Positions 1 to 64,000 of a DNA stretch of 64,000 nucleotides are shown here, piece after piece. Made by a program: the position numbers and the translations under genes. The notes beneath the pieces are model-generated. The model saw nothing but the letters and a program-made list of their open reading frames with translations, was not told where the DNA came from and ran no database searches. Origin of the DNA: an uncultured Alphaproteobacteria bacterium (GTDB lineage: Bacteria > Pseudomonadota > Alphaproteobacteria > GCA-2731375); assembly GCA_951812805.1 (NCBI GenBank), contig CATOSZ010000017.1, positions 1 to 64,000 of the forward strand, in the 5' to 3' direction. Every line of letters starts with the position of its first letter. Position 1 is the first letter of the stretch.

Positions 1-156
1 GCGGCTTTCTGGATGCGTTCGCTTTTGCTCTCCTTGAGATGGATCATGTTGAGCTAGCGGTTGGCATCCAGCCAGTCCTCATGGATTTCGATCGCGAGAG
101 CCCGGACCAGCCGGAGGCAGCTCATCCACCCCATCGGCCCGGACTTGTGCCCCAGC
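1..156 (-). pseudogene. IS256-family (mutator-type) transposase C-terminal remnant
   Basis: Read on the minus strand, this stretch gives GHKSGPMGWMSCLRLVRAL followed by AIEIHEDWLDANR, a stop, and LNMIHLKESKSERIQKAA. This matches from memory the C-terminal part of IS256/mutator transposases. The reading frame carries an in-frame TAG at 54-56 (complement) where the family usually has a Tyr codon. Similarity ends upstream at a second stop near 156. The rest of the C-terminus lies off the left edge of the window. It is a dead fragment beside the IS21 element. Family recognition is by eye, without a search. Confidence 0.65.
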
Positions 157-220
157 TACGAAACCCCTTTTGCAGAACAATCTGTACAGGACCCGTTTTG
201 ATTTGCCCGCCTTTGCGATG

Positions 221-269
221 AAAGCCCCCAGGCTGATTGGCTCCATATAGCGGATCAGCCTGGGGCTTT
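221..269. terminator. Strong inverted repeat downstream of istB
   Basis: AAAGCCCCCAGGCTGAT (221-237) is followed after a 16-base loop by ATCAGCCTGGGGCTTT (254-269). The arms match apart from one extra C. The stem begins with A's and ends with T's, as in bidirectional intrinsic terminators. It lies just past the istB stop codon (283-285, complement), so it could end istAB transcription or block read-through into the element. No longer T-run follows, so termination strength is uncertain. Confidence 0.45.
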
Positions 270-362
270 GCTTACAGGGCGGCTACTTTTGTCGTCGCTG
301 TTTGCTTTGTGCGAAGCGGTAAGACATGTTGCCTGTTTCGATGATTGCGCAGTGATGCGTTA

Positions 363-1531
363 TACCAGTCGACATTGATGTCAACTCGCGGTTGGATTCC
401 CTTGCTGGCTGATTTCTGACTCAATTGTGGTGATTCGGAAGAGGGGGATCACCATGGGTCGGGGTATTGCCTTGCGCGAGGATTTCGATGCGGCGGCGTT
501 GCGACGTCTGGCCAAGGGATCGAGGGATGCTAAACAGATCCGGCGCTTGCTTTCGCTTGCTGTGATCTACGAGGGCGGGAGTCGGACGGAGGCCGCGCGG
601 ACGGGGGACGTCGGCCTTCAGGTGATCCGTGACTGGGTGCTGCGTTTCAACGCGGAGGGCCCGGCCGGCCTGATCGACCGCAAGGCGCCGGGCGCGGCGA
701 AGAAACTGGACCCGGCGCAACGGGACGCCTTGGCGGCCCGGGTGGAAGCGGGACCGGATCCGGCGCGCGACGGCGTCATGCGCTGGCGGCTAGCGGATCT
801 GGTCGACTGGATCGGCGAGAGCTTCGCGATCACGCTCGACCAGCGGACGGTGAGCCGGGAGCTGAAGGCGATGGGCTTCGCCAGGATGACGATGCGGCCG
901 CGCCATCACGCCCAGGAGCCGGGGGTGATCGAGGACTTCAAAAAAAATTCCCCGAGCTGGTCGCGCGGGCTCGCAAAGCACTCCCCGACGGCACCGGGAT
1001 AGAGATCTGGTGGCAGGATGAAACCCGCGTCGGACAGAAGAACAAGCATGCCCGGCGCTGGGCCCGGCGCGGCACACGGCCACGCACCCCGCACGATCAG
1101 CGCACCAAGTCGGCCTATATCTTCGGCGCCATCTGCCCCGAGCGCGGCACCGGCGCCGCCATCGTCCAGCAACGCTGCAACACCGCCGCCATGCAGCAGC
1201 ATCTGGAGGAAATCTCCGTCCAGGTTCAACCCGGAGCCCATGCCTTGATGCTGCTCGACCGGGCCGGCTGGCACACCACGAAACGGCTCGACGTCCCGGC
1301 CAACATAACCCTCCTGCCGCTGCCGCCGAGATCGCCCGAACTCAATCCTGCCGAGAACGTCTGGCAGTACATCCGAAACAACTGGCTCTCCGACATCGTC
1401 TTCGAAGACCAGGACGACATCACCGATCATTGCTGCAAGGCCTGGAACAACCTCATCGCACAGCCGGACAGAATCAAATCCATCGGACGAAGATCATGGG
1501 CCATCGGGTTCTGATCATTGTCGATTGGTAT
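363..1531 (+). mobile_element. IS630-family insertion sequence
   Basis: The element is about 1.17 kb, normal for IS630. Its ends are imperfect inverted repeats: TACCAGTCGACATTGAT at 363-379, and inward from the right end ATACCAATCGACAATGAT at 1531-1514. It is flanked by TA at 361-362 and 1532-1533, the TA target duplication typical of IS630/Tc1-mariner elements. The target site is inside istB, whose frame is restored when the element and one TA are removed. The element encodes one DDE transposase in two overlapping frames. Confidence 0.88.
454..1514 (+). CDS. IS630-family DDE transposase, made by -1 frameshift
   Basis: The transposase cuts and joins IS630 at TA sites. The first frame (ATG 454, or GTG 427) encodes the N-terminal helix-turn-helix part and would stop at 1002. 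The catalytic part lies in the -1 frame and runs to 1514. The switch is at a run of eight A's (940-947), where A-AAA-AAA slippage changes KKN into KKKFPELV. The joined protein of about 353 residues has the DDE motifs [19 protein letters not shown] and [14 protein letters not shown]. Two-frame organisation is common in IS630. The frame change could also be a mutation, but the slippery run makes programmed shifting more likely. The stop lies within the right inverted repeat. Confidence 0.88.
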
Positions 1532-2181
1532 TACACGATCCAGCAACGCGGTTGTCATTTTTGCATCTCCGAAGACGGAGACCCATTCCCCGAACTCCAG
1601 ATTGGTGGTGATGATGACGCTGGTCTTCTCATAGAGTTTGCTGATCAGGTGGAACAAGAGCGCACCGCCGGATTTGGGGAATGGGATATAGCCCAGTTCG
1701 TCGATGATGACGCAATCCATGGCCGTCAGTTGCCGGATGATCTTGCCGGCGTTGCCTTCGGCCTGTTCCTTGATCAGCGCATTGATCAGATCGACGGCGT
1801 TGAAGAAACGGACCTTCTTTCCCTGATTGATCAACAGCGTCCCCAGAGCAATGGCGATGTGGGTTTTGCCCGTACCGGTTCCGCCCACCAGAATGAGGTT
1901 GTGGGCCTCCTGGGTGAACTGCCCTGAGCAGAAGGGGTCGATTTGCGCTTGGGTGACGGCGGCTAGGCCGTAATCGAAAGTGGCGAAGTCCTTATGGTGG
2001 GGGAACTTCGAGGCCCGCATTTGGTGCTGGATAGAGCGCACCCGGCGCTCTACAGTCTCGGCGTCGATCAGTTGCTTTATCGCAGTGGTCAGACTTGGCG
2101 GCTTGCGCGCGGCCAGCAAAGCTTCGGCGCAAGCCGCCATTCCATACAGCCTCAGGGCGATCAGTTGGTCTATCAAAGCTT

Positions 2182-3681
2182 TCATGCGACGGCCTCCCCG
2201 GCAACGCACAGCGTCTCATAGCGCTTGCAGTCCGCTTCGGGCCGCAAGGTCAGTTGCGGATAGGCGTGGCTCTCGCCCCATGGCGCGATGACCGGCTCCA
2301 CCAGTTGGTTGATCAGATTGATGATGGCCGGAAGGCGCAGCGTGTTCTGCTCCACGGCCAGTTCACAGGCTATCTCGACCACCTCGATCCCGTGATCCTG
2401 GGCCAGCAGGAGCAGATCGACAAACTCCCGGTCCCCGCCTTTGCCGGCCATGTAATGCGCCCTGACCCGGTGCATCGCCTCAGGCAATTGCCAACCCACA
2501 AAGGGCGCGCCATCTCTCAGCGCGCCGGGCTTGCGGTCGAGTAGGGGCAGGTAATGCCAGGGCTCGAAATAGCTGGCGTTGCGGGTAAAGCGGCGCTTGT
2601 GCTCGGCAATCACATTCTGCCCTGACACAACCACGATCCGGTCCGCATAGGCGCGCAGAGAGACAAGCTCCCCGGCGAACCGGGAGGGGACGCTATAGCG
2701 ATTGGTGGCATATTGGACCAGACAGGTAGAGCGGACACGAGCGGCCTTCTCAACATAGCCGTCAAAAGCCCGGCCCAGGGGACGCAGTTCGGCGCACTCG
2801 TCTGCGAACACGTCCGAGATCTTGCGATCCGATTGTTCGGGGTGGGCGCGATTCGCCAATTCCTCGCAGCGCAGACGCAACCAGCCGTTCAGCGCATCCA
2901 GATCGTCAAAGGCGGGCTTGGGCGCAAACAGCTGTCCCCGCAGGAACCCAACCTGGTTCTCAATCTGACCCTTCTCCCACCCCGCCGCGGGTGTGCAAGC
3001 AACCGGTTCCATCACATAGTGGTTCATCAACGCCAGAAAGCGCGGATGGAACACACGGTCCTTAGAGCGCGAAACATAGGTTACCATCGTCTTGGGGTTG
3101 TCGATGATCACCCGGCGCGGTACGCCGCCATAGAAAGACATCGCCCGTGCAAAGGCGTCCAGCACCATCTCCTGAGATTCGCTGGGATAGGCAACAACAA
3201 AGGGCTTGCGGCTATGACATAGGCGGAAGTGGGCAACCTTTACCTTCTGCTCGACACCGCCCAGGACAGCGTATTCCGTGCTCCAGTCAAACTGGAGCGC
3301 GTCACCTGCCGTAAAGTGCAACGGAATGAACGCATCCCCCGATCCGGCGCCAGAACGCTTCAGGTCGCGGACAAACCTCTGAACCGTCGAGTAGGATCCG
3401 CTATAGCCTTCCGACACAAGCTGCTCATAAAGCTTCTTGGCCGTCCGGCGCTCACGGCGCGGGCGCCCCAGGTCCTGCTCAAAGAGCGCCCGAAGCCGGC
3501 TGGCGAAGCCATCGCTAAGCTTACGCCGGACGGGTGAAACGCGCCGCTGATAGCTCGGTGGATCGCCGTCCTTCAGATACTTCTTAATCGTGTTCCGCGA
3601 CAAACCAGTCTGACGAGATACAGATCGGATACTCCGACCCTCCCGTAATATCCAACGTCGGATCTTCAATACGCTTTCCAT
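2182..3681 (-). CDS. istA: IS21-family transposase IstA
   Basis: IstA is the DDE recombinase of IS21. The start at 3681 ([10 protein letters not shown]) is preceded by purine-rich sequence; a GTG at 3708 would add nine residues. The N-terminus holds a helix-turn-helix ([17 protein letters not shown]). The catalytic core shows [17 protein letters not shown] and [11 protein letters not shown], which carry the D, D and E residues. A C-terminal Mu-type domain follows (YATNRYSVP). The length of about 499 residues is normal. It overlaps istB by four bases, so the two are translationally coupled. The gene looks intact, although its istB partner is broken. Confidence 0.93.
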
Positions 3682-3735
3682 CAATACCACCTGCTCTTTC
3701 CTCCGCACTGTTCCGTGCGGATGCTAGCGTTCCAG

Positions 3736-3797
3736 GTGGGTCAATTCTTACCGCTCATAACCCACCAAAGTGGGTCAGTTTTGCATGCCGATTCACA
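3736..3797. repeat. IS21 terminal repeat region (right end)
   Basis: GTGGGTCAATTCTTACCG begins near 3737, and GTGGGTCAGTTTTGCATGCC follows near 3770. The pair matches the multiple short terminal repeats that IS21 transposases bind. The last copy runs into GATTCACA at 3790-3797, after which the reading frame of a monooxygenase begins, so the element boundary is at about 3795-3797. Confidence 0.65.
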
Positions 3798-4835
3798 CCC
3801 GCCCATGTGGCCGAGGTGAAGGCCAACTATCCCGCACTGCGTGCCCGGGCGCGTTCGCGGCCGACGGGCTTCTATTTCCCCTTCGACCTGCGCCCCGCCC
3901 TCTCCGTCGACGAAACGGAACGCACGGCGCAGTACGAGGAATTCTGGGCCCGCGGCGGCCTGCCGATGCTGGGCGCCTTCGGCGACCTGCTGTTCGACGC
4001 CGACGCGAACGAGACGCTGGCCGAATTCGCCCGCGACAAGATCCGCCGTAAGGTCGACGATCCCGCAGTCGCCGCCCTGCTCGCGCCCGACAACGTCTTC
4101 GGCTGCAAACGGCTCTGCGTCGATACCGGCTATTACGAGACCTTCAACGAAGCCCATGTCCTCCTGGTCGACATCTCGAAATCCGGGATCGAGCGCTTTA
4201 CCCGCAGCGGCCTGGTGGCCGGCGGCGAGGCTTATGATTTCGACGCCATCGTCTGTGCTACCGGCTTCGCCGCCATGACCGGCGCCTTCGACAAGATCGC
4301 CATCACCGGGCGCGACGGCCTGACCCTGGCGAAAAAGTGGGAGGCGGGACCGCGCAGCTATCTCGGCCTGACCACCGCCGGCTTTCCGAACTTCTTCACC
4401 ATCACCGGGCCCGGCAGCCCCTCCGTGCTGGCCAGCATGATCCAGGCGATCGAACAGCACGCCGACTGGATCGCCGATTGCATCGCCCACATGGCGAGGA
4501 TCGGCGCCGAGACCATCGAGCCGCGCCTGGCCGACGAGGACGCCTGGGTCGACGAGGTCAACGAGGCGGCGGACCGCTCGCTCCGCTCCACCTGCTCCTC
4601 CTGGTACGTCGGCGCCAACATCCCGGGCCGGCCGCGCGTCTTCATGCCCTACATCGGCGGCTTTCCGATCTATGTCGAAACATGCAACGAGGTGGTGGCG
4701 CGCGGCTACGACGGCTTTGACTTCGCCGGCCCGGGTTTGCGCGACGCCGCGCCCCGCTTCGAGTTCCTCGAGCGCTGGCGGGCCCCGCCGCTCAGCCCGG
4801 AGGAGATGGCGCTGCGCCACGGCCCGGTGATCTGA
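3798..4835 (+). pseudogene. Baeyer-Villiger/flavin monooxygenase, 5' end lost to IS21
   Basis: The frame (a GTG at 3807 could restart it) covers the C-terminal 340 residues of a class B flavoprotein monooxygenase. Visible features include ALSVDETERTAQYEEFW, KRLCVDTGYYETFN, the YDFDAIVCATGFAAMTG segment near the C-terminal FAD contact, FTITGPGSPSVLASM and SSWYVGANIPGRPRVFMPY. Enzymes of this family (cyclohexanone/phenylacetone monooxygenase type) are usually 540-600 residues long and begin with a GxGxxG FAD fold. That fold and the start of the NADPH domain are missing. The frame stays open right up to the IS21 end, so the element removed the 5' part. No matching N-terminal fragment lies on the other side of the element. 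The remnant is presumably inactive. Confidence 0.85.
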
Positions 4836-4880
4836 GCCCGTGGGATCTGAGGCCTGGGATCTCGAGCCCTGGGATCTCGA
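4836..4880. repeat. 15-bp tandem repeat, three units
   Basis: Three head-to-tail units, GCCCGTGGGATCTGA, GGCCTGGGATCTCGA and GCCCTGGGATCTCGA, start directly after the monooxygenase stop codon. A fourth, decayed unit may follow (GTCCTTGGACC). They lie between two genes and have no evident function. Confidence 0.7.
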
Positions 4881-4973
4881 GTCCTTGGACCGCATCCGGC
4901 ATCCGAGCTAAGCTCCCCCGCCGGCACCGCTTCGGGCGCCGGAAGATTTCCAGGCACGAGGGAGACGGCGGCG

Positions 4974-6707
4974 ATGGGTGAGAAGACGCGGGTGGTGGGC
5001 ACGGGCGGCGAGCTGCTCATGCATCAGCTGGTGGCGCAGGACGTGGACTACGCCTTCACCAACACCGGCAGCGCCGAGGCCGGCTTCTTCGATGCCTTCC
5101 TCACCGTGCCGGGGGTGCAGCCGATCCTGTTGCTGGCGGAATCGATCGTCCTCGCCGCGGCCGACGGCTATGCCAAGGCGGCGCGCAAGCCGGCCTTCGT
5201 CAACGTCCATCTGGCGGCCGGCACGCGGCAGGGCTCGGGCCAGCTGCAGAACGCCTATTTCGACGGCACCCCCATGGTGGTGACCGCGGCAATGCGCGAC
5301 GCCGGCACCTTCGGCGACCACAACACGCTCGGCGCCAGCGCCGGCTTCTCGCAGATGGGCGCGGTGGAGGACATCACCAAGGCGCGCTGGGAGGTGAACG
5401 CGGCCGAGGGCATCCCGCTGGCGACCAGGCGCGCCTTCAAGGCCGCCAGCACGCTGCCGACGGGGCCGGTCTATCTCGGCTATTCGGGCGCGGCGCTCGA
5501 CGCCAAGGACGTGGAAGGCACGATCCAGGCCGCAGGCGGGCTGGAGATGGCGGAGGTGCCGGGCGGCGGGACCATCGCCAAGATCCACGACGCCCTGTTG
5601 AATGCCGAAAAGCCGCTGGTCGTCGTCGGCCCGGACGTGCGCAACGCCGGCGCCGGGCGCCAGCTGCTGGAGCTGGTGGAGAACTACGCGCTGCCCGTCG
5701 CCGTCGGCTTCTACGACTTCGGCGCCTTCCCGCCGAGCCATCCCCACTTCGCCGGCAACATCGACGCCATGGCGGAGGAGGCGTGGGACGTCGTGCTCTG
5801 CGTCGGCTACCGGCAGAACACGCGGGCGAGTGCCGCGGACGAGAAGTTCCGCGACGCCCACACCATCATCGGCCTCGGCCACGATCCCGCGACCATGGGC
5901 AACACCTTCGCCCTCGACCTCGACCTCTGGGGCGATGTCGGCCGCTCGCTCGCCGCGGTGAACGGACAGTGGAAACCTGACCACGCCAACCTCGCCCACA
6001 TCCAGAAGCGCAAACAGGCCCTGCGCGAGGCCGGCGCGGCACGGCTGGCGCAGAACGCGGCGGACGCGGACGCGCGGAGCGGCGACAACCCGATCCACCC
6101 GCGCTATCTCGGCGATGCCATGGCGCGGAACCTGGCGGAGAACACCATGATGGTCTCCGAAAACTTCCGCGCCTACGACCATCTGATGCCCTTCGGCTAC
6201 GGGGAGAAGGACTGGCGCCTGGTCCGCACGGCGGGGGGTAGTCTCGGCTACGGCCTCGGCGGGGCGATCGGCGCCCAGCTCGGCGACCCGGACCGGCCCG
6301 TGGTGCTCTCGATCGGCGACGGCGGCGTGATGTACGGGCCGTCCGGCTTCTGGACCATGGCACGCTATTCCCTGCCGATCCTGACCGTGGTCTGGAACAA
6401 CAAGAACTACCAGACCGTGCGCACCAACTTCGCCGCCTGGGGCGGCAACATGAAGGCGCAGGACCGCTATCCCGAAACCTACCTCGGCGACCCCGCGATC
6501 GATTTCGTCATGCTGGCCAAGGCGCAAGGCATCGAGGGCGAACACGTACATGAGCCGGGCGCGCTCGATGCGGCGCTGCAACGTGGCCGCGACGCCCAGG
6601 CCCGCGGTGAGCCCTATTTGCTCGACGTCCACATCGCCAACGAAGGCCTCGCCGCCGGTGCGGACGCGACGACGTGGCACCAGAAGTTCGCGCTGGCGGA
6701 GGATTAA
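4974..6707 (+). CDS. Thiamine diphosphate-dependent enzyme, acetolactate synthase-like
   Basis: This is a ThDP enzyme of the acetolactate synthase/benzoylformate decarboxylase superfamily, 577 residues. The N-terminal Pyr domain has the cofactor-activating Glu at about 56 (LLLAESIVLAAADGYAKA). A central domain spans roughly 195-335. The C-terminal PP domain has the Mg/ThDP motif GDGG at 448-451 and its Asn end at 475-476 (VVWNNKNY). The substrate cannot be told from sequence; decarboxylation or carboligation of a 2-oxo acid is likely. A purine-rich GAGGGAGA lies about 11 bases upstream of the ATG. It stands alone between a broken monooxygenase and a low-GC islet. Confidence 0.85.
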   Translation: MGEKTRVVGTGGELLMHQLVAQDVDYAFTNTGSAEAGFFDAFLTVPGVQPILLLAESIVLAAADGYAKAARKPAFVNVHLAAGTRQGSGQLQNAYFDGTPMVVTAAMRDAGTFGDHNTLGASAGFSQMGAVEDITKARWEVNAAEGIPLATRRAFKAASTLPTGPVYLGYSGAALDAKDVEGTIQAAGGLEMAEVPGGGTIAKIHDALLNAEKPLVVVGPDVRNAGAGRQLLELVENYALPVAVGFYDFGAFPPSHPHFAGNIDAMAEEAWDVVLCVGYRQNTRASAADEKFRDAHTIIGLGHDPATMGNTFALDLDLWGDVGRSLAAVNGQWKPDHANLAHIQKRKQALREAGAARLAQNAADADARSGDNPIHPRYLGDAMARNLAENTMMVSENFRAYDHLMPFGYGEKDWRLVRTAGGSLGYGLGGAIGAQLGDPDRPVVLSIGDGGVMYGPSGFWTMARYSLPILTVVWNNKNYQTVRTNFAAWGGNMKAQDRYPETYLGDPAIDFVMLAKAQGIEGEHVHEPGALDAALQRGRDAQARGEPYLLDVHIANEGLAAGADATTWHQKFALAED

Positions 6708-6846
6708 AGCGGGGGGTCGGCCGTAAGGTGCGGTGTGGGCCGAGTGCGCGGGACCGGTGTATCGCGCACGGCAGAGCTCGCGACGCAATGCCACTCGAGG
6801 CAACATGCAAGACGCGACCCCATGCGCATGATGAGGAGAACGCATT

Positions 6847-7578
6847 GTGCCCCCGAAGAAGGAGGAATCGGACAGCAAGGCGTGTGCACTTCGCCCGCTC
6901 GCCTCGGAATGGCTGGAAATGGAAAGGAACAGGTCCAAACTCTTGAACTTTCTCGACCGGCCGTTCGTAGTGACGTTCATCGGCGGCGTCATCATCGCGG
7001 CTTTGACTTTCCTGTGGCAAGATTTCCAACGGCGGCAAGCGACCTCAGCCGCCTATGAAACGGCGCTCGCCACGCAACAGATCGATCTTCTGAAACAATT
7101 GTCGCCGGCCTTTGAAGGATCAGGCGGAGCGCTGAACGGCTGGTTCACAAGATTGATTTGGATCGCCGAAGAAACAAACAATGTTCTACGCGAGCCTAAC
7201 GAGACCACCAAGCAGATGAGGAATGACAGCATCGATGGATGGAAAAAGGAAATCCTAAGCCAGGAAGAAAGGTTCAACGCTTCCGGTACCTTAGATGGAG
7301 TCTTGAACCTGACTTCATCGCTATATCGATGCAAGTCGGTATCAAAGCCAGCTCGGGACCTGAGCACGGTCTGGCAAGGTTTTCAGGGGTATTTTCAGAC
7401 ATTCAATCGTGAATGGAACGACAAACAGTTGCTCGACAAGGAGAAGATCGACAAGGCCTCGGCCTTTCGAAAAGCGACTGTCGACAGGATGAACAAGCTC
7501 AAAGCGGAACTCCTCCGAGAAATGGCCCTGGAACTTGTGGGCTTTCGTGATGGAACTCGCCGCTGCGCCAGCCCGTGA
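6847..7578 (+). CDS. Orphan membrane-anchored protein in a low-GC islet
   Basis: I do not recognise this 243-residue protein. It starts at GTG 6847 with a good GAGGAGA ribosome site. After about 40 hydrophilic residues there is one likely membrane span (VVTFIGGVIIAALTFLW, about 42-58). A soluble, charged, helix-rich tail follows, with coiled-coil character near the end (DKEKIDKASAFRKATVDRMN). Positive residues before the span (ERNRSKLL, DRP) suggest the tail may be inside or outside depending on insertion; topology is not settled. Base composition is clearly lower in GC than its neighbours and codon use is more relaxed, consistent with recent acquisition. Confidence 0.6.
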   Translation: MPPKKEESDSKACALRPLASEWLEMERNRSKLLNFLDRPFVVTFIGGVIIAALTFLWQDFQRRQATSAAYETALATQQIDLLKQLSPAFEGSGGALNGWFTRLIWIAEETNNVLREPNETTKQMRNDSIDGWKKEILSQEERFNASGTLDGVLNLTSSLYRCKSVSKPARDLSTVWQGFQGYFQTFNREWNDKQLLDKEKIDKASAFRKATVDRMNKLKAELLREMALELVGFRDGTRRCASP

Positions 7579-7647
7579 CCAGGACAGGCGCACAGCGGTA
7601 GAGGCCAAGTGTTGTTTAACAAATTCCCACGGTTAGTGCATGTTCTC

Positions 7648-7709
7648 GGGGTCAAGTCTTGCATTTTTCCTAGAGAATTCCAATGAAGGAAAAATGCAAG
7701 ACTTGCCCC
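7648..7709. repeat. REP-like palindrome (candidate RAYT-type element)
   Basis: Left arm 7648-7671 (GGGGTCAAGTCTTGCATTTT then TCCT) pairs with right arm 7687-7709 (AGGAAAAATGCAAGACTTG then CCCC). The match is perfect over 19 bases, then one base is missing. The loop is 15 bases. Elements starting GGGGTC and containing CTTGCATTTT are, as I recall, typical of REP sequences moved by REP-associated tyrosine transposases. No such transposase is in the window, so this assignment is inference. Confidence 0.6.
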
Positions 7710-7949
7710 ATTACCTGTACTTCTTCTCGCGATGCCGGCAAAGGCCCACACCCGATACTGGCATATCGTCGTTGCTGATAGGACGACCCTAAATCAATTA
7801 CGCCATGTCACCGTAATTCGAAAAGAAATCCGACGTGAATTTACCCAAGAGCTATCCAGCCGCCTTTGGTAACAAGGTATCAGACACTCCCACCAAGTCT
7901 TGTACGGGAGTAAATGTGGAATCGGAACATCTGATTCCGACTTTCAATG

Positions 7950-8178
7950 CTAGCAGGCTGCTGAAAGAATCGGCTATCAGGTGGCGCAAGAATTTGCTGG
8001 ATTTGGTTTTGCAAGGAAGGCGCGGCACCAGAGGTCACCCTACCGGATCTACGCGCCGTCAGGACAGGATTTTGGGTGCGTCAGCCGGTCCCTTCGTGTC
8101 AATGATGTACAATACCGCCCAGTGATCAAGATATTTCGTGCCGTGCCCCTTCAAACGACTTTTTCAGCAGCCTGCTAG
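7950..8178. mobile_element. MITE-like element with CTAG ends
   Basis: CTAGCAGGCTGCTGAAA at 7950-7966 is mirrored by TTTCAGCAGCCTGCTAG at 8162-8178, giving 17-base perfect inverted termini when the palindromic CTAG is included. The 229-bp element has no coding capacity. CTAG is either a target duplication or part of the repeat; being a palindrome, it cannot be assigned. The GGCTGCTGAAA terminus resembles those of some IS families that target CTAG (IS1182-like, from memory), so it may be moved in trans by such an element. Confidence 0.65.
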
Positions 8179-8327
8179 TGCGAATGGTTGGCCTGATTGC
8201 ACAACAAAAACTACTAACTAAGAACGAGGAGATGTGACCTACCCTGCCTCGCTTCATAGATCAGGCCGGTATGATGATTGACGGAAGAAATATTTTGTAG
8301 ACTGCAATGGTAGACCAGTAAAATAAA

Positions 8328-8351
8328 GGGGTCGCGTCTTATATCTTTCCT
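8328..8351. repeat. Diverged half-copy of the REP-like arm
   Basis: GGGGTCGCGTCTTATATCTT then TCCT aligns without gaps to the left arm of the palindrome at 7648-7671, with 18 or 19 of 24 bases identical including the GGGGTC start and TTTCCT end. No partner arm is present. It looks like a degenerate half-element of the same family. Confidence 0.4.
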
Positions 8352-8482
8352 GGCGCCAAGCTCAGAGCGAAAGTTCCATACTCTGAATCCCGCCTCCTTC
8401 GCTCGTCGCACACCACTACTCCCTCCCCTGCGCGCTCCCCACCCCATTTGTCCCGATTTGGCACAAGTGCTAGCCTCCGCCC

Positions 8483-10012
8483 ATGAGCCACGACATCCTC
8501 CTCATCGGCGAAGCGCCCAGCCAGGTGTTGATGGCCCTGCACGGGCAGGGTCACGAGGTGCGGGCCGTTGGCGATACCGCGCAGGCCGGGCGGGAGCTGG
8601 AGGCCGGGGCGGCGCCGGATCTGGTGTTGCTGGCCTGTCCCGGCGATCCGTTGGACGAAGCGGAGGGTATCGAAACGCTCTGTGCCCTGCGGCCGGATTT
8701 GCCGGTCGTGGCGCTCAGCCGGGACGAGGACGACGGGGCCATCGCCCTGCTGGCCGAGGCCGGCGCCGTCGACGTGGTCGGTGCCGGGGCGAGTGCGGGA
8801 CGGTTGCGGCTGGCGCTCGCCAACGCGATGCGGTTGAACGCGCTGTCGGGCCAGGTCTCGCGGTTGGCGCGGCGCAGCGACGGCGAGATGATCTTCCGCG
8901 ACCTCGTCGGCGAAAGCGCGGCGATGCGCCGGGTCGGCGACCTGGCGGCGCGGGCCGCGGCCTCCAACATCGCCGTGCTGGTCGAGGGCGAGAGCGGGGT
9001 CGGCAAGGAGATGGTCGCCCGCTCCATCCAGGGGCTCAGCCAGCGCGCCGGCAAGCCCTTCGTCGCGGTGAACTGCGGTGCCATACCCGAAAACCTGGTC
9101 GAGAGCATCCTGTTCGGTCACGAGAAGGGCGCCTTCACCGGGGCGACCAGCCGCCATATCGGCAAGTTCCAGGAGGCCGACGGCGGCACCCTGTTCCTGG
9201 ACGAGATCGGCGAGCTGCGCCCCGACATCCAGGTCAAACTGCTGCGCGCCCTGCAGGAATCCGAAATCGATCCGGTCGGCGGCAACCGGCCGGTGAAGAT
9301 CGACGTGCGGCTGATCTCGGCGACCAATCGCGACCTGGTGCAGCGGGTCGCCGAAGGGGTCTTTCGCGAGGACCTGTTCTACCGGCTGAACGTGTTCCCG
9401 ATCGGCGTGCCGCCGCTGCGCGAGCGGCGCGACGACATCCCCGCGCTGGTCGACCATTTCGTCGCCGCCTTCGCCGCCTCGGAGCGACGCGACGTGCGCG
9501 ACGTGACGCCCGCGGCGCTGGCGCGCCTGTTGAACTACGCCTGGCCCGGCAACGTGCGCCAGCTGGAGAACATGATCTACCGCGCCGTGGTGTTGGCCGA
9601 CGGTCATCGCATCGACGTCGAGGACCTGCCGCAACTGCCCGCCGTCGCCGCCGCCGAAGAGGCGGGGGCCGGTGACGTGACGGGAGATGGGGCGGGCAAT
9701 GGGGCGGGCGACATCGTGCTGGACATCGCGCCCGAGGCCGAACCGGCGGCGTTCGGCGCATCGCCCAGGCGGAACGGCGACGGCGCGGAGACGACGATCG
9801 ACGCGCTCGACCGGGCGGGCGAGCTGCGCCCGCTCGACGCCATCGAGGCGGAGATGATCCGCCTGGCGCTGAACCGCTACCAGGGGCAAATGTCGGAGGC
9901 GGCGCGCCGGCTCGGCATCGGCCGCTCGACTCTCTACCGGAAAGTCCGCGAATATGGCATCGAGTCGCGCGGCTACGAGATCGCACGCATGCCGGGAGGA
10001 CAGAACGCATGA
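8483..10012 (+). CDS. Sigma-54-dependent activator with degenerate receiver
   Basis: NtrC-type bacterial enhancer-binding protein, 509 residues. Residues 1-120 resemble a receiver but lack the phosphorylation site: the strand ends PDLVLLACPGD where an Asp would follow VLL, and the N-terminal acidic pair is also missing (DILLIGE). The AAA+ domain is complete, with Walker A GESGVGKE (169-176), the sigma-54 contact loop GAFTGA (216-221), Walker B LFLDEIG (237-243) and the arginine-finger region FREDLFYRLNV. A variable Gly/Ala-rich linker (about 390-440) leads to a Fis-type helix-turn-helix (MSEAARRLGIGRSTLYRKV). It overlaps the following SDR gene by four bases and may control that operon. Activation is probably not by phosphorylation. 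Confidence 0.92.
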   Translation: MSHDILLIGEAPSQVLMALHGQGHEVRAVGDTAQAGRELEAGAAPDLVLLACPGDPLDEAEGIETLCALRPDLPVVALSRDEDDGAIALLAEAGAVDVVGAGASAGRLRLALANAMRLNALSGQVSRLARRSDGEMIFRDLVGESAAMRRVGDLAARAAASNIAVLVEGESGVGKEMVARSIQGLSQRAGKPFVAVNCGAIPENLVESILFGHEKGAFTGATSRHIGKFQEADGGTLFLDEIGELRPDIQVKLLRALQESEIDPVGGNRPVKIDVRLISATNRDLVQRVAEGVFREDLFYRLNVFPIGVPPLRERRDDIPALVDHFVAAFAASERRDVRDVTPAALARLLNYAWPGNVRQLENMIYRAVVLADGHRIDVEDLPQLPAVAAAEEAGAGDVTGDGAGNGAGDIVLDIAPEAEPAAFGASPRRNGDGAETTIDALDRAGELRPLDAIEAEMIRLALNRYQGQMSEAARRLGIGRSTLYRKVREYGIESRGYEIARMPGGQNA

Positions 10013-10698
10013 GCGACAAGGGAAGCTGTCTGGTGATCGGCGCCGGGCCGGGCCTGGGGGCCGCCGTCGGACGGCGTTTCGCCGCGGCCGGCCATCCGGT
10101 GGCACTGGCGGCGCGCACCCCCGGCAAGGTCGACGCCTTCGTCGCGGAGATCGAGGCGGCGGGCGGCACGGCGCGCGGCTATGCGGTCGACGGCACGGAC
10201 GAGGCCGCCGTCGTCGATCTGGTCGCGGCGGTGGAGCGTGATCTCGGCCCGCTCTCCGTCGCGGTCTACAACGCCAGCGGCCGGGTCCGCAAACCCATCG
10301 CCGAGATCGGCGGGGACGAGTTCATCGAGGCCTGGATGCGCTGCTGCCACGGCGGCTTTCTGCTGGGACGGGAAGCGGCCCGGCGGATGACGCCGCGCGG
10401 CGGGGGCAGCATCCTGTTCACCGGGGCGACGGCCAGCGTGAAGAGCTATGCCGGCTCCAGCGGCTTTTCCGTCGGCAAATTCGGGCTCCGGGCCCTGGCG
10501 GAATCGATGGCGCGCGAGCTGGCACCAAAGGGCGTGCATGTGGCGCATTTCGTGATCGACGGCGGCATTGGCGTCGATGCGGGCGAGAGCCGCCTGGACC
10601 CGGACGCCATCGCCGAGAGCTACTACCAGACCCACGCCCAGGCCCGCAGCGCCTGGAGCTGGGAGATCGAGCTGCGCCCCTGGACCGAGCGCTACTGA
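10009..10698 (+). CDS. SDR-family oxidoreductase with atypical active site
   Basis: Short-chain dehydrogenase fold, 229 residues, with the nucleotide-binding motif GAGPGLGAAVGRRF near the N-terminus, and NASG in place of the usual NNAG. The catalytic YxxxK is FSVGK, so Phe replaces the Tyr. The C-terminal ARELAPKGVHVAHFVIDGGI is typical of a recognised SDR subgroup that also carries Phe there, so this may be the norm for that group rather than decay. The ATG overlaps the stop of the sigma-54 activator (ATGA), and the FAD enzyme genes follow, so it is part of the operon. The substrate is unknown. Confidence 0.82.
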   Translation: MSDKGSCLVIGAGPGLGAAVGRRFAAAGHPVALAARTPGKVDAFVAEIEAAGGTARGYAVDGTDEAAVVDLVAAVERDLGPLSVAVYNASGRVRKPIAEIGGDEFIEAWMRCCHGGFLLGREAARRMTPRGGGSILFTGATASVKSYAGSSGFSVGKFGLRALAESMARELAPKGVHVAHFVIDGGIGVDAGESRLDPDAIAESYYQTHAQARSAWSWEIELRPWTERY

Positions 10699-10706
10699 GG
10701 CCCCGG

Positions 10707-11822
10707 ATGAGCGACGCGCGCTTCATCGTGATCGGCGGCGGCGTGGTCGGCGCGGCGATTTCCTATGGCCTCGCCCGCCTCGGTCATCCGGTCACCATGA
10801 TCGACGGGGCGGACGACGCCTTTCGCGCCAGCCGGGCCAACTTCGGCCTGGTCTGGGTGCAGAGCAAGGGCCTCGGCAAACCGGACTATGCCGCCTGGTC
10901 GCGCCGCTCCGCCGCCCTCTACGAAGACTTCCGCGCCGAGCTGGAGGACGAAAGCGGCGTCGACTGCGCCTATCACCGCCCGGGCGGCGTGACCCTGGCG
11001 CTGTCCGACGACGAGCTGGAAGAACAGGTGGCGATCCTCGGCCAGATCCGCGGCGAAGCGCCGGCCGGTGAGTTCGAGTTCGAGGTGGTGGAGCGCGCCC
11101 AGCTCGACAACATGCTGCCGGGCCTCGGCCCCGAGGTTGTCGGTGCCACCTATTCGGCGCATGACGGGGAGACCAACTCCCTCTTCCTGCTGCACGCATT
11201 GCACGGGGCCTTCCAGCGCCGGGGCGGTGCCTATGTCCAGGGCCACCACGTCACGGGAATCGAGGCGGCCGCGGGCGGTGGCTATGCGGTGAGCACGGCC
11301 GACGGCACCGTACATACGGGCGACCGGGTGGTCGTCGCCGCCGGCCTCGGCAACCAGGAGCTCGCCGCCCGGGTCGGGCTGGAGGTGCCGGTGCGCCCGG
11401 TACAGGGCCAGGTCATCGTTACCGAACGGGCGGACCCGCTGCTCTCCATGCCGACCCTGAACGTGAAGCAGACCCGCGAGGGCACCTTCATGCTGGGCGC
11501 CAGCCAGGCGGAGGTCGATTACGACATCACCACCGATGCGGCCGTCTTGAAACGGATCGCGGCGCGCAACCTGCGGGCCTTCCCCTTCCTCTCGGACCTG
11601 CGCGTGGTGCGCAGCTGGGCGGGCCTGCGGGTCATGACGCCGGACGGCTTTCCGATCTACGACCAGTCGCCGAGCCACCCGGGCATCTTCATCGCCACCG
11701 GGCACAGCGGCGTCACCACGGCGGCGGCGCATGCCTATGTGCTGGCCGACTATTTCTCCAAGGGTGAGATCGGCGCGGAACTCGCCGGGCTTTCCAGCGC
11801 GAGGTTCCATGTTCAGGCGTAG
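10707..11822 (+). CDS. FAD-dependent amine/D-amino acid dehydrogenase subunit (DadA/HcnC-like)
   Basis: DAO-family flavoprotein, 371 residues, beginning with the FAD dinucleotide motif VIGGGVVGAAISYGLARLG. The C-terminal part has the family's GLRVMTPDGFPIYDQS and FIATGHSGVTTAAAHA, which close the FAD site. It is followed, with a 14-base overlap, by a small 2Fe-2S protein and then a larger FAD/BFD subunit. These three together resemble HcnABC, octopine/nopaline oxidase and D-hydroxyproline dehydrogenase complexes, where the DAO subunit oxidises a secondary or D-amino acid. True cyanide synthase activity cannot be judged from this. Confidence 0.87.
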   Translation: MSDARFIVIGGGVVGAAISYGLARLGHPVTMIDGADDAFRASRANFGLVWVQSKGLGKPDYAAWSRRSAALYEDFRAELEDESGVDCAYHRPGGVTLALSDDELEEQVAILGQIRGEAPAGEFEFEVVERAQLDNMLPGLGPEVVGATYSAHDGETNSLFLLHALHGAFQRRGGAYVQGHHVTGIEAAAGGGYAVSTADGTVHTGDRVVVAAGLGNQELAARVGLEVPVRPVQGQVIVTERADPLLSMPTLNVKQTREGTFMLGASQAEVDYDITTDAAVLKRIAARNLRAFPFLSDLRVVRSWAGLRVMTPDGFPIYDQSPSHPGIFIATGHSGVTTAAAHAYVLADYFSKGEIGAELAGLSSARFHVQA

Positions 11823-12099
11823 GGCGGCCCCCGCGGCCACGGTCACCGTGCGGCTCGACGGCGAGGCGGTCGCGGCCGCCGCGGGCGACAGCGTCGCCGC
11901 GGTCCTGCTGGCGGCCGGTGCCGACTACCGCCGCCACGGCGTGGGCGGGGCGGCGCGCGCGCCCTTCTGCATGATCGGCAACTGCCACGACTGCCTGGTC
12001 GAGGTCGACGGCGTCGCCAACCGGCAGGGCTGCCTGGTCACCGTCGCCGAGGGCATGCGGATCCGCCGCATGCGCGGCAAGCCGGTGCTGGCGACGTGA
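11809..12099 (+). CDS. Small (2Fe-2S)-binding subunit (HcnA/SoxA-N-like)
   Basis: A 96-residue protein starting at ATG 11809, inside the end of the preceding gene, and ending in a four-base overlap with the next. It has the ferredoxin-like cluster motif APFCMIGNCHDCLVEVDGV with a further Cys in NRQGCLVTVAEG. The short beta-rich N-terminus VTVRLDGEAVAAAAGDSVAA fits the family. It passes electrons from the DAO-type subunit to the larger FAD subunit. An upstream ATG at 11731 opens the same frame but would overlap the previous gene by 92 bases. Confidence 0.85.
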   Translation: MFRRRAAPAATVTVRLDGEAVAAAAGDSVAAVLLAAGADYRRHGVGGAARAPFCMIGNCHDCLVEVDGVANRQGCLVTVAEGMRIRRMRGKPVLAT

Positions 12100-13493
12100 G
12101 CGCCGCCGTCGACCTCGCCATCGTCGGCGCCGGGCCGGCCGGCATGGGCGCCGCCCTCGAAGCCGCCCGCCATGGCCTGCGCCCGGTCGTGCTGGACGAG
12201 CACGGCGCACCCGGCGGCCAGATCTATCGCAACATCGAGGGCGTGACGCGGGACAGGCCGGGCGATCTCGCCGTGCTGGGCGCGGACTACGGCGCGGGCG
12301 CCGCGCTGGTCGCCGCCTTCCGTGCCGCCGATATCGACTACCGGCCGGGCAGCGCCGTGTTCGAGGTGGGAAGCGGCGGGCTCGGCGTGCTGAGCGACGG
12401 CGTCGCGCGCCGGCTGGAAGCCCGCGAGATCATCCTCGCCACCGGAGCCATGGAACGCCCGGTGCCGCAGCCCGGCTGGACCCTGCCGGGCGTGCTGTCG
12501 GCCGGCGCGGCGCAGACCTTGCTGAAGGCCTCGAACCTGGTGCCGGCGGGGCGGGTCGTGGTGGCGGGCAGCGGGCCGCTGCTGTTCCTGCTGGCCTGGC
12601 AGCTGGCGGAGGCCGGCGTCGACATCGCCGCCATCCTGCGCACCAGCCCGCGCGGCAACCTCTGGCGGGCGCTGCCCCACGCGCTCGGCCTTGTCGGTAA
12701 TCCAGACGTCGCCAAGGGCCTCGGCTGGATCCGGGCCTTGAAGCGCCGCGGCATCCCTTTCCTCGAGGGGGTAACCGCGCTCGCGGCCGAGGGCGACGAC
12801 CGGGTCGAACGGGTGCGCTATCGCCGCGCCGGCGGCGAGACGGTGCTGCCGGCGGATACGCTGCTGCTGCACGAAGGCGTGGTGCCGAACCCGCAGCTCG
12901 CCCGGGCGAGCGGTGCGGCGCACGATTTCGACGCCGCGCGCGGCCATCTCGCCGCCCGGCACGACGACTGGTTGCAGACCAGCCTCGACGGCGTGGCACT
13001 GGCCGGCGACGGCTTGCGCATCCACGGCGCCAAGGCGGCGCCGGCGCTCGGCCGCTGGGCGGCGCTCGGCTGCCTGCTGCGGCTCGGCAGGCTCGAGGCG
13101 GCCACCGCCGAACGGGGCCGGGCCGAGGCCCGTGCCGAGGTCGCGCGGGCCGCCCGGCCGCAAGCCTTCCTGCACGAACTCTACCGGGTGCCGGACGAGC
13201 CGATGACACCGCGTGACGACGACACTGTCGTCTGCCGCTGCGAGGCGCTGACGGCAGGCGAGATCCGCCGCGCTCTCGCCCTCGACGTGCCGGGACCGAA
13301 CCAGTTGAAGGCCTTCCTCCGGGCCGGCATGGGGCCCTGCCAGTCCCGCATGTGCGCACCGACCGTCGCCCGGATGTTCGCGGCGCGCGACGGTCGAGGG
13401 GTCACGGAGGGCGACCACTTCCGCCTGCGCCCGCCAGTAAAGCCGATCACTGTGCGAGAGCTGGCGGAAATGCAGGACCTGGCGGCGGACTGA
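12096..13493 (+). CDS. FAD/NAD(P)-type oxidoreductase with BFD 2Fe-2S domain (HcnB-like)
   Basis: 465 residues. The N-terminal GAGPAGMGAALEAARHGL binds FAD, and the pyridine-nucleotide-disulphide oxidoreductase core continues with ILATGAMERPVPQPGWTLPGV and VVVAGSGPLLFLLAWQL. The C-terminal BFD-like domain carries cysteines in VVCRCEALTAGEIRRAL and GMGPCQSRMCAPTVARMF. This is the alpha/B subunit of HcnABC-like or D-hydroxyproline dehydrogenase complexes. The start is GTG 12096, overlapping the 2Fe-2S subunit stop (GTGA). It converges on trpE(G) with two bases between the stop codons. Confidence 0.87.
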   Translation: MSAAVDLAIVGAGPAGMGAALEAARHGLRPVVLDEHGAPGGQIYRNIEGVTRDRPGDLAVLGADYGAGAALVAAFRAADIDYRPGSAVFEVGSGGLGVLSDGVARRLEAREIILATGAMERPVPQPGWTLPGVLSAGAAQTLLKASNLVPAGRVVVAGSGPLLFLLAWQLAEAGVDIAAILRTSPRGNLWRALPHALGLVGNPDVAKGLGWIRALKRRGIPFLEGVTALAAEGDDRVERVRYRRAGGETVLPADTLLLHEGVVPNPQLARASGAAHDFDAARGHLAARHDDWLQTSLDGVALAGDGLRIHGAKAAPALGRWAALGCLLRLGRLEAATAERGRAEARAEVARAARPQAFLHELYRVPDEPMTPRDDDTVVCRCEALTAGEIRRALALDVPGPNQLKAFLRAGMGPCQSRMCAPTVARMFAARDGRGVTEGDHFRLRPPVKPITVRELAEMQDLAAD

Positions 13494-13495
13494 CC

Positions 13496-15646
13496 TCAGC
13501 CGCCGGTCAGCAGGCCCATCGCGTTCTCGATGATTTTGTGGCCGACGTCGGTTTCCATGGAGAGGATCGACTCGGGGTGGAACTGCACCGCCGCGATGGG
13601 CAATTGCGCGTGGCGGATCGCCATCGGCCAGCCGGTCTCGTTGCGGGCGATGACACTAAGAATGTCAGGCACCTCCGCCGCGACCAGGGAGTGGTAGGCA
13701 CCGAAGTGGCTGTCGGCCGGGACGCCCTCGAAAAGCGGATCGTCGTCGTGCCGGATGGTCCACATCTTGCCGTGGCGCGGCTCCTCCAGCACCTCGAGGC
13801 GGCCGCCGAAGGCCTCCACGATGCCCTGCAGGCCGAGGCAGACGCCGAACTGCGGAACGCCGGCCTCGGCCAGCTCCCGCACCCGTTCGGGCACGCCGAA
13901 GTCGACCGGCCGGCCCGGCCCCGGTGAATGCACCACGAGGTCGGGGGCGCCGGCGAGGAGGGTTTCCAGCGCCGTGCCGGCCCGGTAAGTCGCGACCTCC
14001 GCCCCGGTCTGGCGGAAGTAGTCGGCGAGCGTGTGGACGAAGCTGTCCTCGTTGTCGATCATCACCACCCGCTTGCCGGTGAAGCCCTGCGGGCGCTCCA
14101 CACTGGCCGGCGCCTCGTTGTCGCCGGAAAGACGGCGGACCGCGCTGAAGAAGGCGGTGGCCTTCAGGCGGCACTCGTCCTCCTCCGCGCCGGGGTCGGA
14201 ATCCCAGACCAGCGTCGCGCCGGCGCGGTAGTCGGCCTTGCCGTCCTTCAGGTGTACCGTGCGGATGGTGATGCCGGTGTTGACGTTGCCGTTCAGCAGC
14301 AAGCCGCCGACCGCGCCGCCGTACCAGCCGCGGGCCGAGGCCTCGTGGCGTTCGATCAGGCGGACCGCCATCGGCTTCGGCGCACCGGTCAAGGTCACCG
14401 CCCACATGTGGCTGAGGAAGGCGTCCAGGCCGCCGAAGCCCGCGCGCAGCCGGCCCTCGACATGGTCGACCGTGTGGAACAGGCCGGCGTAACGCTCGAT
14501 CATCCGGCGCGAGAGCAGCTTGATGGTGCCCGGCCGGCAGATCCGCGACTTGTCGTTGCGGTCGACGTCCGTGCACATGGTGAGCTCGACCTCGTCCTTC
14601 TCGGAATTGTAGAGGGCGAGGATGCGCTCCGCGTCCTCCATCGCGTTGCGCCCGCGCCGGGCGGTGCCGGAGATCGGGCTCGATTCCACCCGGTCGCCCT
14701 CGATCCGCACGAACATCTCCGGGCTGGCGCCGACCAGCTGTTCCTCGCCGAGCTGGATGAAGAATTCATAGGGGCTCGGGTTGTTGCGCCGCATGAGATA
14801 GTAGAGGTCGGAGGGTGGGCCGTCGTAGCCGGCCTGGAACTTCTCGGAGAACACGACCTCGAAGATGTCGCCGGCGCGCATGTGGCGCCGGGCGATTTCC
14901 ACCTTCTCCATATAGGCCTCGCGCGCATGGTCCGACGCGATCTCGCCCGGCGGGCTGGCACGCGGGCGGAGCGGCGGCGTCACCGCCGCAAACGGCGTGC
15001 GGCCGGCGCCTTCCGTCGACACACCGTCCGCCGCGAACTCGAAATCGACGCGGCGCGCGATCTCCTTGCGCCGGTCGATCAGATAAAGCCGGTCGGGGAA
15101 ATAGAGCTGCAGGTCGAGGAGCGCCTCGTCGCGCGGCTGGCTCAGTTCCATACGCTCGAACTGGAAGATCAGGTCGTAGCCGAAGGCGCCGTAGAGCCCG
15201 AGGAAGTTGTCGTCGAAGCCCACGAAATCCTCGATCAGACGGCGGAGCGGCGTGAACACGCTCGGCTGCCGGCTGCGTTCCTCCTCGGGAAAGCCACCCG
15301 CGCTCACCACGACGTCGAGGACCAGCACGTCCTCTTGATGGCGGGCAACCTTGGTCTCCGGTCCTTCCGCCAGCACGGGCGCCAGGATCTCCAACAGCCG
15401 AATGCCGCGATCGTTCAGGGCTTCGACCCGCACGGTGTCGGCGCGCGCACTCAACATCAGCGGGGGATCCTCGAAGCCGAAGTCCCAGCGCGAGTAACGG
15501 TCGGGGTCCTCGACGCCGGAGGAGAAATAGGCGCCACGCGCCGCATCGAGGCGTCGGATGAGATCGTCGAATCCGCTCTCGTAGTCGAGCGAGGTTTCAC
15601 CGCGCGAGACGGAGATGCCGGCGCGGCTGGTGAAGATGGTGTCCAT
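13496..15646 (-). CDS. trpEG: Anthranilate synthase, fused TrpE-TrpG
   Basis: First enzyme of tryptophan synthesis: chorismate plus glutamine to anthranilate. The 716-residue protein joins the chorismate-binding component (about 1-500) to a class I glutamine amidotransferase (about 520-710). Seen are SPEMFVRIEGDRVESSPISG, TMCTDVDRNDKSRICRPG, GAVGGLLLNGNVNTGITIR, the nucleophile Cys in GVCLGLQGIVEAFGG, and the His-Glu pair in QFHPESILSM. Such fusions are typical of Rhizobiales and Rhodospirillales. The start MDTIFTSRAGISV at 15646 was chosen because upstream sequence is GC-rich leader rather than protein-like. A possible leader peptide and alternative hairpins precede it. Confidence 0.95.
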   Translation of the reverse strand: MDTIFTSRAGISVSRGETSLDYESGFDDLIRRLDAARGAYFSSGVEDPDRYSRWDFGFEDPPLMLSARADTVRVEALNDRGIRLLEILAPVLAEGPETKVARHQEDVLVLDVVVSAGGFPEEERSRQPSVFTPLRRLIEDFVGFDDNFLGLYGAFGYDLIFQFERMELSQPRDEALLDLQLYFPDRLYLIDRRKEIARRVDFEFAADGVSTEGAGRTPFAAVTPPLRPRASPPGEIASDHAREAYMEKVEIARRHMRAGDIFEVVFSEKFQAGYDGPPSDLYYLMRRNNPSPYEFFIQLGEEQLVGASPEMFVRIEGDRVESSPISGTARRGRNAMEDAERILALYNSEKDEVELTMCTDVDRNDKSRICRPGTIKLLSRRMIERYAGLFHTVDHVEGRLRAGFGGLDAFLSHMWAVTLTGAPKPMAVRLIERHEASARGWYGGAVGGLLLNGNVNTGITIRTVHLKDGKADYRAGATLVWDSDPGAEEDECRLKATAFFSAVRRLSGDNEAPASVERPQGFTGKRVVMIDNEDSFVHTLADYFRQTGAEVATYRAGTALETLLAGAPDLVVHSPGPGRPVDFGVPERVRELAEAGVPQFGVCLGLQGIVEAFGGRLEVLEEPRHGKMWTIRHDDDPLFEGVPADSHFGAYHSLVAAEVPDILSVIARNETGWPMAIRHAQLPIAAVQFHPESILSMETDVGHKIIENAMGLLTGG

Positions 15647-15659
15647 GGGAAGCTCCCGG

Positions 15660-15758
15660 GCGCGGGGCCGAACCTGAATCGGGGGCCGCCGGCGCGTGAT
15701 GTCGTTCAAGTAAAGGGGGGTCGAGATCGGAGCGTGTGGCCGGGCCCCGCGCCGGCGG
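15660..15758 (-). promoter_or_regulatory. Candidate trp attenuator: mutually exclusive hairpins
   Basis: One segment just after the leader ORF can pair with either of two downstream segments. On the plus strand, CGCGCCGGCGG (15748-15758) is the exact complement of CCGCCGGCGCG (15686-15696). The overlapping GGCCCCGCGC (15743-15752) is the exact complement of GCGCGGGGCC (15660-15669). The two pairings exclude each other and the second ends about 13 bases before the trpE(G) ATG. This fits attenuation or control of translation start. No T-run is present, and GC-rich DNA makes such repeats more likely by chance. Confidence 0.4.
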
Positions 15759-15812
15759 TCAGCCGCGTCGCCAGAGGAAGTTGACGAATTCGGGTACGGT
15801 TCGGCTGGCCAT
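15759..15812 (-). CDS. Candidate trp leader peptide
   Basis: A 17-codon frame on the minus strand, MASRTVPEFVNFLWRRG, ends just before the hairpin-forming leader of trpE(G). AAGGA lies about 13 bases upstream of its ATG. Leader peptides of trpE(G) in rhizobia and Azospirillum carry Trp codons for attenuation; this one has a single Trp close to the stop, weaker than the usual two or three. Position and order (short peptide, alternative hairpins, trpE) support it. Chance cannot be excluded. Confidence 0.35.
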   Translation of the reverse strand: MASRTVPEFVNFLWRRG

Positions 15813-15937
15813 GTCCGCGACACCATCCTTGCAAGCTGGGCGGACGCTAGCACGCGGTGCCGGCACGGTCCAGGATTGACTTGCATTGAACGCCCCCCGG
15901 CGACAGGCTCGGCCCCGCGCACGCGAGGAGAGCGAGA

Positions 15938-17113
15938 ATGACCCCCATCCCCGAAGCCCAGACCTGGCACTTTCCGACCAGCGTTCGTTTCGGCTGTGGC
16001 CGGATCGCCGAACTGCCCGCCGCCTGCCGCGAGCTCGGCATCGAACGGCCGCTGCTGGTGACGGACCGGGGCCTTGGCCGCCTGCCGATGATCGCCAGCA
16101 TCGCCGAGCGTCTCGACGATGCCGGCCTCGGTGCCGCGCTCTTTTCCGACGTCCAGGGCAATCCGGTGGAGGCCAACGTCGCGGCCGGCGTCCAGGCGGC
16201 CCGGGCCGGCGGACACGACGGGATGATCGGCGTCGGCGGCGGCAGCGCCATCGACACCGCGAAGAACATCGCCCTGATGGTCGGCCAGACCCGCCCGCTT
16301 CTCGATTTCGTCGACGAGGGCGACAACTGGACCCGGGTCGACGCCGCCGCCATGCTGCCCACGATCGCCGTGCCGACCACCGCGGGCACCGGGTCGGAGG
16401 TCGGCCGTTCCGCCGTGGTGACGGCGGCGGCGGACCGCTCGAAGCGGGTGATCTTCCATCCGGCCATGACGCCGGCAATCGTGATCTCGGACCCGGAACT
16501 GACGGTCGGCCTGCCCGCGGCCATCACCGCCGCCGTCGGCATGGACGCGCTGAGCCACGCGCTGGAGGCCTATTGCCACACCATGTACCACCCGATGGCC
16601 GACGGCATCGCGCTGGAGGCGATGCGCCTGGTCGCCCGCTGGCTGCCCCGTGCCGTCGCCGACGGCGGCGACCTCGAAGCCCGCGCGCATATGCTGGTCG
16701 CCGCCTCCATGGGCGCGGTCGCCTTCCAGAAGGGCCTCGGCGCCATGCACGCAATGAGCCACCCCTGCTCCGCCCTCTACGATACCCACCACGGCCTCAC
16801 CAACGCGGTGCTGATGCCCTATGTGCTGCGCTACAACCGCCCGGTGATCGAGGAGCGGCTCGGCCATGCCGCCCGCATCCTCGACCTTGCCGCGGGCGGT
16901 TTCGACGGCTTCCTCGACTGGGTCATCTCGCTGCGCCACGAGGTTGGAATCCCGAACGATCTCGCGGCTATCGGCGTACCGGCCGACCAGGCGAGCACCC
17001 TCGCCCCGCTCGCCGAGGCCGACCCGCTGACCGGACACAACCCCCGTCCCGTCGATACCGCGGCCTACGTCGGGCTCTACGAAGCGGCGCTGACCGGTGA
17101 CCTGGTCCGATGA
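15938..17113 (+). CDS. Iron-containing alcohol dehydrogenase
   Basis: Group III (Fe-dependent) alcohol dehydrogenase, 391 residues. It oxidises or reduces alcohol/aldehyde pairs with NAD(P). Seen are the nucleotide-binding GVGGGSAIDTAKNIALM, the TIAVPTTAGTGSEVG motif, and the metal-binding region GMDALSHALEAYCH with further His residues in MHAMSHPCSALYDTHHGLTN. The length is typical. It begins the plus-strand pair with the following hydrolase, which overlaps by four bases. The region upstream is shared with the divergent trpE(G) leader. The natural substrate is unknown. Confidence 0.9.
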   Translation: MTPIPEAQTWHFPTSVRFGCGRIAELPAACRELGIERPLLVTDRGLGRLPMIASIAERLDDAGLGAALFSDVQGNPVEANVAAGVQAARAGGHDGMIGVGGGSAIDTAKNIALMVGQTRPLLDFVDEGDNWTRVDAAAMLPTIAVPTTAGTGSEVGRSAVVTAAADRSKRVIFHPAMTPAIVISDPELTVGLPAAITAAVGMDALSHALEAYCHTMYHPMADGIALEAMRLVARWLPRAVADGGDLEARAHMLVAASMGAVAFQKGLGAMHAMSHPCSALYDTHHGLTNAVLMPYVLRYNRPVIEERLGHAARILDLAAGGFDGFLDWVISLRHEVGIPNDLAAIGVPADQASTLAPLAEADPLTGHNPRPVDTAAYVGLYEAALTGDLVR

Positions 17114-18087
17114 CGTTCCGGCTGGCCGTCGCGCTCATCGGTCTGCTCGCCGCCGCGCCTGCATCGGCGGGCGAGCGGGAAATCGAGGTGCCCGGGCCCG
17201 AGGGCCCGTTGAAAGGCGTGCTGACGCAGCCCGCGACGCCGACGAGGCCGCCCGTCGTTCTGGTCATACCGGGATCCGGCCCAACGGACCGCGACGGCAA
17301 CAACAGCTATGGCATCAAGGCCGCCCCCTACCGGCTCCTGGCGCGGGCGCTGGAACGGCGCGGGATCGCCACGTTGAGGATCGACAAACGCGGCCTGTTC
17401 TCCAGTCGAGCGGCGATCGCGGATGCGAATGCGGTACGCCTATCCGATTACGTCGACGACGTCGGTGCCTGGACAACGGCCCTTCGCCGCGAAGCCGGCG
17501 CCGAATGCGTCTGGCTGCTCGGCCACAGCGAAGGCGGATTGATCGCCCTGCTGGCGGCAAACCAGATGTCGGGCCTGTGCGGATTGCTCCTGGTCGCGAC
17601 GCCGGGGCGTCCGATGGGGGACATCCTACGCGAACAGCTCGGTCGCGACCCGGCGAACGCGCCATTGCTCGCGCAGGCCATGTGGGCCATCGAGGCTCTC
17701 GAAGCCGGACGCGAGGTCGACGACGCGGACTTGCACCCCGCATTGCGGCCGCTTTTCGCCAAGCCCGTACAAGGGTTTCTCATCGATCTCCTGGCCCGCG
17801 ATCCAGCCGATCTGGCGGCGCGCCTATCGCTGCCGATGTTGATTGTGCAGGGCCGGCGCGACCTCCAGGTGGGCGAGGTGGATGCCGCGCGCTTGAAGGC
17901 CGCCCGGCCCGGGCCCCATTTGGTCTTCATCGACGACATGAACCATGTGCTGAAGCCCGTTCCGCCCACCGGTGGCCGGCAAGCCAACCTCGCGGCCTAT
18001 GCCGATCCGGACCTGCCCCTTGCCGACGGCCTGGCCGGTGCCCTGGCAGACTTCATCGATGCGTCGAGGTCCGCTGGGAGCAAGTGA
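17110..18087 (+). CDS. Exported alpha/beta hydrolase
   Basis: 325 residues with an N-terminal signal peptide (FRLAVALIGLLAAAPASAG, cleavage after ASA near 21). The alpha/beta-hydrolase core has VVLVIPGSGPTDRDGN (oxyanion-side HG-like loop), the nucleophile elbow LLGHSEGGLIALL, the acid strand LPMLIVQGRRDLQVGEVDA, and the catalytic His in DDMNHVLKPV. This matches the S33/COG1073-type serine hydrolases that often carry such signal peptides. It overlaps the Fe-alcohol dehydrogenase by four bases. Likely periplasmic esterase or peptidase; substrate unknown. Confidence 0.85.
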   Translation: MTFRLAVALIGLLAAAPASAGEREIEVPGPEGPLKGVLTQPATPTRPPVVLVIPGSGPTDRDGNNSYGIKAAPYRLLARALERRGIATLRIDKRGLFSSRAAIADANAVRLSDYVDDVGAWTTALRREAGAECVWLLGHSEGGLIALLAANQMSGLCGLLLVATPGRPMGDILREQLGRDPANAPLLAQAMWAIEALEAGREVDDADLHPALRPLFAKPVQGFLIDLLARDPADLAARLSLPMLIVQGRRDLQVGEVDAARLKAARPGPHLVFIDDMNHVLKPVPPTGGRQANLAAYADPDLPLADGLAGALADFIDASRSAGSK

Positions 18088-18274
18088 CGGCGCCTTCCGG
18101 GCGACGAAATTTTGTTACGCGCCGGCCGGCTTGCGCGTTACCGCGTTGCCCGCCAGGTCCGGCTGCGAAAGGATCCTGCGTTTCCTTCAAGTCGTTGTTA
18201 TCCCGATTGTATCTCGGGTGAAGCAGGCTGACATTATGGAAATAACAGCCGCACGCGACCAAGGAGATGCGCCG

Positions 18275-19339
18275 ATGTCCGTGTTTTCCGCCCCCAGCTT
18301 CCGCGACCACGAAGAGGTGGTTTTCCACGCCGACCCCGAGGTCGGACTGAAGGCGATCATCGCCATTCACGACACCACACTCGGCCCGGCACTCGGCGGT
18401 TTGCGTATGTGGGACTACGGCGACGACGCGGCAGCGCTGGAGGATGCGCTGCGGCTCAGCCGGGGCATGACCTACAAGGCGGCGTTGGCCGGCCTGCACT
18501 ATGGCGGCGGCAAGGCGGTGATCATGGGCGATCCCGGGCGCGACAAGACGCCGGCGCTGCTGGCAAGCTTCGCAGACGCCGTCGAGGCGCTGGCCGGGCG
18601 CTATATCACCGCCGAGGACGTCGGCATCTCCACCGCCGATCTCGCCATCATCCGAAGCCGCACGAAACACGCGGCCGGCTATGCCGACGGCGGCAGCGGC
18701 GACCCCTCGCCCGTGACCGCCTGGGGCGTGTTCCACGCGATCCGGGCGGCGCTCGCCCATCGCTTCGGCGCCGACGGCCTCGAGGGGCGAACGGTGGCAG
18801 TCCAGGGGTTGGGCCATGTCGGCGCGCATCTCGTACGTTTCCTCAGCGAGGCCGGCGCCCGGGTGCTGGTCGCCGACATCGACCCGGCAAGAGTTGCCGC
18901 CATGGTCGCCACACTCGGTGCCGAGGCGGTGCCGGTCGAACAGATCCACAAGGTTCCGGCCGACGTCTTCGCGCCCTGCGCCCTCGGTGCCGGCTTGAAC
19001 GACACGACGATCCCCGAGCTCGGCGCGGCCATCGTCGCGGGCGCCGCCAACAACCAGCTGGCCGAGGGCCGGCACGGCGAGGTGCTGGCGGCACGCGGTA
19101 TCCTCTATGTGCCGGACTACGCGGCGAACGCCGGCGGTATCATCAACATCAACTACGAAGGCCCCGACTACGATGCCGAGGCCGCCTTCGCCCACGCCGC
19201 GCGGATCGGCGGCACGGTGCGTGAAATCCTGCGTCGCGCCGAGGCCGAAGGCCTGGCCACGAACAGGATCGCCGACCAGATCGCCGAAGCCCGTATCGCC
19301 GAGGCGCGGGCCGGCCGCGACCTGCGCCTTGCCGGTTAG
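18275..19339 (+). CDS. Glu/Leu/Phe/Val dehydrogenase (leucine dehydrogenase type)
   Basis: NAD-dependent amino acid dehydrogenase, 354 residues, reversibly deaminating a branched-chain or aromatic amino acid to its 2-oxo acid. Catalytic-domain motifs are LGGLRMWDYG, GMTYKAALAGLHYGGGKAVI (substrate Lys residues) and ITAEDVGISTADL (catalytic Asp). The NAD fold has VAVQGLGHVGAHLVRFL, and GAANNQLAEG and PDYAANAGGIININYE follow. The start at 18275 is set by AAGGAGA eight bases upstream; an in-frame ATG at 18236 lacks one. A short palindrome, CCCGA-N7-TCGGG (18202-18218), lies upstream. The stop codon overlaps that of the convergent DUF1489 gene. Confidence 0.92.
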   Translation: MSVFSAPSFRDHEEVVFHADPEVGLKAIIAIHDTTLGPALGGLRMWDYGDDAAALEDALRLSRGMTYKAALAGLHYGGGKAVIMGDPGRDKTPALLASFADAVEALAGRYITAEDVGISTADLAIIRSRTKHAAGYADGGSGDPSPVTAWGVFHAIRAALAHRFGADGLEGRTVAVQGLGHVGAHLVRFLSEAGARVLVADIDPARVAAMVATLGAEAVPVEQIHKVPADVFAPCALGAGLNDTTIPELGAAIVAGAANNQLAEGRHGEVLAARGILYVPDYAANAGGIININYEGPDYDAEAAFAHAARIGGTVREILRRAEAEGLATNRIADQIAEARIAEARAGRDLRLAG

Positions 19340-19785
19340 AGCAAGCCCAACTCGCGCAGTTCGGCCGCCAGTTCCGCCGGCAACTCGTCGGCCTCGCCGC
19401 CCGCGCGCAGGTCCCGCGGCGAGTCTTTGATTTCGAGGTAGCGCCAGCCCTGGTGCGGGCGACGGGCCTGCAGCTCGGTGCGGATCAACCCCGGCTCGAG
19501 AACCAGGGCGCAACGCTTGGTGCCGGCGGGCGGGTCGAGCAGGTCGATGCGCCGGATGGGCTGGCGCGCACGCACGAACCCTTTGATGATCCAGAACATC
19601 GAGCCGCCGGCCAGCACCTCGTCCGTGCGACGCGGCGGATGGCGCGTTAGATGCACGATTTCCACCGCCTCGCCCCGCCGCCGGCGGGTCGCGAGCCGGG
19701 CTTCCTGCAACGCGGCGAGCGCATCGAGGTTTTCGATGCCAACGGACAGTTTCAGCAGATTGACGTGCTCCGGCGCCTTTCCCAT
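19336..19785 (-). CDS. DUF1489-family protein
   Basis: 149 residues, resembling the DUF1489 family, which is widespread in alphaproteobacteria and of unknown function. Seen are HVNLLKLSVGIENLDALAALQ, VHLTRHPPRRTDEVLAGGSMFWIIKG and QGWRYLEIKDSPRDL. The start at 19785 was chosen by conservation of the N-terminus MGKAPEHVNLLK; an upstream ATG at 19836 would overlap the rhodanese gene. It lies directly downstream of that gene on the same strand, 10 bases apart, so the two are probably cotranscribed. Confidence 0.85.
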   Translation of the reverse strand: MGKAPEHVNLLKLSVGIENLDALAALQEARLATRRRRGEAVEIVHLTRHPPRRTDEVLAGGSMFWIIKGFVRARQPIRRIDLLDPPAGTKRCALVLEPGLIRTELQARRPHQGWRYLEIKDSPRDLRAGGEADELPAELAAELRELGLL

Positions 19786-19795
19786 CGCCGCCCGC

Positions 19796-20173
19796 TCACC
19801 CCTCCTCGATCTCGAAGCCGGCGTCGAGCCAGTCATCGAAGGCGCCGACGTTGAGGGCGGTTTCGTAACCCATGTCGAGCAGGAACTTACCGCCGAGCGC
19901 CGAGCGGGCGCCCGCCGCGCAATAGAGGACGATCACCCGGTCCTTGGCGAAGGCGGGATCATGCCCGTCGCCACCAACCTCGGCGCGGGCCATCAATTCG
20001 GAGAGCGGCACGTTCACCGCGCCCTTGGCCTTGCCGGTCATGGCGATTTCATGCGCCTCGCGAACATCGACCAGAAGCGCGTTGTCCTCTTCGATCCGTC
20101 GCACCGCCTCGTCGGGGCGGATCATCGGCACGGAGGCCATCGCGTCGCGCATCATGTCTTGAATGTTGGCCAC
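19796..20173 (-). CDS. Rhodanese-like single-domain protein
   Basis: 125 residues forming one rhodanese domain, a sulfur carrier/transferase fold. Seen are LLVDVREAHEIAMTGKAKGAVNVPL (the VREAxE/GxI/NVPL pattern) and the active-site loop VLYCAAGARSALGG with the persulfide Cys at about 85, followed by MGYETALNVGAFDDWLDAG. The catalytic Cys is present, so it is likely active. No signal peptide, so it is cytoplasmic. It is followed by the DUF1489 gene and divergent from an enoyl-CoA hydratase gene. Confidence 0.9.
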   Translation of the reverse strand: MANIQDMMRDAMASVPMIRPDEAVRRIEEDNALLVDVREAHEIAMTGKAKGAVNVPLSELMARAEVGGDGHDPAFAKDRVIVLYCAAGARSALGGKFLLDMGYETALNVGAFDDWLDAGFEIEEG

Positions 20174-20304
20174 GGCCAGCCGCTCCTCTTCGTTTTGCGA
20201 GGGGCAATCCTATCGCCTGCGGCGCGGGGACTCCATTGACTTTCGCCGTCCATCGGATAGCAAAGACGTGAAATCGGCGAATTTTTTGCGCGGGGAGAGA
20301 CGCG

Positions 20305-21090
20305 ATGAACCAGGCATCCACCTATCTCGAGCGGCACGGCGAAATCGGCGTCATCGTGCTGAACCGGCCGGAGAAGCTGAACGCGCTCAACGAAGAGGTC
20401 TGGGCCGGCGTCGCCCGTCATGCGGACGAAGTGGCGAACGATCCGACACTCAAGGTCATGATCCTGCGCGGCGTGAACGAACGCGCCTTCGCCGCCGGCG
20501 CCGATATCGCCGAGTTCCCCAAGGTGCATGCGACGCCGGAGGCGGCGAAGGCCTATCACGGCGCGATCCAGCAGACCTACAACGCCGTCGCCAACATGAA
20601 CAAGCCGACCATCGCACTGGTGCAGGGGATCTGTTTCGGCGGCGGCTGCGCCCTGGCACTCTGTTGTGACATGCGCTACGCCGACACCACCTCGCGCTTC
20701 TGCATTCCACCGGCCAAGCTCGGCATCGCCTACTCCTTCGGCGAGACCAAGCGCCTGCACGACCTGGTCGGCCCCGCCAAGACCAAGGAAATGCTGCTCG
20801 GCGCCAAGGTCATCCAGGCGGAAGAGGCGCTGACCTGCGGCCTGGCCACCCGCCTGTTCGAACCGGAAGACGTCGTGACGGAGACGATGGCGTTCGCCGA
20901 ACAGCTCTGCAATCTCTCGCAATTCTCCATCCGCACGATCAACCAGGTGGTCAAGACCATCACCGCCGGCGCCGACGAGTCGACGCCCTCCCTGAACGAG
21001 ATGATCATGAGCGGCTTCGAAGGCGAAGACTACCGCGAAGGCCGCGGCGCCTTCCTCGAAAAGCGCAAGGCGAAGTTCAGCTATCGTTGA
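20305..21090 (+). CDS. Enoyl-CoA hydratase/isomerase family protein
   Basis: Crotonase-fold enzyme, 261 residues, acting on acyl-CoA thioesters in beta-oxidation or a related pathway. Seen are VLNRPEKLNALNEEVW, the CoA-binding/oxyanion segment ERAFAAGADIAEF, and the second oxyanion region ALVQGICFGGGCALALCCDM. In standard hydratases a Glu follows a little after GGGxELAL; here the sequence CALALCCDMRYAD lacks the usual Glu at that first position, so hydratase chemistry is not assured. The C-terminal SEGFEGEDYREGRGAF-type region (here MSGFEGEDYREG) is typical. GGGGAGAG lies upstream of the ATG. Confidence 0.88.
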   Translation: MNQASTYLERHGEIGVIVLNRPEKLNALNEEVWAGVARHADEVANDPTLKVMILRGVNERAFAAGADIAEFPKVHATPEAAKAYHGAIQQTYNAVANMNKPTIALVQGICFGGGCALALCCDMRYADTTSRFCIPPAKLGIAYSFGETKRLHDLVGPAKTKEMLLGAKVIQAEEALTCGLATRLFEPEDVVTETMAFAEQLCNLSQFSIRTINQVVKTITAGADESTPSLNEMIMSGFEGEDYREGRGAFLEKRKAKFSYR

Positions 21091-21160
21091 GTCGACCGGG
21101 TCTCATCGGCGTTGAACACCGGCGGATCCGCCTGACCCTTCGAACGGCAAGTCTGCTTCG

Positions 21161-22477
21161 CTATTCCGGCAAGCCGATGGACGGTAGCACCGCCTCGGCG
21201 GCGGCGGCGATGTCGAGCAGGCGGCGGTCGGCGCCGGGGGCCGCCGTCAGTTGCAGGGACATTGGCAGGCCGGCCGATGACAGGCCCATGGGCAGGCTGA
21301 TCGACGGCGCGCCCGCGAAGTTGGCGAGCCCCGTCAAATCGGCCTGATTGACCGGAACCTCGGCCCCGAAGGGGAAGGCCACCTGGGCCGCGGCCGGCGC
21401 GGCGACCACGTCGACCTCGCCCAGCAAGGCGGTGAAATCGCGGGCAGAGCGGCGCACCGTGATGGCGGCGCGGGCCAGGCGCGGTGCGGCGACGTCGCGG
21501 CCGTATTCCAGCATCTTCAGGAATTCGCCCGAGTAGGCCTCGCGCCGCTGGACGATACCGCTTTCATGCAGCACCCAGCCTTCCGCCTCGATCACCACGA
21601 GGCCCGCGCGGCAGGCCCCGCGCGGATCGTAGCCGGCGAGCGTGTGCGTCTCCACACCCGCGCCGGCGCCCGAGAGACGGGTGAGCGCGGCGGCGAAGCC
21701 CGCCTGGATGTCCGGCTCGATCTCGACGCTGTCGTAGTTCGCCAGGGTGGCGACGCGCAGGCCCGCGAGTTCGGCCGCGAGGGGCGGGCCGACGCGGGTT
21801 CCGGTCATGCCGTCCAGCATCAGCCCCGCGTCCGCCACCCGGCGGGTGAGCGGGCCGACATGGTCCAGGCCGTCGGTCAACAGATGGACGCCGTCGTTCG
21901 AAATCACGCCGAAGCTCGGCTTCAGGCCGACGACGCCGCAATAGGCGGCCGGCAGCCGGACCGAGCCCATGGTATCGCTGCCGAGCGTCGCCGCGGCGAG
22001 GCGCCCGGCCACCGCCGCGCCGGAACCGCCGCTGGAGCCCGCCGCCCAGGGGTTCTCGGTGCGGCCGTGGTGCGGGTTGTCGGTGGTGGCGCCAAGCGCG
22101 CCCTCGTGCATGTTCAGCTTGCCGAGGACGACGGCGCCGGCCGCCCTGAGCTTGGCGACGACGTCCGCGTCGCGCGCCGCCATCACGCCGTGGGCGAAGC
22201 CGTTGGTGGTGACGACGCCCGCGACGTCGATATTGTCCTTGATGGCGATCGGCACGCCGTCGAGGGGGCCGAGCCGCGCACCGTCCCGCGCCCGGGCCGC
22301 CGACGCCTCGGCATCGCTGCGCGCCTGCCCGTCGGTCCGTGCCAGATAGGCGTGAATTCGCCCCTCCTCCGCCGCGATCCGCGCTTCGTAGGCGGCCAGC
22401 AGTTCGACCGCGTCGAAGTCGCCCGCGGCCAGCCCGTCACCGGCCGCGGTCAGGGTCAGTTGGGTGAGATCGGTCAT
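21161..22477 (-). CDS. Amidase (amidase signature family)
   Basis: 438 residues of the Ser-cisSer-Lys amidase family, hydrolysing an amide bond. Motifs are GVPIAIKDNIDVAG (catalytic Lys about 80), the Gly/Ser loop AAGSSGGSGAAVAG (148-152) and GSDTMGSVRLPAAYCG with the nucleophile Ser near 172. The usual DTGGS reads DTMGS, an uncommon but probably tolerated change. The start at 22477 shares bases with the stop of the upstream ligase gene (TGATG arrangement). It is third in a minus-strand operon with an MmgE/PrpD protein and an acyl-CoA ligase, which suggests breakdown of an amide- or lactone-like compound. Confidence 0.9.
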   Translation of the reverse strand: MTDLTQLTLTAAGDGLAAGDFDAVELLAAYEARIAAEEGRIHAYLARTDGQARSDAEASAARARDGARLGPLDGVPIAIKDNIDVAGVVTTNGFAHGVMAARDADVVAKLRAAGAVVLGKLNMHEGALGATTDNPHHGRTENPWAAGSSGGSGAAVAGRLAAATLGSDTMGSVRLPAAYCGVVGLKPSFGVISNDGVHLLTDGLDHVGPLTRRVADAGLMLDGMTGTRVGPPLAAELAGLRVATLANYDSVEIEPDIQAGFAAALTRLSGAGAGVETHTLAGYDPRGACRAGLVVIEAEGWVLHESGIVQRREAYSGEFLKMLEYGRDVAAPRLARAAITVRRSARDFTALLGEVDVVAAPAAAQVAFPFGAEVPVNQADLTGLANFAGAPSISLPMGLSSAGLPMSLQLTAAPGADRRLLDIAAAAEAVLPSIGLPE

Positions 22478-23847
22478 CACGTCCTCTCGTCGATGAGGCG
22501 GATCGGCTTTTGCCGCCGCTCGATTTCCGTCGCCGCCGCCGTCGCGCCGGGGGCTACCAGCGCCACGTCCAGGCGGACGCCGAGCTTGCGGCGCAGCAGC
22601 TCGGCCAACGCCTCGGTGAGCGCCGGGCCGGCGCCTTCGCGCACCTCGACCTCCACGGTCATGTCCTCGCGGCCGCCGGCCTGGCGCAGGCGGCAGACAT
22701 ACTCGCCGGTGGCCGCGGGATGTTCCGCCAGATGGGCGCCGATCGCCGTCGGATAGACGTTGATGCCGCGCAGCTTGACCATGTTGTCGCTGCGGCCCTG
22801 GAAGCCGGCGATGCGGCGGAACGGCAGGCCGAGCGGCGACTCGCCGGGCAGAATGGCCGAGACGTCGTTGGTGTCGAAGCGGATGATCGGATAGATCGTG
22901 TCTTTGAAGAGGACGGTATCGCAGATGTTGCCAGCCTCGCCGGCCGCCACGGGCGCGCCGGTTTCGGGCTCCAGGATCTCGACGATATGGGCGTCCTCCC
23001 AGAGGTGGAGGCCTTCGTGGTCCGGTCCTTCGGCCGCCAGGATCCCGGTATCGCCGACGCCGTACCAGTCGAAGATCTCCGCCCCGCCCCAACTGGCCGA
23101 TATCGCCGCCCGGTCCTCCTGGCCGATGTGGCCGGAGATCATCCGGATCGATAAATCCTCCGCCGGGTCGAGGCCCAACTCGCCGGCCACCTCGGCCAGG
23201 CGCTTGAGATAGTCGACGAAGCCGACGATCACCGTCGCGCCGAAGCGGCGCATCAGCTCGACCTGCTGTTCCGATCGGGTCTCGAGGCCGGTGCCGGCCG
23301 GGAGCAGCAGGCTGTTGGTGAAATGCAGCACGGCCTCGCGGATGTAGTGGCCGCCGTTCACCATGCCGAAGCCGTAGACGGAGTGGATCACGTCCTCGGG
23401 CCGCAGACCCTGGAAGAGATAGGCGCGGGCCAGCAGCAGGTTCTGCAACTCCCGGTCCGCGGCGCCGAAGAACAGCGGTTGCGGCGCCCCCGTCGTCCCG
23501 CTGGTGGTGTGCAGCACCACGTTGAAGCGGGCCGGGTCCATGCCGTGATAGTCGCCGAAGGGCGGATGGCGCTCGACGCTCGCCATCAGGTGCGACTTGG
23601 AGAAACGCGGCAGCTTTTCGAGATCGTCGAGGCCCCGGATATCGCCCGGTTCGATGCCGGCGTTGCCCCAATGGCGCTGGTAGAACGGCACCTCCCAGGC
23701 CCGCTGGACGATGCGGACGAAGCGTGTCTCCTGCAGGGCGCGCAGCGCGTCCCGGCTCAACCCCCGGCCCCAGGTGAGAAAATCCTCACCCGTCGGGTAG
23801 GCCGCCAGCAGGCCCTTGGCGTCGACCTCGTCGAAATAGCCGGGCAT
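22477..23847 (-). CDS. Phenylacetate-CoA ligase-like AMP-binding enzyme
   Basis: Adenylate-forming enzyme of the PaaK type, 456 residues, activating a carboxylic acid to its CoA thioester. Seen are LPRFSKSHLMASVE, the ATP loop VVLHTTSGTTGAPQPLFFG, and the C-terminal RIAGFQGRSDNMVKLRGINVYPTAI that holds the hinge and family signature. PaaK homologues act on aromatic acids, but the substrate is not clear. It overlaps both neighbours by one or a few bases in the order MmgE/PrpD, ligase, amidase. The amidase might release the acid that this enzyme activates, which is inference. Confidence 0.87.
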   Translation of the reverse strand: MPGYFDEVDAKGLLAAYPTGEDFLTWGRGLSRDALRALQETRFVRIVQRAWEVPFYQRHWGNAGIEPGDIRGLDDLEKLPRFSKSHLMASVERHPPFGDYHGMDPARFNVVLHTTSGTTGAPQPLFFGAADRELQNLLLARAYLFQGLRPEDVIHSVYGFGMVNGGHYIREAVLHFTNSLLLPAGTGLETRSEQQVELMRRFGATVIVGFVDYLKRLAEVAGELGLDPAEDLSIRMISGHIGQEDRAAISASWGGAEIFDWYGVGDTGILAAEGPDHEGLHLWEDAHIVEILEPETGAPVAAGEAGNICDTVLFKDTIYPIIRFDTNDVSAILPGESPLGLPFRRIAGFQGRSDNMVKLRGINVYPTAIGAHLAEHPAATGEYVCRLRQAGGREDMTVEVEVREGAGPALTEALAELLRRKLGVRLDVALVAPGATAAATEIERRQKPIRLIDERT

Positions 23848-25205
23848 CAGGGCACCATCAGGTCGACGAAGCCGCCGACGTCGCTTTCGTCCTCCAGCGC
23901 GTCGACGCGGGCGATCAGCGCCTCCGCATTCGCGGGGTCGAGCGGGCGGAGCGCGGTGGCCCAGTTGCGGCGGAACTTGTCGAGATGGGCCTCGCGCGTC
24001 ATCGGCTTGGCCGGATTGCCGTAAACGACCTCGATGCGTTTCGACAGCGTTCGCCCGTCCTTCAGCGTCATGTCGACCTCGACCGGGTGCAGGGCGTTGG
24101 GATCGGGATTGTCGTCGATCACCACGTCGAAGCGTCGCGCCAGCGCCAGGGATTCGCCATCGCGCAACAACGGTTCGGAGAAATCCTCGACACTGATCGC
24201 ACCCTTGATCAGCAGCCGTGCCGCGACATAGCGCACGCAGAGCCGGGCGTAGTTCGGGATCATGTCGTCCGCCACCGGCCGGCCGACCAGATGGTTCGTG
24301 AGCGCGGGCACCCGCGCCTCGACATGTTCCACGTCGCCCGCCTCGAAGCCGTGCTCGGCCTGCAGCTCCATCACTGCGTCGACCACGCCGTGGGTCGCCC
24401 GCCCGCTCGGGAACGGCTTGTGCGCGACCTCGGCCAGGCGCCAGGTACGGCCGACCTCCGGCAGGATCGAGGGCATGTCGTGCGCGGCCTCGATCAGGTT
24501 GAGATAGCCGAAGGGACCCTCGATGATCGCCTTCGGGCCGTCCAGGCCGCGGGCCGCCATGTCGCAGGCGACGACGGCGTTGCGCGCGTTGAAGCCGATC
24601 TGCATGCCGAGCACGATGGAGCCTTCGGTATGGGCCTGCATGGTGCCGCAGACCTGGGCGTAGGCGATGCTCATGGCGTTGATGAGCGTATCGCGGTCGA
24701 AACCCCGCACCTTGCCGATGCCCGCCGCGGCGGCGAGCGCCCCGGCCGTCGCCGGGCGGAAGAAACGCAAGCCCGAGGTCGTCGCGACGCCCAGGTGGCA
24801 GGCGACGTCGACACCGAGCGCGGCGGCCAGCATCAAGTCCTTGCCGGAAACGCCGCCCGCACGCTCGGCATAGGCCATGGTGGCGGCCAGCAGCACGGTC
24901 ATGGGGTGGATGACGGCGGCCTCGTGCACGCAGTCGAACTCGGCGTTGTGGATCTGGTAGCCGTTGCAGAGCGCGGCGGCCGGCGCCGGCAGGCGGGCGC
25001 CATGGCCCCAGACCCGCGCATCGTCGCCCGCGCCCGAAAGCGCCTGCATCTCGACCAGCTCTTCCACCCAGGGCCCGCCACTGCCGGCGATGCCGACGCC
25101 GAGGGTATCGAGGATGTAGATCCGCGCGGCACGCGCCACCGCGTCGGGAAGATCCTCGTAGCGGGTGGAAACGATGTGCTCGGCAATCGGGAAGATGGCG
25201 TCCAT
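23847..25205 (-). CDS. MmgE/PrpD family protein
   Basis: 452 residues of the MmgE/PrpD (2-methylcitrate dehydratase-like) family. Seen are YILDTLGVGIAGSGGPWVEEL, AALCNGYQIHNAEFDCVHEAAVIHP-type segments, and KPFPSGRATHGVVDAVMEL. PrpD dehydrates 2-methylcitrate, but most MmgE/PrpD paralogues outside prp operons act on unknown or other substrates. No other propionate-pathway genes (prpB, prpC) are here. First gene of a minus-strand operon, divergent from a CoA-transferase gene across about 100 bases, which may share regulation. Confidence 0.88.
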   Translation of the reverse strand: MDAIFPIAEHIVSTRYEDLPDAVARAARIYILDTLGVGIAGSGGPWVEELVEMQALSGAGDDARVWGHGARLPAPAAALCNGYQIHNAEFDCVHEAAVIHPMTVLLAATMAYAERAGGVSGKDLMLAAALGVDVACHLGVATTSGLRFFRPATAGALAAAAGIGKVRGFDRDTLINAMSIAYAQVCGTMQAHTEGSIVLGMQIGFNARNAVVACDMAARGLDGPKAIIEGPFGYLNLIEAAHDMPSILPEVGRTWRLAEVAHKPFPSGRATHGVVDAVMELQAEHGFEAGDVEHVEARVPALTNHLVGRPVADDMIPNYARLCVRYVAARLLIKGAISVEDFSEPLLRDGESLALARRFDVVIDDNPDPNALHPVEVDMTLKDGRTLSKRIEVVYGNPAKPMTREAHLDKFRRNWATALRPLDPANAEALIARVDALEDESDVGGFVDLMVP

Positions 25206-25306
25206 GTTCGGGTCCGTCCGCGGTTCCTGGGGATTTGGGCCCCGTGGATTTCGGGCCGGCGTTACCTTAGCATGCGCCGCCCTCTCCCCACCACGGACCC
25301 GCCCTC

Positions 25307-26590
25307 ATGACCAAGACGATTTCGCCCGCCGATCTCGCCGGCCTCCTGAAGCCCGGCATGACCGTGTTCGTCCAAGGCGCGACGGGGGAGCCGACGGTGC
25401 TCATCCAGGCGCTGGCCGACGCGCCGGAGGCGAGCCGGGGGGTGCACTACGTCGGCTGCTTTCTCGCCGGCGTGAACCAGTCCGATCCCGCCGGCTTCCA
25501 TCCCGAGGCATCGGGCACCGCCTTCTTCGTCTACGGCCCCTTCGAGGACAGCTTCAACGCCGGCAAGCTGCGCCTGGTGCCGGCCGGCTACCGCTCGATC
25601 TATGCCTATCTGGAACGGCTGGAGCGCATCGACCTGGCGCTGATCCAGACCAGCCCGCCGGACGCCGACGGCGACTACACGCTCGGTTTCGCGGTCGACT
25701 TCCAGCCGGCGGTGCTGGCGCGGGCCGCCTGCGTCGTCGCCGAGGTCAACCACCGGATGCCGACACTCGCCGGATCGGTGAAGGTGCCGGCCGCGGATGT
25801 CGACTATGCGGTCGAAACGGACCGTCCGGTCCTCAGCCTGGACACCGGCGAACTGGGCGAGGTGGCGGAGCGGATCGGGCACAACGTCGCCGGCCTGGTC
25901 GACGACGGCGCGGTCATCCAGATCGGCATCGGCAAGCTGCCGGCGGCGATCCTGAAGGCGCTCGACGGCAAGCGTGATCTCGGCCTGCAAGGCGGCATGG
26001 TCGCCGACGGCTGCATCGAGCTGGTCGAGAAGGGCGTGTTGACCGGGCGGCTGAAGACGGTGGAGCCGGACCGCATGGTCTGCGGCTGCGCCCTCGGCTC
26101 GACCCGGCTTTACGACTGGCTGGCGGAGCGCGACGACGTGCTCTACCGCCCGGCGAGCTACACGCACGAGACCCGGGTGATCGGCGAGGTCGACAATTTC
26201 TTCTCGATCAACTCGGTGCTGGAGGTCGATCTGCTCGGCCAGGCCAACGCGGAGATGCTGGCGGGCCGCCAGGTCAGCGGTACCGGCGGGCTGATGGACT
26301 TCGTGCGCGGCGCCCGCATGTCGCGCGGTGGCAAGTCGATCCTGGCGATCGAATCCACGGCTGCACGTGGCCGCTTCTCGCGGATCGTCCCGCGCATCGG
26401 CGCCGACGGCGTGGTCAGCTGCGCGCGCGGCGACATCGACCATGTGGTGACCGAGCACGGTGTGGCGGACCTGCGCGACAAATCATTGGGCGAACGGGCC
26501 GACGCGCTGATCGCCATCGCCGATCCCGCCTTCCAGGACGACCTCGCCGCCGCCTGGCGCGAAACGCAAGGCGCCAAGCGCTGGGCCTGA
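25307..26590 (+). CDS. Acetyl-CoA hydrolase/CoA-transferase family protein
   Basis: 427 residues of the class I CoA-transferase family that includes acetyl-CoA hydrolase and 4-hydroxybutyrate CoA-transferase. The N-terminal half contains VFVQGATGEPTVLIQAL, and the likely catalytic Glu region is CVVAEVNHRMPTL. The C-terminal half has VIQIGIGKLPAAILKAL, NFFSINSVLEVDLLGQANAE, SGTGGLMDFVRGARMSRGGKSILAI and VTEHGVADLRDKS, all typical. It is divergent from the MmgE/PrpD operon and may exchange CoA onto the same acid. It ends 16 bases before the convergent guaA. Confidence 0.88.
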   Translation: MTKTISPADLAGLLKPGMTVFVQGATGEPTVLIQALADAPEASRGVHYVGCFLAGVNQSDPAGFHPEASGTAFFVYGPFEDSFNAGKLRLVPAGYRSIYAYLERLERIDLALIQTSPPDADGDYTLGFAVDFQPAVLARAACVVAEVNHRMPTLAGSVKVPAADVDYAVETDRPVLSLDTGELGEVAERIGHNVAGLVDDGAVIQIGIGKLPAAILKALDGKRDLGLQGGMVADGCIELVEKGVLTGRLKTVEPDRMVCGCALGSTRLYDWLAERDDVLYRPASYTHETRVIGEVDNFFSINSVLEVDLLGQANAEMLAGRQVSGTGGLMDFVRGARMSRGGKSILAIESTAARGRFSRIVPRIGADGVVSCARGDIDHVVTEHGVADLRDKSLGERADALIAIADPAFQDDLAAAWRETQGAKRWA

Positions 26591-26606
26591 GCGAGCGGGT
26601 CGCGCC

Positions 26607-28154
26607 TCACTCCCACTCGATCGTGCCGGGGGGTTTCGAGGTGACGTCGTACATCACCCGGTTGACGCCCTTCACCTCGTTGATGATGCGGGTGCCGACG
26701 CGGGCGAGGAAGGCGTGCTCGAAGGGATAGCTGTCCGCCGTCATGCCGTCGGTCGAGGTGACGGCGCGCAGCGCCAGTGCGTGCTCGTAGGTGCGGGCGT
26801 CGCCCATGACGCCGACGGTCTTGACCGGCAGCAGTACCGCGAAGGCCTGCCAGATCTCGTCATAGAGGCCGGCGGCGCGGATTTCCTCCAGGTAGATGGC
26901 GTCGGCCCGCCGTAAGGCCGCGAGCTTCTCCACCGTGATCTCCCCCGGCACCCGGATCGCCAGGCCCGGGCCCGGAAAGGGGTGGCGGCCGACCAGGCTT
27001 TCCGGCAGGTCGAGTTCGCGGCCGAGATCGCGGACCTCATCCTTGAACAGCTCGCGAAGCGGCTCCACCAGATCCATGTTCATCCGCTCAGGGAGGCCGC
27101 CGACGTTGTGGTGGCTCTTGATCGTAACGCTCGGGCCGCCGGTGAAGGACACGCTCTCGATGACGTCGGGATAGAGGGTGCCTTGGGCTAGAAAGCGCGC
27201 GCCGCCGAGTGTGCCGGCGACCGCCTCGAACTCGTCGATGAAGGTGGCGCCGATGATCTTGCGTTTGGCTTCGGGATCGGAGACGCCCGCCAGCTTGCCG
27301 AGAAACGTCTCGCCTGCGTCGCGGTGGATGAGCGGGATGTTGTAGTGGTCGCGGAAGAGGGTCACGACCTCCTCCGCCTCGCCCTCGCGCAGCAGGCCGG
27401 TGTCGACGAAGACGCAGGTCAGCTGGTCGCCGATGGCGCGGTGCAGCAACACCGCGGTGACCGAGCTGTCGACCCCGCCGGAGAGGCCGCAGATCACCCG
27501 CTCGCCGCCGACCTGCTCGCGGGCCCGCACAATCGCCGTGTCGCGGAACGCCGCCATGCTCCATTCGCCCGAACAGCCGGCGATGCGATGGGTGAAGTTG
27601 CGCAGCAGCCGTCCGCCCTCGGGCGTATGCACGACCTCGGGGTGGAACATGACGCCATAGAACCGCCGCGCCTCGTCGGCGGTGACGGCGAAGGGGGCGC
27701 CCTCGCTCCGCGCCTTGACCTCGAAGCCGTCGGGCAGCCGGGTGACCCGGTCACCGTGGCTCATCCATACGGTGGGGCGGCCGCCGGGCGCCCAGACCCC
27801 CTCGAACAACGGAGAATCGGCGACGATGTCGATCTCGGCCCGGCCGAATTCACGGCTGGTCGAGGCCTGGACTTCACCGCCCAGCTGCGCGCACAGGGTC
27901 TGCTGTCCGTAGCAGATGCCGAGCACGGGCACGCCAAGCTCGAAGACGGCGTCCGGCGCGCGCGGCGTCGTCGCCTCCGTCACCGAAGCGGGCCCGCCCG
28001 ACAGGATGACCGCCTTCGGCACCCGGGCCCGAAGCGCCGCGTCCGCCTTGTCGAAGGGGACGATTTCCGAATAGACGCCATTCTCGCGCACCCGCCGGGC
28101 GATCAGCTGGGTGACCTGGCTGCCGAAGTCGATGATCAGGACATGGTCGTTCAT
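26607..28154 (-). CDS. guaA: GMP synthase (glutamine-hydrolysing)
   Basis: Converts XMP to GMP with ATP and glutamine, a housekeeping step. The 515-residue protein begins with a class I amidotransferase ([19 protein letters not shown]; Cys at about 81 in [27 protein letters not shown]). The ATP-pyrophosphatase domain follows ([20 protein letters not shown]), then the dimerisation domain ending PPGTIEWE, the conserved GuaA C-terminus. All catalytic residues appear present. Convergent with the CoA-transferase gene; the TPR gene lies downstream of its start on the same strand and is unrelated. Confidence 0.97.
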
Positions 28155-28192
28155 GCGGCGCTCTATAGCACCCGGCGCGGCGCGGGGCAGCG

Positions 28193-28630
28193 CTATTCCC
28201 CAGCCGCCCGGATCGCGTCCCGCAGCGCCGCCGCGTCGGGACAGGAATCGCCGCAGCGATTTGACAGCTCATCCAGGATTCCACGCGCTTCCTTGCGTTT
28301 GCCCTGGGCCAGCAGGGTCTCGCCGCGCTCGCGCAGGGCGGCGAAGTGGTTCGGATCGATTTGCAGGGCCAGGCGGAGATATTTGAGCGCGCGGTCCGAA
28401 TCACCCAGCCCCCGATGCGAACGGCCGAGGTGGTAGTAGGCGTTGGAATTCTTCGGATCGGCGACGATCGCCCGTTCCAGTTGCTGGACCGCGCCGGCGA
28501 AATCCTCCGCCGCCAGCGCCCGAAGGCCGGCCGCGAAGTTGGGCTGGCGCTTCTCGGCCACGGCCCCGCCGACGGCGGTGGCCAGCAACAGGCCGGCGGC
28601 GGCCCCGGCGATGATTAGGCGCCACGTCAT
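28193..28630 (-). CDS. Exported tetratricopeptide-repeat protein
   Basis: 145 residues. An N-terminal hydrophobic segment ([21 protein letters not shown]) is a signal peptide or membrane anchor. The rest is about two to three TPR units, seen in [40 protein letters not shown] and [20 protein letters not shown]. TPRs bind other proteins. Two cysteines near the end (RCGDSCPD) may form a disulphide, in line with a periplasmic location. It lies 38 bases upstream of guaA on the same strand, so the two may be cotranscribed. Confidence 0.82.
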
Positions 28631-28680
28631 CTCCGATACGTCCTCCCTTGCGCTCGGCCCGAGTATATCCCCGGTGAACC

Positions 28681-29454
28681 CTATGATGCCATCCAGCCGC
28701 CGTCGACCATCAGGTTCTCGCCCTGGATATAGCTCGCCTCGGCGCTGGCGAGGAACAGCGCTGCACCCGCGACGTCCTCGGGCCGGCCGAGCCGGTCCAT
28801 CGGCGTGCGCGCGCGGGAATAGGCCAGGGTCTCCGGCGCCGCGGCGGGCCCCTCCTTCCCGGTCAGGATCTTGCCGGGCGCCACCGCGTTGCAGACGATG
28901 CCGCGGGCCGCGTAATCGGCGGCGATCTGCCGGGTGATGTAGACGACGCCGGCCTTCGACACCCCGTAGGCGATGTCACCCGGCGCCGCGACCATGCCGT
29001 GCTGGGAGGAGATGTTGACGATCCGCCCGCGCGCGCCGTCGGCGCCCGGCTCCTGCCCCACCATCGCCGCCACGGCCGCCTTGCAGCCGAAGAAGACGCC
29101 CTTCAGGTTGACGTCCATCACCCGGTTCCAATCGGCCTCTTCCGTCTCCAGCAGCGGTTTGTCGATGCCGATCGCCGCATTGTTGACCATGATGTCCAGG
29201 CGGCCGTGCACGAAGGCGGTGTCCTGTACCACGCCTTCGACGCTGATCCAGTCCGCGACGTCGAGACGTATGGCATCGCCCGAACCGCCGGCACCGCGAA
29301 TGAGGTCGATGGTCCGCTCGCCCCCCTCGCGCGGGATTTCGCGCACGTCGCCGACGACGACATGCGCGCCCTCCGCGGCGAAGCGCAGCGCGATGGCTCG
29401 GCCGATGCCCGACGCGGCACCGGTGACGATCGCGACCTTGCCCGCGAGACGCAT
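28681..29454 (-). CDS. SDR-family NAD(P)-dependent oxidoreductase
   Basis: Classical short-chain dehydrogenase, 257 residues. The cofactor motif TGAASGIGRAIALRFAAEGA, NNAAIG, the catalytic Ser in RIVNISSQHG, and YGVSK (the YxxxK pair) are intact, with CNAVAPGKILTGK and the C-terminal GENLMVDGGWM. VVGDVRE after the second strand, with an Asp, favours NAD(H). The start at 29454 is the ATG directly before LAGKVAIVTG; longer frames run into the neighbour. Its substrate is unknown. It lies four bases downstream of the Sel1-like gene on the same strand. Confidence 0.92.
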   Translation of the reverse strand: MRLAGKVAIVTGAASGIGRAIALRFAAEGAHVVVGDVREIPREGGERTIDLIRGAGGSGDAIRLDVADWISVEGVVQDTAFVHGRLDIMVNNAAIGIDKPLLETEEADWNRVMDVNLKGVFFGCKAAVAAMVGQEPGADGARGRIVNISSQHGMVAAPGDIAYGVSKAGVVYITRQIAADYAARGIVCNAVAPGKILTGKEGPAAAPETLAYSRARTPMDRLGRPEDVAGAALFLASAEASYIQGENLMVDGGWMAS

Positions 29455-29458
29455 GGCG

Positions 29459-29890
29459 TTAGTTCTTCTTCTGCGCCGGCATACGATAGCGCTTCGGCTT
29501 CGGGCCGGGCGGCTGAGGCGGTCGGGGCTTGATTTTGGTAAAGCCGAGCACACGCAGCTCCCAGTCGCGGGCCCGCTGACGGGCTTCACGGATCTCGACC
29601 CGGGTCATCTCGACCAGCATAGTCTTCAGGGTGCGGCGATGATCGGCGATGGTCGCCCATTTCAGGCCTTCGACCCGATCCAGCGGCACGCCCCAACCCC
29701 GATAGAGCATCAACCCGAGATAGATCTGCGAGACGCGATCGCCACGCTCGGCGAGCGGCCCGAAGTGTGCGCGGGCCGTCTCGTAGTCCTTGCGGGCATA
29801 GGCGTGATAGCCCGTCTCCTGGTTCTGCGCCGCCACGGGAAGCGCGAGCAGCAGCGATAGGACAATCGGTACGACCAGACGAAACACCAT
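29459..29890 (-). CDS. Exported Sel1-like protein
   Basis: 143 residues with a clear signal peptide ([17 protein letters not shown], cleavage near 22). The mature part has a Sel1/TPR-like unit: [41 protein letters not shown] spread over about 28-68, followed by [17 protein letters not shown]. The tail is Pro/Lys-rich ([18 protein letters not shown]), perhaps for contact with the cell wall or membrane. Sel1-like repeats mediate protein contacts in the periplasm. The function is not known. Confidence 0.78.
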
Positions 29891-30061
29891 TCCTCCCCCG
29901 CGCTTCCTCGACGTCGCCTTCCCTTTACCCCATCACCCGGCCCCGGTCGAGGCGGGTGCCCGACGGCGATCATACATGTGAGGATCGAGAGGACTCTTAA
30001 GCCGGATCGGTTTCATGTTAGCATTCGGTTTGATCCACCCCGCCCTGGAGACCGGCCCGCC

Positions 30062-33190
<3,129 letters not shown>

Positions 33191-33194
33191 GGCC

Positions 33195-33566
33195 ATGGTG
33201 AAAATCCTCTATGTCGAGGACAACGACGACAACATCTTCATGCTGAGCCGCCGGCTCGGCCGCAAGGGCTTCGACATCGTCGTGGCGACGGACGGCAAAG
33301 CGGGCATCGAGGCCGCCAACCGCGAAGCGCCGGCGCTGATCCTGATGGACCTCAGCCTGCCGGTGATCGACGGCTGGGAGGCGACCCGCCGCCTGAAGGC
33401 CGCACCAGAGACGGCGACGATCCCGGTCATTGCGCTTACCGCCCATGCGATGGAGGGCGACAGGGAAAAGGCGCTCGCCGCCGGCTGCGACGACTTCGAC
33501 ACCAAGCCGGTGGAGTTGCCCCGCCTGCTCTCGAAGATCGAAGCGCTGCTCGGAGCCGAGCCTTGA
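33195..33566 (+). CDS. Single-domain response regulator, DivK-like
   Basis: A stand-alone receiver of 123 residues. It has the acidic pocket VEDNDDN, phospho-acceptor Asp 52 (LILMDLSLPVIDGW), the switch Thr in VIALTAHAM and the Lys in DTKPVEL. The overall pattern (YVEDNDDNIFMLSRRL, LSLPVIDGWEATRRLK) resembles DivK and related carriers in phosphorelays. It has no output domain. It lies four bases after the hybrid kinase and overlaps the cyclase gene by four bases, so it probably shuttles phosphate within this system. Confidence 0.92.
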   Translation: MVKILYVEDNDDNIFMLSRRLGRKGFDIVVATDGKAGIEAANREAPALILMDLSLPVIDGWEATRRLKAAPETATIPVIALTAHAMEGDREKALAAGCDDFDTKPVELPRLLSKIEALLGAEP

Positions 33567-34603
33567 GCGAGAGCCCCGTCATCCTCGTCGTCGATGATAT
33601 CGAGGACAATCGCTATACGCTGATCCGCCGCCTGCGCCGGCAGGGCCACGACAACGTTTTGGAGGCCGAGAACGGCCGGCAGGCCCTGGACATTCTCGCC
33701 GGCCAACCGGTCGACCTGCTGTTGCTGGACATCATGATGCCGGAGATGAACGGCTACGAGGTGTTGGAGCATGTGAAGGCGGACGAGGCGCTGCGCCATG
33801 TGCCGGTCATCATGATCTCCGCCCTCGACGAGATGGAGAGCGTGGTGCGTTGCATCAAGCTCGGCGCCGAGGACTATCTGCCGAAGCCCTTCAACGCGAC
33901 CTTGCTGAAGGCGCGGATCGAAGCCTCGCTCGACCGCAAGAAGCTGCGGGACCGCGAGGTCGCACACCTGGCGGCGATCGAGGCGGCGCGGGCGCGCAGC
34001 GACGAGTTGCTGCACGCCATCCTGCCGGCGGGCGCGGTGGCGGAGCTGAAGGAAACCGACCGGGTCGAACCGCGCCGGCACGACGACGTCGCCGTGCTGT
34101 TCTGCGACATCGTCGGCTTCACCTCCTACTGCGACCGCAATACGCCGGAGCGCGTCGTCGACGAGCTGCAGAACCTGGTCGCTCGTTTCGAGAGCCTGGT
34201 CGAGGCGCACGACATGGAGAAGATCAAGACCGTGGGCGACGCCTTCCTCGCCACCGCCGGCCTGCTGCGCGCCAACGCGGCGCCGGTCGACGCGGCGGTG
34301 CGCTGCGGCCTCGCCATGACGCAGGCCGCGCGGGAGGTGGAGCCGCACTGGGACGTCCGCGTCGGCTTACATGTCGGCCCCGTCGTCGCCGGCATCGTCG
34401 GCAGCCGGCAGTTCCTCTTCGATCTCTGGGGCGACACGGTGAACCTGGCCGCCCGCGTCACCGACGCGGCGACGGCCGGCGGCCTCTGCCTCTCGGAGGA
34501 TGCCTGGCGCCGGGTCGAAGGCTGCTGGCCGGCGGAAGCCCGCGGCCTCGTCGACCTCAAGGGCAAGGGCGAAGTCGCACTGTTTGAAATTTCAGGCGAG
34601 TGA
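33563..34603 (+). CDS. Response regulator with class III adenylate/guanylate cyclase output
   Basis: 346 residues. An N-terminal receiver has Asp 56 (LLLLDIMMPEMNGY) and Lys in LPKPFNATLL. A helix (about 120-155) leads to a class III cyclase domain. The metal-binding Asp residues are 182 (FCDIVGFTSYCD) and about 225 (KIKTVGDAFLATAG). The GLHVGPVVAGIVG and DLWGDTVNLAARV motifs hold the transition-state Asn and Arg. Lys in KIKTVGD and Asp in DLWGD favour ATP over GTP, so cAMP is the expected product. Phosphorylation by the upstream kinase would control synthesis. All key residues look intact. Confidence 0.93.
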   Translation: MSESPVILVVDDIEDNRYTLIRRLRRQGHDNVLEAENGRQALDILAGQPVDLLLLDIMMPEMNGYEVLEHVKADEALRHVPVIMISALDEMESVVRCIKLGAEDYLPKPFNATLLKARIEASLDRKKLRDREVAHLAAIEAARARSDELLHAILPAGAVAELKETDRVEPRRHDDVAVLFCDIVGFTSYCDRNTPERVVDELQNLVARFESLVEAHDMEKIKTVGDAFLATAGLLRANAAPVDAAVRCGLAMTQAAREVEPHWDVRVGLHVGPVVAGIVGSRQFLFDLWGDTVNLAARVTDAATAGGLCLSEDAWRRVEGCWPAEARGLVDLKGKGEVALFEISGE

Positions 34604-34609
34604 GTAGCC

Positions 34610-36103
34610 CTACCCGTCGCCCTTCGTGAAGACGTCGCGGTAGTCGCTTGGCTGATAGGGTCCGATGACCTCCATCAACGGTGCGAAAAGGCCTCGCTTG
34701 CGCAAGGGATCGAGGCCGAGGTCGGTCATCAGCTCATCGAGATAGTGCTGCAAATGGACGATGAGACGGGCGGCCCGGGCATGGCTGAACGGCATCCACG
34801 AACGCTTCCAGACCGCCAGCGCCGCGATCTCCGCCCGCATCGCTTCGGCCTCGGGGAGCGCGTGCCGGCCCGCGACGAGGGCGGCGAGCCAATGAGCCTG
34901 CAGGGCATAACAAAGAATATTCGAGACGGTCGAGGCATAGCCGATGAAGGCGAGGCCGGGCACGTCGGGATGCAGCATCTGGCGGTAGAGATAGATCCCG
35001 TCGTCGGCGAAACCGAGCCGCCGGCGGAGCGCCTCGGACAAATAGCCATAGTCGCTGCGCCAGCCGGTGGCGAAGACGACGACGTCCGCCGCCAGCCGGT
35101 CGCCGTTCGCGAGTTCGACGCCCTCGGACGTGAAGCGGGCGATCTCCCCCTTGTGCAAGGCGATCTCGCCGCGCCGGACGGCCTTGTAGAACTCGGGCCG
35201 GGGCACCATGGTCGCCTCGCTGAAGGCGCCGATTTCGACCCGCTCGTCGGGAACCAGATGCGGCCTGGTGCCGAAATTGGAGCCGAGCCCGCACTGCACA
35301 TACAGCAGCAGCTCGACGATCCGCCAGTAGAGCCAGACCAGGGGCCGGCCGGGCCCATGCACCGCCCGCTCCAGCGCGGAGGGGCCTTTGTAGGGGGGGA
35401 TCGCCGTTACCGTCAGCCGGTTCAGCAGCCCCCATTTGAAGGGCAGGACGCCGGCGAGCTTGCGGGGCACCGGCCAGTGCAAGCGGCGCACGACGATGTC
35501 GGCGCCGAGACCGTGCGCGCGCGCGGCGAGGGCGGCGTCCGTCCCGCTCTTGCCGAAGCCGACGACGACGACCCGTTTGCCGGCCAGCGCCTCCGCGCTC
35601 TTCAGGTCGGAGATGTGCAGTACCTCGCCCCCGAAGCCTTCGCGGCCGTCGATCTCCGGCAGATGTGGGATGTTGGAATAGAGGCCGACACAGACGACGA
35701 CCAGATCGAAGCTCTCGCCGGCCGGCCCACCATCGTCCTCGATGGCAACGTGCCAGGGCCCTTCCCCCGCGTCGGGTGGCGTCACCTCGCGCACGGTCGT
35801 CGCGAAGCGGATACAGCGCCGCAAGTCGAAGTGGTCGGCGTAATCTTCCAGATAGCGTTGCAGGTCGGGACCGGGCGTGAATTGCGGGCTGTCGGCCGGC
35901 AGGGGGAAGTCGGGGAACTCGTAAAGTTCCTTCTGTACCTGGACGCCGAAGTCGAGATAGCCGTCGGTCCACACGCCGCCCAGCCGGTCGTTACGCTCGA
36001 AGACGGTGCAGGCGACACCGACCGCCCCGAGCGCCCTGGCACTGGCCAGACCGGCGACGCCCGCACCGATGATCGCCGCCGTTTTGATGTTCGGGTCGGC
36101 CAT
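34610..36103 (-). CDS. Flavin-containing monooxygenase-like oxidoreductase
   Basis: 497 residues of the FMO/NAD(P)-FAD oxidoreductase group. The FAD motif is IIGAGVAGLASARALGAVG near the N-terminus, with FERNDRLGGVW following. The NADP motif is VVVVGFGKSGTDAALAA. The ATGWRSDYGYL segment matches the C-terminal ATG motif. The length fits. The substrate may be a soft nucleophile (N or S) or a ketone. It is convergent with the cyclase gene (six bases apart). It is unrelated in position to the broken monooxygenase near 3.8-4.8 kb, though of the same broad class. Confidence 0.87.
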   Translation of the reverse strand: MADPNIKTAAIIGAGVAGLASARALGAVGVACTVFERNDRLGGVWTDGYLDFGVQVQKELYEFPDFPLPADSPQFTPGPDLQRYLEDYADHFDLRRCIRFATTVREVTPPDAGEGPWHVAIEDDGGPAGESFDLVVVCVGLYSNIPHLPEIDGREGFGGEVLHISDLKSAEALAGKRVVVVGFGKSGTDAALAARAHGLGADIVVRRLHWPVPRKLAGVLPFKWGLLNRLTVTAIPPYKGPSALERAVHGPGRPLVWLYWRIVELLLYVQCGLGSNFGTRPHLVPDERVEIGAFSEATMVPRPEFYKAVRRGEIALHKGEIARFTSEGVELANGDRLAADVVVFATGWRSDYGYLSEALRRRLGFADDGIYLYRQMLHPDVPGLAFIGYASTVSNILCYALQAHWLAALVAGRHALPEAEAMRAEIAALAVWKRSWMPFSHARAARLIVHLQHYLDELMTDLGLDPLRKRGLFAPLMEVIGPYQPSDYRDVFTKGDG

Positions 36104-36112
36104 GATCGGCGC

Positions 36113-36358
36113 CTATGCGACGCGCCGACGACCGGCCAACGCGAGCACGGGCCGCAATACCAGACCGACGAGCCAGAGCAGTAGAAGATAGCCACCGAAC
36201 ACGGACCAGAGCGCTAGCACCCAAAGCCCACGCCAGAGGCGCCATGCAGCGCTATCCGACAGACCGGCCGCCGATCTCGCCCGCTCTATTCCGACGGCAT
36301 GCGCCAGGCCGGCGACGACGCCGAGCCCCGATCCAACCGCGAAAATCAGCCAAGACAT
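36113..36358 (-). CDS. Small membrane protein
   Basis: An 81-residue protein with two hydrophobic stretches: WLIFAVGSGLGVVAGLAHAV (about 3-22) and LWVLALWSVFGGYLLLLWLV (about 45-65), with a basic tail (AGRRRVA). A GGGGGGC run lies upstream of the ATG at 36358. I do not recognise the family. It lies between a monooxygenase gene and a copper chaperone gene on the same strand, nine bases from the first, so it may be cotranscribed with it. No function is assigned. Confidence 0.6.
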   Translation of the reverse strand: MSWLIFAVGSGLGVVAGLAHAVGIERARSAAGLSDSAAWRLWRGLWVLALWSVFGGYLLLLWLVGLVLRPVLALAGRRRVA

Positions 36359-36431
36359 GGTCACGCCCCCCAGCGGTGACCATCGCTTTAGACTATCACA
36401 TAATCCTTCGGGGAAAGGCGGCCGATCCGCC

Positions 36432-36950
36432 TCAGCGTCGACGCTCCCCCACATAGGGGACGCTTGGCCGCTTCGGGGCAGGCTTGGCGACCGGCGGGCC
36501 CCAGCGCGTCTTCGGCACGATGGGAACCTCCAGCTGCATCTCGCCGGCGCGCTCGAAGCGTAGGCGGAGACGGACGAATTCGGTTTCCGCGCTCGCAACC
36601 TTGATATCGATCAGCATGATGTGAAGGCCGCCCGGGCGGAACATCACAGGCGCGCCGGGATGGACTTCGACGCCGCGCAGCCGGCGCATGCGGTAATATC
36701 CGCCTTCCGAAGCATGAATATGGATCGCGGCCCGGTGGGCGTCGGGACTGGAGACGGCGACCAGGCGATCGATCTCGCGGCCCGTATTGATCAGTCGAAA
36801 AAACGCCGCGCTGGCCCCGCCCGGCTGGAAGGGCGCGTGCATCCAGGCATGGCGGACCTGCATGTCGCCTTGCCGGGTCTGGGCCTCGGCGAGGCCCGCG
36901 ACGGCGAGCAGCGCGCCGCAGAAAACCAGATATCGTAGCGCCTTGCCCAT
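36432..36950 (-). CDS. PCuAC-family copper chaperone
   Basis: 172 residues with a signal peptide (YLVFCGALLAVAGLAEA, cleavage near 23). The PCuAC copper-binding pattern is present: His 77/His 79 (AAIHIHAS), Met 88 (YYRMRRL), and His 110/Met 112 (GGLHIMLID). These proteins carry Cu(I) in the periplasm to cytochrome oxidase assembly or other sites. The substitution of HIHA for the more usual HxM after the first His is minor. The C-terminal tail is Pro/Lys/Arg-rich. No other copper gene is adjacent. Confidence 0.9.
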   Translation of the reverse strand: MGKALRYLVFCGALLAVAGLAEAQTRQGDMQVRHAWMHAPFQPGGASAAFFRLINTGREIDRLVAVSSPDAHRAAIHIHASEGGYYRMRRLRGVEVHPGAPVMFRPGGLHIMLIDIKVASAETEFVRLRLRFERAGEMQLEVPIVPKTRWGPPVAKPAPKRPSVPYVGERRR

Positions 36951-36997
36951 CGTGGCGAACCATAGGTCCGAGCCCGCCTTGGCGCAACGATCCTATG

Positions 36998-37447
36998 TCA
37001 GATCGGCAGCGCCGTCGTCTCCTTGATGGTCTCCATCGAGAACCGCGAGGTGACCTCGACCAGCGGTGTGCTGTCGACCAGGCGCTTGTAGAAGGCGTCG
37101 AAGGCGCGCATGTCCGGGACCACCACCTTCAGCATGTAGTCGATTTCCCCGGCCATGCGGTGAAATTCCTGTACCTCCGGCATGGCGGAAACGCTTTCCG
37201 CGAACCCGCGCAGCCATTCGCCCGAATGCTCGCCCGTGCGAACCGAGACGAACACCGTGAGGCCGAAGCCCAACCGCTCGCCATCCAGGACGGCGGTTCG
37301 GCGACGGATGATGCCGTCGCGCTCCAACCGGTTGATCCGCTTCCAGCACGGCGAGGCGGACAGCCCGACGATGTCCGCCACGCGGGCCACCGGCAGGCTG
37401 CTGTCGTCCTGCAGCGTGCGGAGGATTTTGAGGTCGATGGCATCCAT
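36998..37447 (-). CDS. Lrp/AsnC-family transcriptional regulator
   Basis: 149 residues. The N-terminal helix-turn-helix is ILRTLQDDSSLPVARVADIVGLSASPCWKRINRLERDGII (about 8-48), followed by the RAM/AsnC ligand-binding domain with GFGLTVFVSVRTGEH and EIDYMLKVVVPDMRAFDAFY. This family senses amino acids and usually represses its own gene. The ATG at 37447 is 32 bases from a perfect palindrome (37479-37493) in the intergenic region shared with a divergent methyltransferase gene, which is the likely target. Confidence 0.93.
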   Translation of the reverse strand: MDAIDLKILRTLQDDSSLPVARVADIVGLSASPCWKRINRLERDGIIRRRTAVLDGERLGFGLTVFVSVRTGEHSGEWLRGFAESVSAMPEVQEFHRMAGEIDYMLKVVVPDMRAFDAFYKRLVDSTPLVEVTSRFSMETIKETTALPI

Positions 37448-37478
37448 TCGCCAGGCCGTCCCACCACGATCGTTTTCA

Positions 37479-37493
37479 TCTGTATTCTACAGA
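37479..37493. promoter_or_regulatory. Candidate Lrp-type operator
   Basis: TCTGTATTCTACAGA is a perfect inverted repeat with a three-base centre, in the AT-rich gap between the divergent Lrp and methyltransferase genes. Lrp-family sites are typically 13-15 bp palindromes with AT-rich centres, so position and form fit an operator serving both promoters. Binding is not shown. Confidence 0.45.
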
Positions 37494-37595
37494 ACTGTGA
37501 ATGAAACGATCAAAATTCTCAAGAGATATTGTCAAATCTGAAAAAACCGTTTCTATCCGGGGAACCGACATCAAGCGGATAGGGAGTTTCGAGCC

Positions 37596-38471
37596 ATGAA
37601 TGTCACCGTCGCCCTGGAGCGGGAACCAGGCTTCGATGCCCATGCCTTCCAGGCCTTCGAGCGCGCCGGCTGGGAGGACAAGGCCGGTGGCTGGCACCGG
37701 CACTTCGAGGCCGTCTCGACCCAGGCCATCGGGCCCATGCTGGATGCGGTGGCGATACCGCACGGCGGCGACCATCGCGCGCGCGAGGTGCTGGATGTCG
37801 CGACCGGCCCGGGATACGGCGCCGCGGCGGCCGCCGCCCGAGGCGCCCGGGCGCGTGGGCTGGACTTCGCCGAAGCTCAGGTCGCAATCGCCCGCGCGAA
37901 CTTTCCGAGCCTGGCGTTCGATTCCGGCGACGCGGAAGACCTGCCCTATCCCGACGGCCGTTTCGATGCCGTGATCATAAACTTCGGCCTGCAACATTTC
38001 CCCCGCCCCGAGGCCGCCTTGGCCGAGGCCTGGCGTGTCTTGCGCCCCGGCGGGCGGGCCGCCTTCACCGTGTGGGCGAAACCACCGCTCGCCGTCGGCT
38101 TCGCCCTGGTCCAGGACATGATCGAACGCCACGGCGAGCCGGGCGCCGCAATTCCCGCCGGCCCCGACTACTACCGGTATGCCGAGCCGGCCGAGGCCGC
38201 CGCCGCGCTGCGCCTCTCCGGCTTTCATGTCCCCCGGATCGAGATCGCGCCGCAATTCTGGCGCCTCGCCCGTGCCGCCGATATCCCGAACGCCGTCGCC
38301 AACGGCACGGTGCGCGCGGGCGCGCTGCTCCGCGTGCAATCGCCCGAGGCCCGCGCCCGGATCGACGCCGCCATTGAGGCGGAGGCGGCGCACTACCATG
38401 AAGACGGGGTCGTCACGTTGCCGATGCCGGCGCTTCTGGCTTCGGCGACAAAGATCGCACCCGGGGCCTGA
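37596..38471 (+). CDS. Class I SAM-dependent methyltransferase
   Basis: 291 residues with a Rossmann-like methyltransferase fold (UbiE/Methyltransf_11 type). The SAM motif is VLDVATGPGYGAAAAAARGA, followed by the acidic end of the second strand (GLDFAEAQVAIARANF), DSGDAEDLPYPDGRFDAVI and the post-motif FGLQHFPRPEAALAEAWRVL RPGG region. Substrate unknown. It is divergent from an Lrp regulator with an operator-like palindrome between them, so expression may respond to an amino acid. AGGGAGTT lies upstream of the ATG. Confidence 0.88.
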   Translation: MNVTVALEREPGFDAHAFQAFERAGWEDKAGGWHRHFEAVSTQAIGPMLDAVAIPHGGDHRAREVLDVATGPGYGAAAAAARGARARGLDFAEAQVAIARANFPSLAFDSGDAEDLPYPDGRFDAVIINFGLQHFPRPEAALAEAWRVLRPGGRAAFTVWAKPPLAVGFALVQDMIERHGEPGAAIPAGPDYYRYAEPAEAAAALRLSGFHVPRIEIAPQFWRLARAADIPNAVANGTVRAGALLRVQSPEARARIDAAIEAEAAHYHEDGVVTLPMPALLASATKIAPGA

Positions 38472-38516
38472 CCCGCGTTGCCGCGACCACGCCCAGGGAG
38501 ACCGTGAAAAATCTTG

Positions 38517-38612
38517 CTAAAGCGGCACCCCGACGAAGGCGGCGATGACGATCGCAGCCGCCGGCACGGCGGCGCAGACAATTGCCCAGAATTTTACGCC
38601 GTTGCCCGCCAT
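38517..38612 (-). CDS. 31-residue single-span membrane peptide
   Basis: A short frame, starting MAGNGVKFWAIVCAAVP and ending FVGVPL, that forms one hydrophobic helix of about 22 residues (FWAIVCAA to IAAFVG). The ribosome site is excellent: AAAGGAGG lies six bases upstream of the ATG at 38612. A second ATG at 38618 would touch that site and is unlikely to be used. The gene sits alone in a lower-GC gap between a methyltransferase and an exported protein. Small membrane proteins like this often modulate a larger membrane protein; none is indicated. Confidence 0.5.
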   Translation of the reverse strand: MAGNGVKFWAIVCAAVPAAAIVIAAFVGVPL

Positions 38613-38702
38613 GGCCATCCTCCTTTGGCATGAACGAATCAATAATATGACATAACCCTACGCTTGCTCACTTTACCGCGAGAATCGCTCGGGGTCAAAG
38701 CG

Positions 38703-39230
38703 TCATGGGATCCGTTCGTAGACGTTCAGGATGAACTCGGAAACGCCGCGACGGCGGACAAACCCGACGACGGGGTCGGAGAATTCGATCTGGCCGCGCA
38801 CCAGAACCGCAACGCGGGATTCCCGGAACCGGTCGGCACTGGTCGGCAGCCGACCCTCCGTCTGCTCCAGGGTCTGGATCGCTTCCAATCCCAGCACCGT
38901 CAGCTTGGCGTCGCGCGGGATCCGGGTCGCAATGTTTTCCAGCACACGATCGCGGTCATGGAACACCTGTTTTAGGAACGCCTGCATGCGGCCGTTGTCG
39001 AAGGTATAGGTCGCATAGAGGTCCTCGACGGCCTTGCGGACGATGCGCGGATCGACCGGCACCAGATCGGCGGGCGGAGCGGGGCGCGCAAGGGCGCCGG
39101 TCGAGGGCGTCGACGGGTTCGCGATCGCCCGCCGGCCACGAAACTCAGCCGACCAGGCGACGTTGGCGGCGCCGACGACCACCATCGTCGCCAGGGCGAT
39201 CGCGCATCGGAACGTGGGGGGAAAACTCAT
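38703..39230 (-). CDS. Exported protein of unknown function
   Basis: 175 residues with a signal peptide (CAIALATMVVVGAANVAWSA, cleavage near 28). A Pro/Ala-rich linker (TGALARPAPPADLVPVDP) leads to a mostly alpha/beta domain: VRKAVEDLYATYTFDNGRMQ, FLKQVFHDRDRVLENIAT and AVLVRGQIEFSDPVVGFVRR. I do not recognise it. It follows the large Gly/Thr-repeat protein on the same strand, four bases after that gene's stop, so the two are very likely one operon and may work together at the cell surface or in the periplasm. Confidence 0.7.
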   Translation of the reverse strand: MSFPPTFRCAIALATMVVVGAANVAWSAEFRGRRAIANPSTPSTGALARPAPPADLVPVDPRIVRKAVEDLYATYTFDNGRMQAFLKQVFHDRDRVLENIATRIPRDAKLTVLGLEAIQTLEQTEGRLPTSADRFRESRVAVLVRGQIEFSDPVVGFVRRRGVSEFILNVYERIP

Positions 39231-39234
39231 CGTC

Positions 39235-41097
39235 CTACCTCGCGAAGGGTTCGCCGCAGCTCCCGCCGCCGGTGTTCCGGCAGGTCAGGAGCACCTGGTT
39301 GTTTCCAGGCACGCTCAGGAAGGAGATCGAACAGGTATGACCGGGGGCGCCGAAAACGATCAGGTTGCTGCTCGTGGACGTGCCATTGCCGCCTCCGCTG
39401 TTGGGAAACGAAACCACGCCGTTCGGTCCCAAGGTCAGCGTCGTACCGGGGCCACTGGTCGACAGGATCGTACTGGAGAAGCCGCAGCCCCCGTTGCCGT
39501 TGAGCGGGCCGTTGAGGGCCCCGAAGCTGTTCGATGGCCCACCACCTGTGCCGCCGGTACCGCCCGTTCCGGTGCCGCCCGTCCCCGTGCCGCCTGTCCC
39601 TGTGCCGGTACCGCCTGTCCCTGTGCCGCCTGTCCCTGTGCCGCCTGTCCCTGTGCCGCCTGTCCCTGTGCCGGTACCGCCTGTCCCCGTCCCGGTGCCA
39701 CCGGTCCCCGTACCACCGGTTCCGGTTCCGGTGCCGCCCGTTCCGGTACCGCCGGTCGTCACCCGAGTGCCGCCGCGCTCGGCCTCCACCGGGTCGTAGC
39801 GTGGATCGAAGAAGTTGTCGCCCGTGCGGTGATGTACCTGTTCGACCTTGGTCGTCGTCAGAAGCCCGCTCAACAGTTCGCCGAGTGCCTTGGCATCCTT
39901 GGACAACAGGCACTCGTGCTCACACGCCAGCAAGCGACCGGTGGCGGCGGCCAGGATGGTTTCGGCCGACGCCTTGTGACGCCGCAGCTGGGCGAGAAAG
40001 GCGAGACGTGCCTGCTTGCGTCGTTCCTCCGCCGTCGGTTCGGTGGACGGAGGGGGGACGTAGGGATCGTACTGCTCCCATCCACTCATCTCCGTTCCGG
40101 CCTTGGGCGGACAAGCGCCGACCGACACGGCGAAGTCCGGCAGCATGACCGGCACGCCAAGCTCGGTCGCGATCGCCTTCCCGGCCGTTTGCCCACCCTT
40201 GACCGACGCCTGACTGCAAGTAATGAAGCTGAGCGTCGAGTCCGTGCACATGTAGCGCTTGAGCCTTCTAAGCGCCTTGATATTGGGCTTGTTGACCTTG
40301 CCGATAACGCCAGTACGAGACAGGCCACCGGTTACGGGATCGAAGTTGCGGCTATAGGAGCCATCGATCTGGACGTCGCCTATCGACACGACGCCGCTTG
40401 CAATCGATTTTTTGCTGCCGTCTGGCTGTATCTTATCTGAGAACTGGCCATGCTGATAAATTGTCAGATGACCAATGCAGTTGCCGCATTGCGCCGTTCG
40501 GTCGATCGGTGGAGGGACCTTGGTGTTGATGGTCGTCATCATATTCGCGAACGAGGAAAAGGTCTCGATGTCGTGGCTCCAGCGCCCCACGTTGCCGCTG
40601 TATATGGCGGCGCTTTCGTACCACTTCATCTTCTGGCCGGCTTCGCCCCTGTAGGTCATGCCGAGACGATACTTCGTCCCCCAGCCGAGCGGCTTGCCGT
40701 CGGGACAGGCATCCGGTTTCTCCGCGACTTTCGGGCCGCCGGCGTCCAGTTCCTCCAGTTCGCACGTGACCTCGGCGATGCGCTTGTTCAGTTCGGTGAT
40801 CCGGGTCCGGATCGTATTCACATGGTCGGCATCTTCCTGACAGGCCGGGCAGCGCGTTGTAATCGGCCGCAGCCTTTCATAGGGACATTCGCGCTTCTTG
40901 GGCGCCGCGATGACCTCGCCGACCTCGTCTTCGCGAACGTCGCCGAAGCTTTTGATGAGCCCGCCTTGCGCCGTGGCCTTCGAGGCGAAATTCGACGGAA
41001 CGATGCCGGCAACCCCTCCCGCCATCACGATGGCGACAACCAACAGCACAAATCGGAAAATACGTCGCGGTCGCGGCCGGTTCGCCATCCGCGTCAC
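39235..41097 (-). CDS. Large exported protein: Cys-rich His/Cys domain, Gly/Thr repeat, C-terminal beta domain
   Basis: 620 residues (M4 at 41088 is an alternative start). An RR-containing signal/anchor (RRIFRFVLLVVAIVMAGGVA, about 11-32) is followed by a Cys-rich part (CPYERLRPITTRCPACQ, 71-86) and a helix (90-115). Residues about 195-330 carry IGHLTIYQHGQFSD (His 216) and STLSFITCSQASVKGGQTAG (Cys 294) then LGVPVMLPDFAVSVG. The HG...C spacing and final Val-Gly strand recall DUF4347/CHAT-like caspase-fold domains. A Gly/Thr repeat (about 445-520) leads to a C-terminal domain with GGCGFSSTIL, GHTCSISFLSVPGNNQVLLT and two terminal Cys. Codon use is less GC-biased in the first two-thirds. Function unknown; the fold assignment is inference. 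Confidence 0.65.
   Translation of the reverse strand: MTRMANRPRPRRIFRFVLLVVAIVMAGGVAGIVPSNFASKATAQGGLIKSFGDVREDEVGEVIAAPKKRECPYERLRPITTRCPACQEDADHVNTIRTRITELNKRIAEVTCELEELDAGGPKVAEKPDACPDGKPLGWGTKYRLGMTYRGEAGQKMKWYESAAIYSGNVGRWSHDIETFSSFANMMTTINTKVPPPIDRTAQCGNCIGHLTIYQHGQFSDKIQPDGSKKSIASGVVSIGDVQIDGSYSRNFDPVTGGLSRTGVIGKVNKPNIKALRRLKRYMCTDSTLSFITCSQASVKGGQTAGKAIATELGVPVMLPDFAVSVGACPPKAGTEMSGWEQYDPYVPPPSTEPTAEERRKQARLAFLAQLRRHKASAETILAAATGRLLACEHECLLSKDAKALGELLSGLLTTTKVEQVHHRTGDNFFDPRYDPVEAERGGTRVTTGGTGTGGTGTGTGGTGTGGTGTGTGGTGTGTGGTGTGGTGTGGTGTGGTGTGTGGTGTGGTGTGGTGGTGGGPSNSFGALNGPLNGNGGCGFSSTILSTSGPGTTLTLGPNGVVSFPNSGGGNGTSTSSNLIVFGAPGHTCSISFLSVPGNNQVLLTCRNTGGGSCGEPFAR
39541..39757 (-). repeat. 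In-frame tandem repeat encoding Gly/Thr (GGTGT) units
   Basis: A cluster of near-identical short units on the plus strand, mainly CCTGTCCCTGTGCCG with spacers GTACCG, repeated several times. It encodes GGTGTG-type repeats in the large exported protein. The units are close enough in sequence for slippage to change the copy number. The purpose is probably a flexible, extended linker. Confidence 0.85.
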
Positions 41098-41170
41098 TCC
41101 TTGTCCTCACGTCGTGAAAATTCTAGCCGGACGGGAATTCGTCACGCAAGCCCTATCGCTAAAACTCCAG

Positions 41171-41989
41171 CTAACGCGCATGGAACAGCCGCTTTCCGCC
41201 GATCTCAAAACTCTCGATCGCCGCACGCCCGGCGGGTGAGAGCAACCAGTCGATAAAGCGTTGCCCGGCCACCGCCTTCACGTGGGGATGGCGCTCCGGG
41301 TCGACCAGGATCGCGGCGTAGGTATTGCGCAGCCGGCTGTCCCCCTCGGACAGCACAACGAGATTCCGGCGATTGCCGAAGCCGAGCCACGTCCCCCGGT
41401 CGGTCAGCGTATAGGCCCCCAGCGCCGCGGCCAGGTTCAAGGTCGCGCCCATGCCGGCCCCGAGTTCCCGGTACCAGAGGCCGGAAGCCTCCCCGGGGTC
41501 GACGCCGGCCTCGCGCCATAGCGCCTGCTCGCGCCTGTGGGTTCCGCTGTCGTCGCCGCGGCTGGCGAAGGGCGCGCGTGTCCGGGCGATGGCGCCCAGC
41601 GCCTGGACCACGTTCGCCTCCCCGGCGATTCCCGCCGGATCGTCCTTCGGGCCGACGAGCAGGAAATCGTTATGCATCACCTCGTGCCGTTGCCGCCCGA
41701 AGCCGGCGGCGACGAAGGCCTCCTCGCTCGCCCGGTGGTGCACGATCAGCACGTCCGCGTCGCCGTTCCGCGCCAGCCGCAGTGCGGCACCGGTGCCGAC
41801 GGCGACGACGCGCACGGCGATCCCGCTTTCCCGGGTGAAGCGCGGCAGGATGTGGTCGAACAGGCCCGAGTTCTGCGTCGACGTGGTCGAAGCCACGGTG
41901 ATGAACGGCGCGTCCGCCCGGGCACCGGCCACGACGAACGCGGACGATGCGGCCAGGAAGAGACGCCTGGATATCGCCGCCCCGATCAC
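41171..41989 (-). CDS. tupA: Tungstate ABC transporter substrate-binding protein, TupA-like
   Basis: 272 residues from GTG 41989, which overlaps the ATPase stop codon (GTGA); an ATG at 42031 would overlap by 46 bases. The signal region SRRLFLAASSAFVVAGARA suggests export, possibly Tat. The mature start has VASTTSTQNSGLFDHILP, the TTSTxxSGL oxyanion-binding motif of TupA. VVAVGTGAALRLARNGDADVLIVHH and FASRGDDSGTHRREQALW follow, as in TupA/ModA-type proteins. It likely binds tungstate or molybdate. First genes of the operon are the permease and ATPase upstream, which overlap. Confidence 0.9.
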   Translation of the reverse strand: MIGAAISRRLFLAASSAFVVAGARADAPFITVASTTSTQNSGLFDHILPRFTRESGIAVRVVAVGTGAALRLARNGDADVLIVHHRASEEAFVAAGFGRQRHEVMHNDFLLVGPKDDPAGIAGEANVVQALGAIARTRAPFASRGDDSGTHRREQALWREAGVDPGEASGLWYRELGAGMGATLNLAAALGAYTLTDRGTWLGFGNRRNLVVLSEGDSRLRNTYAAILVDPERHPHVKAVAGQRFIDWLLSPAGRAAIESFEIGGKRLFHAR

Positions 41990-42753
41990 CCCTCTTCGAT
42001 CCCGTCGTAGATCGAGCGCCGCCGCCACCACAACGGCTCGCCCGCGAGGAAGGCCCGGGCCAGGTCGTTCTCCGGCCCGGCGAAGAATTGCTCGGCCGGC
42101 GCCCGCTCCTTGATGCGCCCGCGATGAAGGAAGATTACCTCGTCAGCCAGGCGGCGGACCTGGTTCAGGTCGTGACAGGTCATTACCACCTTGATCCCCT
42201 CGCCGCAGGCCCGGTTGATCAACTCCTCCACCAAATGGCCCGCGGCGGGATCGAGGTTGGCGGTCGGCTCGTCCAGGAACAGCACGGCCGGGCGCAGCAC
42301 CAGCGCCCGGGCGAGCGCCAGGCGCTGCTGCTCACCGAAAGACAGCGCGCGGGCCGGCGCGTGGGCCAGGCGGGCAAGGCCGGTACGGTTGAGGATCTCG
42401 TCGATCCGCCGCTCACGCTCCGCTCCACCGACACCCCGGGCTCGGAGCGCGAAGGCCAGGTTCGCCCGGGCGGAACGGCGCAGCAACGTCGGGCGCTGGA
42501 AGACCATGGCCTGCGCCCGTCGGGCCGCGCCGGCGCCGGCGCCGTGCCAGCGCACCGTCCCCCGCTCCGGCGTGACGAGGCCGTGGGCGACCTTCAACAG
42601 CAGGCTTTTGCCAGCCCCGTTCGGGCCGATGATCAGGGTTCGCGACGGCTCGGCCGAAAGCGTGAGGTCGAGGTCCTTCAACACCCGCTTGCCGCCCCGC
42701 GTCAGCGAAACGCCGGCGAGTTCCAGCGGCAGAATATCGCCGACCCCGCTCAT
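41986..42753 (-). CDS. tupC: Tungstate ABC transporter ATP-binding protein, TupC-like
   Basis: 255 residues. Walker A IIGPNGAGKSLLLKVAHG, the Q-loop in MVFQRPTLLRRSA, the signature LSFGEQQRLALARAL (the usual LSGGQ reads LSFGEQ), and Walker B VLFLDEPTANLDP with the switch His in VVMTCHDLNQV are all present. The start at 42753 overlaps the permease gene by four bases. Together with the permease and binding protein this is a complete oxyanion importer at the inner membrane. Confidence 0.9.
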   Translation of the reverse strand: MSGVGDILPLELAGVSLTRGGKRVLKDLDLTLSAEPSRTLIIGPNGAGKSLLLKVAHGLVTPERGTVRWHGAGAGAARRAQAMVFQRPTLLRRSARANLAFALRARGVGGAERERRIDEILNRTGLARLAHAPARALSFGEQQRLALARALVLRPAVLFLDEPTANLDPAAGHLVEELINRACGEGIKVVMTCHDLNQVRRLADEVIFLHRGRIKERAPAEQFFAGPENDLARAFLAGEPLWWRRRSIYDGIEEG

Positions 42754-43457
42754 CCGCCGCGCCTCGCCTCGCCCAACTCCTTGGCGCCGTAAGCGGCGAT
42801 ATTGATCGCCAGCGACAGCCCGATCAGCACCAGGCCCAGCGCCAGGGCCAGCGACAGGTTGCCCTTGGAGACCTCGAGCGCGATCGCCGTCGTCATTACC
42901 CGGGTCACGTGATCGATGTTGCCACCGACGATCATCACCGCGCCGACCTCGGCGATCGCCCGCCCGAAACCGGCCAGCAACGCCGTCACCAGGGCGAAAC
43001 GCGCATCCCACAACAGGGCCGCCAGCGCCATCACCGGCGGCACGGCGAGGGAGCGGAAGGTCTCGCGATATTCCTCCCACAGGCTTTCGATCACCTGGCG
43101 GGCAAGCGAGGCGACGATCGGCACCACCAGCACCACCTGGGCGGCGATCATCGCGGCCGGCGTGAACAGCAGGCCCAGCACGCCGAGCGGCCCGGCGCGG
43201 GAGACCAGCAGATAGACCACCAGGCCGACGACGACTGGCGGCAGGCCCATCATCACGTTGAGGGCGACGATGGCGACCTTGCGTCCGGGAAAGCGTTGCA
43301 GCGCCAGCAGCGCGCCGAGCGGCAGCCCGATCAGCGCGGCGATCAGCACCGCGCTCAGGCTGACCTCGAGCGAGAGGCCGATGATCTCCAGCAACCGCGC
43401 GTCGCGCTCGACCAGCAGGGCCAGCGCTTGGGCGAAGGCCTGGCGAACCTCGTCCAT
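42750..43457 (-). CDS. tupB: Tungstate ABC transporter permease, TupB-like
   Basis: 235 residues, with about five to six membrane segments (such as VSLSAVLIAALIGLPLGALL and MMGLPPVVVGLVVYLLVS). The EAA-type loop is around ALLWDARFALVTALLAGFGRAIAEVGAVMIVGGNI, shared by TupB and related permeases. The GRAIAEVGAVMIVGGNI stretch is close to the family signature. It is first of three overlapping genes, tupB-tupC-tupA. The gene order and overlaps indicate a single operon. The prfC gene lies 16 bases upstream on the same strand. Confidence 0.9.
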   Translation of the reverse strand: MDEVRQAFAQALALLVERDARLLEIIGLSLEVSLSAVLIAALIGLPLGALLALQRFPGRKVAIVALNVMMGLPPVVVGLVVYLLVSRAGPLGVLGLLFTPAAMIAAQVVLVVPIVASLARQVIESLWEEYRETFRSLAVPPVMALAALLWDARFALVTALLAGFGRAIAEVGAVMIVGGNIDHVTRVMTTAIALEVSKGNLSLALALGLVLIGLSLAINIAAYGAKELGEARRGG

Positions 43458-43473
43458 CAGCCCGGGCGGCCCT

Positions 43474-45090
43474 TCAGGCGGCCGCCTCGGGCGCCGCCTC
43501 GAGCGTCTTCAGGAAGCGGATGTCGGGCCACTTCTCGACCGCGTTCTCCAGGTGCCAGGCGTTGCGGGCGAGGAAGACGGGCGTGCCGTCGTGGTCGTCG
43601 GCGATGGCCGACTTGTTGCCGTCGAGAAAGCGCTTCATGGCCGTGGAATCGCTTGCCGCCAGCCAGCGCGCCGTATCCAGCGCGACGGGCGTGAAACGGA
43701 CCGGCACGTCGTATTCCGTGCGAATGCGATCGGCCAGCACGTCGAACTGCAAGGCGCCGTGCACGCCGACGATCCAGTTGGAGCCGATGCGCGTGCGAAA
43801 GGCCCGCGCCACCCCCTCCTCCGCCAGCTGCGTGAGCGCCCGGCCGAGATGCTTGGCCCGGAGCGGGTCGGTCGGCGAGACGCCCATCAGCAGCTCCGGC
43901 GCGAAACTCGGCACGCCGGTGAAGTTGATCTTCTCGCCCTCGGTCAGCGTGTCGCCGATGCGCAGGTTGCCGTGGTTGGGAATGCCGATGATGTCGCCGG
44001 GCCAGGCGTCCTCCGCCGTCTCCCGCTCCTGCGCCAGGAACATTTGCGGATTGTGCAGGGCGATCGACTTGCCGCTGCGCACCGCATGCAGCTTCATGCC
44101 GCGCCGGAAATGGCCCGATGTGATGCGGAAGAAGGCGATGCGGTCGCGATGCTTGGGATCCATGTTCGCCTGGATCTTGAAGACGAAGCCGGACACCTTC
44201 TCCTCGTCGGGCGCGACCTCGCGAACGCAGGCGGTGCGCCCGCCGGGCGGCGGTGCCAGGCGGACCAACCCCTCCAGCAACTCGCGCACGCCGAAATTAT
44301 TGATCGCCGAGCCGAAGAACACCGGGCTCAAGTGGCCTTCCCGGTAGCTCTGCACGTCGAGTGGCGGGCACAGGCCGACCGCCGTTTCCAGCTCGTCACG
44401 CAGCTGGCTCGCCGCATCCCAGGGCAACACCTCGTCGAGCGCCGGATCGTCCAGCCCCTTCAAAACGCGGGCCTCATCCGGATCCTCGTCCAACGCGCCG
44501 GCCGGCCCGCCCTTCTTCAGCAGCAGCAGCCGGTCGCCCAGCACGTCGTAACAGCCGTGGAAGCTGCGCCCCATGCCGATCGGCCAGCTGGCCGGCGTGA
44601 CGTCGAGAGCCAAGGTTTCCTCGATCTCCTGCATCAGCTCGAAGGGGTCGCGGCTTTCGCGGTCGAGCTTGTTGATGAAGGTGATGATGGGCACGTCGCG
44701 CAGGCGGCAGACCTCGAACAGCTTGCGGGTCTGCGCCTCGATGCCCTTGGCCGCGTCGATCACCATGACCGCGCTGTCGACGGCGGAGAGCGTGCGGTAG
44801 GTGTCCTCGGAGAAATCCTCGTGGCCGGGCGTATCCAGCAGGTTGAAGGTGCAGCCGCCATAATCGTAGGTCATGACCGAGGAGGCGACGGAGATGCCCC
44901 GTTCCGCCTCCACCTTCATCCAGTCCGAGCGCGTACGACGCACGTTGCCCCGCGCCTTCACCGCGCCCGACAGCTGGATCGCGCCACCGAACAGCAACAG
45001 CTTCTCGGTCAGCGTCGTCTTGCCCGCGTCGGGATGCGAGATGATCGCGAAAGTCCGCCGGCGCGCAATGTTGCCCGCGAGGTTGCTCAT
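43474..45090 (-). CDS. prfC: Peptide chain release factor 3
   Basis: GTPase that recycles RF1/RF2 after termination. The 538-residue length is typical. Seen are the P-loop AIISHPDAGKTTLTEKLLL, switch region RGISVASSVMTYDY, G3 DTPGHEDFSEDTYR, G4 FINKLDRESRDP and the RF3-specific C-terminal GALQFDVLADRIRTEY. The start at 45090 (MSNLAGNIARRRTFAII) is the family N-terminus; upstream codons in the frame belong to the intergenic region. Divergent from the AstE-like gene across about 90 bases that contain TATATAA. Confidence 0.95.
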   Translation of the reverse strand: MSNLAGNIARRRTFAIISHPDAGKTTLTEKLLLFGGAIQLSGAVKARGNVRRTRSDWMKVEAERGISVASSVMTYDYGGCTFNLLDTPGHEDFSEDTYRTLSAVDSAVMVIDAAKGIEAQTRKLFEVCRLRDVPIITFINKLDRESRDPFELMQEIEETLALDVTPASWPIGMGRSFHGCYDVLGDRLLLLKKGGPAGALDEDPDEARVLKGLDDPALDEVLPWDAASQLRDELETAVGLCPPLDVQSYREGHLSPVFFGSAINNFGVRELLEGLVRLAPPPGGRTACVREVAPDEEKVSGFVFKIQANMDPKHRDRIAFFRITSGHFRRGMKLHAVRSGKSIALHNPQMFLAQERETAEDAWPGDIIGIPNHGNLRIGDTLTEGEKINFTGVPSFAPELLMGVSPTDPLRAKHLGRALTQLAEEGVARAFRTRIGSNWIVGVHGALQFDVLADRIRTEYDVPVRFTPVALDTARWLAASDSTAMKRFLDGNKSAIADDHDGTPVFLARNAWHLENAVEKWPDIRFLKTLEAAPEAAA

Positions 45091-45178
45091 GGGGGAGTTC
45101 CAAATTGCTGCCCGAAGACTCGCTATATAAAGTCCCCGGCCCGGCTTGAACAGGCCGGTGAGCGCAAGGAGGGCGACG

Positions 45179-46204
45179 ATGAGCACGAACGACGACCTGG
45201 CCGAGAGCGCCATTACTTGCCCCATCGACTTCGAGGCCGACGGCAAGCAGTGCGACTATCTCCGCCTGCCCCATTCCGTCACCCGCTCGGCCTACGGCTG
45301 GCTGCCCTCGCCCATCGTCTGTCTGAAGAACGGCGAGGGGCCGACGGTTCTGCTGATGGCAGGCGTGCACGGCGACGAGTTCGAGGGGCAGGTAACGCTC
45401 GCCAAGCTCGCCCATACGCTCGCGCCCGAGGCCATTCGCGGCCGCGTGATCATCCTGCCGATGGCGAACTTTCCCGCCGCGCAGGCGAGCCAACGGGTCT
45501 CGCCGATCGACGACGCCAACCTGAACCGGGTCTTCCCCGGCGATGCCCGCGGCGGGCTCACCCGGCAGATCGCCCACTATATCGAGCGCCGGCTGATGCC
45601 GATGGTCGACTATGTCTTCGACCTGCACAGCGGTGGCAGCTCGCTGCATTACCTGCCGACGACCCTGCTGACCTGGAGCGACGACGCGGGCGAGCGCGAG
45701 GCCGAAATCGCCTTCGCCGACGCCTTTGGCAGTCCCTTCGCCTGCTTCTTCGCCGGCGGCCACGGCGGAACCAGCAGCGTCGCCGCGGCCGAGCGACAGG
45801 GTGCGCGCGGCGTGACGGTCGAAATGGGCGGCAGCGGCCTCGTCTCACCCGACGCCCTCGCCTGTTGCGAGCGCGGTGTGCGGCGCTGGCTCGCCCATGT
45901 CGGCGTCACGGCGCCCCTGCCCGCCTCGCCCGACGATCCGAAACCCCGCCTGGTGCACGCCATGACGCCCGAAAGCTTCGTCTTCGCCCGGCACGCCGGC
46001 GTGTTCGAGCCCGCCGTCGAGCTCGGCGCCGAGGTGGTCGCCGGCCAGCTTGCCGCCCGCTTGCACGATGTCGAGACGCCCTGGGACGCGCCGCGGGACG
46101 TCTTCTTCGAGGCCGACGGCGTCGTCATCTGCCGGCGCGCCTTCGGACGGGCCGAACGGGGCGATTGCCTGTTCCATCTCGGCTGCCCCCCGCCGCCCGC
46201 GTGA
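45179..46204 (+). CDS. Succinylglutamate desuccinylase/aspartoacylase family protein
   Basis: 341 residues of the zinc-dependent AstE/ASPA family. Zn and catalytic residues appear in MAGVHGDEFEGQVTLAK (His and Glu), FDLHSGGSSLHYLP (His), and VTVEMGGSGLVSPD (the catalytic Glu region). These enzymes remove an acyl group from an amino acid. Paralogues of this length include the ectoine-pathway DoeB deacetylase, but no ectoine genes are here. AAGGAGG lies six bases before the ATG at 45179, which fixes this start over an upstream ATG. No signal peptide. Confidence 0.88.
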   Translation: MSTNDDLAESAITCPIDFEADGKQCDYLRLPHSVTRSAYGWLPSPIVCLKNGEGPTVLLMAGVHGDEFEGQVTLAKLAHTLAPEAIRGRVIILPMANFPAAQASQRVSPIDDANLNRVFPGDARGGLTRQIAHYIERRLMPMVDYVFDLHSGGSSLHYLPTTLLTWSDDAGEREAEIAFADAFGSPFACFFAGGHGGTSSVAAAERQGARGVTVEMGGSGLVSPDALACCERGVRRWLAHVGVTAPLPASPDDPKPRLVHAMTPESFVFARHAGVFEPAVELGAEVVAGQLAARLHDVETPWDAPRDVFFEADGVVICRRAFGRAERGDCLFHLGCPPPPA

Positions 46205-46267
46205 CAGCGGGGTCCGGCTTGCCGTAAGACAAGAGATCAGTCCGATCACGGCCCGAGCCCTGAAACC

Positions 46268-47119
46268 ATGAAGCCGCCGCCCTTCGACTACGCCCGACCG
46301 GAAAGCCTCGAGGAGGCGCTCGACCTGCTGGCCCGGCACGGCGACGAGGCCAAGCTGCTGGCCGGCGGCCAGAGCCTGATGGCGATGCTGAACTTCCGCC
46401 TGCTGGCACCGGCAATCCTGGTCGACATCAACCGGCTGGACCGCCTCGCCGGCATCGAGGAGGGCGATGGTCGACTGAGTATCGGCGCCCTCACCCGCCA
46501 TCACGCACTGGAAACCTCGGACCTCGTCGCCGAACGCCTGCCCGTGCTGCACGCGGCCATGGGCCATGTCGCCCATCTCGCCATCCGCAATCGCGGCACC
46601 GTCGGCGGCAGCCTGGCGCACGCCGATCCCGCCGCCGAGCTGCCCGCCATGATGTGCCTGCTCGACGCCACCCTGCGGGTGGCCGGGCCGGCGGGAACGC
46701 GCGAGATCTCGGTGCATGACTTTTTCACCGGCGCGCTGGAAACCGCGCTCGGCGACGACGAGATCCTGCTGGGCATCGACCTGCCGTCGCTGCCCCCCGG
46801 GACGGCCTGGGGCTTCGAGGAATTCTCGCGCCGCGCCGGCGACTTTGCGCTCGCCGGTGTGGCGGTGCTGGTCGAGCCGACGGGCGCGGTTCGCCTGGCC
46901 CTGCTCGGCGTCGACGAAACCCCCGTCAGGGCCCGGGCGGCTGAGGCCGAACTGGCGCGCGGCGCGCTGTCCGATGCCGCCGTCGGCCAGGCCGTCGAAG
47001 CGCTGCGGGCCGAGATCTCGCCGCTGGACGACCTGCATGCGGGCGCCGACTATCGCCGCCATCTGGCCGGCGTCCTGACGACCCGCGCGCTGGCCGCCGC
47101 CCGGGCGCGACTGGCGTGA
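46268..47119 (+). CDS. Molybdenum hydroxylase FAD-binding subunit (CoxM-like)
   Basis: 283 residues of the xanthine dehydrogenase/CO dehydrogenase FAD subunit. Seen are FDYARPESLEEALDLLAR, the FAD motif KLLAGGQSLMAMLNFRL, and the second FAD motif RNRGTVGGSLAHADPAAEL. Order FAD-2Fe2S-Mo matches CoxM-CoxS-CoxL. It overlaps the 2Fe-2S gene by four bases (GTGA). No CO-specific accessory genes (coxDEF) are present, so the substrate may be an N-heterocycle or aldehyde. Confidence 0.9.
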   Translation: MKPPPFDYARPESLEEALDLLARHGDEAKLLAGGQSLMAMLNFRLLAPAILVDINRLDRLAGIEEGDGRLSIGALTRHHALETSDLVAERLPVLHAAMGHVAHLAIRNRGTVGGSLAHADPAAELPAMMCLLDATLRVAGPAGTREISVHDFFTGALETALGDDEILLGIDLPSLPPGTAWGFEEFSRRAGDFALAGVAVLVEPTGAVRLALLGVDETPVRARAAEAELARGALSDAAVGQAVEALRAEISPLDDLHAGADYRRHLAGVLTTRALAAARARLA

Positions 47120-47601
47120 GCGGGCGGCACACCATCACGGTCACGGTCAACGGCCGGGCCTATACGCGGGAGGTGGCACCCCGCCTGCTGCTCGCCGATT
47201 TTCTGCGCGAGGAACTCGGCCTGACCGGCACCCATGTCGGCTGCGAACACGGGATCTGCGGTGCCTGCACGGTGCTGATCGACGGCGACAGCGCGCGCTC
47301 GTGCCTCACGCTCGCCGTCCAGTGCGACGGCGCCGAGGTCGGAACCATCGAAGGCCTCGGCCGGGTCGCGGACCTCGGCCGCTTGCAGCAGGCCTTTCGC
47401 GAACACCACGCCCTGCAATGCGGCTTCTGCACGGCGGGCATGTTGATAACGGTCACCGACCTGCTGGCCAAGTATCCGCTGGCAAGCGAGGCCGACATCC
47501 GCGAGGGCCTCTCCGGCAACCTCTGCCGCTGTACCGGCTACGAGAACATCGTCCGCGCGGTCCAGGATCTGGTCGCGGCGCGCGAGGCCGATCCGGCATG
47601 A
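47116..47601 (+). CDS. Molybdenum hydroxylase 2Fe-2S subunit (CoxS-like)
   Basis: 161 residues from GTG 47116. The plant-type ferredoxin cluster is held by GCEHGICGACTVLIDGDSAR with a following CLTLAVQCDG; the second cluster by QCGFCTAGMLITVTDLLAK and NLCRCTGYENIVRAV. Both clusters have all eight expected cysteines. It transfers electrons from the Mo subunit to FAD. It overlaps both neighbours by four bases, so the three subunits are coupled. Confidence 0.93.
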   Translation: MSGRHTITVTVNGRAYTREVAPRLLLADFLREELGLTGTHVGCEHGICGACTVLIDGDSARSCLTLAVQCDGAEVGTIEGLGRVADLGRLQQAFREHHALQCGFCTAGMLITVTDLLAKYPLASEADIREGLSGNLCRCTGYENIVRAVQDLVAAREADPA

Positions 47602-49994
47602 GCGAGACGCAACGCCCCAAGTCCGTCGGCGCCCGGGTCCAACGCCTCGAGGACCCACGCCTGCTGGCCGGCCGCGGCCGGTTCACCGACGATCACCGCG
47701 CGCCCGACACCTTGCACCTGGCCTTCCGCCGGTCCGAAGAGGCGCATGCGCGGATCCTGGCCATCGACACCGCGACGGCCGCCGCCATGCCCGGCGTCGT
47801 CGCCGTCTTCACCGCCGCCGACCTCGCGGGCGAGATCCGCCCGGTCCGCGCCGAGAGCCGCATGCGGGACTATTACGCGACCGAGTTCGTCGCCCTGGCG
47901 ACGAACAAGGTGCGCTATGTCGGGGAAGCCATCGCCGTCGTCGCGGCGGAAAGCCGGTACCTGGCCGAGGATGCGGCGGCGGAGATCGAGGTCGACTTCG
48001 AGAGCCTGCCGCCGCTCGGCGATACCGACGCCGCGCTCGCCGAGGGGGCCGCGTTGCTGCACGAGGAGGCCGCCAGCAACGTCATCGCGCGCCGTGAATT
48101 CGCGCGGGGCGAGGTGGAGGAGGCCTTCTTCGCCGCGCCGCACCGGGTCGGCGGGCGCTTCCGCATGCACCGCAAGACCCCGGCGGCGATCGAGAACCGC
48201 GCCTACCGGGCCGAGTTCGATCCCGGCCGCGGCCATCTGACCGTGCATTCCGCCACCCAGGTGCCGGGCCTGATCCGCGACGCGCTCGCCGAGATCCTCG
48301 ACCTGCCGGGCAGCCGCCTGCGCGTCGTCGCCGGCGACGTCGGCGGCGGCTTCGGCGGCAAGGCCTCGCTCTATCCCGAGGAGGTCGTGGTCGCCGCGCT
48401 CGCCCGGCGGCTGGAGGCGACGGTGAAATGGACCGGCGACCGGCTGGAGGATTTGACGACGACCAGCCAGGCCTTCGACGAAGTGGTCGAAGCGGAACTG
48501 GCCTTCGACGGCGCCGGCCGCCTGCTGGGCCTCACCGCCGAGGTCGTGGGCGACGTCGGCGCCTACTCGATCTATCCCTGGACCGCGTCGCTGGAACCGG
48601 TGCAGGTGATCAGCTTCCTGCCCGGCCCCTACCGGCTGCCGGCCTACCGGGGCGCGGTCAGGGCCGTCGCCACCAACAAGCCGCCGATGGGACCCTACAG
48701 GGGCGTCGGCCGCCCGGTCTCCGTCTTCGTGATGGAACGGCTGATCGACATGGCGGCGTCCAAGCTCGGCCTCGACCCGGTCGAGATGCGCCGGCGCAAC
48801 CTGGTCGCGGCGGACGAGTTTCCCTATCGCGCCGGCTCCGGCCTGATGTGGGACCGCTCCGGCTTTCACGAATGCCTCGAGGCGGCCGTCGCGGAAATCG
48901 ACTATGCCGGCCGTCGCGCGGCTCAGTCGGCCGGCCCCGGCGCGGACGGTCGCCTGATCGGCATCGGCGTCGCCTCCTATGCGGAGCTGACGGGCATCGG
49001 CTCGCGCATCTCCGCCGCGCCCGGCATGCCGATCAACACCGGGACCGAGACGGCGACGATCCAGCTGGACTCGACCGGCGCCGTCCGCGCCGCCTTCGGC
49101 ATCGCCAGCCACGGCCAGGGGCTGGAGACGACGCTCGCCCAGGTGATCGCCGACGAGCTGGGGGTGGCGCCGGACGCGGTCGAGATCGTCCAGGGCGACA
49201 GCGCCGCCGTACCGCACGGCACCGGCACCTACGCCAGCCGCAGCACGGTGCTGGCCGGCGGCGCCGCCATCCTCTCCGCCCGGGGCTTGCGCGAACGCAT
49301 CGTCCAGGTCGCGGCCCTGCTGTTCGAGGCGGCGGCCGACGACGTCGAGATCACCGACGGCATCGTCGCCGTCGCCGGCACCGACCGGCGGATGAGCTTC
49401 CGCGAGCTGGCCAAGGCCTTCTATTCCGAGATGGGCCGCCTGCCGCGCGAGGTGCGCGACGAGCTCGCCCTGGAGGTGACGCGGGTCTACGACCCATTCT
49501 TCGGCACCACCACCTCGGCCACCCACATCGCCGTCGTCGCCGTCGATCCGGAGACCTGCGAGGTCGAAGTGCTGGACTACGCTGTCGCCGAGGACTGCGG
49601 GCGGGTCATCAACCCGGCCATCGTCGACGGCCAGGTGCACGGCGGCGTCGCCCAGGGCATCGGCGCCGCGCTGTTCGAAGAAGTCCGCCACGATGCGGAC
49701 GGGCAGTGCCTCACCGGCAGCTTCGTCGACTATGTCGTGCCCTCGGCGGCGGAGATCCCGGCGATCAGCGTTACTCATGTCGAAAGCGTGCTGCCCGCGA
49801 CCGAGGGCGGCTTTCGCGGCATGGGCGAAGGCGGCACGATCGGCGCCACGGGCGCCATCGCCAACGCGGTGACGGACGCGCTCCGCCCGCTCGACATCGA
49901 CATCATGGAACTGCCGGTGACGCCGGAACGCCTGTTCCGGCTGATCCAGAACGCAAAGATAAATGCGAAGACGAAGGAGCGAGACGAGACATGA
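47598..49994 (+). CDS. Molybdenum hydroxylase large (molybdopterin) subunit, CoxL-like
   Basis: 798 residues from ATG 47598. Mo-cofactor features include GDVGGGFGGKASLYPEE, the loop PPMGPYRGVGRPVSVFVMERL (near 48690-48750), ASHGQGLETTLAQV, and the catalytic-Glu end motif GEGGTIGATGAIANAV. The active-site loop reads PYRGVGR, not the AYRCSFR of true (form I) CO dehydrogenase, so this belongs to the related hydroxylase group. It overlaps the 2Fe-2S gene and the following SDR gene by four bases, making a four-gene unit. Substrate unknown; a nearby tungstate/molybdate transporter may supply the metal. Confidence 0.92.
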   Translation: MSETQRPKSVGARVQRLEDPRLLAGRGRFTDDHRAPDTLHLAFRRSEEAHARILAIDTATAAAMPGVVAVFTAADLAGEIRPVRAESRMRDYYATEFVALATNKVRYVGEAIAVVAAESRYLAEDAAAEIEVDFESLPPLGDTDAALAEGAALLHEEAASNVIARREFARGEVEEAFFAAPHRVGGRFRMHRKTPAAIENRAYRAEFDPGRGHLTVHSATQVPGLIRDALAEILDLPGSRLRVVAGDVGGGFGGKASLYPEEVVVAALARRLEATVKWTGDRLEDLTTTSQAFDEVVEAELAFDGAGRLLGLTAEVVGDVGAYSIYPWTASLEPVQVISFLPGPYRLPAYRGAVRAVATNKPPMGPYRGVGRPVSVFVMERLIDMAASKLGLDPVEMRRRNLVAADEFPYRAGSGLMWDRSGFHECLEAAVAEIDYAGRRAAQSAGPGADGRLIGIGVASYAELTGIGSRISAAPGMPINTGTETATIQLDSTGAVRAAFGIASHGQGLETTLAQVIADELGVAPDAVEIVQGDSAAVPHGTGTYASRSTVLAGGAAILSARGLRERIVQVAALLFEAAADDVEITDGIVAVAGTDRRMSFRELAKAFYSEMGRLPREVRDELALEVTRVYDPFFGTTTSATHIAVVAVDPETCEVEVLDYAVAEDCGRVINPAIVDGQVHGGVAQGIGAALFEEVRHDADGQCLTGSFVDYVVPSAAEIPAISVTHVESVLPATEGGFRGMGEGGTIGATGAIANAVTDALRPLDIDIMELPVTPERLFRLIQNAKINAKTKERDET

Positions 49995-50752
49995 ACCTCG
50001 GAATTGACGGCAAGGTCGCACTTGTTACCGGCGCGGCGCGGGACGTGGGCCGGGAAATCGCGCTGGCGCTGGCGGCGGACGGCGCCTCCGTGGCGGTGAA
50101 CTACAACAGCTCCGCCGATCAGGCGAACGCGGTGGTGGCGGAAATCGAGGCGGCCGGCAGCACCGCCAAAGCCTACAAATGCGACGTCGCCGACGCCGAC
50201 GCGGTGCAGGCCATGGCCGCCGAGATCGAGGCCGACCTCGGCCCGATCCAGATCCTGGTCAACAACGCCGGCCTGGTCGAGCCGCGCCCCTTCGTCGAGA
50301 CGGGGCCCGAGGAATGGCAACGCCAGATCGACGTCGGCCTTTATGGCGTCATCCACTGCTGCCATGCGGTCGGCCAACGGATGATCGCCAATGGAAACGG
50401 CGGGCGCATCGTCAACATCGCCGGCGACTCGGCCCGCGTCGGCGAGAAGCGCCTGGCGGTGACGGCAGCGAGCCGCGGCGGCGTCCTGGCGCTTTCCAAA
50501 TCCCTCGCCAAGGAATTCGGCGCCGCCGGCATCACGGTCAACGCCGTCGCCTTCGGCCTGATCGAAACCTCCCATTCCAACAAGGACTGGCTCGACCAAC
50601 ACCGCGACCGCATCGTCCGCAACTACCCGCTGGGGCGCATCGGCGTACCGGAAGACGTCTCACCGATGGTCGCCTTCCTGTGTTCCGCGGGCGCGAGCTG
50701 GATCACCGGCCAGACGATATCCGTCAGCGGGGGGTATTCGATGGTGGGGTAA
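49991..50752 (+). CDS. SDR-family protein lacking catalytic Tyr/Lys
   Basis: 253 residues with the SDR cofactor motif VTGAARDVGREIALALAADGA, NNAGLV and the C-terminal GQTISVSGGYSMVG. The expected YxxxK segment reads LAVTAASRGGVLALS, where Thr replaces Tyr and Arg replaces Lys, so ordinary dehydrogenase chemistry is doubtful. The Ser before it (VNIAGDSARVG) is shifted as well. It may be a binding or regulatory protein, or catalyse differently. The ATG overlaps the hydroxylase large-subunit stop (ATGA), which ties it to that complex. Confidence 0.82.
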   Translation: MNLGIDGKVALVTGAARDVGREIALALAADGASVAVNYNSSADQANAVVAEIEAAGSTAKAYKCDVADADAVQAMAAEIEADLGPIQILVNNAGLVEPRPFVETGPEEWQRQIDVGLYGVIHCCHAVGQRMIANGNGGRIVNIAGDSARVGEKRLAVTAASRGGVLALSKSLAKEFGAAGITVNAVAFGLIETSHSNKDWLDQHRDRIVRNYPLGRIGVPEDVSPMVAFLCSAGASWITGQTISVSGGYSMVG

Positions 50753-50817
50753 CGCGCGCGCGGGCGTCTCGTGCCAGCAAGCCATCGACAATGACTCACC
50801 GTCGTCGCAATCCGATC

Positions 50818-50933
50818 GCCGTCATCGCCAGGAGCGAAGCGACGTGGCGATCCAGGAATCGTCGAGACCAAGCTCGATTCTCCAGCACTCGTCACGCGGC
50901 TCTGGATCGCCACGCTCTGCTCGCGATGACGGC
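50818..50933. repeat. Palindromic interspersed repeat
   Basis: GCCGTCATCGCCAGGAGCGA...GTGGCGATCCA at 50818-50854 is matched inverted by TGGATCGCCACGCTCTGCTC...GATGACGGC at 50903-50933, with about 50 bases between. The form, beginning GTCATCGC and containing GGAGCGAAGCGACG, resembles a dispersed repeat common in alphaproteobacteria (as remembered). It lies in the gap between two gene clusters, where such repeats usually sit. Confidence 0.6.
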
Positions 50934-50971
50934 AGGACGAACCAGATGGTCGATGGATAGGCTCGACGATC

Positions 50972-51310
50972 TCAAAACATCCGCCCGCCGTCCGGCACCG
51001 CCAGGCTGGGGCCGAGCAGCACGACTTCGCCGTCTTCGTCGGGAAACCCGAGGATCAGGATCTCGCTCATGAACTTGCCGATCTGCTTGGGCGGGAAGTT
51101 CACCACGGCGGCGACCTGGCGGCCGACCAGGTCGTCCATCTCGTAGTGCTTGGTGACCTGGGCGCTGGACTTGCGCAGGCCGATCTCCGGGCCGAAGTCG
51201 ACATGGATCTTGTAGGCGGGCTTGCGGGCTTCCGGATAGGGCTCGACCCGCTGGATCGTGCCGACGCGGATGTCCACCTTGAGGAAGTCGTCGAAACCGA
51301 TTTCGGCCAT
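50972..51310 (-). CDS. csaA: CsaA-like tRNA-binding-domain protein
   Basis: 112 residues consisting of one tRNA-binding (OB-fold) domain, as in CsaA, a chaperone-like protein implicated in protein export. Seen are FDDFLKVDIRVGTIQRVEPY, FGPEIGLRKSSAQVTKHY, VVNFPPKQIGKFMSEILILGF. The length and single-domain form match CsaA rather than MetRS or PheT tails. The ATG overlaps the cpdR-like gene by one to four bases on the same strand. Confidence 0.9.
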   Translation of the reverse strand: MAEIGFDDFLKVDIRVGTIQRVEPYPEARKPAYKIHVDFGPEIGLRKSSAQVTKHYEMDDLVGRQVAAVVNFPPKQIGKFMSEILILGFPDEDGEVVLLGPSLAVPDGGRMF

Positions 51311-51696
51311 CAGGGTCGCTCCGTCTCGCGGACGAGAGCGCGGGCCACGGCGGCGACGATCTCGTCCAGGCTGAAGGGTTTGGCCACCACGTCGTGGATG
51401 ATCTGATCCAGGTTGTGGGCGCGGCGGCGCTCCTCGGCATAGCCGCTCATCATCAGGACGCGCAAGCCCGGATAGTCGCGGGCGACCTGGAGCGCGAGCG
51501 CGATGCCGTCCATCACCGGCATGACGATGTCGGTCAGCAGCAGATCCCAGCGCTCGCCCTCGGCCGTCGCCGCCAGAGCTTCGAGCGCCAGAGCGCCGTC
51601 CTCGACCGCGAGCACCTCGTGGCCATGGACTTCCAGCGCACGCTGAACGAAGCGGCGCACGCTGTCGTCGTCTTCCGCCAAGAGGATTCTGGCCAT
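51310..51696 (-). CDS. cpdR: CpdR-like single-domain response regulator
   Basis: A 128-residue receiver. Acid pocket AEDDDSVRRFVQRAL, phospho-acceptor Asp in LLLTDIVMPVMDGIAL, and Lys in VVAKPFSLDEIV are present; the MMSGYAEERR segment and overall pattern match CpdR. In Caulobacter CpdR controls degradation of PdeA, CtrA pathway proteins and McpA through ClpXP, depending on phosphorylation. It lies upstream of csaA and downstream of hpt on the same strand, a common arrangement in alphaproteobacteria. No output domain. Confidence 0.85.
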   Translation of the reverse strand: MARILLAEDDDSVRRFVQRALEVHGHEVLAVEDGALALEALAATAEGERWDLLLTDIVMPVMDGIALALQVARDYPGLRVLMMSGYAEERRRAHNLDQIIHDVVAKPFSLDEIVAAVARALVRETERP

Positions 51697-51713
51697 CGCT
51701 CCGCCGCCCGCCG

Positions 51714-52250
51714 TCAGTCCAGCGTAATGGCGCCAATATAGGGCAATTCCCGGTAGAGATGAGCATAGTCCAGGCCGTAGCCGACGACGAAACGGTCGGC
51801 GCATTCGAAGCCGACATAATCCGCCTCGATCACCGCCTTGCGCTTGCCCGGCTTCTCCAGCAGGACGCAGAGGTCGACCCGGACGGCGCCGCGATCGAGC
51901 AGCATCTGCTTGGCGTGCGAGAGGGTGCGCCCGCTTTCCAGAATGTCGTCGACCAGCAGCACGGTCTGGCCCGTCGGATCGTCAGTGATGTCGCGCTGCA
52001 CGGTCACCGTGCCGCGGCTCTCCGACCCGGCGCCGTAGCTGGAAAGCGAGAGGAAATCGATCCGCGGGTGGCAATCGCGATAATGCAGCGCGCGCAACAG
52101 GTCGGCGGTGAAGACGAAGCCGCCCTTCAGCACGGCGACGATCATCGGCGAGGGGCCGAGTTCGCGGGCGATCGTCTCGGCCAGGGCCTCGACCCGCGCC
52201 TGGATGGTGGCGGCGGAGAACAGCATCTCAATCTCGGGTCTGTCGGCCAT
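51714..52250 (-). CDS. hpt: Hypoxanthine phosphoribosyltransferase
   Basis: Salvages hypoxanthine/guanine to IMP/GMP with PRPP. 178 residues, with VAVLKGGFVFTADLLRAL, the PRPP motif VLLVDDILESGRTLSHAKQML, and YVGFECADRFVVGYGLDYAHLYRELPYIG at the end. All motifs are intact. It sits in the minus-strand row hpt-cpdR-csaA, with 17 bases to the next gene. Confidence 0.94.
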   Translation of the reverse strand: MADRPEIEMLFSAATIQARVEALAETIARELGPSPMIVAVLKGGFVFTADLLRALHYRDCHPRIDFLSLSSYGAGSESRGTVTVQRDITDDPTGQTVLLVDDILESGRTLSHAKQMLLDRGAVRVDLCVLLEKPGKRKAVIEADYVGFECADRFVVGYGLDYAHLYRELPYIGAITLD

Positions 52251-52319
52251 GTTTCGCTTTCGCTCCCCCTCCGCGCCGTCGCAGCCTACAGGGATTCGCC
52301 GCCGCGGCGAACCGGTCGC

Positions 52320-53360
52320 CTAAAGCACCGCCTCGGCCAGCACCCGGATCGACTCCCTGCTGGGGCCGACGTTGATCAGGGTATCGATGCGATGGCCGCG
52401 CGCCGCGGCCTTCCAGGCCTCCAGGCGGTCCTTGATCCGATCCGCCGGGCCGACGAGGGCGAGGTCGTCGATCATTTGGTCCGGCACGGCGGCCGCGGCC
52501 TCGCGGCGGCGGCGATTGAGGAAATGATCCTGGATCTCCGGCGCTGCATCCGGATAGCCGAGGGCGATGGCGTGGTCGTTGTAGAAGTTCTTGTCCCGCG
52601 CGCCCATGCCGCCGATGTAGAGGGCGAAATAGTCGCGCAGGCCGTCGCGCGCCGCCTCCAAATCGTCGTTCACCACCACCCGGCAGAACGGCGCCATGGC
52701 GAAATCGTCATGCCCCTTGCCGCCGCCCGCCTTGGCGAAGCCGGCCTCGAGTGGGGCGTCGAACAGGTCGATCTTCTCCGGATTGATGAAGATCGGGATG
52801 ACCCCGTCGGCGATTTCCGCCGCCGTGCGCACGCCCGCGGGCGTGAAGGCGCCGGTATAGATCTTCAGGTTCGGATCGGGATGCATGATGGTCTTCAACG
52901 GCTTGCCGAGGCCGGTGGTGCCGGAGCCGGTGTTGGGAATTTGATAATGCTCGCCCTGATGCTCCAGCGGCGCCTCACGGGCCAGGATCCGGCGGATGAT
53001 GGCGATGTATTCCCGCGTGCGGGCGAGCGGTTTGCCGAAGGCCTCGCCGTGCCAGCCCTCGATCACCTGCGGGCCGGAGGGGCCGATCCCCATCAAGAAC
53101 CGACCGCCGGAATACTCCTGCAGGCTCATCGCGGTCATTGCCGCCATGGCCGGCGTGCGGGCCGCCATCTGCATGATCGCCGTGCCGACCTTAATGCTCG
53201 AGGTCTGCGCCAACAGCCAGCTCGCCGCCGTCACCGCGTCGGAACCCCAGGCCTCCGAGGTCCACACAGAATCGAAGCCCAGGCGCTCGGCCTCCTGCGC
53301 CAGGGCCACCCGCTCCTGGATACTGCTGGGGCCGTAACTCATCATCATGCCGAGCTTCAT
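52320..53360 (-). CDS. LLM-class (luciferase-like) flavin oxidoreductase
   Basis: 346 residues of the bacterial-luciferase-like monooxygenase family using FMN or F420. Seen are EAERLGFDSVWTSEAWGSDA, IKVGTAIMQMAARTPAMAAM, SGGRFLMGIGPSGPQVIEGW and the C-terminal DRIKDRLEAWKAAARGHRI. The start at 53360 (MKLGMMMSYG) fits the family; a longer frame to 53912 overlaps the divergent transporter gene. Substrate and cofactor are unknown; alphaproteobacteria may or may not make F420. Upstream faces an efflux operon. Confidence 0.88.
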   Translation of the reverse strand: MKLGMMMSYGPSSIQERVALAQEAERLGFDSVWTSEAWGSDAVTAASWLLAQTSSIKVGTAIMQMAARTPAMAAMTAMSLQEYSGGRFLMGIGPSGPQVIEGWHGEAFGKPLARTREYIAIIRRILAREAPLEHQGEHYQIPNTGSGTTGLGKPLKTIMHPDPNLKIYTGAFTPAGVRTAAEIADGVIPIFINPEKIDLFDAPLEAGFAKAGGGKGHDDFAMAPFCRVVVNDDLEAARDGLRDYFALYIGGMGARDKNFYNDHAIALGYPDAAPEIQDHFLNRRRREAAAAVPDQMIDDLALVGPADRIKDRLEAWKAAARGHRIDTLINVGPSRESIRVLAEAVL

Positions 53361-53535
53361 CGCGCCTCTCCCTCGAAAATCGTTCTCCGGCATCGGTTTT
53401 ACGACGCATGCGGCCCCTTCACAACGTCGCGACGGCACCCCACCTGGCGTTAGGCGAAATCGAACACCAGGTGTATCTTGGCGCCGCGTCGCACGGGCGC
53501 CCTCCGGCGGCGCCCCCTCGAGAGGTGGAACGGCC

Positions 53536-54702
53536 ATGCACGGCGCACAGATGACGATATCGAGACGGATCGCCGGCGCGGCGCTGGTCGGCGCCGCTGT
53601 GCTCGTGGCCGCCCCCGCCTGGGCCCAAGGGCAACGCGCCGCCGTCGTCGGTGTCGACGCGGTGCGCGAGGACGTGATCGACCAGCGCTTTCCCGTCATC
53701 GGCCGCCTGGTCGCCCGGCGTTCCGGCGCCGTCGCGGCCCGCGTCGCCGGACCGGTGGCGGAGATCAAGATCGAAGTCGGCGACCGGGTCGAAAAGGGCC
53801 AGGTCCTGGCCGTGCTGGTGCGTGAGCGTTTGCGCGCCGAGCGCGCGCGCCGCGCCGCCGACGTCGCCGAACGCAAGGCCGCGATGGAAACGGCGAGCGC
53901 CGAGCAAACCATGACCGGCGACGAGGTCTCGCGCCTGGTCCGGCTGAAGAAATCGCGCTCCGCCGCGTTTCCGCAGGCCCGCTACGACGATAAGCGCAAC
54001 CAGCTCGCCATGCTGCGAAGCGAGGTGGGTGAGGCCCGCGCCCGCCTGGCCCGGGCGCAGGCCGAACTCCGCCTCGCCGACATCGCGCTGAAATATGCCG
54101 AGATCCGCGCGCCCTATGCGGGCGTGGTGGCGCTACGCCACGCCGAGGTCGGCGCCTGGCTGAACATCGGCCAGCCGGTCGTCGACCTGATCGCCGACGA
54201 GAGCCTGGAGCTGGAGGCCGACGTGCCCGCCGCGCGCATTTCCGACGTGGCGCCCGGCGCCCCGGTTCAGGTATCGATCTCCGGCAAGCGCTATCCCGCG
54301 ACCTCGCGCGCCATCATTCCCGACGAGAACCCGCTGACCCGCACCCGAGCGGTCCGCTTTACCCCGGGCTTCGAGACCGCCGAGGCGGGCTTTGCCGCCA
54401 ACCAGAGCGCTACCGTCGAAATTCCCATCGGCAAGGGCCGGCGGGCCGTGACGGTGCACAAGGACGCGGTGAGCCGGAAGGGCGGCGGCGCCTTGGTCTT
54501 CCTCTCGAAGGACGGCAAGGCGACACCGCGCCCGGTCCAGCTGGGCGAGGCGATCGGCACCCGATTCGAGGTGATGAGCGGCCTCGTCGTCGGCGACCTG
54601 GTGGTCATCCGCGGGAACGAGCGGCTACGCCCCGGCCAGGCGATCCGCCACAAGGTCGAGGGCGCAAAAGAGGCCGCAACGTCCGGGAAGGCCGGCGGAT
54701 GA
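53536..54702 (+). CDS. RND efflux membrane-fusion (adaptor) protein
   Basis: 388 residues with a signal peptide or anchor (ISRRIAGAALVGAAVLVAAPAWA, shown shorter here as RIAGAALVGAAVLVAAPAWA). The lipoyl-like halves are GPVAEIKIEVGDRVEKGQVLAVL and IRAPYAGVVALRHAEVGAWL, with a helical hairpin (about 105-180) between them and a beta-barrel after. It bridges the pump and an outer-membrane channel. The ATG at 53536 is used; M6 at 53551 is also possible. It overlaps the pump gene by four bases. No TolC-type channel gene is nearby. Confidence 0.9.
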   Translation: MHGAQMTISRRIAGAALVGAAVLVAAPAWAQGQRAAVVGVDAVREDVIDQRFPVIGRLVARRSGAVAARVAGPVAEIKIEVGDRVEKGQVLAVLVRERLRAERARRAADVAERKAAMETASAEQTMTGDEVSRLVRLKKSRSAAFPQARYDDKRNQLAMLRSEVGEARARLARAQAELRLADIALKYAEIRAPYAGVVALRHAEVGAWLNIGQPVVDLIADESLELEADVPAARISDVAPGAPVQVSISGKRYPATSRAIIPDENPLTRTRAVRFTPGFETAEAGFAANQSATVEIPIGKGRRAVTVHKDAVSRKGGGALVFLSKDGKATPRPVQLGEAIGTRFEVMSGLVVGDLVVIRGNERLRPGQAIRHKVEGAKEAATSGKAGG

Positions 54703-57700
54703 ACCCGATCCGCGCCTCGATCGAGCGGCCGACCGCCGTCGTCGCGGCGGTGCTGATGGTCTTGATGTTCGGCCTGCTGGCGCTGGAGACGATCCCGATC
54801 CAGCTTACCCCCGACGTCCGCCGCCCGGTGCTCCAGGTGACGACCAACTGGGGTGGTGCCGCACCGGCGGAGGTCGAGCGGGAAATCACCAACCGCCAGG
54901 AAGAGGTGCTGAAAGGCCTCGAAGGCGTCGTCGAGATGAAGAGCAACTCGCAGGACGGTCGCGCGCAGATCACCCTCGAGTTCAACGTCGGCCTGAACCT
55001 GGACCGGGCCCTGCTGCTGCTGGCCAACCGGCTGGACCGGGTCGACGGCTATCCCGAAGAGGCGGACGAGCCGGTCATCTCGACCTCGGGCACAGAGGAC
55101 AATCCGATCGCCTGGTTCATCCTGAAGCGGGTGCCGGGCAACGAGCGGGCGGTGCATACCTACCGCGACTTCATCGACGACGTGGTGCGCGACCGGATCG
55201 AACGGGTGCCGGGGGTCTCCCGCTCCAACTTCTACGGCGGCGGCGAGCGGGAGTTGCGCGTTTTCGTCGATCCCGAGCGTCTGGCCCGCTATCGCCTGAC
55301 CGTGCCGCAGGTCGTGAACTCGCTCCGCGCCGCCAACGCCTCGGTCAGCGGCGGCGACGTGGCGGAGGGCAAGCGGCGCTATGTCGTGCGCACGGACGGC
55401 GAATTCCAAACCGCCGAACATGTCCGCGCGGTGGTCTTGCGCAGCGAGAGCGATTCCGCCTCCGGCCGGGTCGGACGGGTGACGGTGGCCGACGTCGCCG
55501 AGGTCGCCTTCGGCCACAAGGACGCGACGGCGCATATCCGCAACCTCGGCGACGACGCCCTGGCCGTGAACGCCGTACGCGAGGCCGACGCCAACGTCAT
55601 CGAGGTAATGGACGGCCTGCGCGCGGCGGTGGCCGAGCTGGCGCGCGATCACCTGCCGCGCCAGGGCCTGAGCATCAAGCAGGTCTACGACGAGACGGTC
55701 TATATCGATTCCTCGATTTCGCTGGTGCAGCAGAACATCATCGTCGGCGGCATCCTGGCGGCGATCATCCTGTTGATCTTCCTGCGCTCGCCCCGCGCGA
55801 CCCTGGTTATCAGCCTGGCGATCCCGGTGTCCGTGGTCGGCTCCTTCGTCGCCATGGCGACGATGGGCCGCTCGCTCAACGTCATCAGCCTGGCCGGCAT
55901 CGCCTTCGCCGTCGGCATGGTGGTCGATGCGGCGATCGTGGTGCTGGAGAACATCTACCGCCATCGCCAGCAGGGCCTCTCCCCCAAGGAAGCGGCCTAC
56001 CAGGGCGCCAAGGAGGTCTGGGGCGCGGTCCTGGTCTCGGCGCTCACCACGGTGATGGTGTTCATCCCGATCCTGGTGATGGAGCTGGAGGTCGGCCAGC
56101 TGTTCCGCGACATCGCCGTGGCGATCTCGGTCTCGGTCATGTTGTCGCTGCTGGTCTCGGTGACGGTGATCCCTGCCCTCTCGCAACGCCTGCTGCGCGG
56201 CGATGCCGCGGTGCCGGCCAAACCGCGCCGGGTCCCGGGCGTGGACGCCTTTGCCGAAACCTTCGTGCGCCTGGTCATGGCCTTCGCCCGGCGCGTCATC
56301 CGCTCCAAGCCCGTCGCCCTCGCGGTCGTGGTCGTGATCTGCGGCGTCACCGGCCTCGCCACCTGGATGTTCCTGCCCAAGCTCGACTACCTGCCGACCG
56401 GCAACCGCAACCTGATCATCGGCTATATCCTGCCGCCGCCCGGATACAACCTCGAAACCACGACCGGCATCGCGGAGTCGCTGGAGCGTGAGATCGAACA
56501 CCTCTGGGCCAGCAAGACCGGGCCCGAGTCGGAACCCGGCGGCCCGCCGAAGATGGAACATTTCTTCTTCGTCGCCTTCCGGGGCCTGACCATCGTCGGT
56601 GCCACGGCGGTGGAGCCGGAACGGGTCGGCGAGCTGATCCCGGTGCTGAGCAAGCCGGTCTTCCGGGAACCGGGCACCTTCGGCGTCATCAACAAGCGCT
56701 CGCTCTTCGGGCGGAACTTCTCGGGTTCCCGCACGATCGAGTTCAACGTTTCCGGCCCCGATCTGGAAACCATCCTCGGCGTCGCGGCGCGGGCGACCGG
56801 TATGGTGCTGACGGTGCTGCCGCGAAAAGACGGCACCTAGTTCCGCCCGATCCCCGGGCTGGAGCTGGGCGCACCAGAGGTCCGCGTCATTCCCGACCAG
56901 ACCCGCCTCGCCGACAACGGCGTCAGCGCCCGCGACCTCGGCATGACGGTGGACGCCTTCAACGACGGCCTGCGGGTGGCGGAGATCACCGTCGACGGCA
57001 AGCGGATCGACCTGACGCTGCTCGGCAACACGGACGGCATCAGCCAGACCCAGGGCATCGACTACCTGCCGGTGGTCACCCGCTCGGGCAAGATCCTGCC
57101 GGCGACCTCGCTCGCCGATATCCAGCTGACCTCCGGGCCAACGGAAATCCAGCACGTCGAGCGCGAGCGTACCGTCACCCTGCAGATCGGCCCGCCGGAG
57201 CACGTCCCCCTCGAAGTCGCCCTCGACCTGTTGCGCACCGAGGTGGTGGCCAAGCTGCAGGCGGGCGGTCTGCCGCCGGGCGTCAATCTCTCCCTCAAGG
57301 GCACGGCGGAGAAGCTGAAGGTCACCTGGGACGCCATGGTCCTCGACCTCGCGGTCGCCATCGTCATCGTCTACCTGGTGATGGCCGTGCTGTTCGAGAG
57401 TTTCGTCTACCCGCTGATCATCCTGCTGTCCGTGCCGCTGGCGACGGCGGGCGGGGTCGGCGGGCTGGCGCTCCTCAACCTGACGACCTTCCAACCGCTC
57501 GACATGTTGACGCTGCTCGGCTTCGTCATCCTGATCGGCATCGTCGTCAACAACGCCATATTGCTCGTCCACCAGACGCTGTTCCTCATTCGCGATCACG
57601 CGCTGTCGGCCGAGGCGGCGATTTTGGAGGCGACGCGCAACCGGATCCGGCCGATCTTCATGTCGACGCTGACCAGCGTCTTCGGCATGATGCCGCTGGT

Positions 57701-57881
57701 GCTGTTCCCGGGCGCGGGCTCGGAACTCTACCGGGGCCTGGGCTCGGTGGTGCTGGGGGGGCTGGCACTCTCCGCCGTGCTGACCCTGTTGATCATCCCA
57801 CCGTTGCTGAGCCTGGTCACCGGCCTGGTCGAAGGCCGCCGCAAGACCGGCGCCCGCGCCGTGGCGGAAGCCGCCGAATAG
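54699..57881 (+). pseudogene. RND efflux pump inner-membrane protein, interrupted by an amber codon
   Basis: An otherwise intact RND transporter of 1060 codons that exports drugs or other compounds using the proton gradient. It starts like the family (MNPIRASIERPTAVVAAVLM), carries the periplasmic porter domains, the RND repeats AIILLIFLRSPRATLVISLAIP and GMVVDAAIVVLENIYRHRQQG, and ends with the second set of spans (YLVMAVLFESFVYPLIILL, GFVILIGIVVNNAILLVH). A single TAG at 56838-56840 stops it after KDGT, and the same frame continues with FRPIPGLELGAPEVRVIPDQ to 57881 with identical codon use. A one-base change (TAC to TAG) or a sequencing error would explain it. As read, it would make 713 residues or need read-through. 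Confidence 0.88.
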
Positions 57882-57892
57882 GGAGAAACGTC

Positions 57893-58294
57893 ATGAGCAA
57901 GATGCGCCGTGTCACCAGCAAACACGTGGCCGAACCGCAACCCGAAACCTGGTCGAACTGCAAGGTCATCGGCGACCAGGTCTGGCTCTCCGGCATGGTT
58001 TCCGGCCATGCGAACGACGTCATCGCCGGCGGCGACGACATGTACGAACAGTCGCGCATCATCTTCGCCAAGATGGCGCACATGATGGAGGCGGCGGGCG
58101 GCCGCATGGCCGATATCGTCAAGGTCACCATCTTCGTTACCGACATCGCGCGCCGCGAAGAGGTCTGGCGCGCCCGCGCCGAATGCTTCGAGGGCGACTT
58201 CCCCTGCTCGACCCTGGTCGAGGTCGCAGCGCTGGCCCGCCCCGGCCTGCTGGTCGAGATCGAGGCGCAGGCGGTGCTCGGCGCCGGCGTCTGA
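57893..58294 (+). CDS. RidA-family protein
   Basis: 133 residues of the RidA/YjgF/UK114 family, which hydrolyse reactive enamine/imine intermediates or have related roles. Seen are VIGDQVWLSGMVSGHANDVIAGG, YEQSRIIFAKMAHMMEAAGG, DIVKVTIFVTDIARREEVW and PCSTLVEVAALARPGLLVEIEA (the STxVEV motif). The Arg that binds carboxylate in RidA proper is not obvious: the usual PARTxVEV reads PCSTLVEV, so this is a paralogue whose activity may differ. It lies 11 bases after the pump gene. Confidence 0.88.
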   Translation: MSKMRRVTSKHVAEPQPETWSNCKVIGDQVWLSGMVSGHANDVIAGGDDMYEQSRIIFAKMAHMMEAAGGRMADIVKVTIFVTDIARREEVWRARAECFEGDFPCSTLVEVAALARPGLLVEIEAQAVLGAGV

Positions 58295-59167
58295 TCAGCG
58301 CGCGACCGCGATCAACGCCACCCCCGGCAGCACCAGGAGCATCGCCAGCAGGGTCCGCGCGCTCAACCGTTCGGCGCGGAAGACGGCGAGGCTCAACAGC
58401 AGGGTGAAAAACGGGTAGGCGCTGACGATCGGCACGACGACCACCACCTCACCCCTCAGCAATGCGTTGTTCATGGTGAAGACGGCGGTGGCGTTGGCGA
58501 GGCCGGCGGCGACGAACCACAACAGGCCCGGCCGGCGCCAGGAGATCCGCGGCCGATCCCGGCGCAGGAGCTGCGCCGCGACGGCGAGCGCGAAGGACAC
58601 CGTGTAGGCGGTAATCCCGGCAAGGAACGGCGAGGCCGCGAACAGCAGCCCGAACTTGGTCATGCCGTGGCCCATGGAGCGCAGGAACGCCGCGCCGAGC
58701 GGCAGGCCGAGCGCCCAGAGCGGCCAGTCCTCGCGCCGCTTGCCCCGCGGCGCGAGCGCCATCATGCCTCCCATGATGGCGACGGTACCGAGGCCGATGA
58801 GGGGCGTCACCTCCTCCCCCAGCAGCACCACGCCGATGGCCAGACCGAAGAGCGGCGTCGTCGTGGCGAAAGTGCTGGCGAGTGTGGGGCCGAGAAACCG
58901 CACGCCCTGCAGCGACAGGTTGGCCGACAGCAGCGGGCGGAACAGCCCGATCGCCGCGAAGATCCAGATCCCGGGCGAGTCCCAGGCGATCTCCACCAAC
59001 AGAAACGGCGCCAGCAGCCAGTGCAGCGCCGCCGAGGCGCCGATGTCGATCATCGAGCCGGTCTGCGGATCGGCATGCGCCAGCCCGCGGTTCAGGAACT
59101 GGACGCCGAGCGCGAAAAGAAAAGCCGCGAGCAGAGCCAGGGCGGCGGTGAGGGCGGCGTCGGACAC
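58295..59167 (-). CDS. DMT-family (EamA-type) transporter
   Basis: About 290 residues with ten predicted membrane spans in two EamA-type halves, such as ALTAALALLAAFLFALGVQFL, LASTFATTTPLFGLAIGVVLL and VVVVVPIVSAYPFFTLLLSL. The GTG at 59167 (SDAALTAALALLAAFLF) is preferred; an upstream ATG at 59209 adds 14 basic residues that do not look like the family. These proteins export or import small metabolites. Convergent with the RidA gene, no spacing. Substrate unknown. Confidence 0.85.
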   Translation of the reverse strand: MSDAALTAALALLAAFLFALGVQFLNRGLAHADPQTGSMIDIGASAALHWLLAPFLLVEIAWDSPGIWIFAAIGLFRPLLSANLSLQGVRFLGPTLASTFATTTPLFGLAIGVVLLGEEVTPLIGLGTVAIMGGMMALAPRGKRREDWPLWALGLPLGAAFLRSMGHGMTKFGLLFAASPFLAGITAYTVSFALAVAAQLLRRDRPRISWRRPGLLWFVAAGLANATAVFTMNNALLRGEVVVVVPIVSAYPFFTLLLSLAVFRAERLSARTLLAMLLVLPGVALIAVAR

Positions 59168-59287
59168 GTTGCGGGAACCGATCTGACGTTGGGCGGGTCG
59201 GGATCGCAAAGCTCTGTAACCCCGGGCGCCGAGACACTATCATGGGGCGGCGCGTCGATGCGCCCCGCACCCGTACCGGAGGACCCG

Positions 59288-59701
59288 ATGAAAGACACCC
59301 TGAAGGAAGGCATGAGCTTCGCCCGCACGATCACCGTCGACCGGGATCGCACCATCGCGCATCTGGGCGAGGATCTGCGCATCTATGCGACCCCCGACCT
59401 GCTGCGCGACGTCGAACAGACCTGCCTTCAGTTCATCGCCGAACAGGCCGCGGACGAGGGCGAGCAATCGGTCGGCATGTCGGTCGAAAGCCTGCGCCAC
59501 TTGAAGCCCACACCCGAGGGCTGGGAGGTGACGATCACCGCGACCATCGAAAAGGTCGACGGCCGCCGGGTCTTCTTCGACGTGGTCGGCCACGACAAGA
59601 TCGACCAGGTGCTGGCCTGCAAGCACGGCCGCTTCGTCGTCGAGATCGCCAAGGTGAAGCAGGCGGTCGCCGCCAAGAAGGCTGAGGGCGAGGAAGGCTG
59701 A
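59288..59701 (+). CDS. FlK-like thioesterase family protein
   Basis: 137 residues with a hot-dog fold resembling fluoroacetyl-CoA thioesterase. The likely active-site residues are Thr 35 (YATPDLLRDVEQTC), Glu 43 in the same stretch, and His 70 (ESLRHLKPTPEGWEV), corresponding to Thr/Glu/His in FlK. FlK-like paralogues of unknown acyl-CoA substrate are widespread; fluoroacetate use is not implied. Six bases separate it from the molybdoenzyme gene that follows, so they are probably one operon with selA and selB. Confidence 0.82.
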   Translation: MKDTLKEGMSFARTITVDRDRTIAHLGEDLRIYATPDLLRDVEQTCLQFIAEQAADEGEQSVGMSVESLRHLKPTPEGWEVTITATIEKVDGRRVFFDVVGHDKIDQVLACKHGRFVVEIAKVKQAVAAKKAEGEEG

Positions 59702-59707
59702 ACCGCC

Positions 59708-62434
59708 ATGACCGAACGCAAGGTCCCCGTCTACTGCTATCAATGCGTCGCCGGCCCGGATCTGCTGACGGTCACGGTGAAGGACGGCGTCGCCACCGCC
59801 GTGCAGCCGAACCACGATGCCGCCGGCGTGCATCCCGCCGCCGGCAAAGTCTGCGTCAAGGCCTACGGCCTGGTGCAGAAGGTCTACAACCCGCACCGCC
59901 TGACCCGGCCGATGAAGCGGACCAACCCGAAGAAGGGCCGCGACGAGGACCCGCGTTTCGTGCCGATCGGCTGGGACGAGGCCTTCGACATCATGGAGGA
60001 AAAGTTCGCCGAGATCCGCGCTAAAGGCCTGAAGGACGAGACCGGCTATCCCCGCGTCGCGGCGAGCTTCGGCGGCGGCGGCACGCCGACCTACTACATG
60101 GGTACCTTTCCCGCCTTTCTCGCCGCCTGGGGACCGATCGACCTGAGCTTCGGCGGCGGCCAGGGCGTCAAGTGCTACCACTCCGAACATCTCTACGGTG
60201 AGCTGTGGCACCGAGCCTTCACGGTCTGTCCCGACACCCCACTCACCGACTATGTACTCTCCTTCGGGGCCAACTCCGAAGCCTCGGCCGGCGTCATCGG
60301 CGTCTGGCGCCATGCGGAGGCCCGTGCGCGCGGGCTGAAACGGGTGCAGATCGAACCCCACCTCTCGGTCACCGGCGCCTGTTCGGCGGAATGGATACCG
60401 GTGAAGCCGAAGACCGACGCGGCCTTCCTCTACGCCCTGCTCCACGTGCTGCTGCACGAACAGGCGCGCGAGAGGCTGGACCTGCCGTTCCTGCGGGACC
60501 GCACCGGCTCGCCCTACCTGATCGGGCCGAACGGCTATTTCCTGCGCGATCCCGAAACCGAGAAGCCCTTGCTGTGGGACCGGGCCTCGGGCCGGGCCGT
60601 GCCGTTCGACACGGACGGGGTCGAGGCGGCGCTCGACGGTGCGGGCACGGTCGCCCACGCTATCGAGGTCGGCGCGGACGAGGAACGCTGGGAACATCGC
60701 GAGATCACCGCCCCCACCGCCTACGAACAGCTTTTGGAACATATGGCGCCTTATACGCCGGAATGGGCGGAGAAGACCTGCGACATCCCGACCGGCACGA
60801 TCCGCCGCACGGCGGAGGAATACCTGGCGCACGCCCGCGTCGGCGATACCATCGAGGTCGACGGGCGGACCCTGCCGCTGCGCCCGGTCGCCGTCATCCT
60901 CGGCAAGACCGTCTCCAACGGCTGGGGTGGGTATGAGTGCTGCTGGGCGCGCACCCTGCTCGCCTGCCTGGTCGGCGCGCTGGAAGTGCCGGGCGGCACG
61001 CTGGGCACCACGGTCCGGCTCAACCGCCCGGCGAATTCCCGTCAGGCCAGCGTGGTGCCCGGCCCCGACGGTTTCATGGCCTATCCGATGAACCCGACGG
61101 ACGCGGAGAACTGGGAGGCGCGGCCGCGGGTCCGCAACGCTCATCACACGCTGGTACCGCTCTCGGCCAATTCACCCTGGTCGACGGCGCTGGGGCCGAC
61201 ACATTTTTCCTGGATGTTCGCCAAGGAGTCGCCGACCGGCTGGCCCGAGGTGACGCCGCCGGACCTCTGGTTCGTCTACCGCACCAACCCCTCGATCTCC
61301 TATTGGGATACGCCCGAGGTGGTGCAGCGCATCGCCGAGTTCCCCTTCACCGTCGCCTTCGCCTACACCTTCGACGAAACCAACCACATGGCGGACCTGC
61401 TGCTGCCCGAGCGTATCGACATCGAGAGCACGCAGCTGATCCGCGTCGGCGGCACCAAGTTCATGGAGGCGTTCTGGGATTGCGAGGGCGTGGCGCTGCG
61501 CCAGGCCGCGGTCGAGCCCCAGGGCGATACCCTCGACTTCACCGACATCGCGACGGAACTGGCCAAGCGGGCCGGCGTGCTCGATCGCTACAACAAGTCG
61601 ATCAACCGGGGCGCCGCGGGCGTGCCGCTCGCCGGCGAGGGCTGGGACTTTACGCTGGACGAGGCGGCCGAGTACCGGGCCGACGAAATCTGGGACCGGA
61701 CCTGCCGCGCGGCGAGCGCCGAGATCACGGACGGAGAGTCGAGCGACGGCCTCGCCTGGTACAAGGAGCACGGCTTCCGCACCCGGCCGATCTCCAAGCT
61801 CGCCTGGTATCTCTATCCAGAACTGGTCGACCAGAAGCTGCGCTTCGAAATGCCCTTCCAGGAGCAGCTGACCCGGGTCGGCCGGCAATTGGGGAACCGG
61901 TTGCACGAACGGCAGATCACCTGGTGGGACGAACAGCTGAAGGAATACCAGCCGCTGCCGCCCTGGAAGGACTTCCCCGGGATCTGGGAGAAGGCAGCGG
62001 CCGGCGGCGCCGACGTCTCGGGCGACGGGTCCGAATATCCCTTCTGGCTGCTGACCTCGCGCTACATGCAGTACGCCTGGGGCGGCAACGTCGGGATCCA
62101 GTTGATGAACGAGGTGTCAGAGAACCTGCGCGGCCACCGGGGCGTGGTGATGAACACCGGCCGGGCCCGGGAGATGGGCCTGAAGGACGGCGACCGGGTC
62201 CGGGTCACCTCGCATCTGCGGTCGACCGAGGGCAAGGTGGTGCTGCGCCAGGGCATCCGGCCCGACACGGTGCTGATGCTGGGCCAATTCGACCATTGGG
62301 CGACGCCCTATGCCAAGGACTTCGACGCGCCGAGCCTGAATACCATCACGCCGATGGCGCTGGAGCTGACGGACAGCACCGGCTCCTCCTCCGACGTGGT
62401 CAAGGTCGGCATCGAACGGATCGCCCAGGCGTGA
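59708..62434 (+). CDS. Molybdopterin oxidoreductase of the DMSO-reductase family
   Basis: 908 residues with the Mo/W-bis-pterin fold. The N-terminal cluster region has only three clear Cys ([11 protein letters not shown], Cys 10 and 13, and GKVCVKAYG, Cys 49), as in proteins that hold a 3Fe-4S cluster or none. [16 protein letters not shown] holds Cys 155, in the place where formate dehydrogenases have Cys or selenocysteine as Mo ligand. Later signatures are [51 protein letters not shown], and the C-terminal barrel [20 protein letters not shown]. No signal peptide, so cytoplasmic. Substrate unknown. It overlaps selA by four bases. Confidence 0.9.
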
Positions 62435-63837
62435 GCGCGGCGGACACCAGCCTCTTCGCGCGCCTGCCCGCCGTCGACCGGCTGCTCGCCATGCCCGCGT
62501 TGGCCGCGGCGGCCGAGGCGCATGGCCGCATCCTGGCGACGGAAGCGGCCCGCGCGGTGCTGGACGCGGCGCGGGCCGATCTCGCCGCCGGCGGTGCAGC
62601 GCCCGAAGCCGAGGCGCTGGCCGACCAGGCGGCCCGGCGGACCGAGGCCTGGGCCCGGCCGAGCCTCGCCCGTGTCTTCAACCTGACCGGCACGGTGCTG
62701 CACACCAATCTCGGCCGCGCGCCGCTCGCCGAAGAAGCGATTGAGGCGATGGTCGAAGCGGCACGAGGTGCCGTGAACCTGGAATACGACGTCGCCGACG
62801 GCCGGCGCGGCGACCGCGACGATCACCTGGAGGACTGGCTGCTGCGCCTGACCGGCGCGGAGGCGGCGACGGTGGTGAACAACAACGCCGCCGCCGTGCT
62901 GCTGGTCCTGAACAGCCTCGCCAACCGGCGCCCGGTCGCGGTCAGCCGGGGCGAGCTGGTCGAGATCGGCGGCGCCTTCCGCATCCCCGACGTGATGCGC
63001 CGCGCCGGCTGCCGCCTGGTCGAGGTCGGCACCACCAACCGGACCCACGCCCGCGACTTCGAGATCGCCGCGGAAGACGGGCTCGGCGCCATCATGAAGG
63101 TGCACGCCTCCAACTACGCGGTACAGGGCTTCACCGCCAACGTGGCGGAACGCCGGCTCGCCGAGATCGCCCGGGCGCACGACATCCTCTTCATCGTCGA
63201 CCTCGGCGCGGGCAGCCTGGTCGACCTCACCCGCTACGGCCTGCCGGCGGAGCCGACGGTGCGGCAGACCATCACCCAGGGTGCCGACGTCGTCACCTTC
63301 TCCGGCGACAAGCTACTGGGCGGGCCGCAAGCCGGCATCATCGTCGGCCGGCGCGACCTGATCCAGCGGATCAAGCGCAACCCAATGAAGCGGGCGCTAC
63401 GCCTCGACAAGGTCACCATCGCGGCGCTCGCCGCCACGTTGCCGCTGCACGCCGATCCCGACCGGCTGGCGGCACGGCTGCCGACCTTGCGGCTGTTGAC
63501 CCGCCCGGCCGGCGAGATCCGCGCCCTTGCGGAACGGCTGGCGCCGGAGGTCCAGGCCCGGCTGGGCGAGGCCATCGCGGTCGACATCGTCGATTGCCAG
63601 GGCCAGATCGGTAGCGGCTCCCTCCCCGTCGAGGTGCTGGAGAGCGCCGCACTGCGCCTGACGCCCCGGGGCGGTAAGCGGGGCCGGGGCGCGCGGCTGA
63701 AGGCGTTGGCGGCGGCCTTCCGGGCCCTGCCCGTACCCGTGGTCGGGCGCATTGCCGAGGACGCCTTCCTGCTCGACCTGCGTTGTCTGGAGGACGAGGC
63801 GACCTTCCTCGCCCAGCTCGGAGAGCTTCGCCCATGA
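62431..63837 (+). CDS. selA: L-seryl-tRNA(Sec) selenium transferase
   Basis: Converts Ser-tRNA(Sec) to Sec-tRNA(Sec) with selenophosphate. 468 residues from GTG 62431, overlapping the oxidoreductase stop. Seen are [62 protein letters not shown] over several motifs, [17 protein letters not shown], and the PLP-binding Lys in [14 protein letters not shown]. The length is standard. It overlaps the selB start by four bases. Together they make the selenocysteine insertion machinery. Confidence 0.96.
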
Positions 63838-64000
63838 TCGTCGCCACCGCCGGCCATATCGACCACGGCAAAACCAGCCTGGTGCGCGCCCTCACGGGCG
63901 TCGACACCGACCGCCTGCCGGAGGAGAAGGCCCGCGGCATGACCATCGACCTCGGCTTCGCCTATGCCGACGTCGAGGGCGGGGGCCGTCTCGGTTTCGT
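63834..64000 (+). CDS. selB: Selenocysteine-specific elongation factor SelB, partial
   Basis: The first 55 residues lie in the window. The P-loop [19 protein letters not shown] and the switch region [19 protein letters not shown] identify SelB, which delivers Sec-tRNA to UGA codons at SECIS hairpins. The effector motif RGMTIDLGF is characteristic of SelB against EF-Tu (RGITI). It starts at ATG 63834, overlapping selA by four bases. The remainder runs off the right edge. Confidence 0.95.

What the first reader, a model, noticed from the sequence alone, without database searches (positions are those of the whole stretch)
39235..41097. Exported protein joining a His/Cys caspase-like region to a Gly/Thr repeat
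His 216 (YQHGQF) and Cys 294 (FITCSQASVKGG) with a following VPVMLPDFAVSVG strand resemble the dyad and core strands of clan CD/DUF4347-CHAT folds. This is combined with a Cys-rich N-terminus, an expandable (GGTGT)n linker and a separate C-terminal beta domain. The neighbour at 38703-39230 is also exported and unknown. The pair may be a surface or periplasmic protease, a toxin-like system, or an attachment structure. This is the strongest candidate for something undescribed in the window.
Basis: inference. Interest (0 to 1): 0.62.

Follow-up and report, generated by a model that had tools for sequence, protein, structure and literature searches.

The report
Exported protease-like cargo, uncharacterised surface operon
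The gene encodes an exported protein that carries a caspase-like (His/Cys) domain as the exchangeable payload of an unnamed, conserved gene set of Proteobacteria (payload protein, small exported partner, outer-membrane barrel), which may be an undescribed way of putting proteins on the bacterial surface.

Summary
In detail: 39235-41097(-) encodes an exported 620-aa protein (g39; likely ATG start at 41088) with His216, Cys294, a Gly/Thr linker and a C-terminal domain; exported g38 (38703-39230) follows 4 nt later. The clan-CD reading is supported, indirectly. Remote homologues keep the His, the Cys and further cysteines; a homologue's domain, modelled well, matches Tce1 (9QPE, a DUF4347 putative cysteine protease) at Z 10, then CHAT, legumain, caspase-7 and TcdB CPD at lower, partly background-level Z. 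The window's own domain modelled poorly and does not reach Pfam DUF4347.

The exported protein next to g38 usually has a GxNPF-like motif, a low-complexity linker and a terminal domain; g39 has all three. Cargo differs: kinase-like, HYR/GEVED or none recognised elsewhere, DUF4347-like here. The genome's second copy keeps both ends and the barrel, shows no caspase-like core, and is broken by an IS66-type element.

Best reading: DUF4347-like cargo of an uncharacterised passenger/g38/barrel module, probably displayed or released at the surface. Export route and protease activity are inferred.

The parts
40969..41088 (-). signal peptide of g39 (residues 4-43), by eye
   Evidence: direct reading of the translation
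40747..40851 (-). CPxC helical segment (residues 83-117), N-terminal module shared with the C4 paralogue; similar CxxC...CxxxC segments by eye in passengers of other loci
   Evidence: E 7.8e-9 with C4
40093..40620 (-). DUF4347-like / clan CD-like core (residues about 160-335)
40450..40452 (-). His216, invariant, aligns with the dyad His of Tce1
40216..40218 (-). Cys294, invariant, aligns with the dyad Cys of Tce1
39781..39846 (-). passenger motif VEQVHHRTGDNFFDPRYDPVEA (residues 418-439), counterpart of VxxVxxxxGxNPF(D/N)xxDP in other passengers
39547..39768 (-). Gly/Thr-rich linker (residues 444-517), tandem array
39238..39540 (-). terminal Cys-containing, probably beta-rich domain (residues 520-620), 69% identical to C4, E 2e-8 to the passenger of L095
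38703..39230 (-). g38: small exported protein, member of a Proteobacteria-wide family next to the barrel gene

Best explanation
g39 is the passenger of an uncharacterised three-part export module (passenger, g38, ~730-aa outer-membrane barrel). It enters the periplasm by a signal peptide (inferred from sequence). Its conserved C-terminal part (motif, Gly/Thr spacer, terminal domain) is the part that g38 and the barrel recognise, so that the middle domain is held at or released from the cell surface (inferred). In this copy the middle domain is a DUF4347-like, clan CD-type His/Cys cysteine peptidase domain (fold shown for a homologue, dyad conserved), probably braced by disulfides (inferred from conserved cysteines), which would either cleave extracellular proteins or cut the passenger itself (inferred). 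No barrel gene lies beside this copy; the single barrel gene of the genome, beside the disrupted second copy on C4, could serve it in trans (inferred).
For: Core: homologues conserve His, Cys, CGxC, MC and a later Cys; 0 of 3000 shuffles reach its score; homologues touch Pfam DUF4347 (best 1.8e-4) and the joint profile A1 matches true DUF4347 at prob 91; a homologue's model (pLDDT 75) has Tce1/9QPE as best match at Z 10.0, rmsd 3.4 over 144 residues, then SAVED-CHAT 6.8, legumain 5.7, caspase-7 5.3, TcdB CPD 5.2. The aligned H and C of chain 9qpe_G are 54 residues apart, as are the dyad His186 and Cys240 of Tce1 (PMC13323088). Module: 23 of 25 g38 loci hold the barrel gene in the fetched stretch, across Alphaproteobacteria and other proteobacterial classes. 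The two exceptions, the window and L090, are in genomes that have one barrel elsewhere. A motif profile built without g39 and C4 ranks as its top 16 of 2647 ORFs only proteins next to or near g38, with g39 among them. The g39 terminal domain matches the passenger of L095 at E 2e-8. Second copy with the same ends and order on C4. The barrel proteins are nearly Cys-free, with an excess of alternating strands over shuffles.
Against: The window domain modelled at pLDDT 42 and alone does not match DUF4347 (3.4 bits, 10 of 3000 shuffles as high; hhalign prob 0.7). The motif match of g39 alone is weak (E 2.5) and the profile comparison of its C-terminal part with six other passengers was not significant (prob 0.4). 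The barrel is inferred from composition and pattern, not from a family or structure match. No barrel beside this copy. No orthologue of g39 in 14 genomes of its family. In the g44 homologues the core sits in exported proteins without g38, so core and module are separable.
Confidence: 0.55

Rival explanations
1. g39 is a stand-alone periplasmic or secreted cysteine peptidase; the barrel has nothing to do with its export and g38 is a mere operon partner.
For: No barrel beside this copy; DUF4347-like cores occur in exported proteins without g38.
Against: The g39 ends and g38 are shared with the C4 copy, which has the barrel next to it; g38 lies with the barrel in 23 of 25 loci.
Confidence: 0.2
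2. The core is a catalytically dead clan CD-like fold used as a binding or adhesive domain, as may be the case for DUF4347 domains in large adhesins.
For: True DUF4347 hits lie in large proteins with cadherin, Ig, collagen and lectin domains; Tce1 itself is called a putative protease and did not markedly inhibit yeast growth (PMC13323088).
Against: His and Cys are among only six invariant columns over all aligned sequences.
Confidence: 0.2
3. The module builds a fibre or surface layer: passenger as subunit or tip, g38 as chaperone, barrel as assembly platform (usher-like in working, not by descent).
For: Three-gene logic; passengers with HYR/GEVED domains and low-complexity spacers; a neighbouring SdrD_B protein at one locus.
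Against: No Pfam usher or chaperone match for the barrel or g38; no repeat-subunit gene recognised.
Confidence: 0.15
4. The module is an antagonism or toxin-delivery system with exchangeable effector domains (protease-like, kinase-like, others).
For: Exchangeable middle domain between conserved ends within one genome; the nearest solved relative, Tce1, is a T6SS cargo; kinase-like domains in large proteins of the same operons.
Against: No immunity gene seen; no T6SS genes noted beside g39; the kinase-like proteins are separate genes of the operons, not the motif-bearing protein itself.
Confidence: 0.1

Closest known systems
Tce1 (PA0256), DUF4347-domain cargo of the P. aeruginosa H3-T6SS, PDB 9QPE (PMC13323088)
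   Same: Best fold match of the homologous domain (Z 10.0); same order and alignment of His and Cys.
   Different: g39 has a signal peptide, extra conserved cysteines, a linker and a terminal domain; Tce1 is loaded into an Hcp ring and not exported by a signal peptide (the latter from general knowledge of T6SS).
DUF4347 domains of large adhesin-like proteins (Pfam PF14252)
   Same: Profile-profile match of the g39 family (prob 91); shared HG and C...G...G pattern.
   Different: The window protein has no Pfam hit; extra CGxC, MC and later Cys; an insertion between His and Cys; no cadherin or Ig repeats.
Clan CD peptidases (caspases, legumain, CHAT, TcdB/MARTX CPD, C11)
   Same: Fold of the homologue's domain and order of the dyad.
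   Different: Sequence identity of 14% or less; Z 5 to 7, close to the background range the tool warns of; activity untested.
Two-partner secretion, autotransporters and chaperone-usher systems
   Same: Logic only: an exported passenger encoded next to an outer-membrane barrel.
   Different: No Pfam, NCBIfam or PDB sequence match of the barrel or g38 to any known family.

Membership tests
Pfam DUF4347 (PF14252) | score above the Pfam gathering cut-off (24.6 bits) | tested here: not met
   no hit for g39; homologues 14.9-16.1 bits
Pfam DUF4347 (PF14252) | homology at profile level with conserved His and Cys | tested here: met
   (prob 91, E 1e-6, profile of g39 with homologues); the window sequence alone is not significant
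Clan CD cysteine peptidases | caspase/haemoglobinase-type fold | tested here: inconclusive
   shown for the homologue L033; the model of the window domain is too poor
Clan CD cysteine peptidases | His before Cys, each after a core strand, conserved | tested here: met
   strands 55-65 and 102-113 of the model end at His65 and Cys113
Clan CD cysteine peptidases | peptidase activity lost in His or Cys mutants | not testable with these tools
   needs the bench
passenger/g38/barrel module (named here) | g38 homologue directly next to the passenger gene | tested here: met
   family
passenger/g38/barrel module (named here) | passenger ends with motif, low-complexity linker and terminal domain | tested here: met
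   terminal domain E 2e-8 to L095, motif rank 15 of 2647 ORFs; the profile comparison with six other passengers was not significant
passenger/g38/barrel module (named here) | barrel gene in the same locus | tested here: not met
   absent from the window; the only copy of the genome is on C4
Two-partner secretion / chaperone-usher | barrel matches the TpsB or usher families | tested here: not met
   no Pfam hit for one barrel, no NCBIfam hit for three, no PDB sequence hit for the profile
T6SS cargo effector | Hcp/VgrG association, no signal peptide | tested here: not met
   g39 has an N-terminal signal peptide by eye

The most novel reading that the evidence does not exclude
Passenger, g38 and barrel form an undescribed outer-membrane display or secretion system of Proteobacteria that carries exchangeable domains (caspase-like, adhesive, others), recognised by a conserved GxNPF motif, spacer and terminal domain.
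Probability: 0.35. Interest if true: 0.85.

Novelty: new variant of a known kind. Interest (0 to 1): 0.62.

Why it matters
If true, the window shows how a clan CD-type peptidase domain is mounted as cargo on an outer-membrane module that none of the searched family libraries names. The barrel, g38 and motif give a handle to collect all its cargo proteins, to ask what they act on, and to test directly whether this is a separate route to the bacterial surface.

Tried and rejected
Plasmid records by tblastn with g39, g38 and the barrel: no match. A viral-contig scan with the core: none confirmed. PADLOC and PHROGs: nothing of note. Fold search with the poor model of the window domain: matches uninformative, not used. 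The PDB sequence search with the joint profile names 9qpe first but only at E 0.28; used only for the position of the dyad. Profile comparison of the g39 C-terminal part with six alphaproteobacterial passengers: not significant. Orthology of the g39 N-terminal module with the large proteins of other operons: no significant sequence match beyond the C4 copy, so it rests on cysteine spacing by eye. Weak hits G008 280-360 and several low-scoring class hits were in unrelated enzymes or wrong frames. NTF2-like fold of g38: only a weak hint (3g0k, E 0.52). Ntox44-like reading of the C4 middle domain, recalled by eye: Pfam gave nothing for its two pieces searched apart. Literature searches for DUF4347, PF14252, PA0256 and a barrel-passenger system gave only T6SS papers and passing mentions.

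Full report
1. The observation. The ORF at 39235-41097(-) exists as described. His216 and Cys294 are at the stated residues. An AAGGAG lies 8 nt before the ATG at codon 4, so the start is probably 41088 and the product 617 aa. The N-terminus reads as a signal peptide (by eye). g38 starts 4 nt after the g39 stop and also has a signal peptide. The Gly/Thr linker is a tandem array at 39553-39753. Third-position GC of both genes is high, as in the neighbour, so both look coding. No family of Pfam, NCBIfam, PADLOC or PHROGs recognises either protein.

2. The core domain. A single-sequence search of 385 genomes of the class brought weak hits that proved real: exported proteins of genus g44 that end in a domain aligned to g39 residues 140-350. 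The same loci appear in named records (Rhizobium sp. Q54 MAG, an Alphaproteobacteria MAG and a MAG labelled Kuenenia). The alignment keeps His216, Cys294, CGxC, MC and a later Cys in all rows. A profile of the homologues without the window scores the g39 core at 41.2 bits; the best of 3000 shuffles reaches 8.3.

3. Relation to DUF4347 and clan CD. Five of six members of the alignment touch Pfam DUF4347, all but the window, best E 1.8e-4, below the cut-off as full proteins. The profile including g39 finds large proteins across the phylum; those scanned are true DUF4347 proteins, four of the five with further domains such as collagen, cadherin-like, Ig-like or lectin-like. hhalign of the two profiles gives prob 91, E 1e-6. 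In the joint alignment only six columns are invariant, His and Cys among them. The window sequence on its own does not match DUF4347 significantly, so the link is transitive. The homologue's domain modelled well (pLDDT 75, pTM 0.78); its best Foldseek match is 9QPE chain G, Tce1 (E 1.6e-3, prob 1.00), and VIA-align gives Z 10.0, rmsd 3.4 over 144 residues; SAVED-CHAT, Craspase CHAT, legumain, caspase-7, C11 and TcdB CPD follow at Z 5.2 to 6.8. Those lower values lie in the range that the tool calls common; that nearly all named rows are clan CD is what gives them weight. Tce1 is described as a putative cysteine protease with dyad His186/Cys240 (PMC13323088); the HMMER alignment puts its HG and its C, 54 residues apart, on ours. 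The model of the window domain itself failed (pLDDT 42), and its fold search is not used.

4. The genome's second copy. g38 has a 68% identical paralogue on contig C4. Around it (L053): an ORF with the g39 N-terminal module, an IS66-family transposase ORF, an ORF with the g39-type motif, linker and terminal domain, g38, then a 726-aa protein. The insertion has 23-bp inverted ends and an exact 8-bp duplication GTTCAAGA and a DDE_Tnp_IS66 domain. The gene is thus broken by an insertion; its pieces were searched apart and not joined. Its middle part shows no match to the g39 core. Both ends are conserved and the middle differs.

5. The module elsewhere. g38 homologues occur in three other alphaproteobacterial families, in the class of G655 (7 of 273 genomes) and in further proteobacterial groups. 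In 23 of 25 g38 loci examined the ~730-aa protein is encoded in the fetched stretch. This protein is conserved, nearly Cys-free, with an excess of alternating hydrophobic strands over shuffles in every row, and starts with a signal peptide; I read it as an outer-membrane beta-barrel, without support from Pfam (one member), NCBIfam (three members) or PDB sequences. The two g38 loci without it are the window and L090; both genomes have one barrel gene elsewhere.

6. The passenger signature. A 30-column motif profile was built from nine proteins next to g38 (VxxVxxxxGNNPF(D/N)xxDP), without g39 or C4. Searched against 2647 ORFs, its top 16 are proteins next to g38 or, for L090, near it; g39 is among them at E 2.5, individually weak. 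The g39 terminal domain matches the passenger terminal domain of L095, from another class, at E 2e-8, and reciprocally at 1.3e-7. A profile comparison with six alphaproteobacterial passengers was not significant, so the terminal domain either diverges fast or exists in several types. Large proteins in several alphaproteobacterial operons contain a kinase-like segment (DxKPxN; the best PDB sequence matches are nearly all protein kinases, best E 0.013); other passengers have HYR and GEVED domains or nothing recognised.

7. How it probably works. Shown: conserved dyad, clan CD fold of a homologue, gene order, shared ends. Inferred: export through the inner membrane by signal peptide, recognition of the C-terminal part by g38 and barrel, surface display or release, proteolysis, disulfides, service in trans by the C4 barrel. 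The best reading is a DUF4347-like payload on an uncharacterised outer-membrane module (0.55). Rivals are a stand-alone peptidase, a dead binding domain, a fibre-building system and an antagonism system.

8. Novelty. The domain is a divergent relative of a known family and fold. The module is not named in any searched library, and five searches of the open literature did not meet it; that is weak evidence of novelty, since most subscription papers are not held. I therefore rate the finding as a new variant of a known kind and state the new-system reading separately at 0.35.

Noticed in passing
L053:6803-8573 (G000:C4, about 94802-96572): IS66-family element of 1771 bp with 23-bp inverted ends and an exact 8-bp target duplication (GTTCAAGA) breaks the paralogous passenger gene.
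   Followed up: yes
L054:10563-13844, L061:468-3941, L062:1681-6507, L064:127-5349: Large exported proteins of the same operons carry a protein-kinase-like segment (e.g. RDFKPDN...ITDVD in L061), an unusual thing for exported bacterial proteins.
   Followed up: partly
L090 (G655:C6:68000-83000): A second g38 locus without a barrel in a genome that has one barrel elsewhere, as in the window's genome.
   Followed up: partly
L079:3137-4276 and L075:2-1093: FecR-domain protein between barrel and passenger at one locus, and an SdrD_B-type surface protein downstream of the barrel at another.
   Followed up: no
window 41171-43457: Substrate-binding, ATPase and permease genes that look like a tungstate-type ABC transporter directly upstream of g39, same strand.
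   Followed up: no
L032, L033 (records labelled Candidatus Kuenenia stuttgartiensis): Two homologues come from contigs of a MAG named Kuenenia, while identical sequences lie in a genome of the window's class: probably a mislabelled or contaminated record.
   Followed up: no
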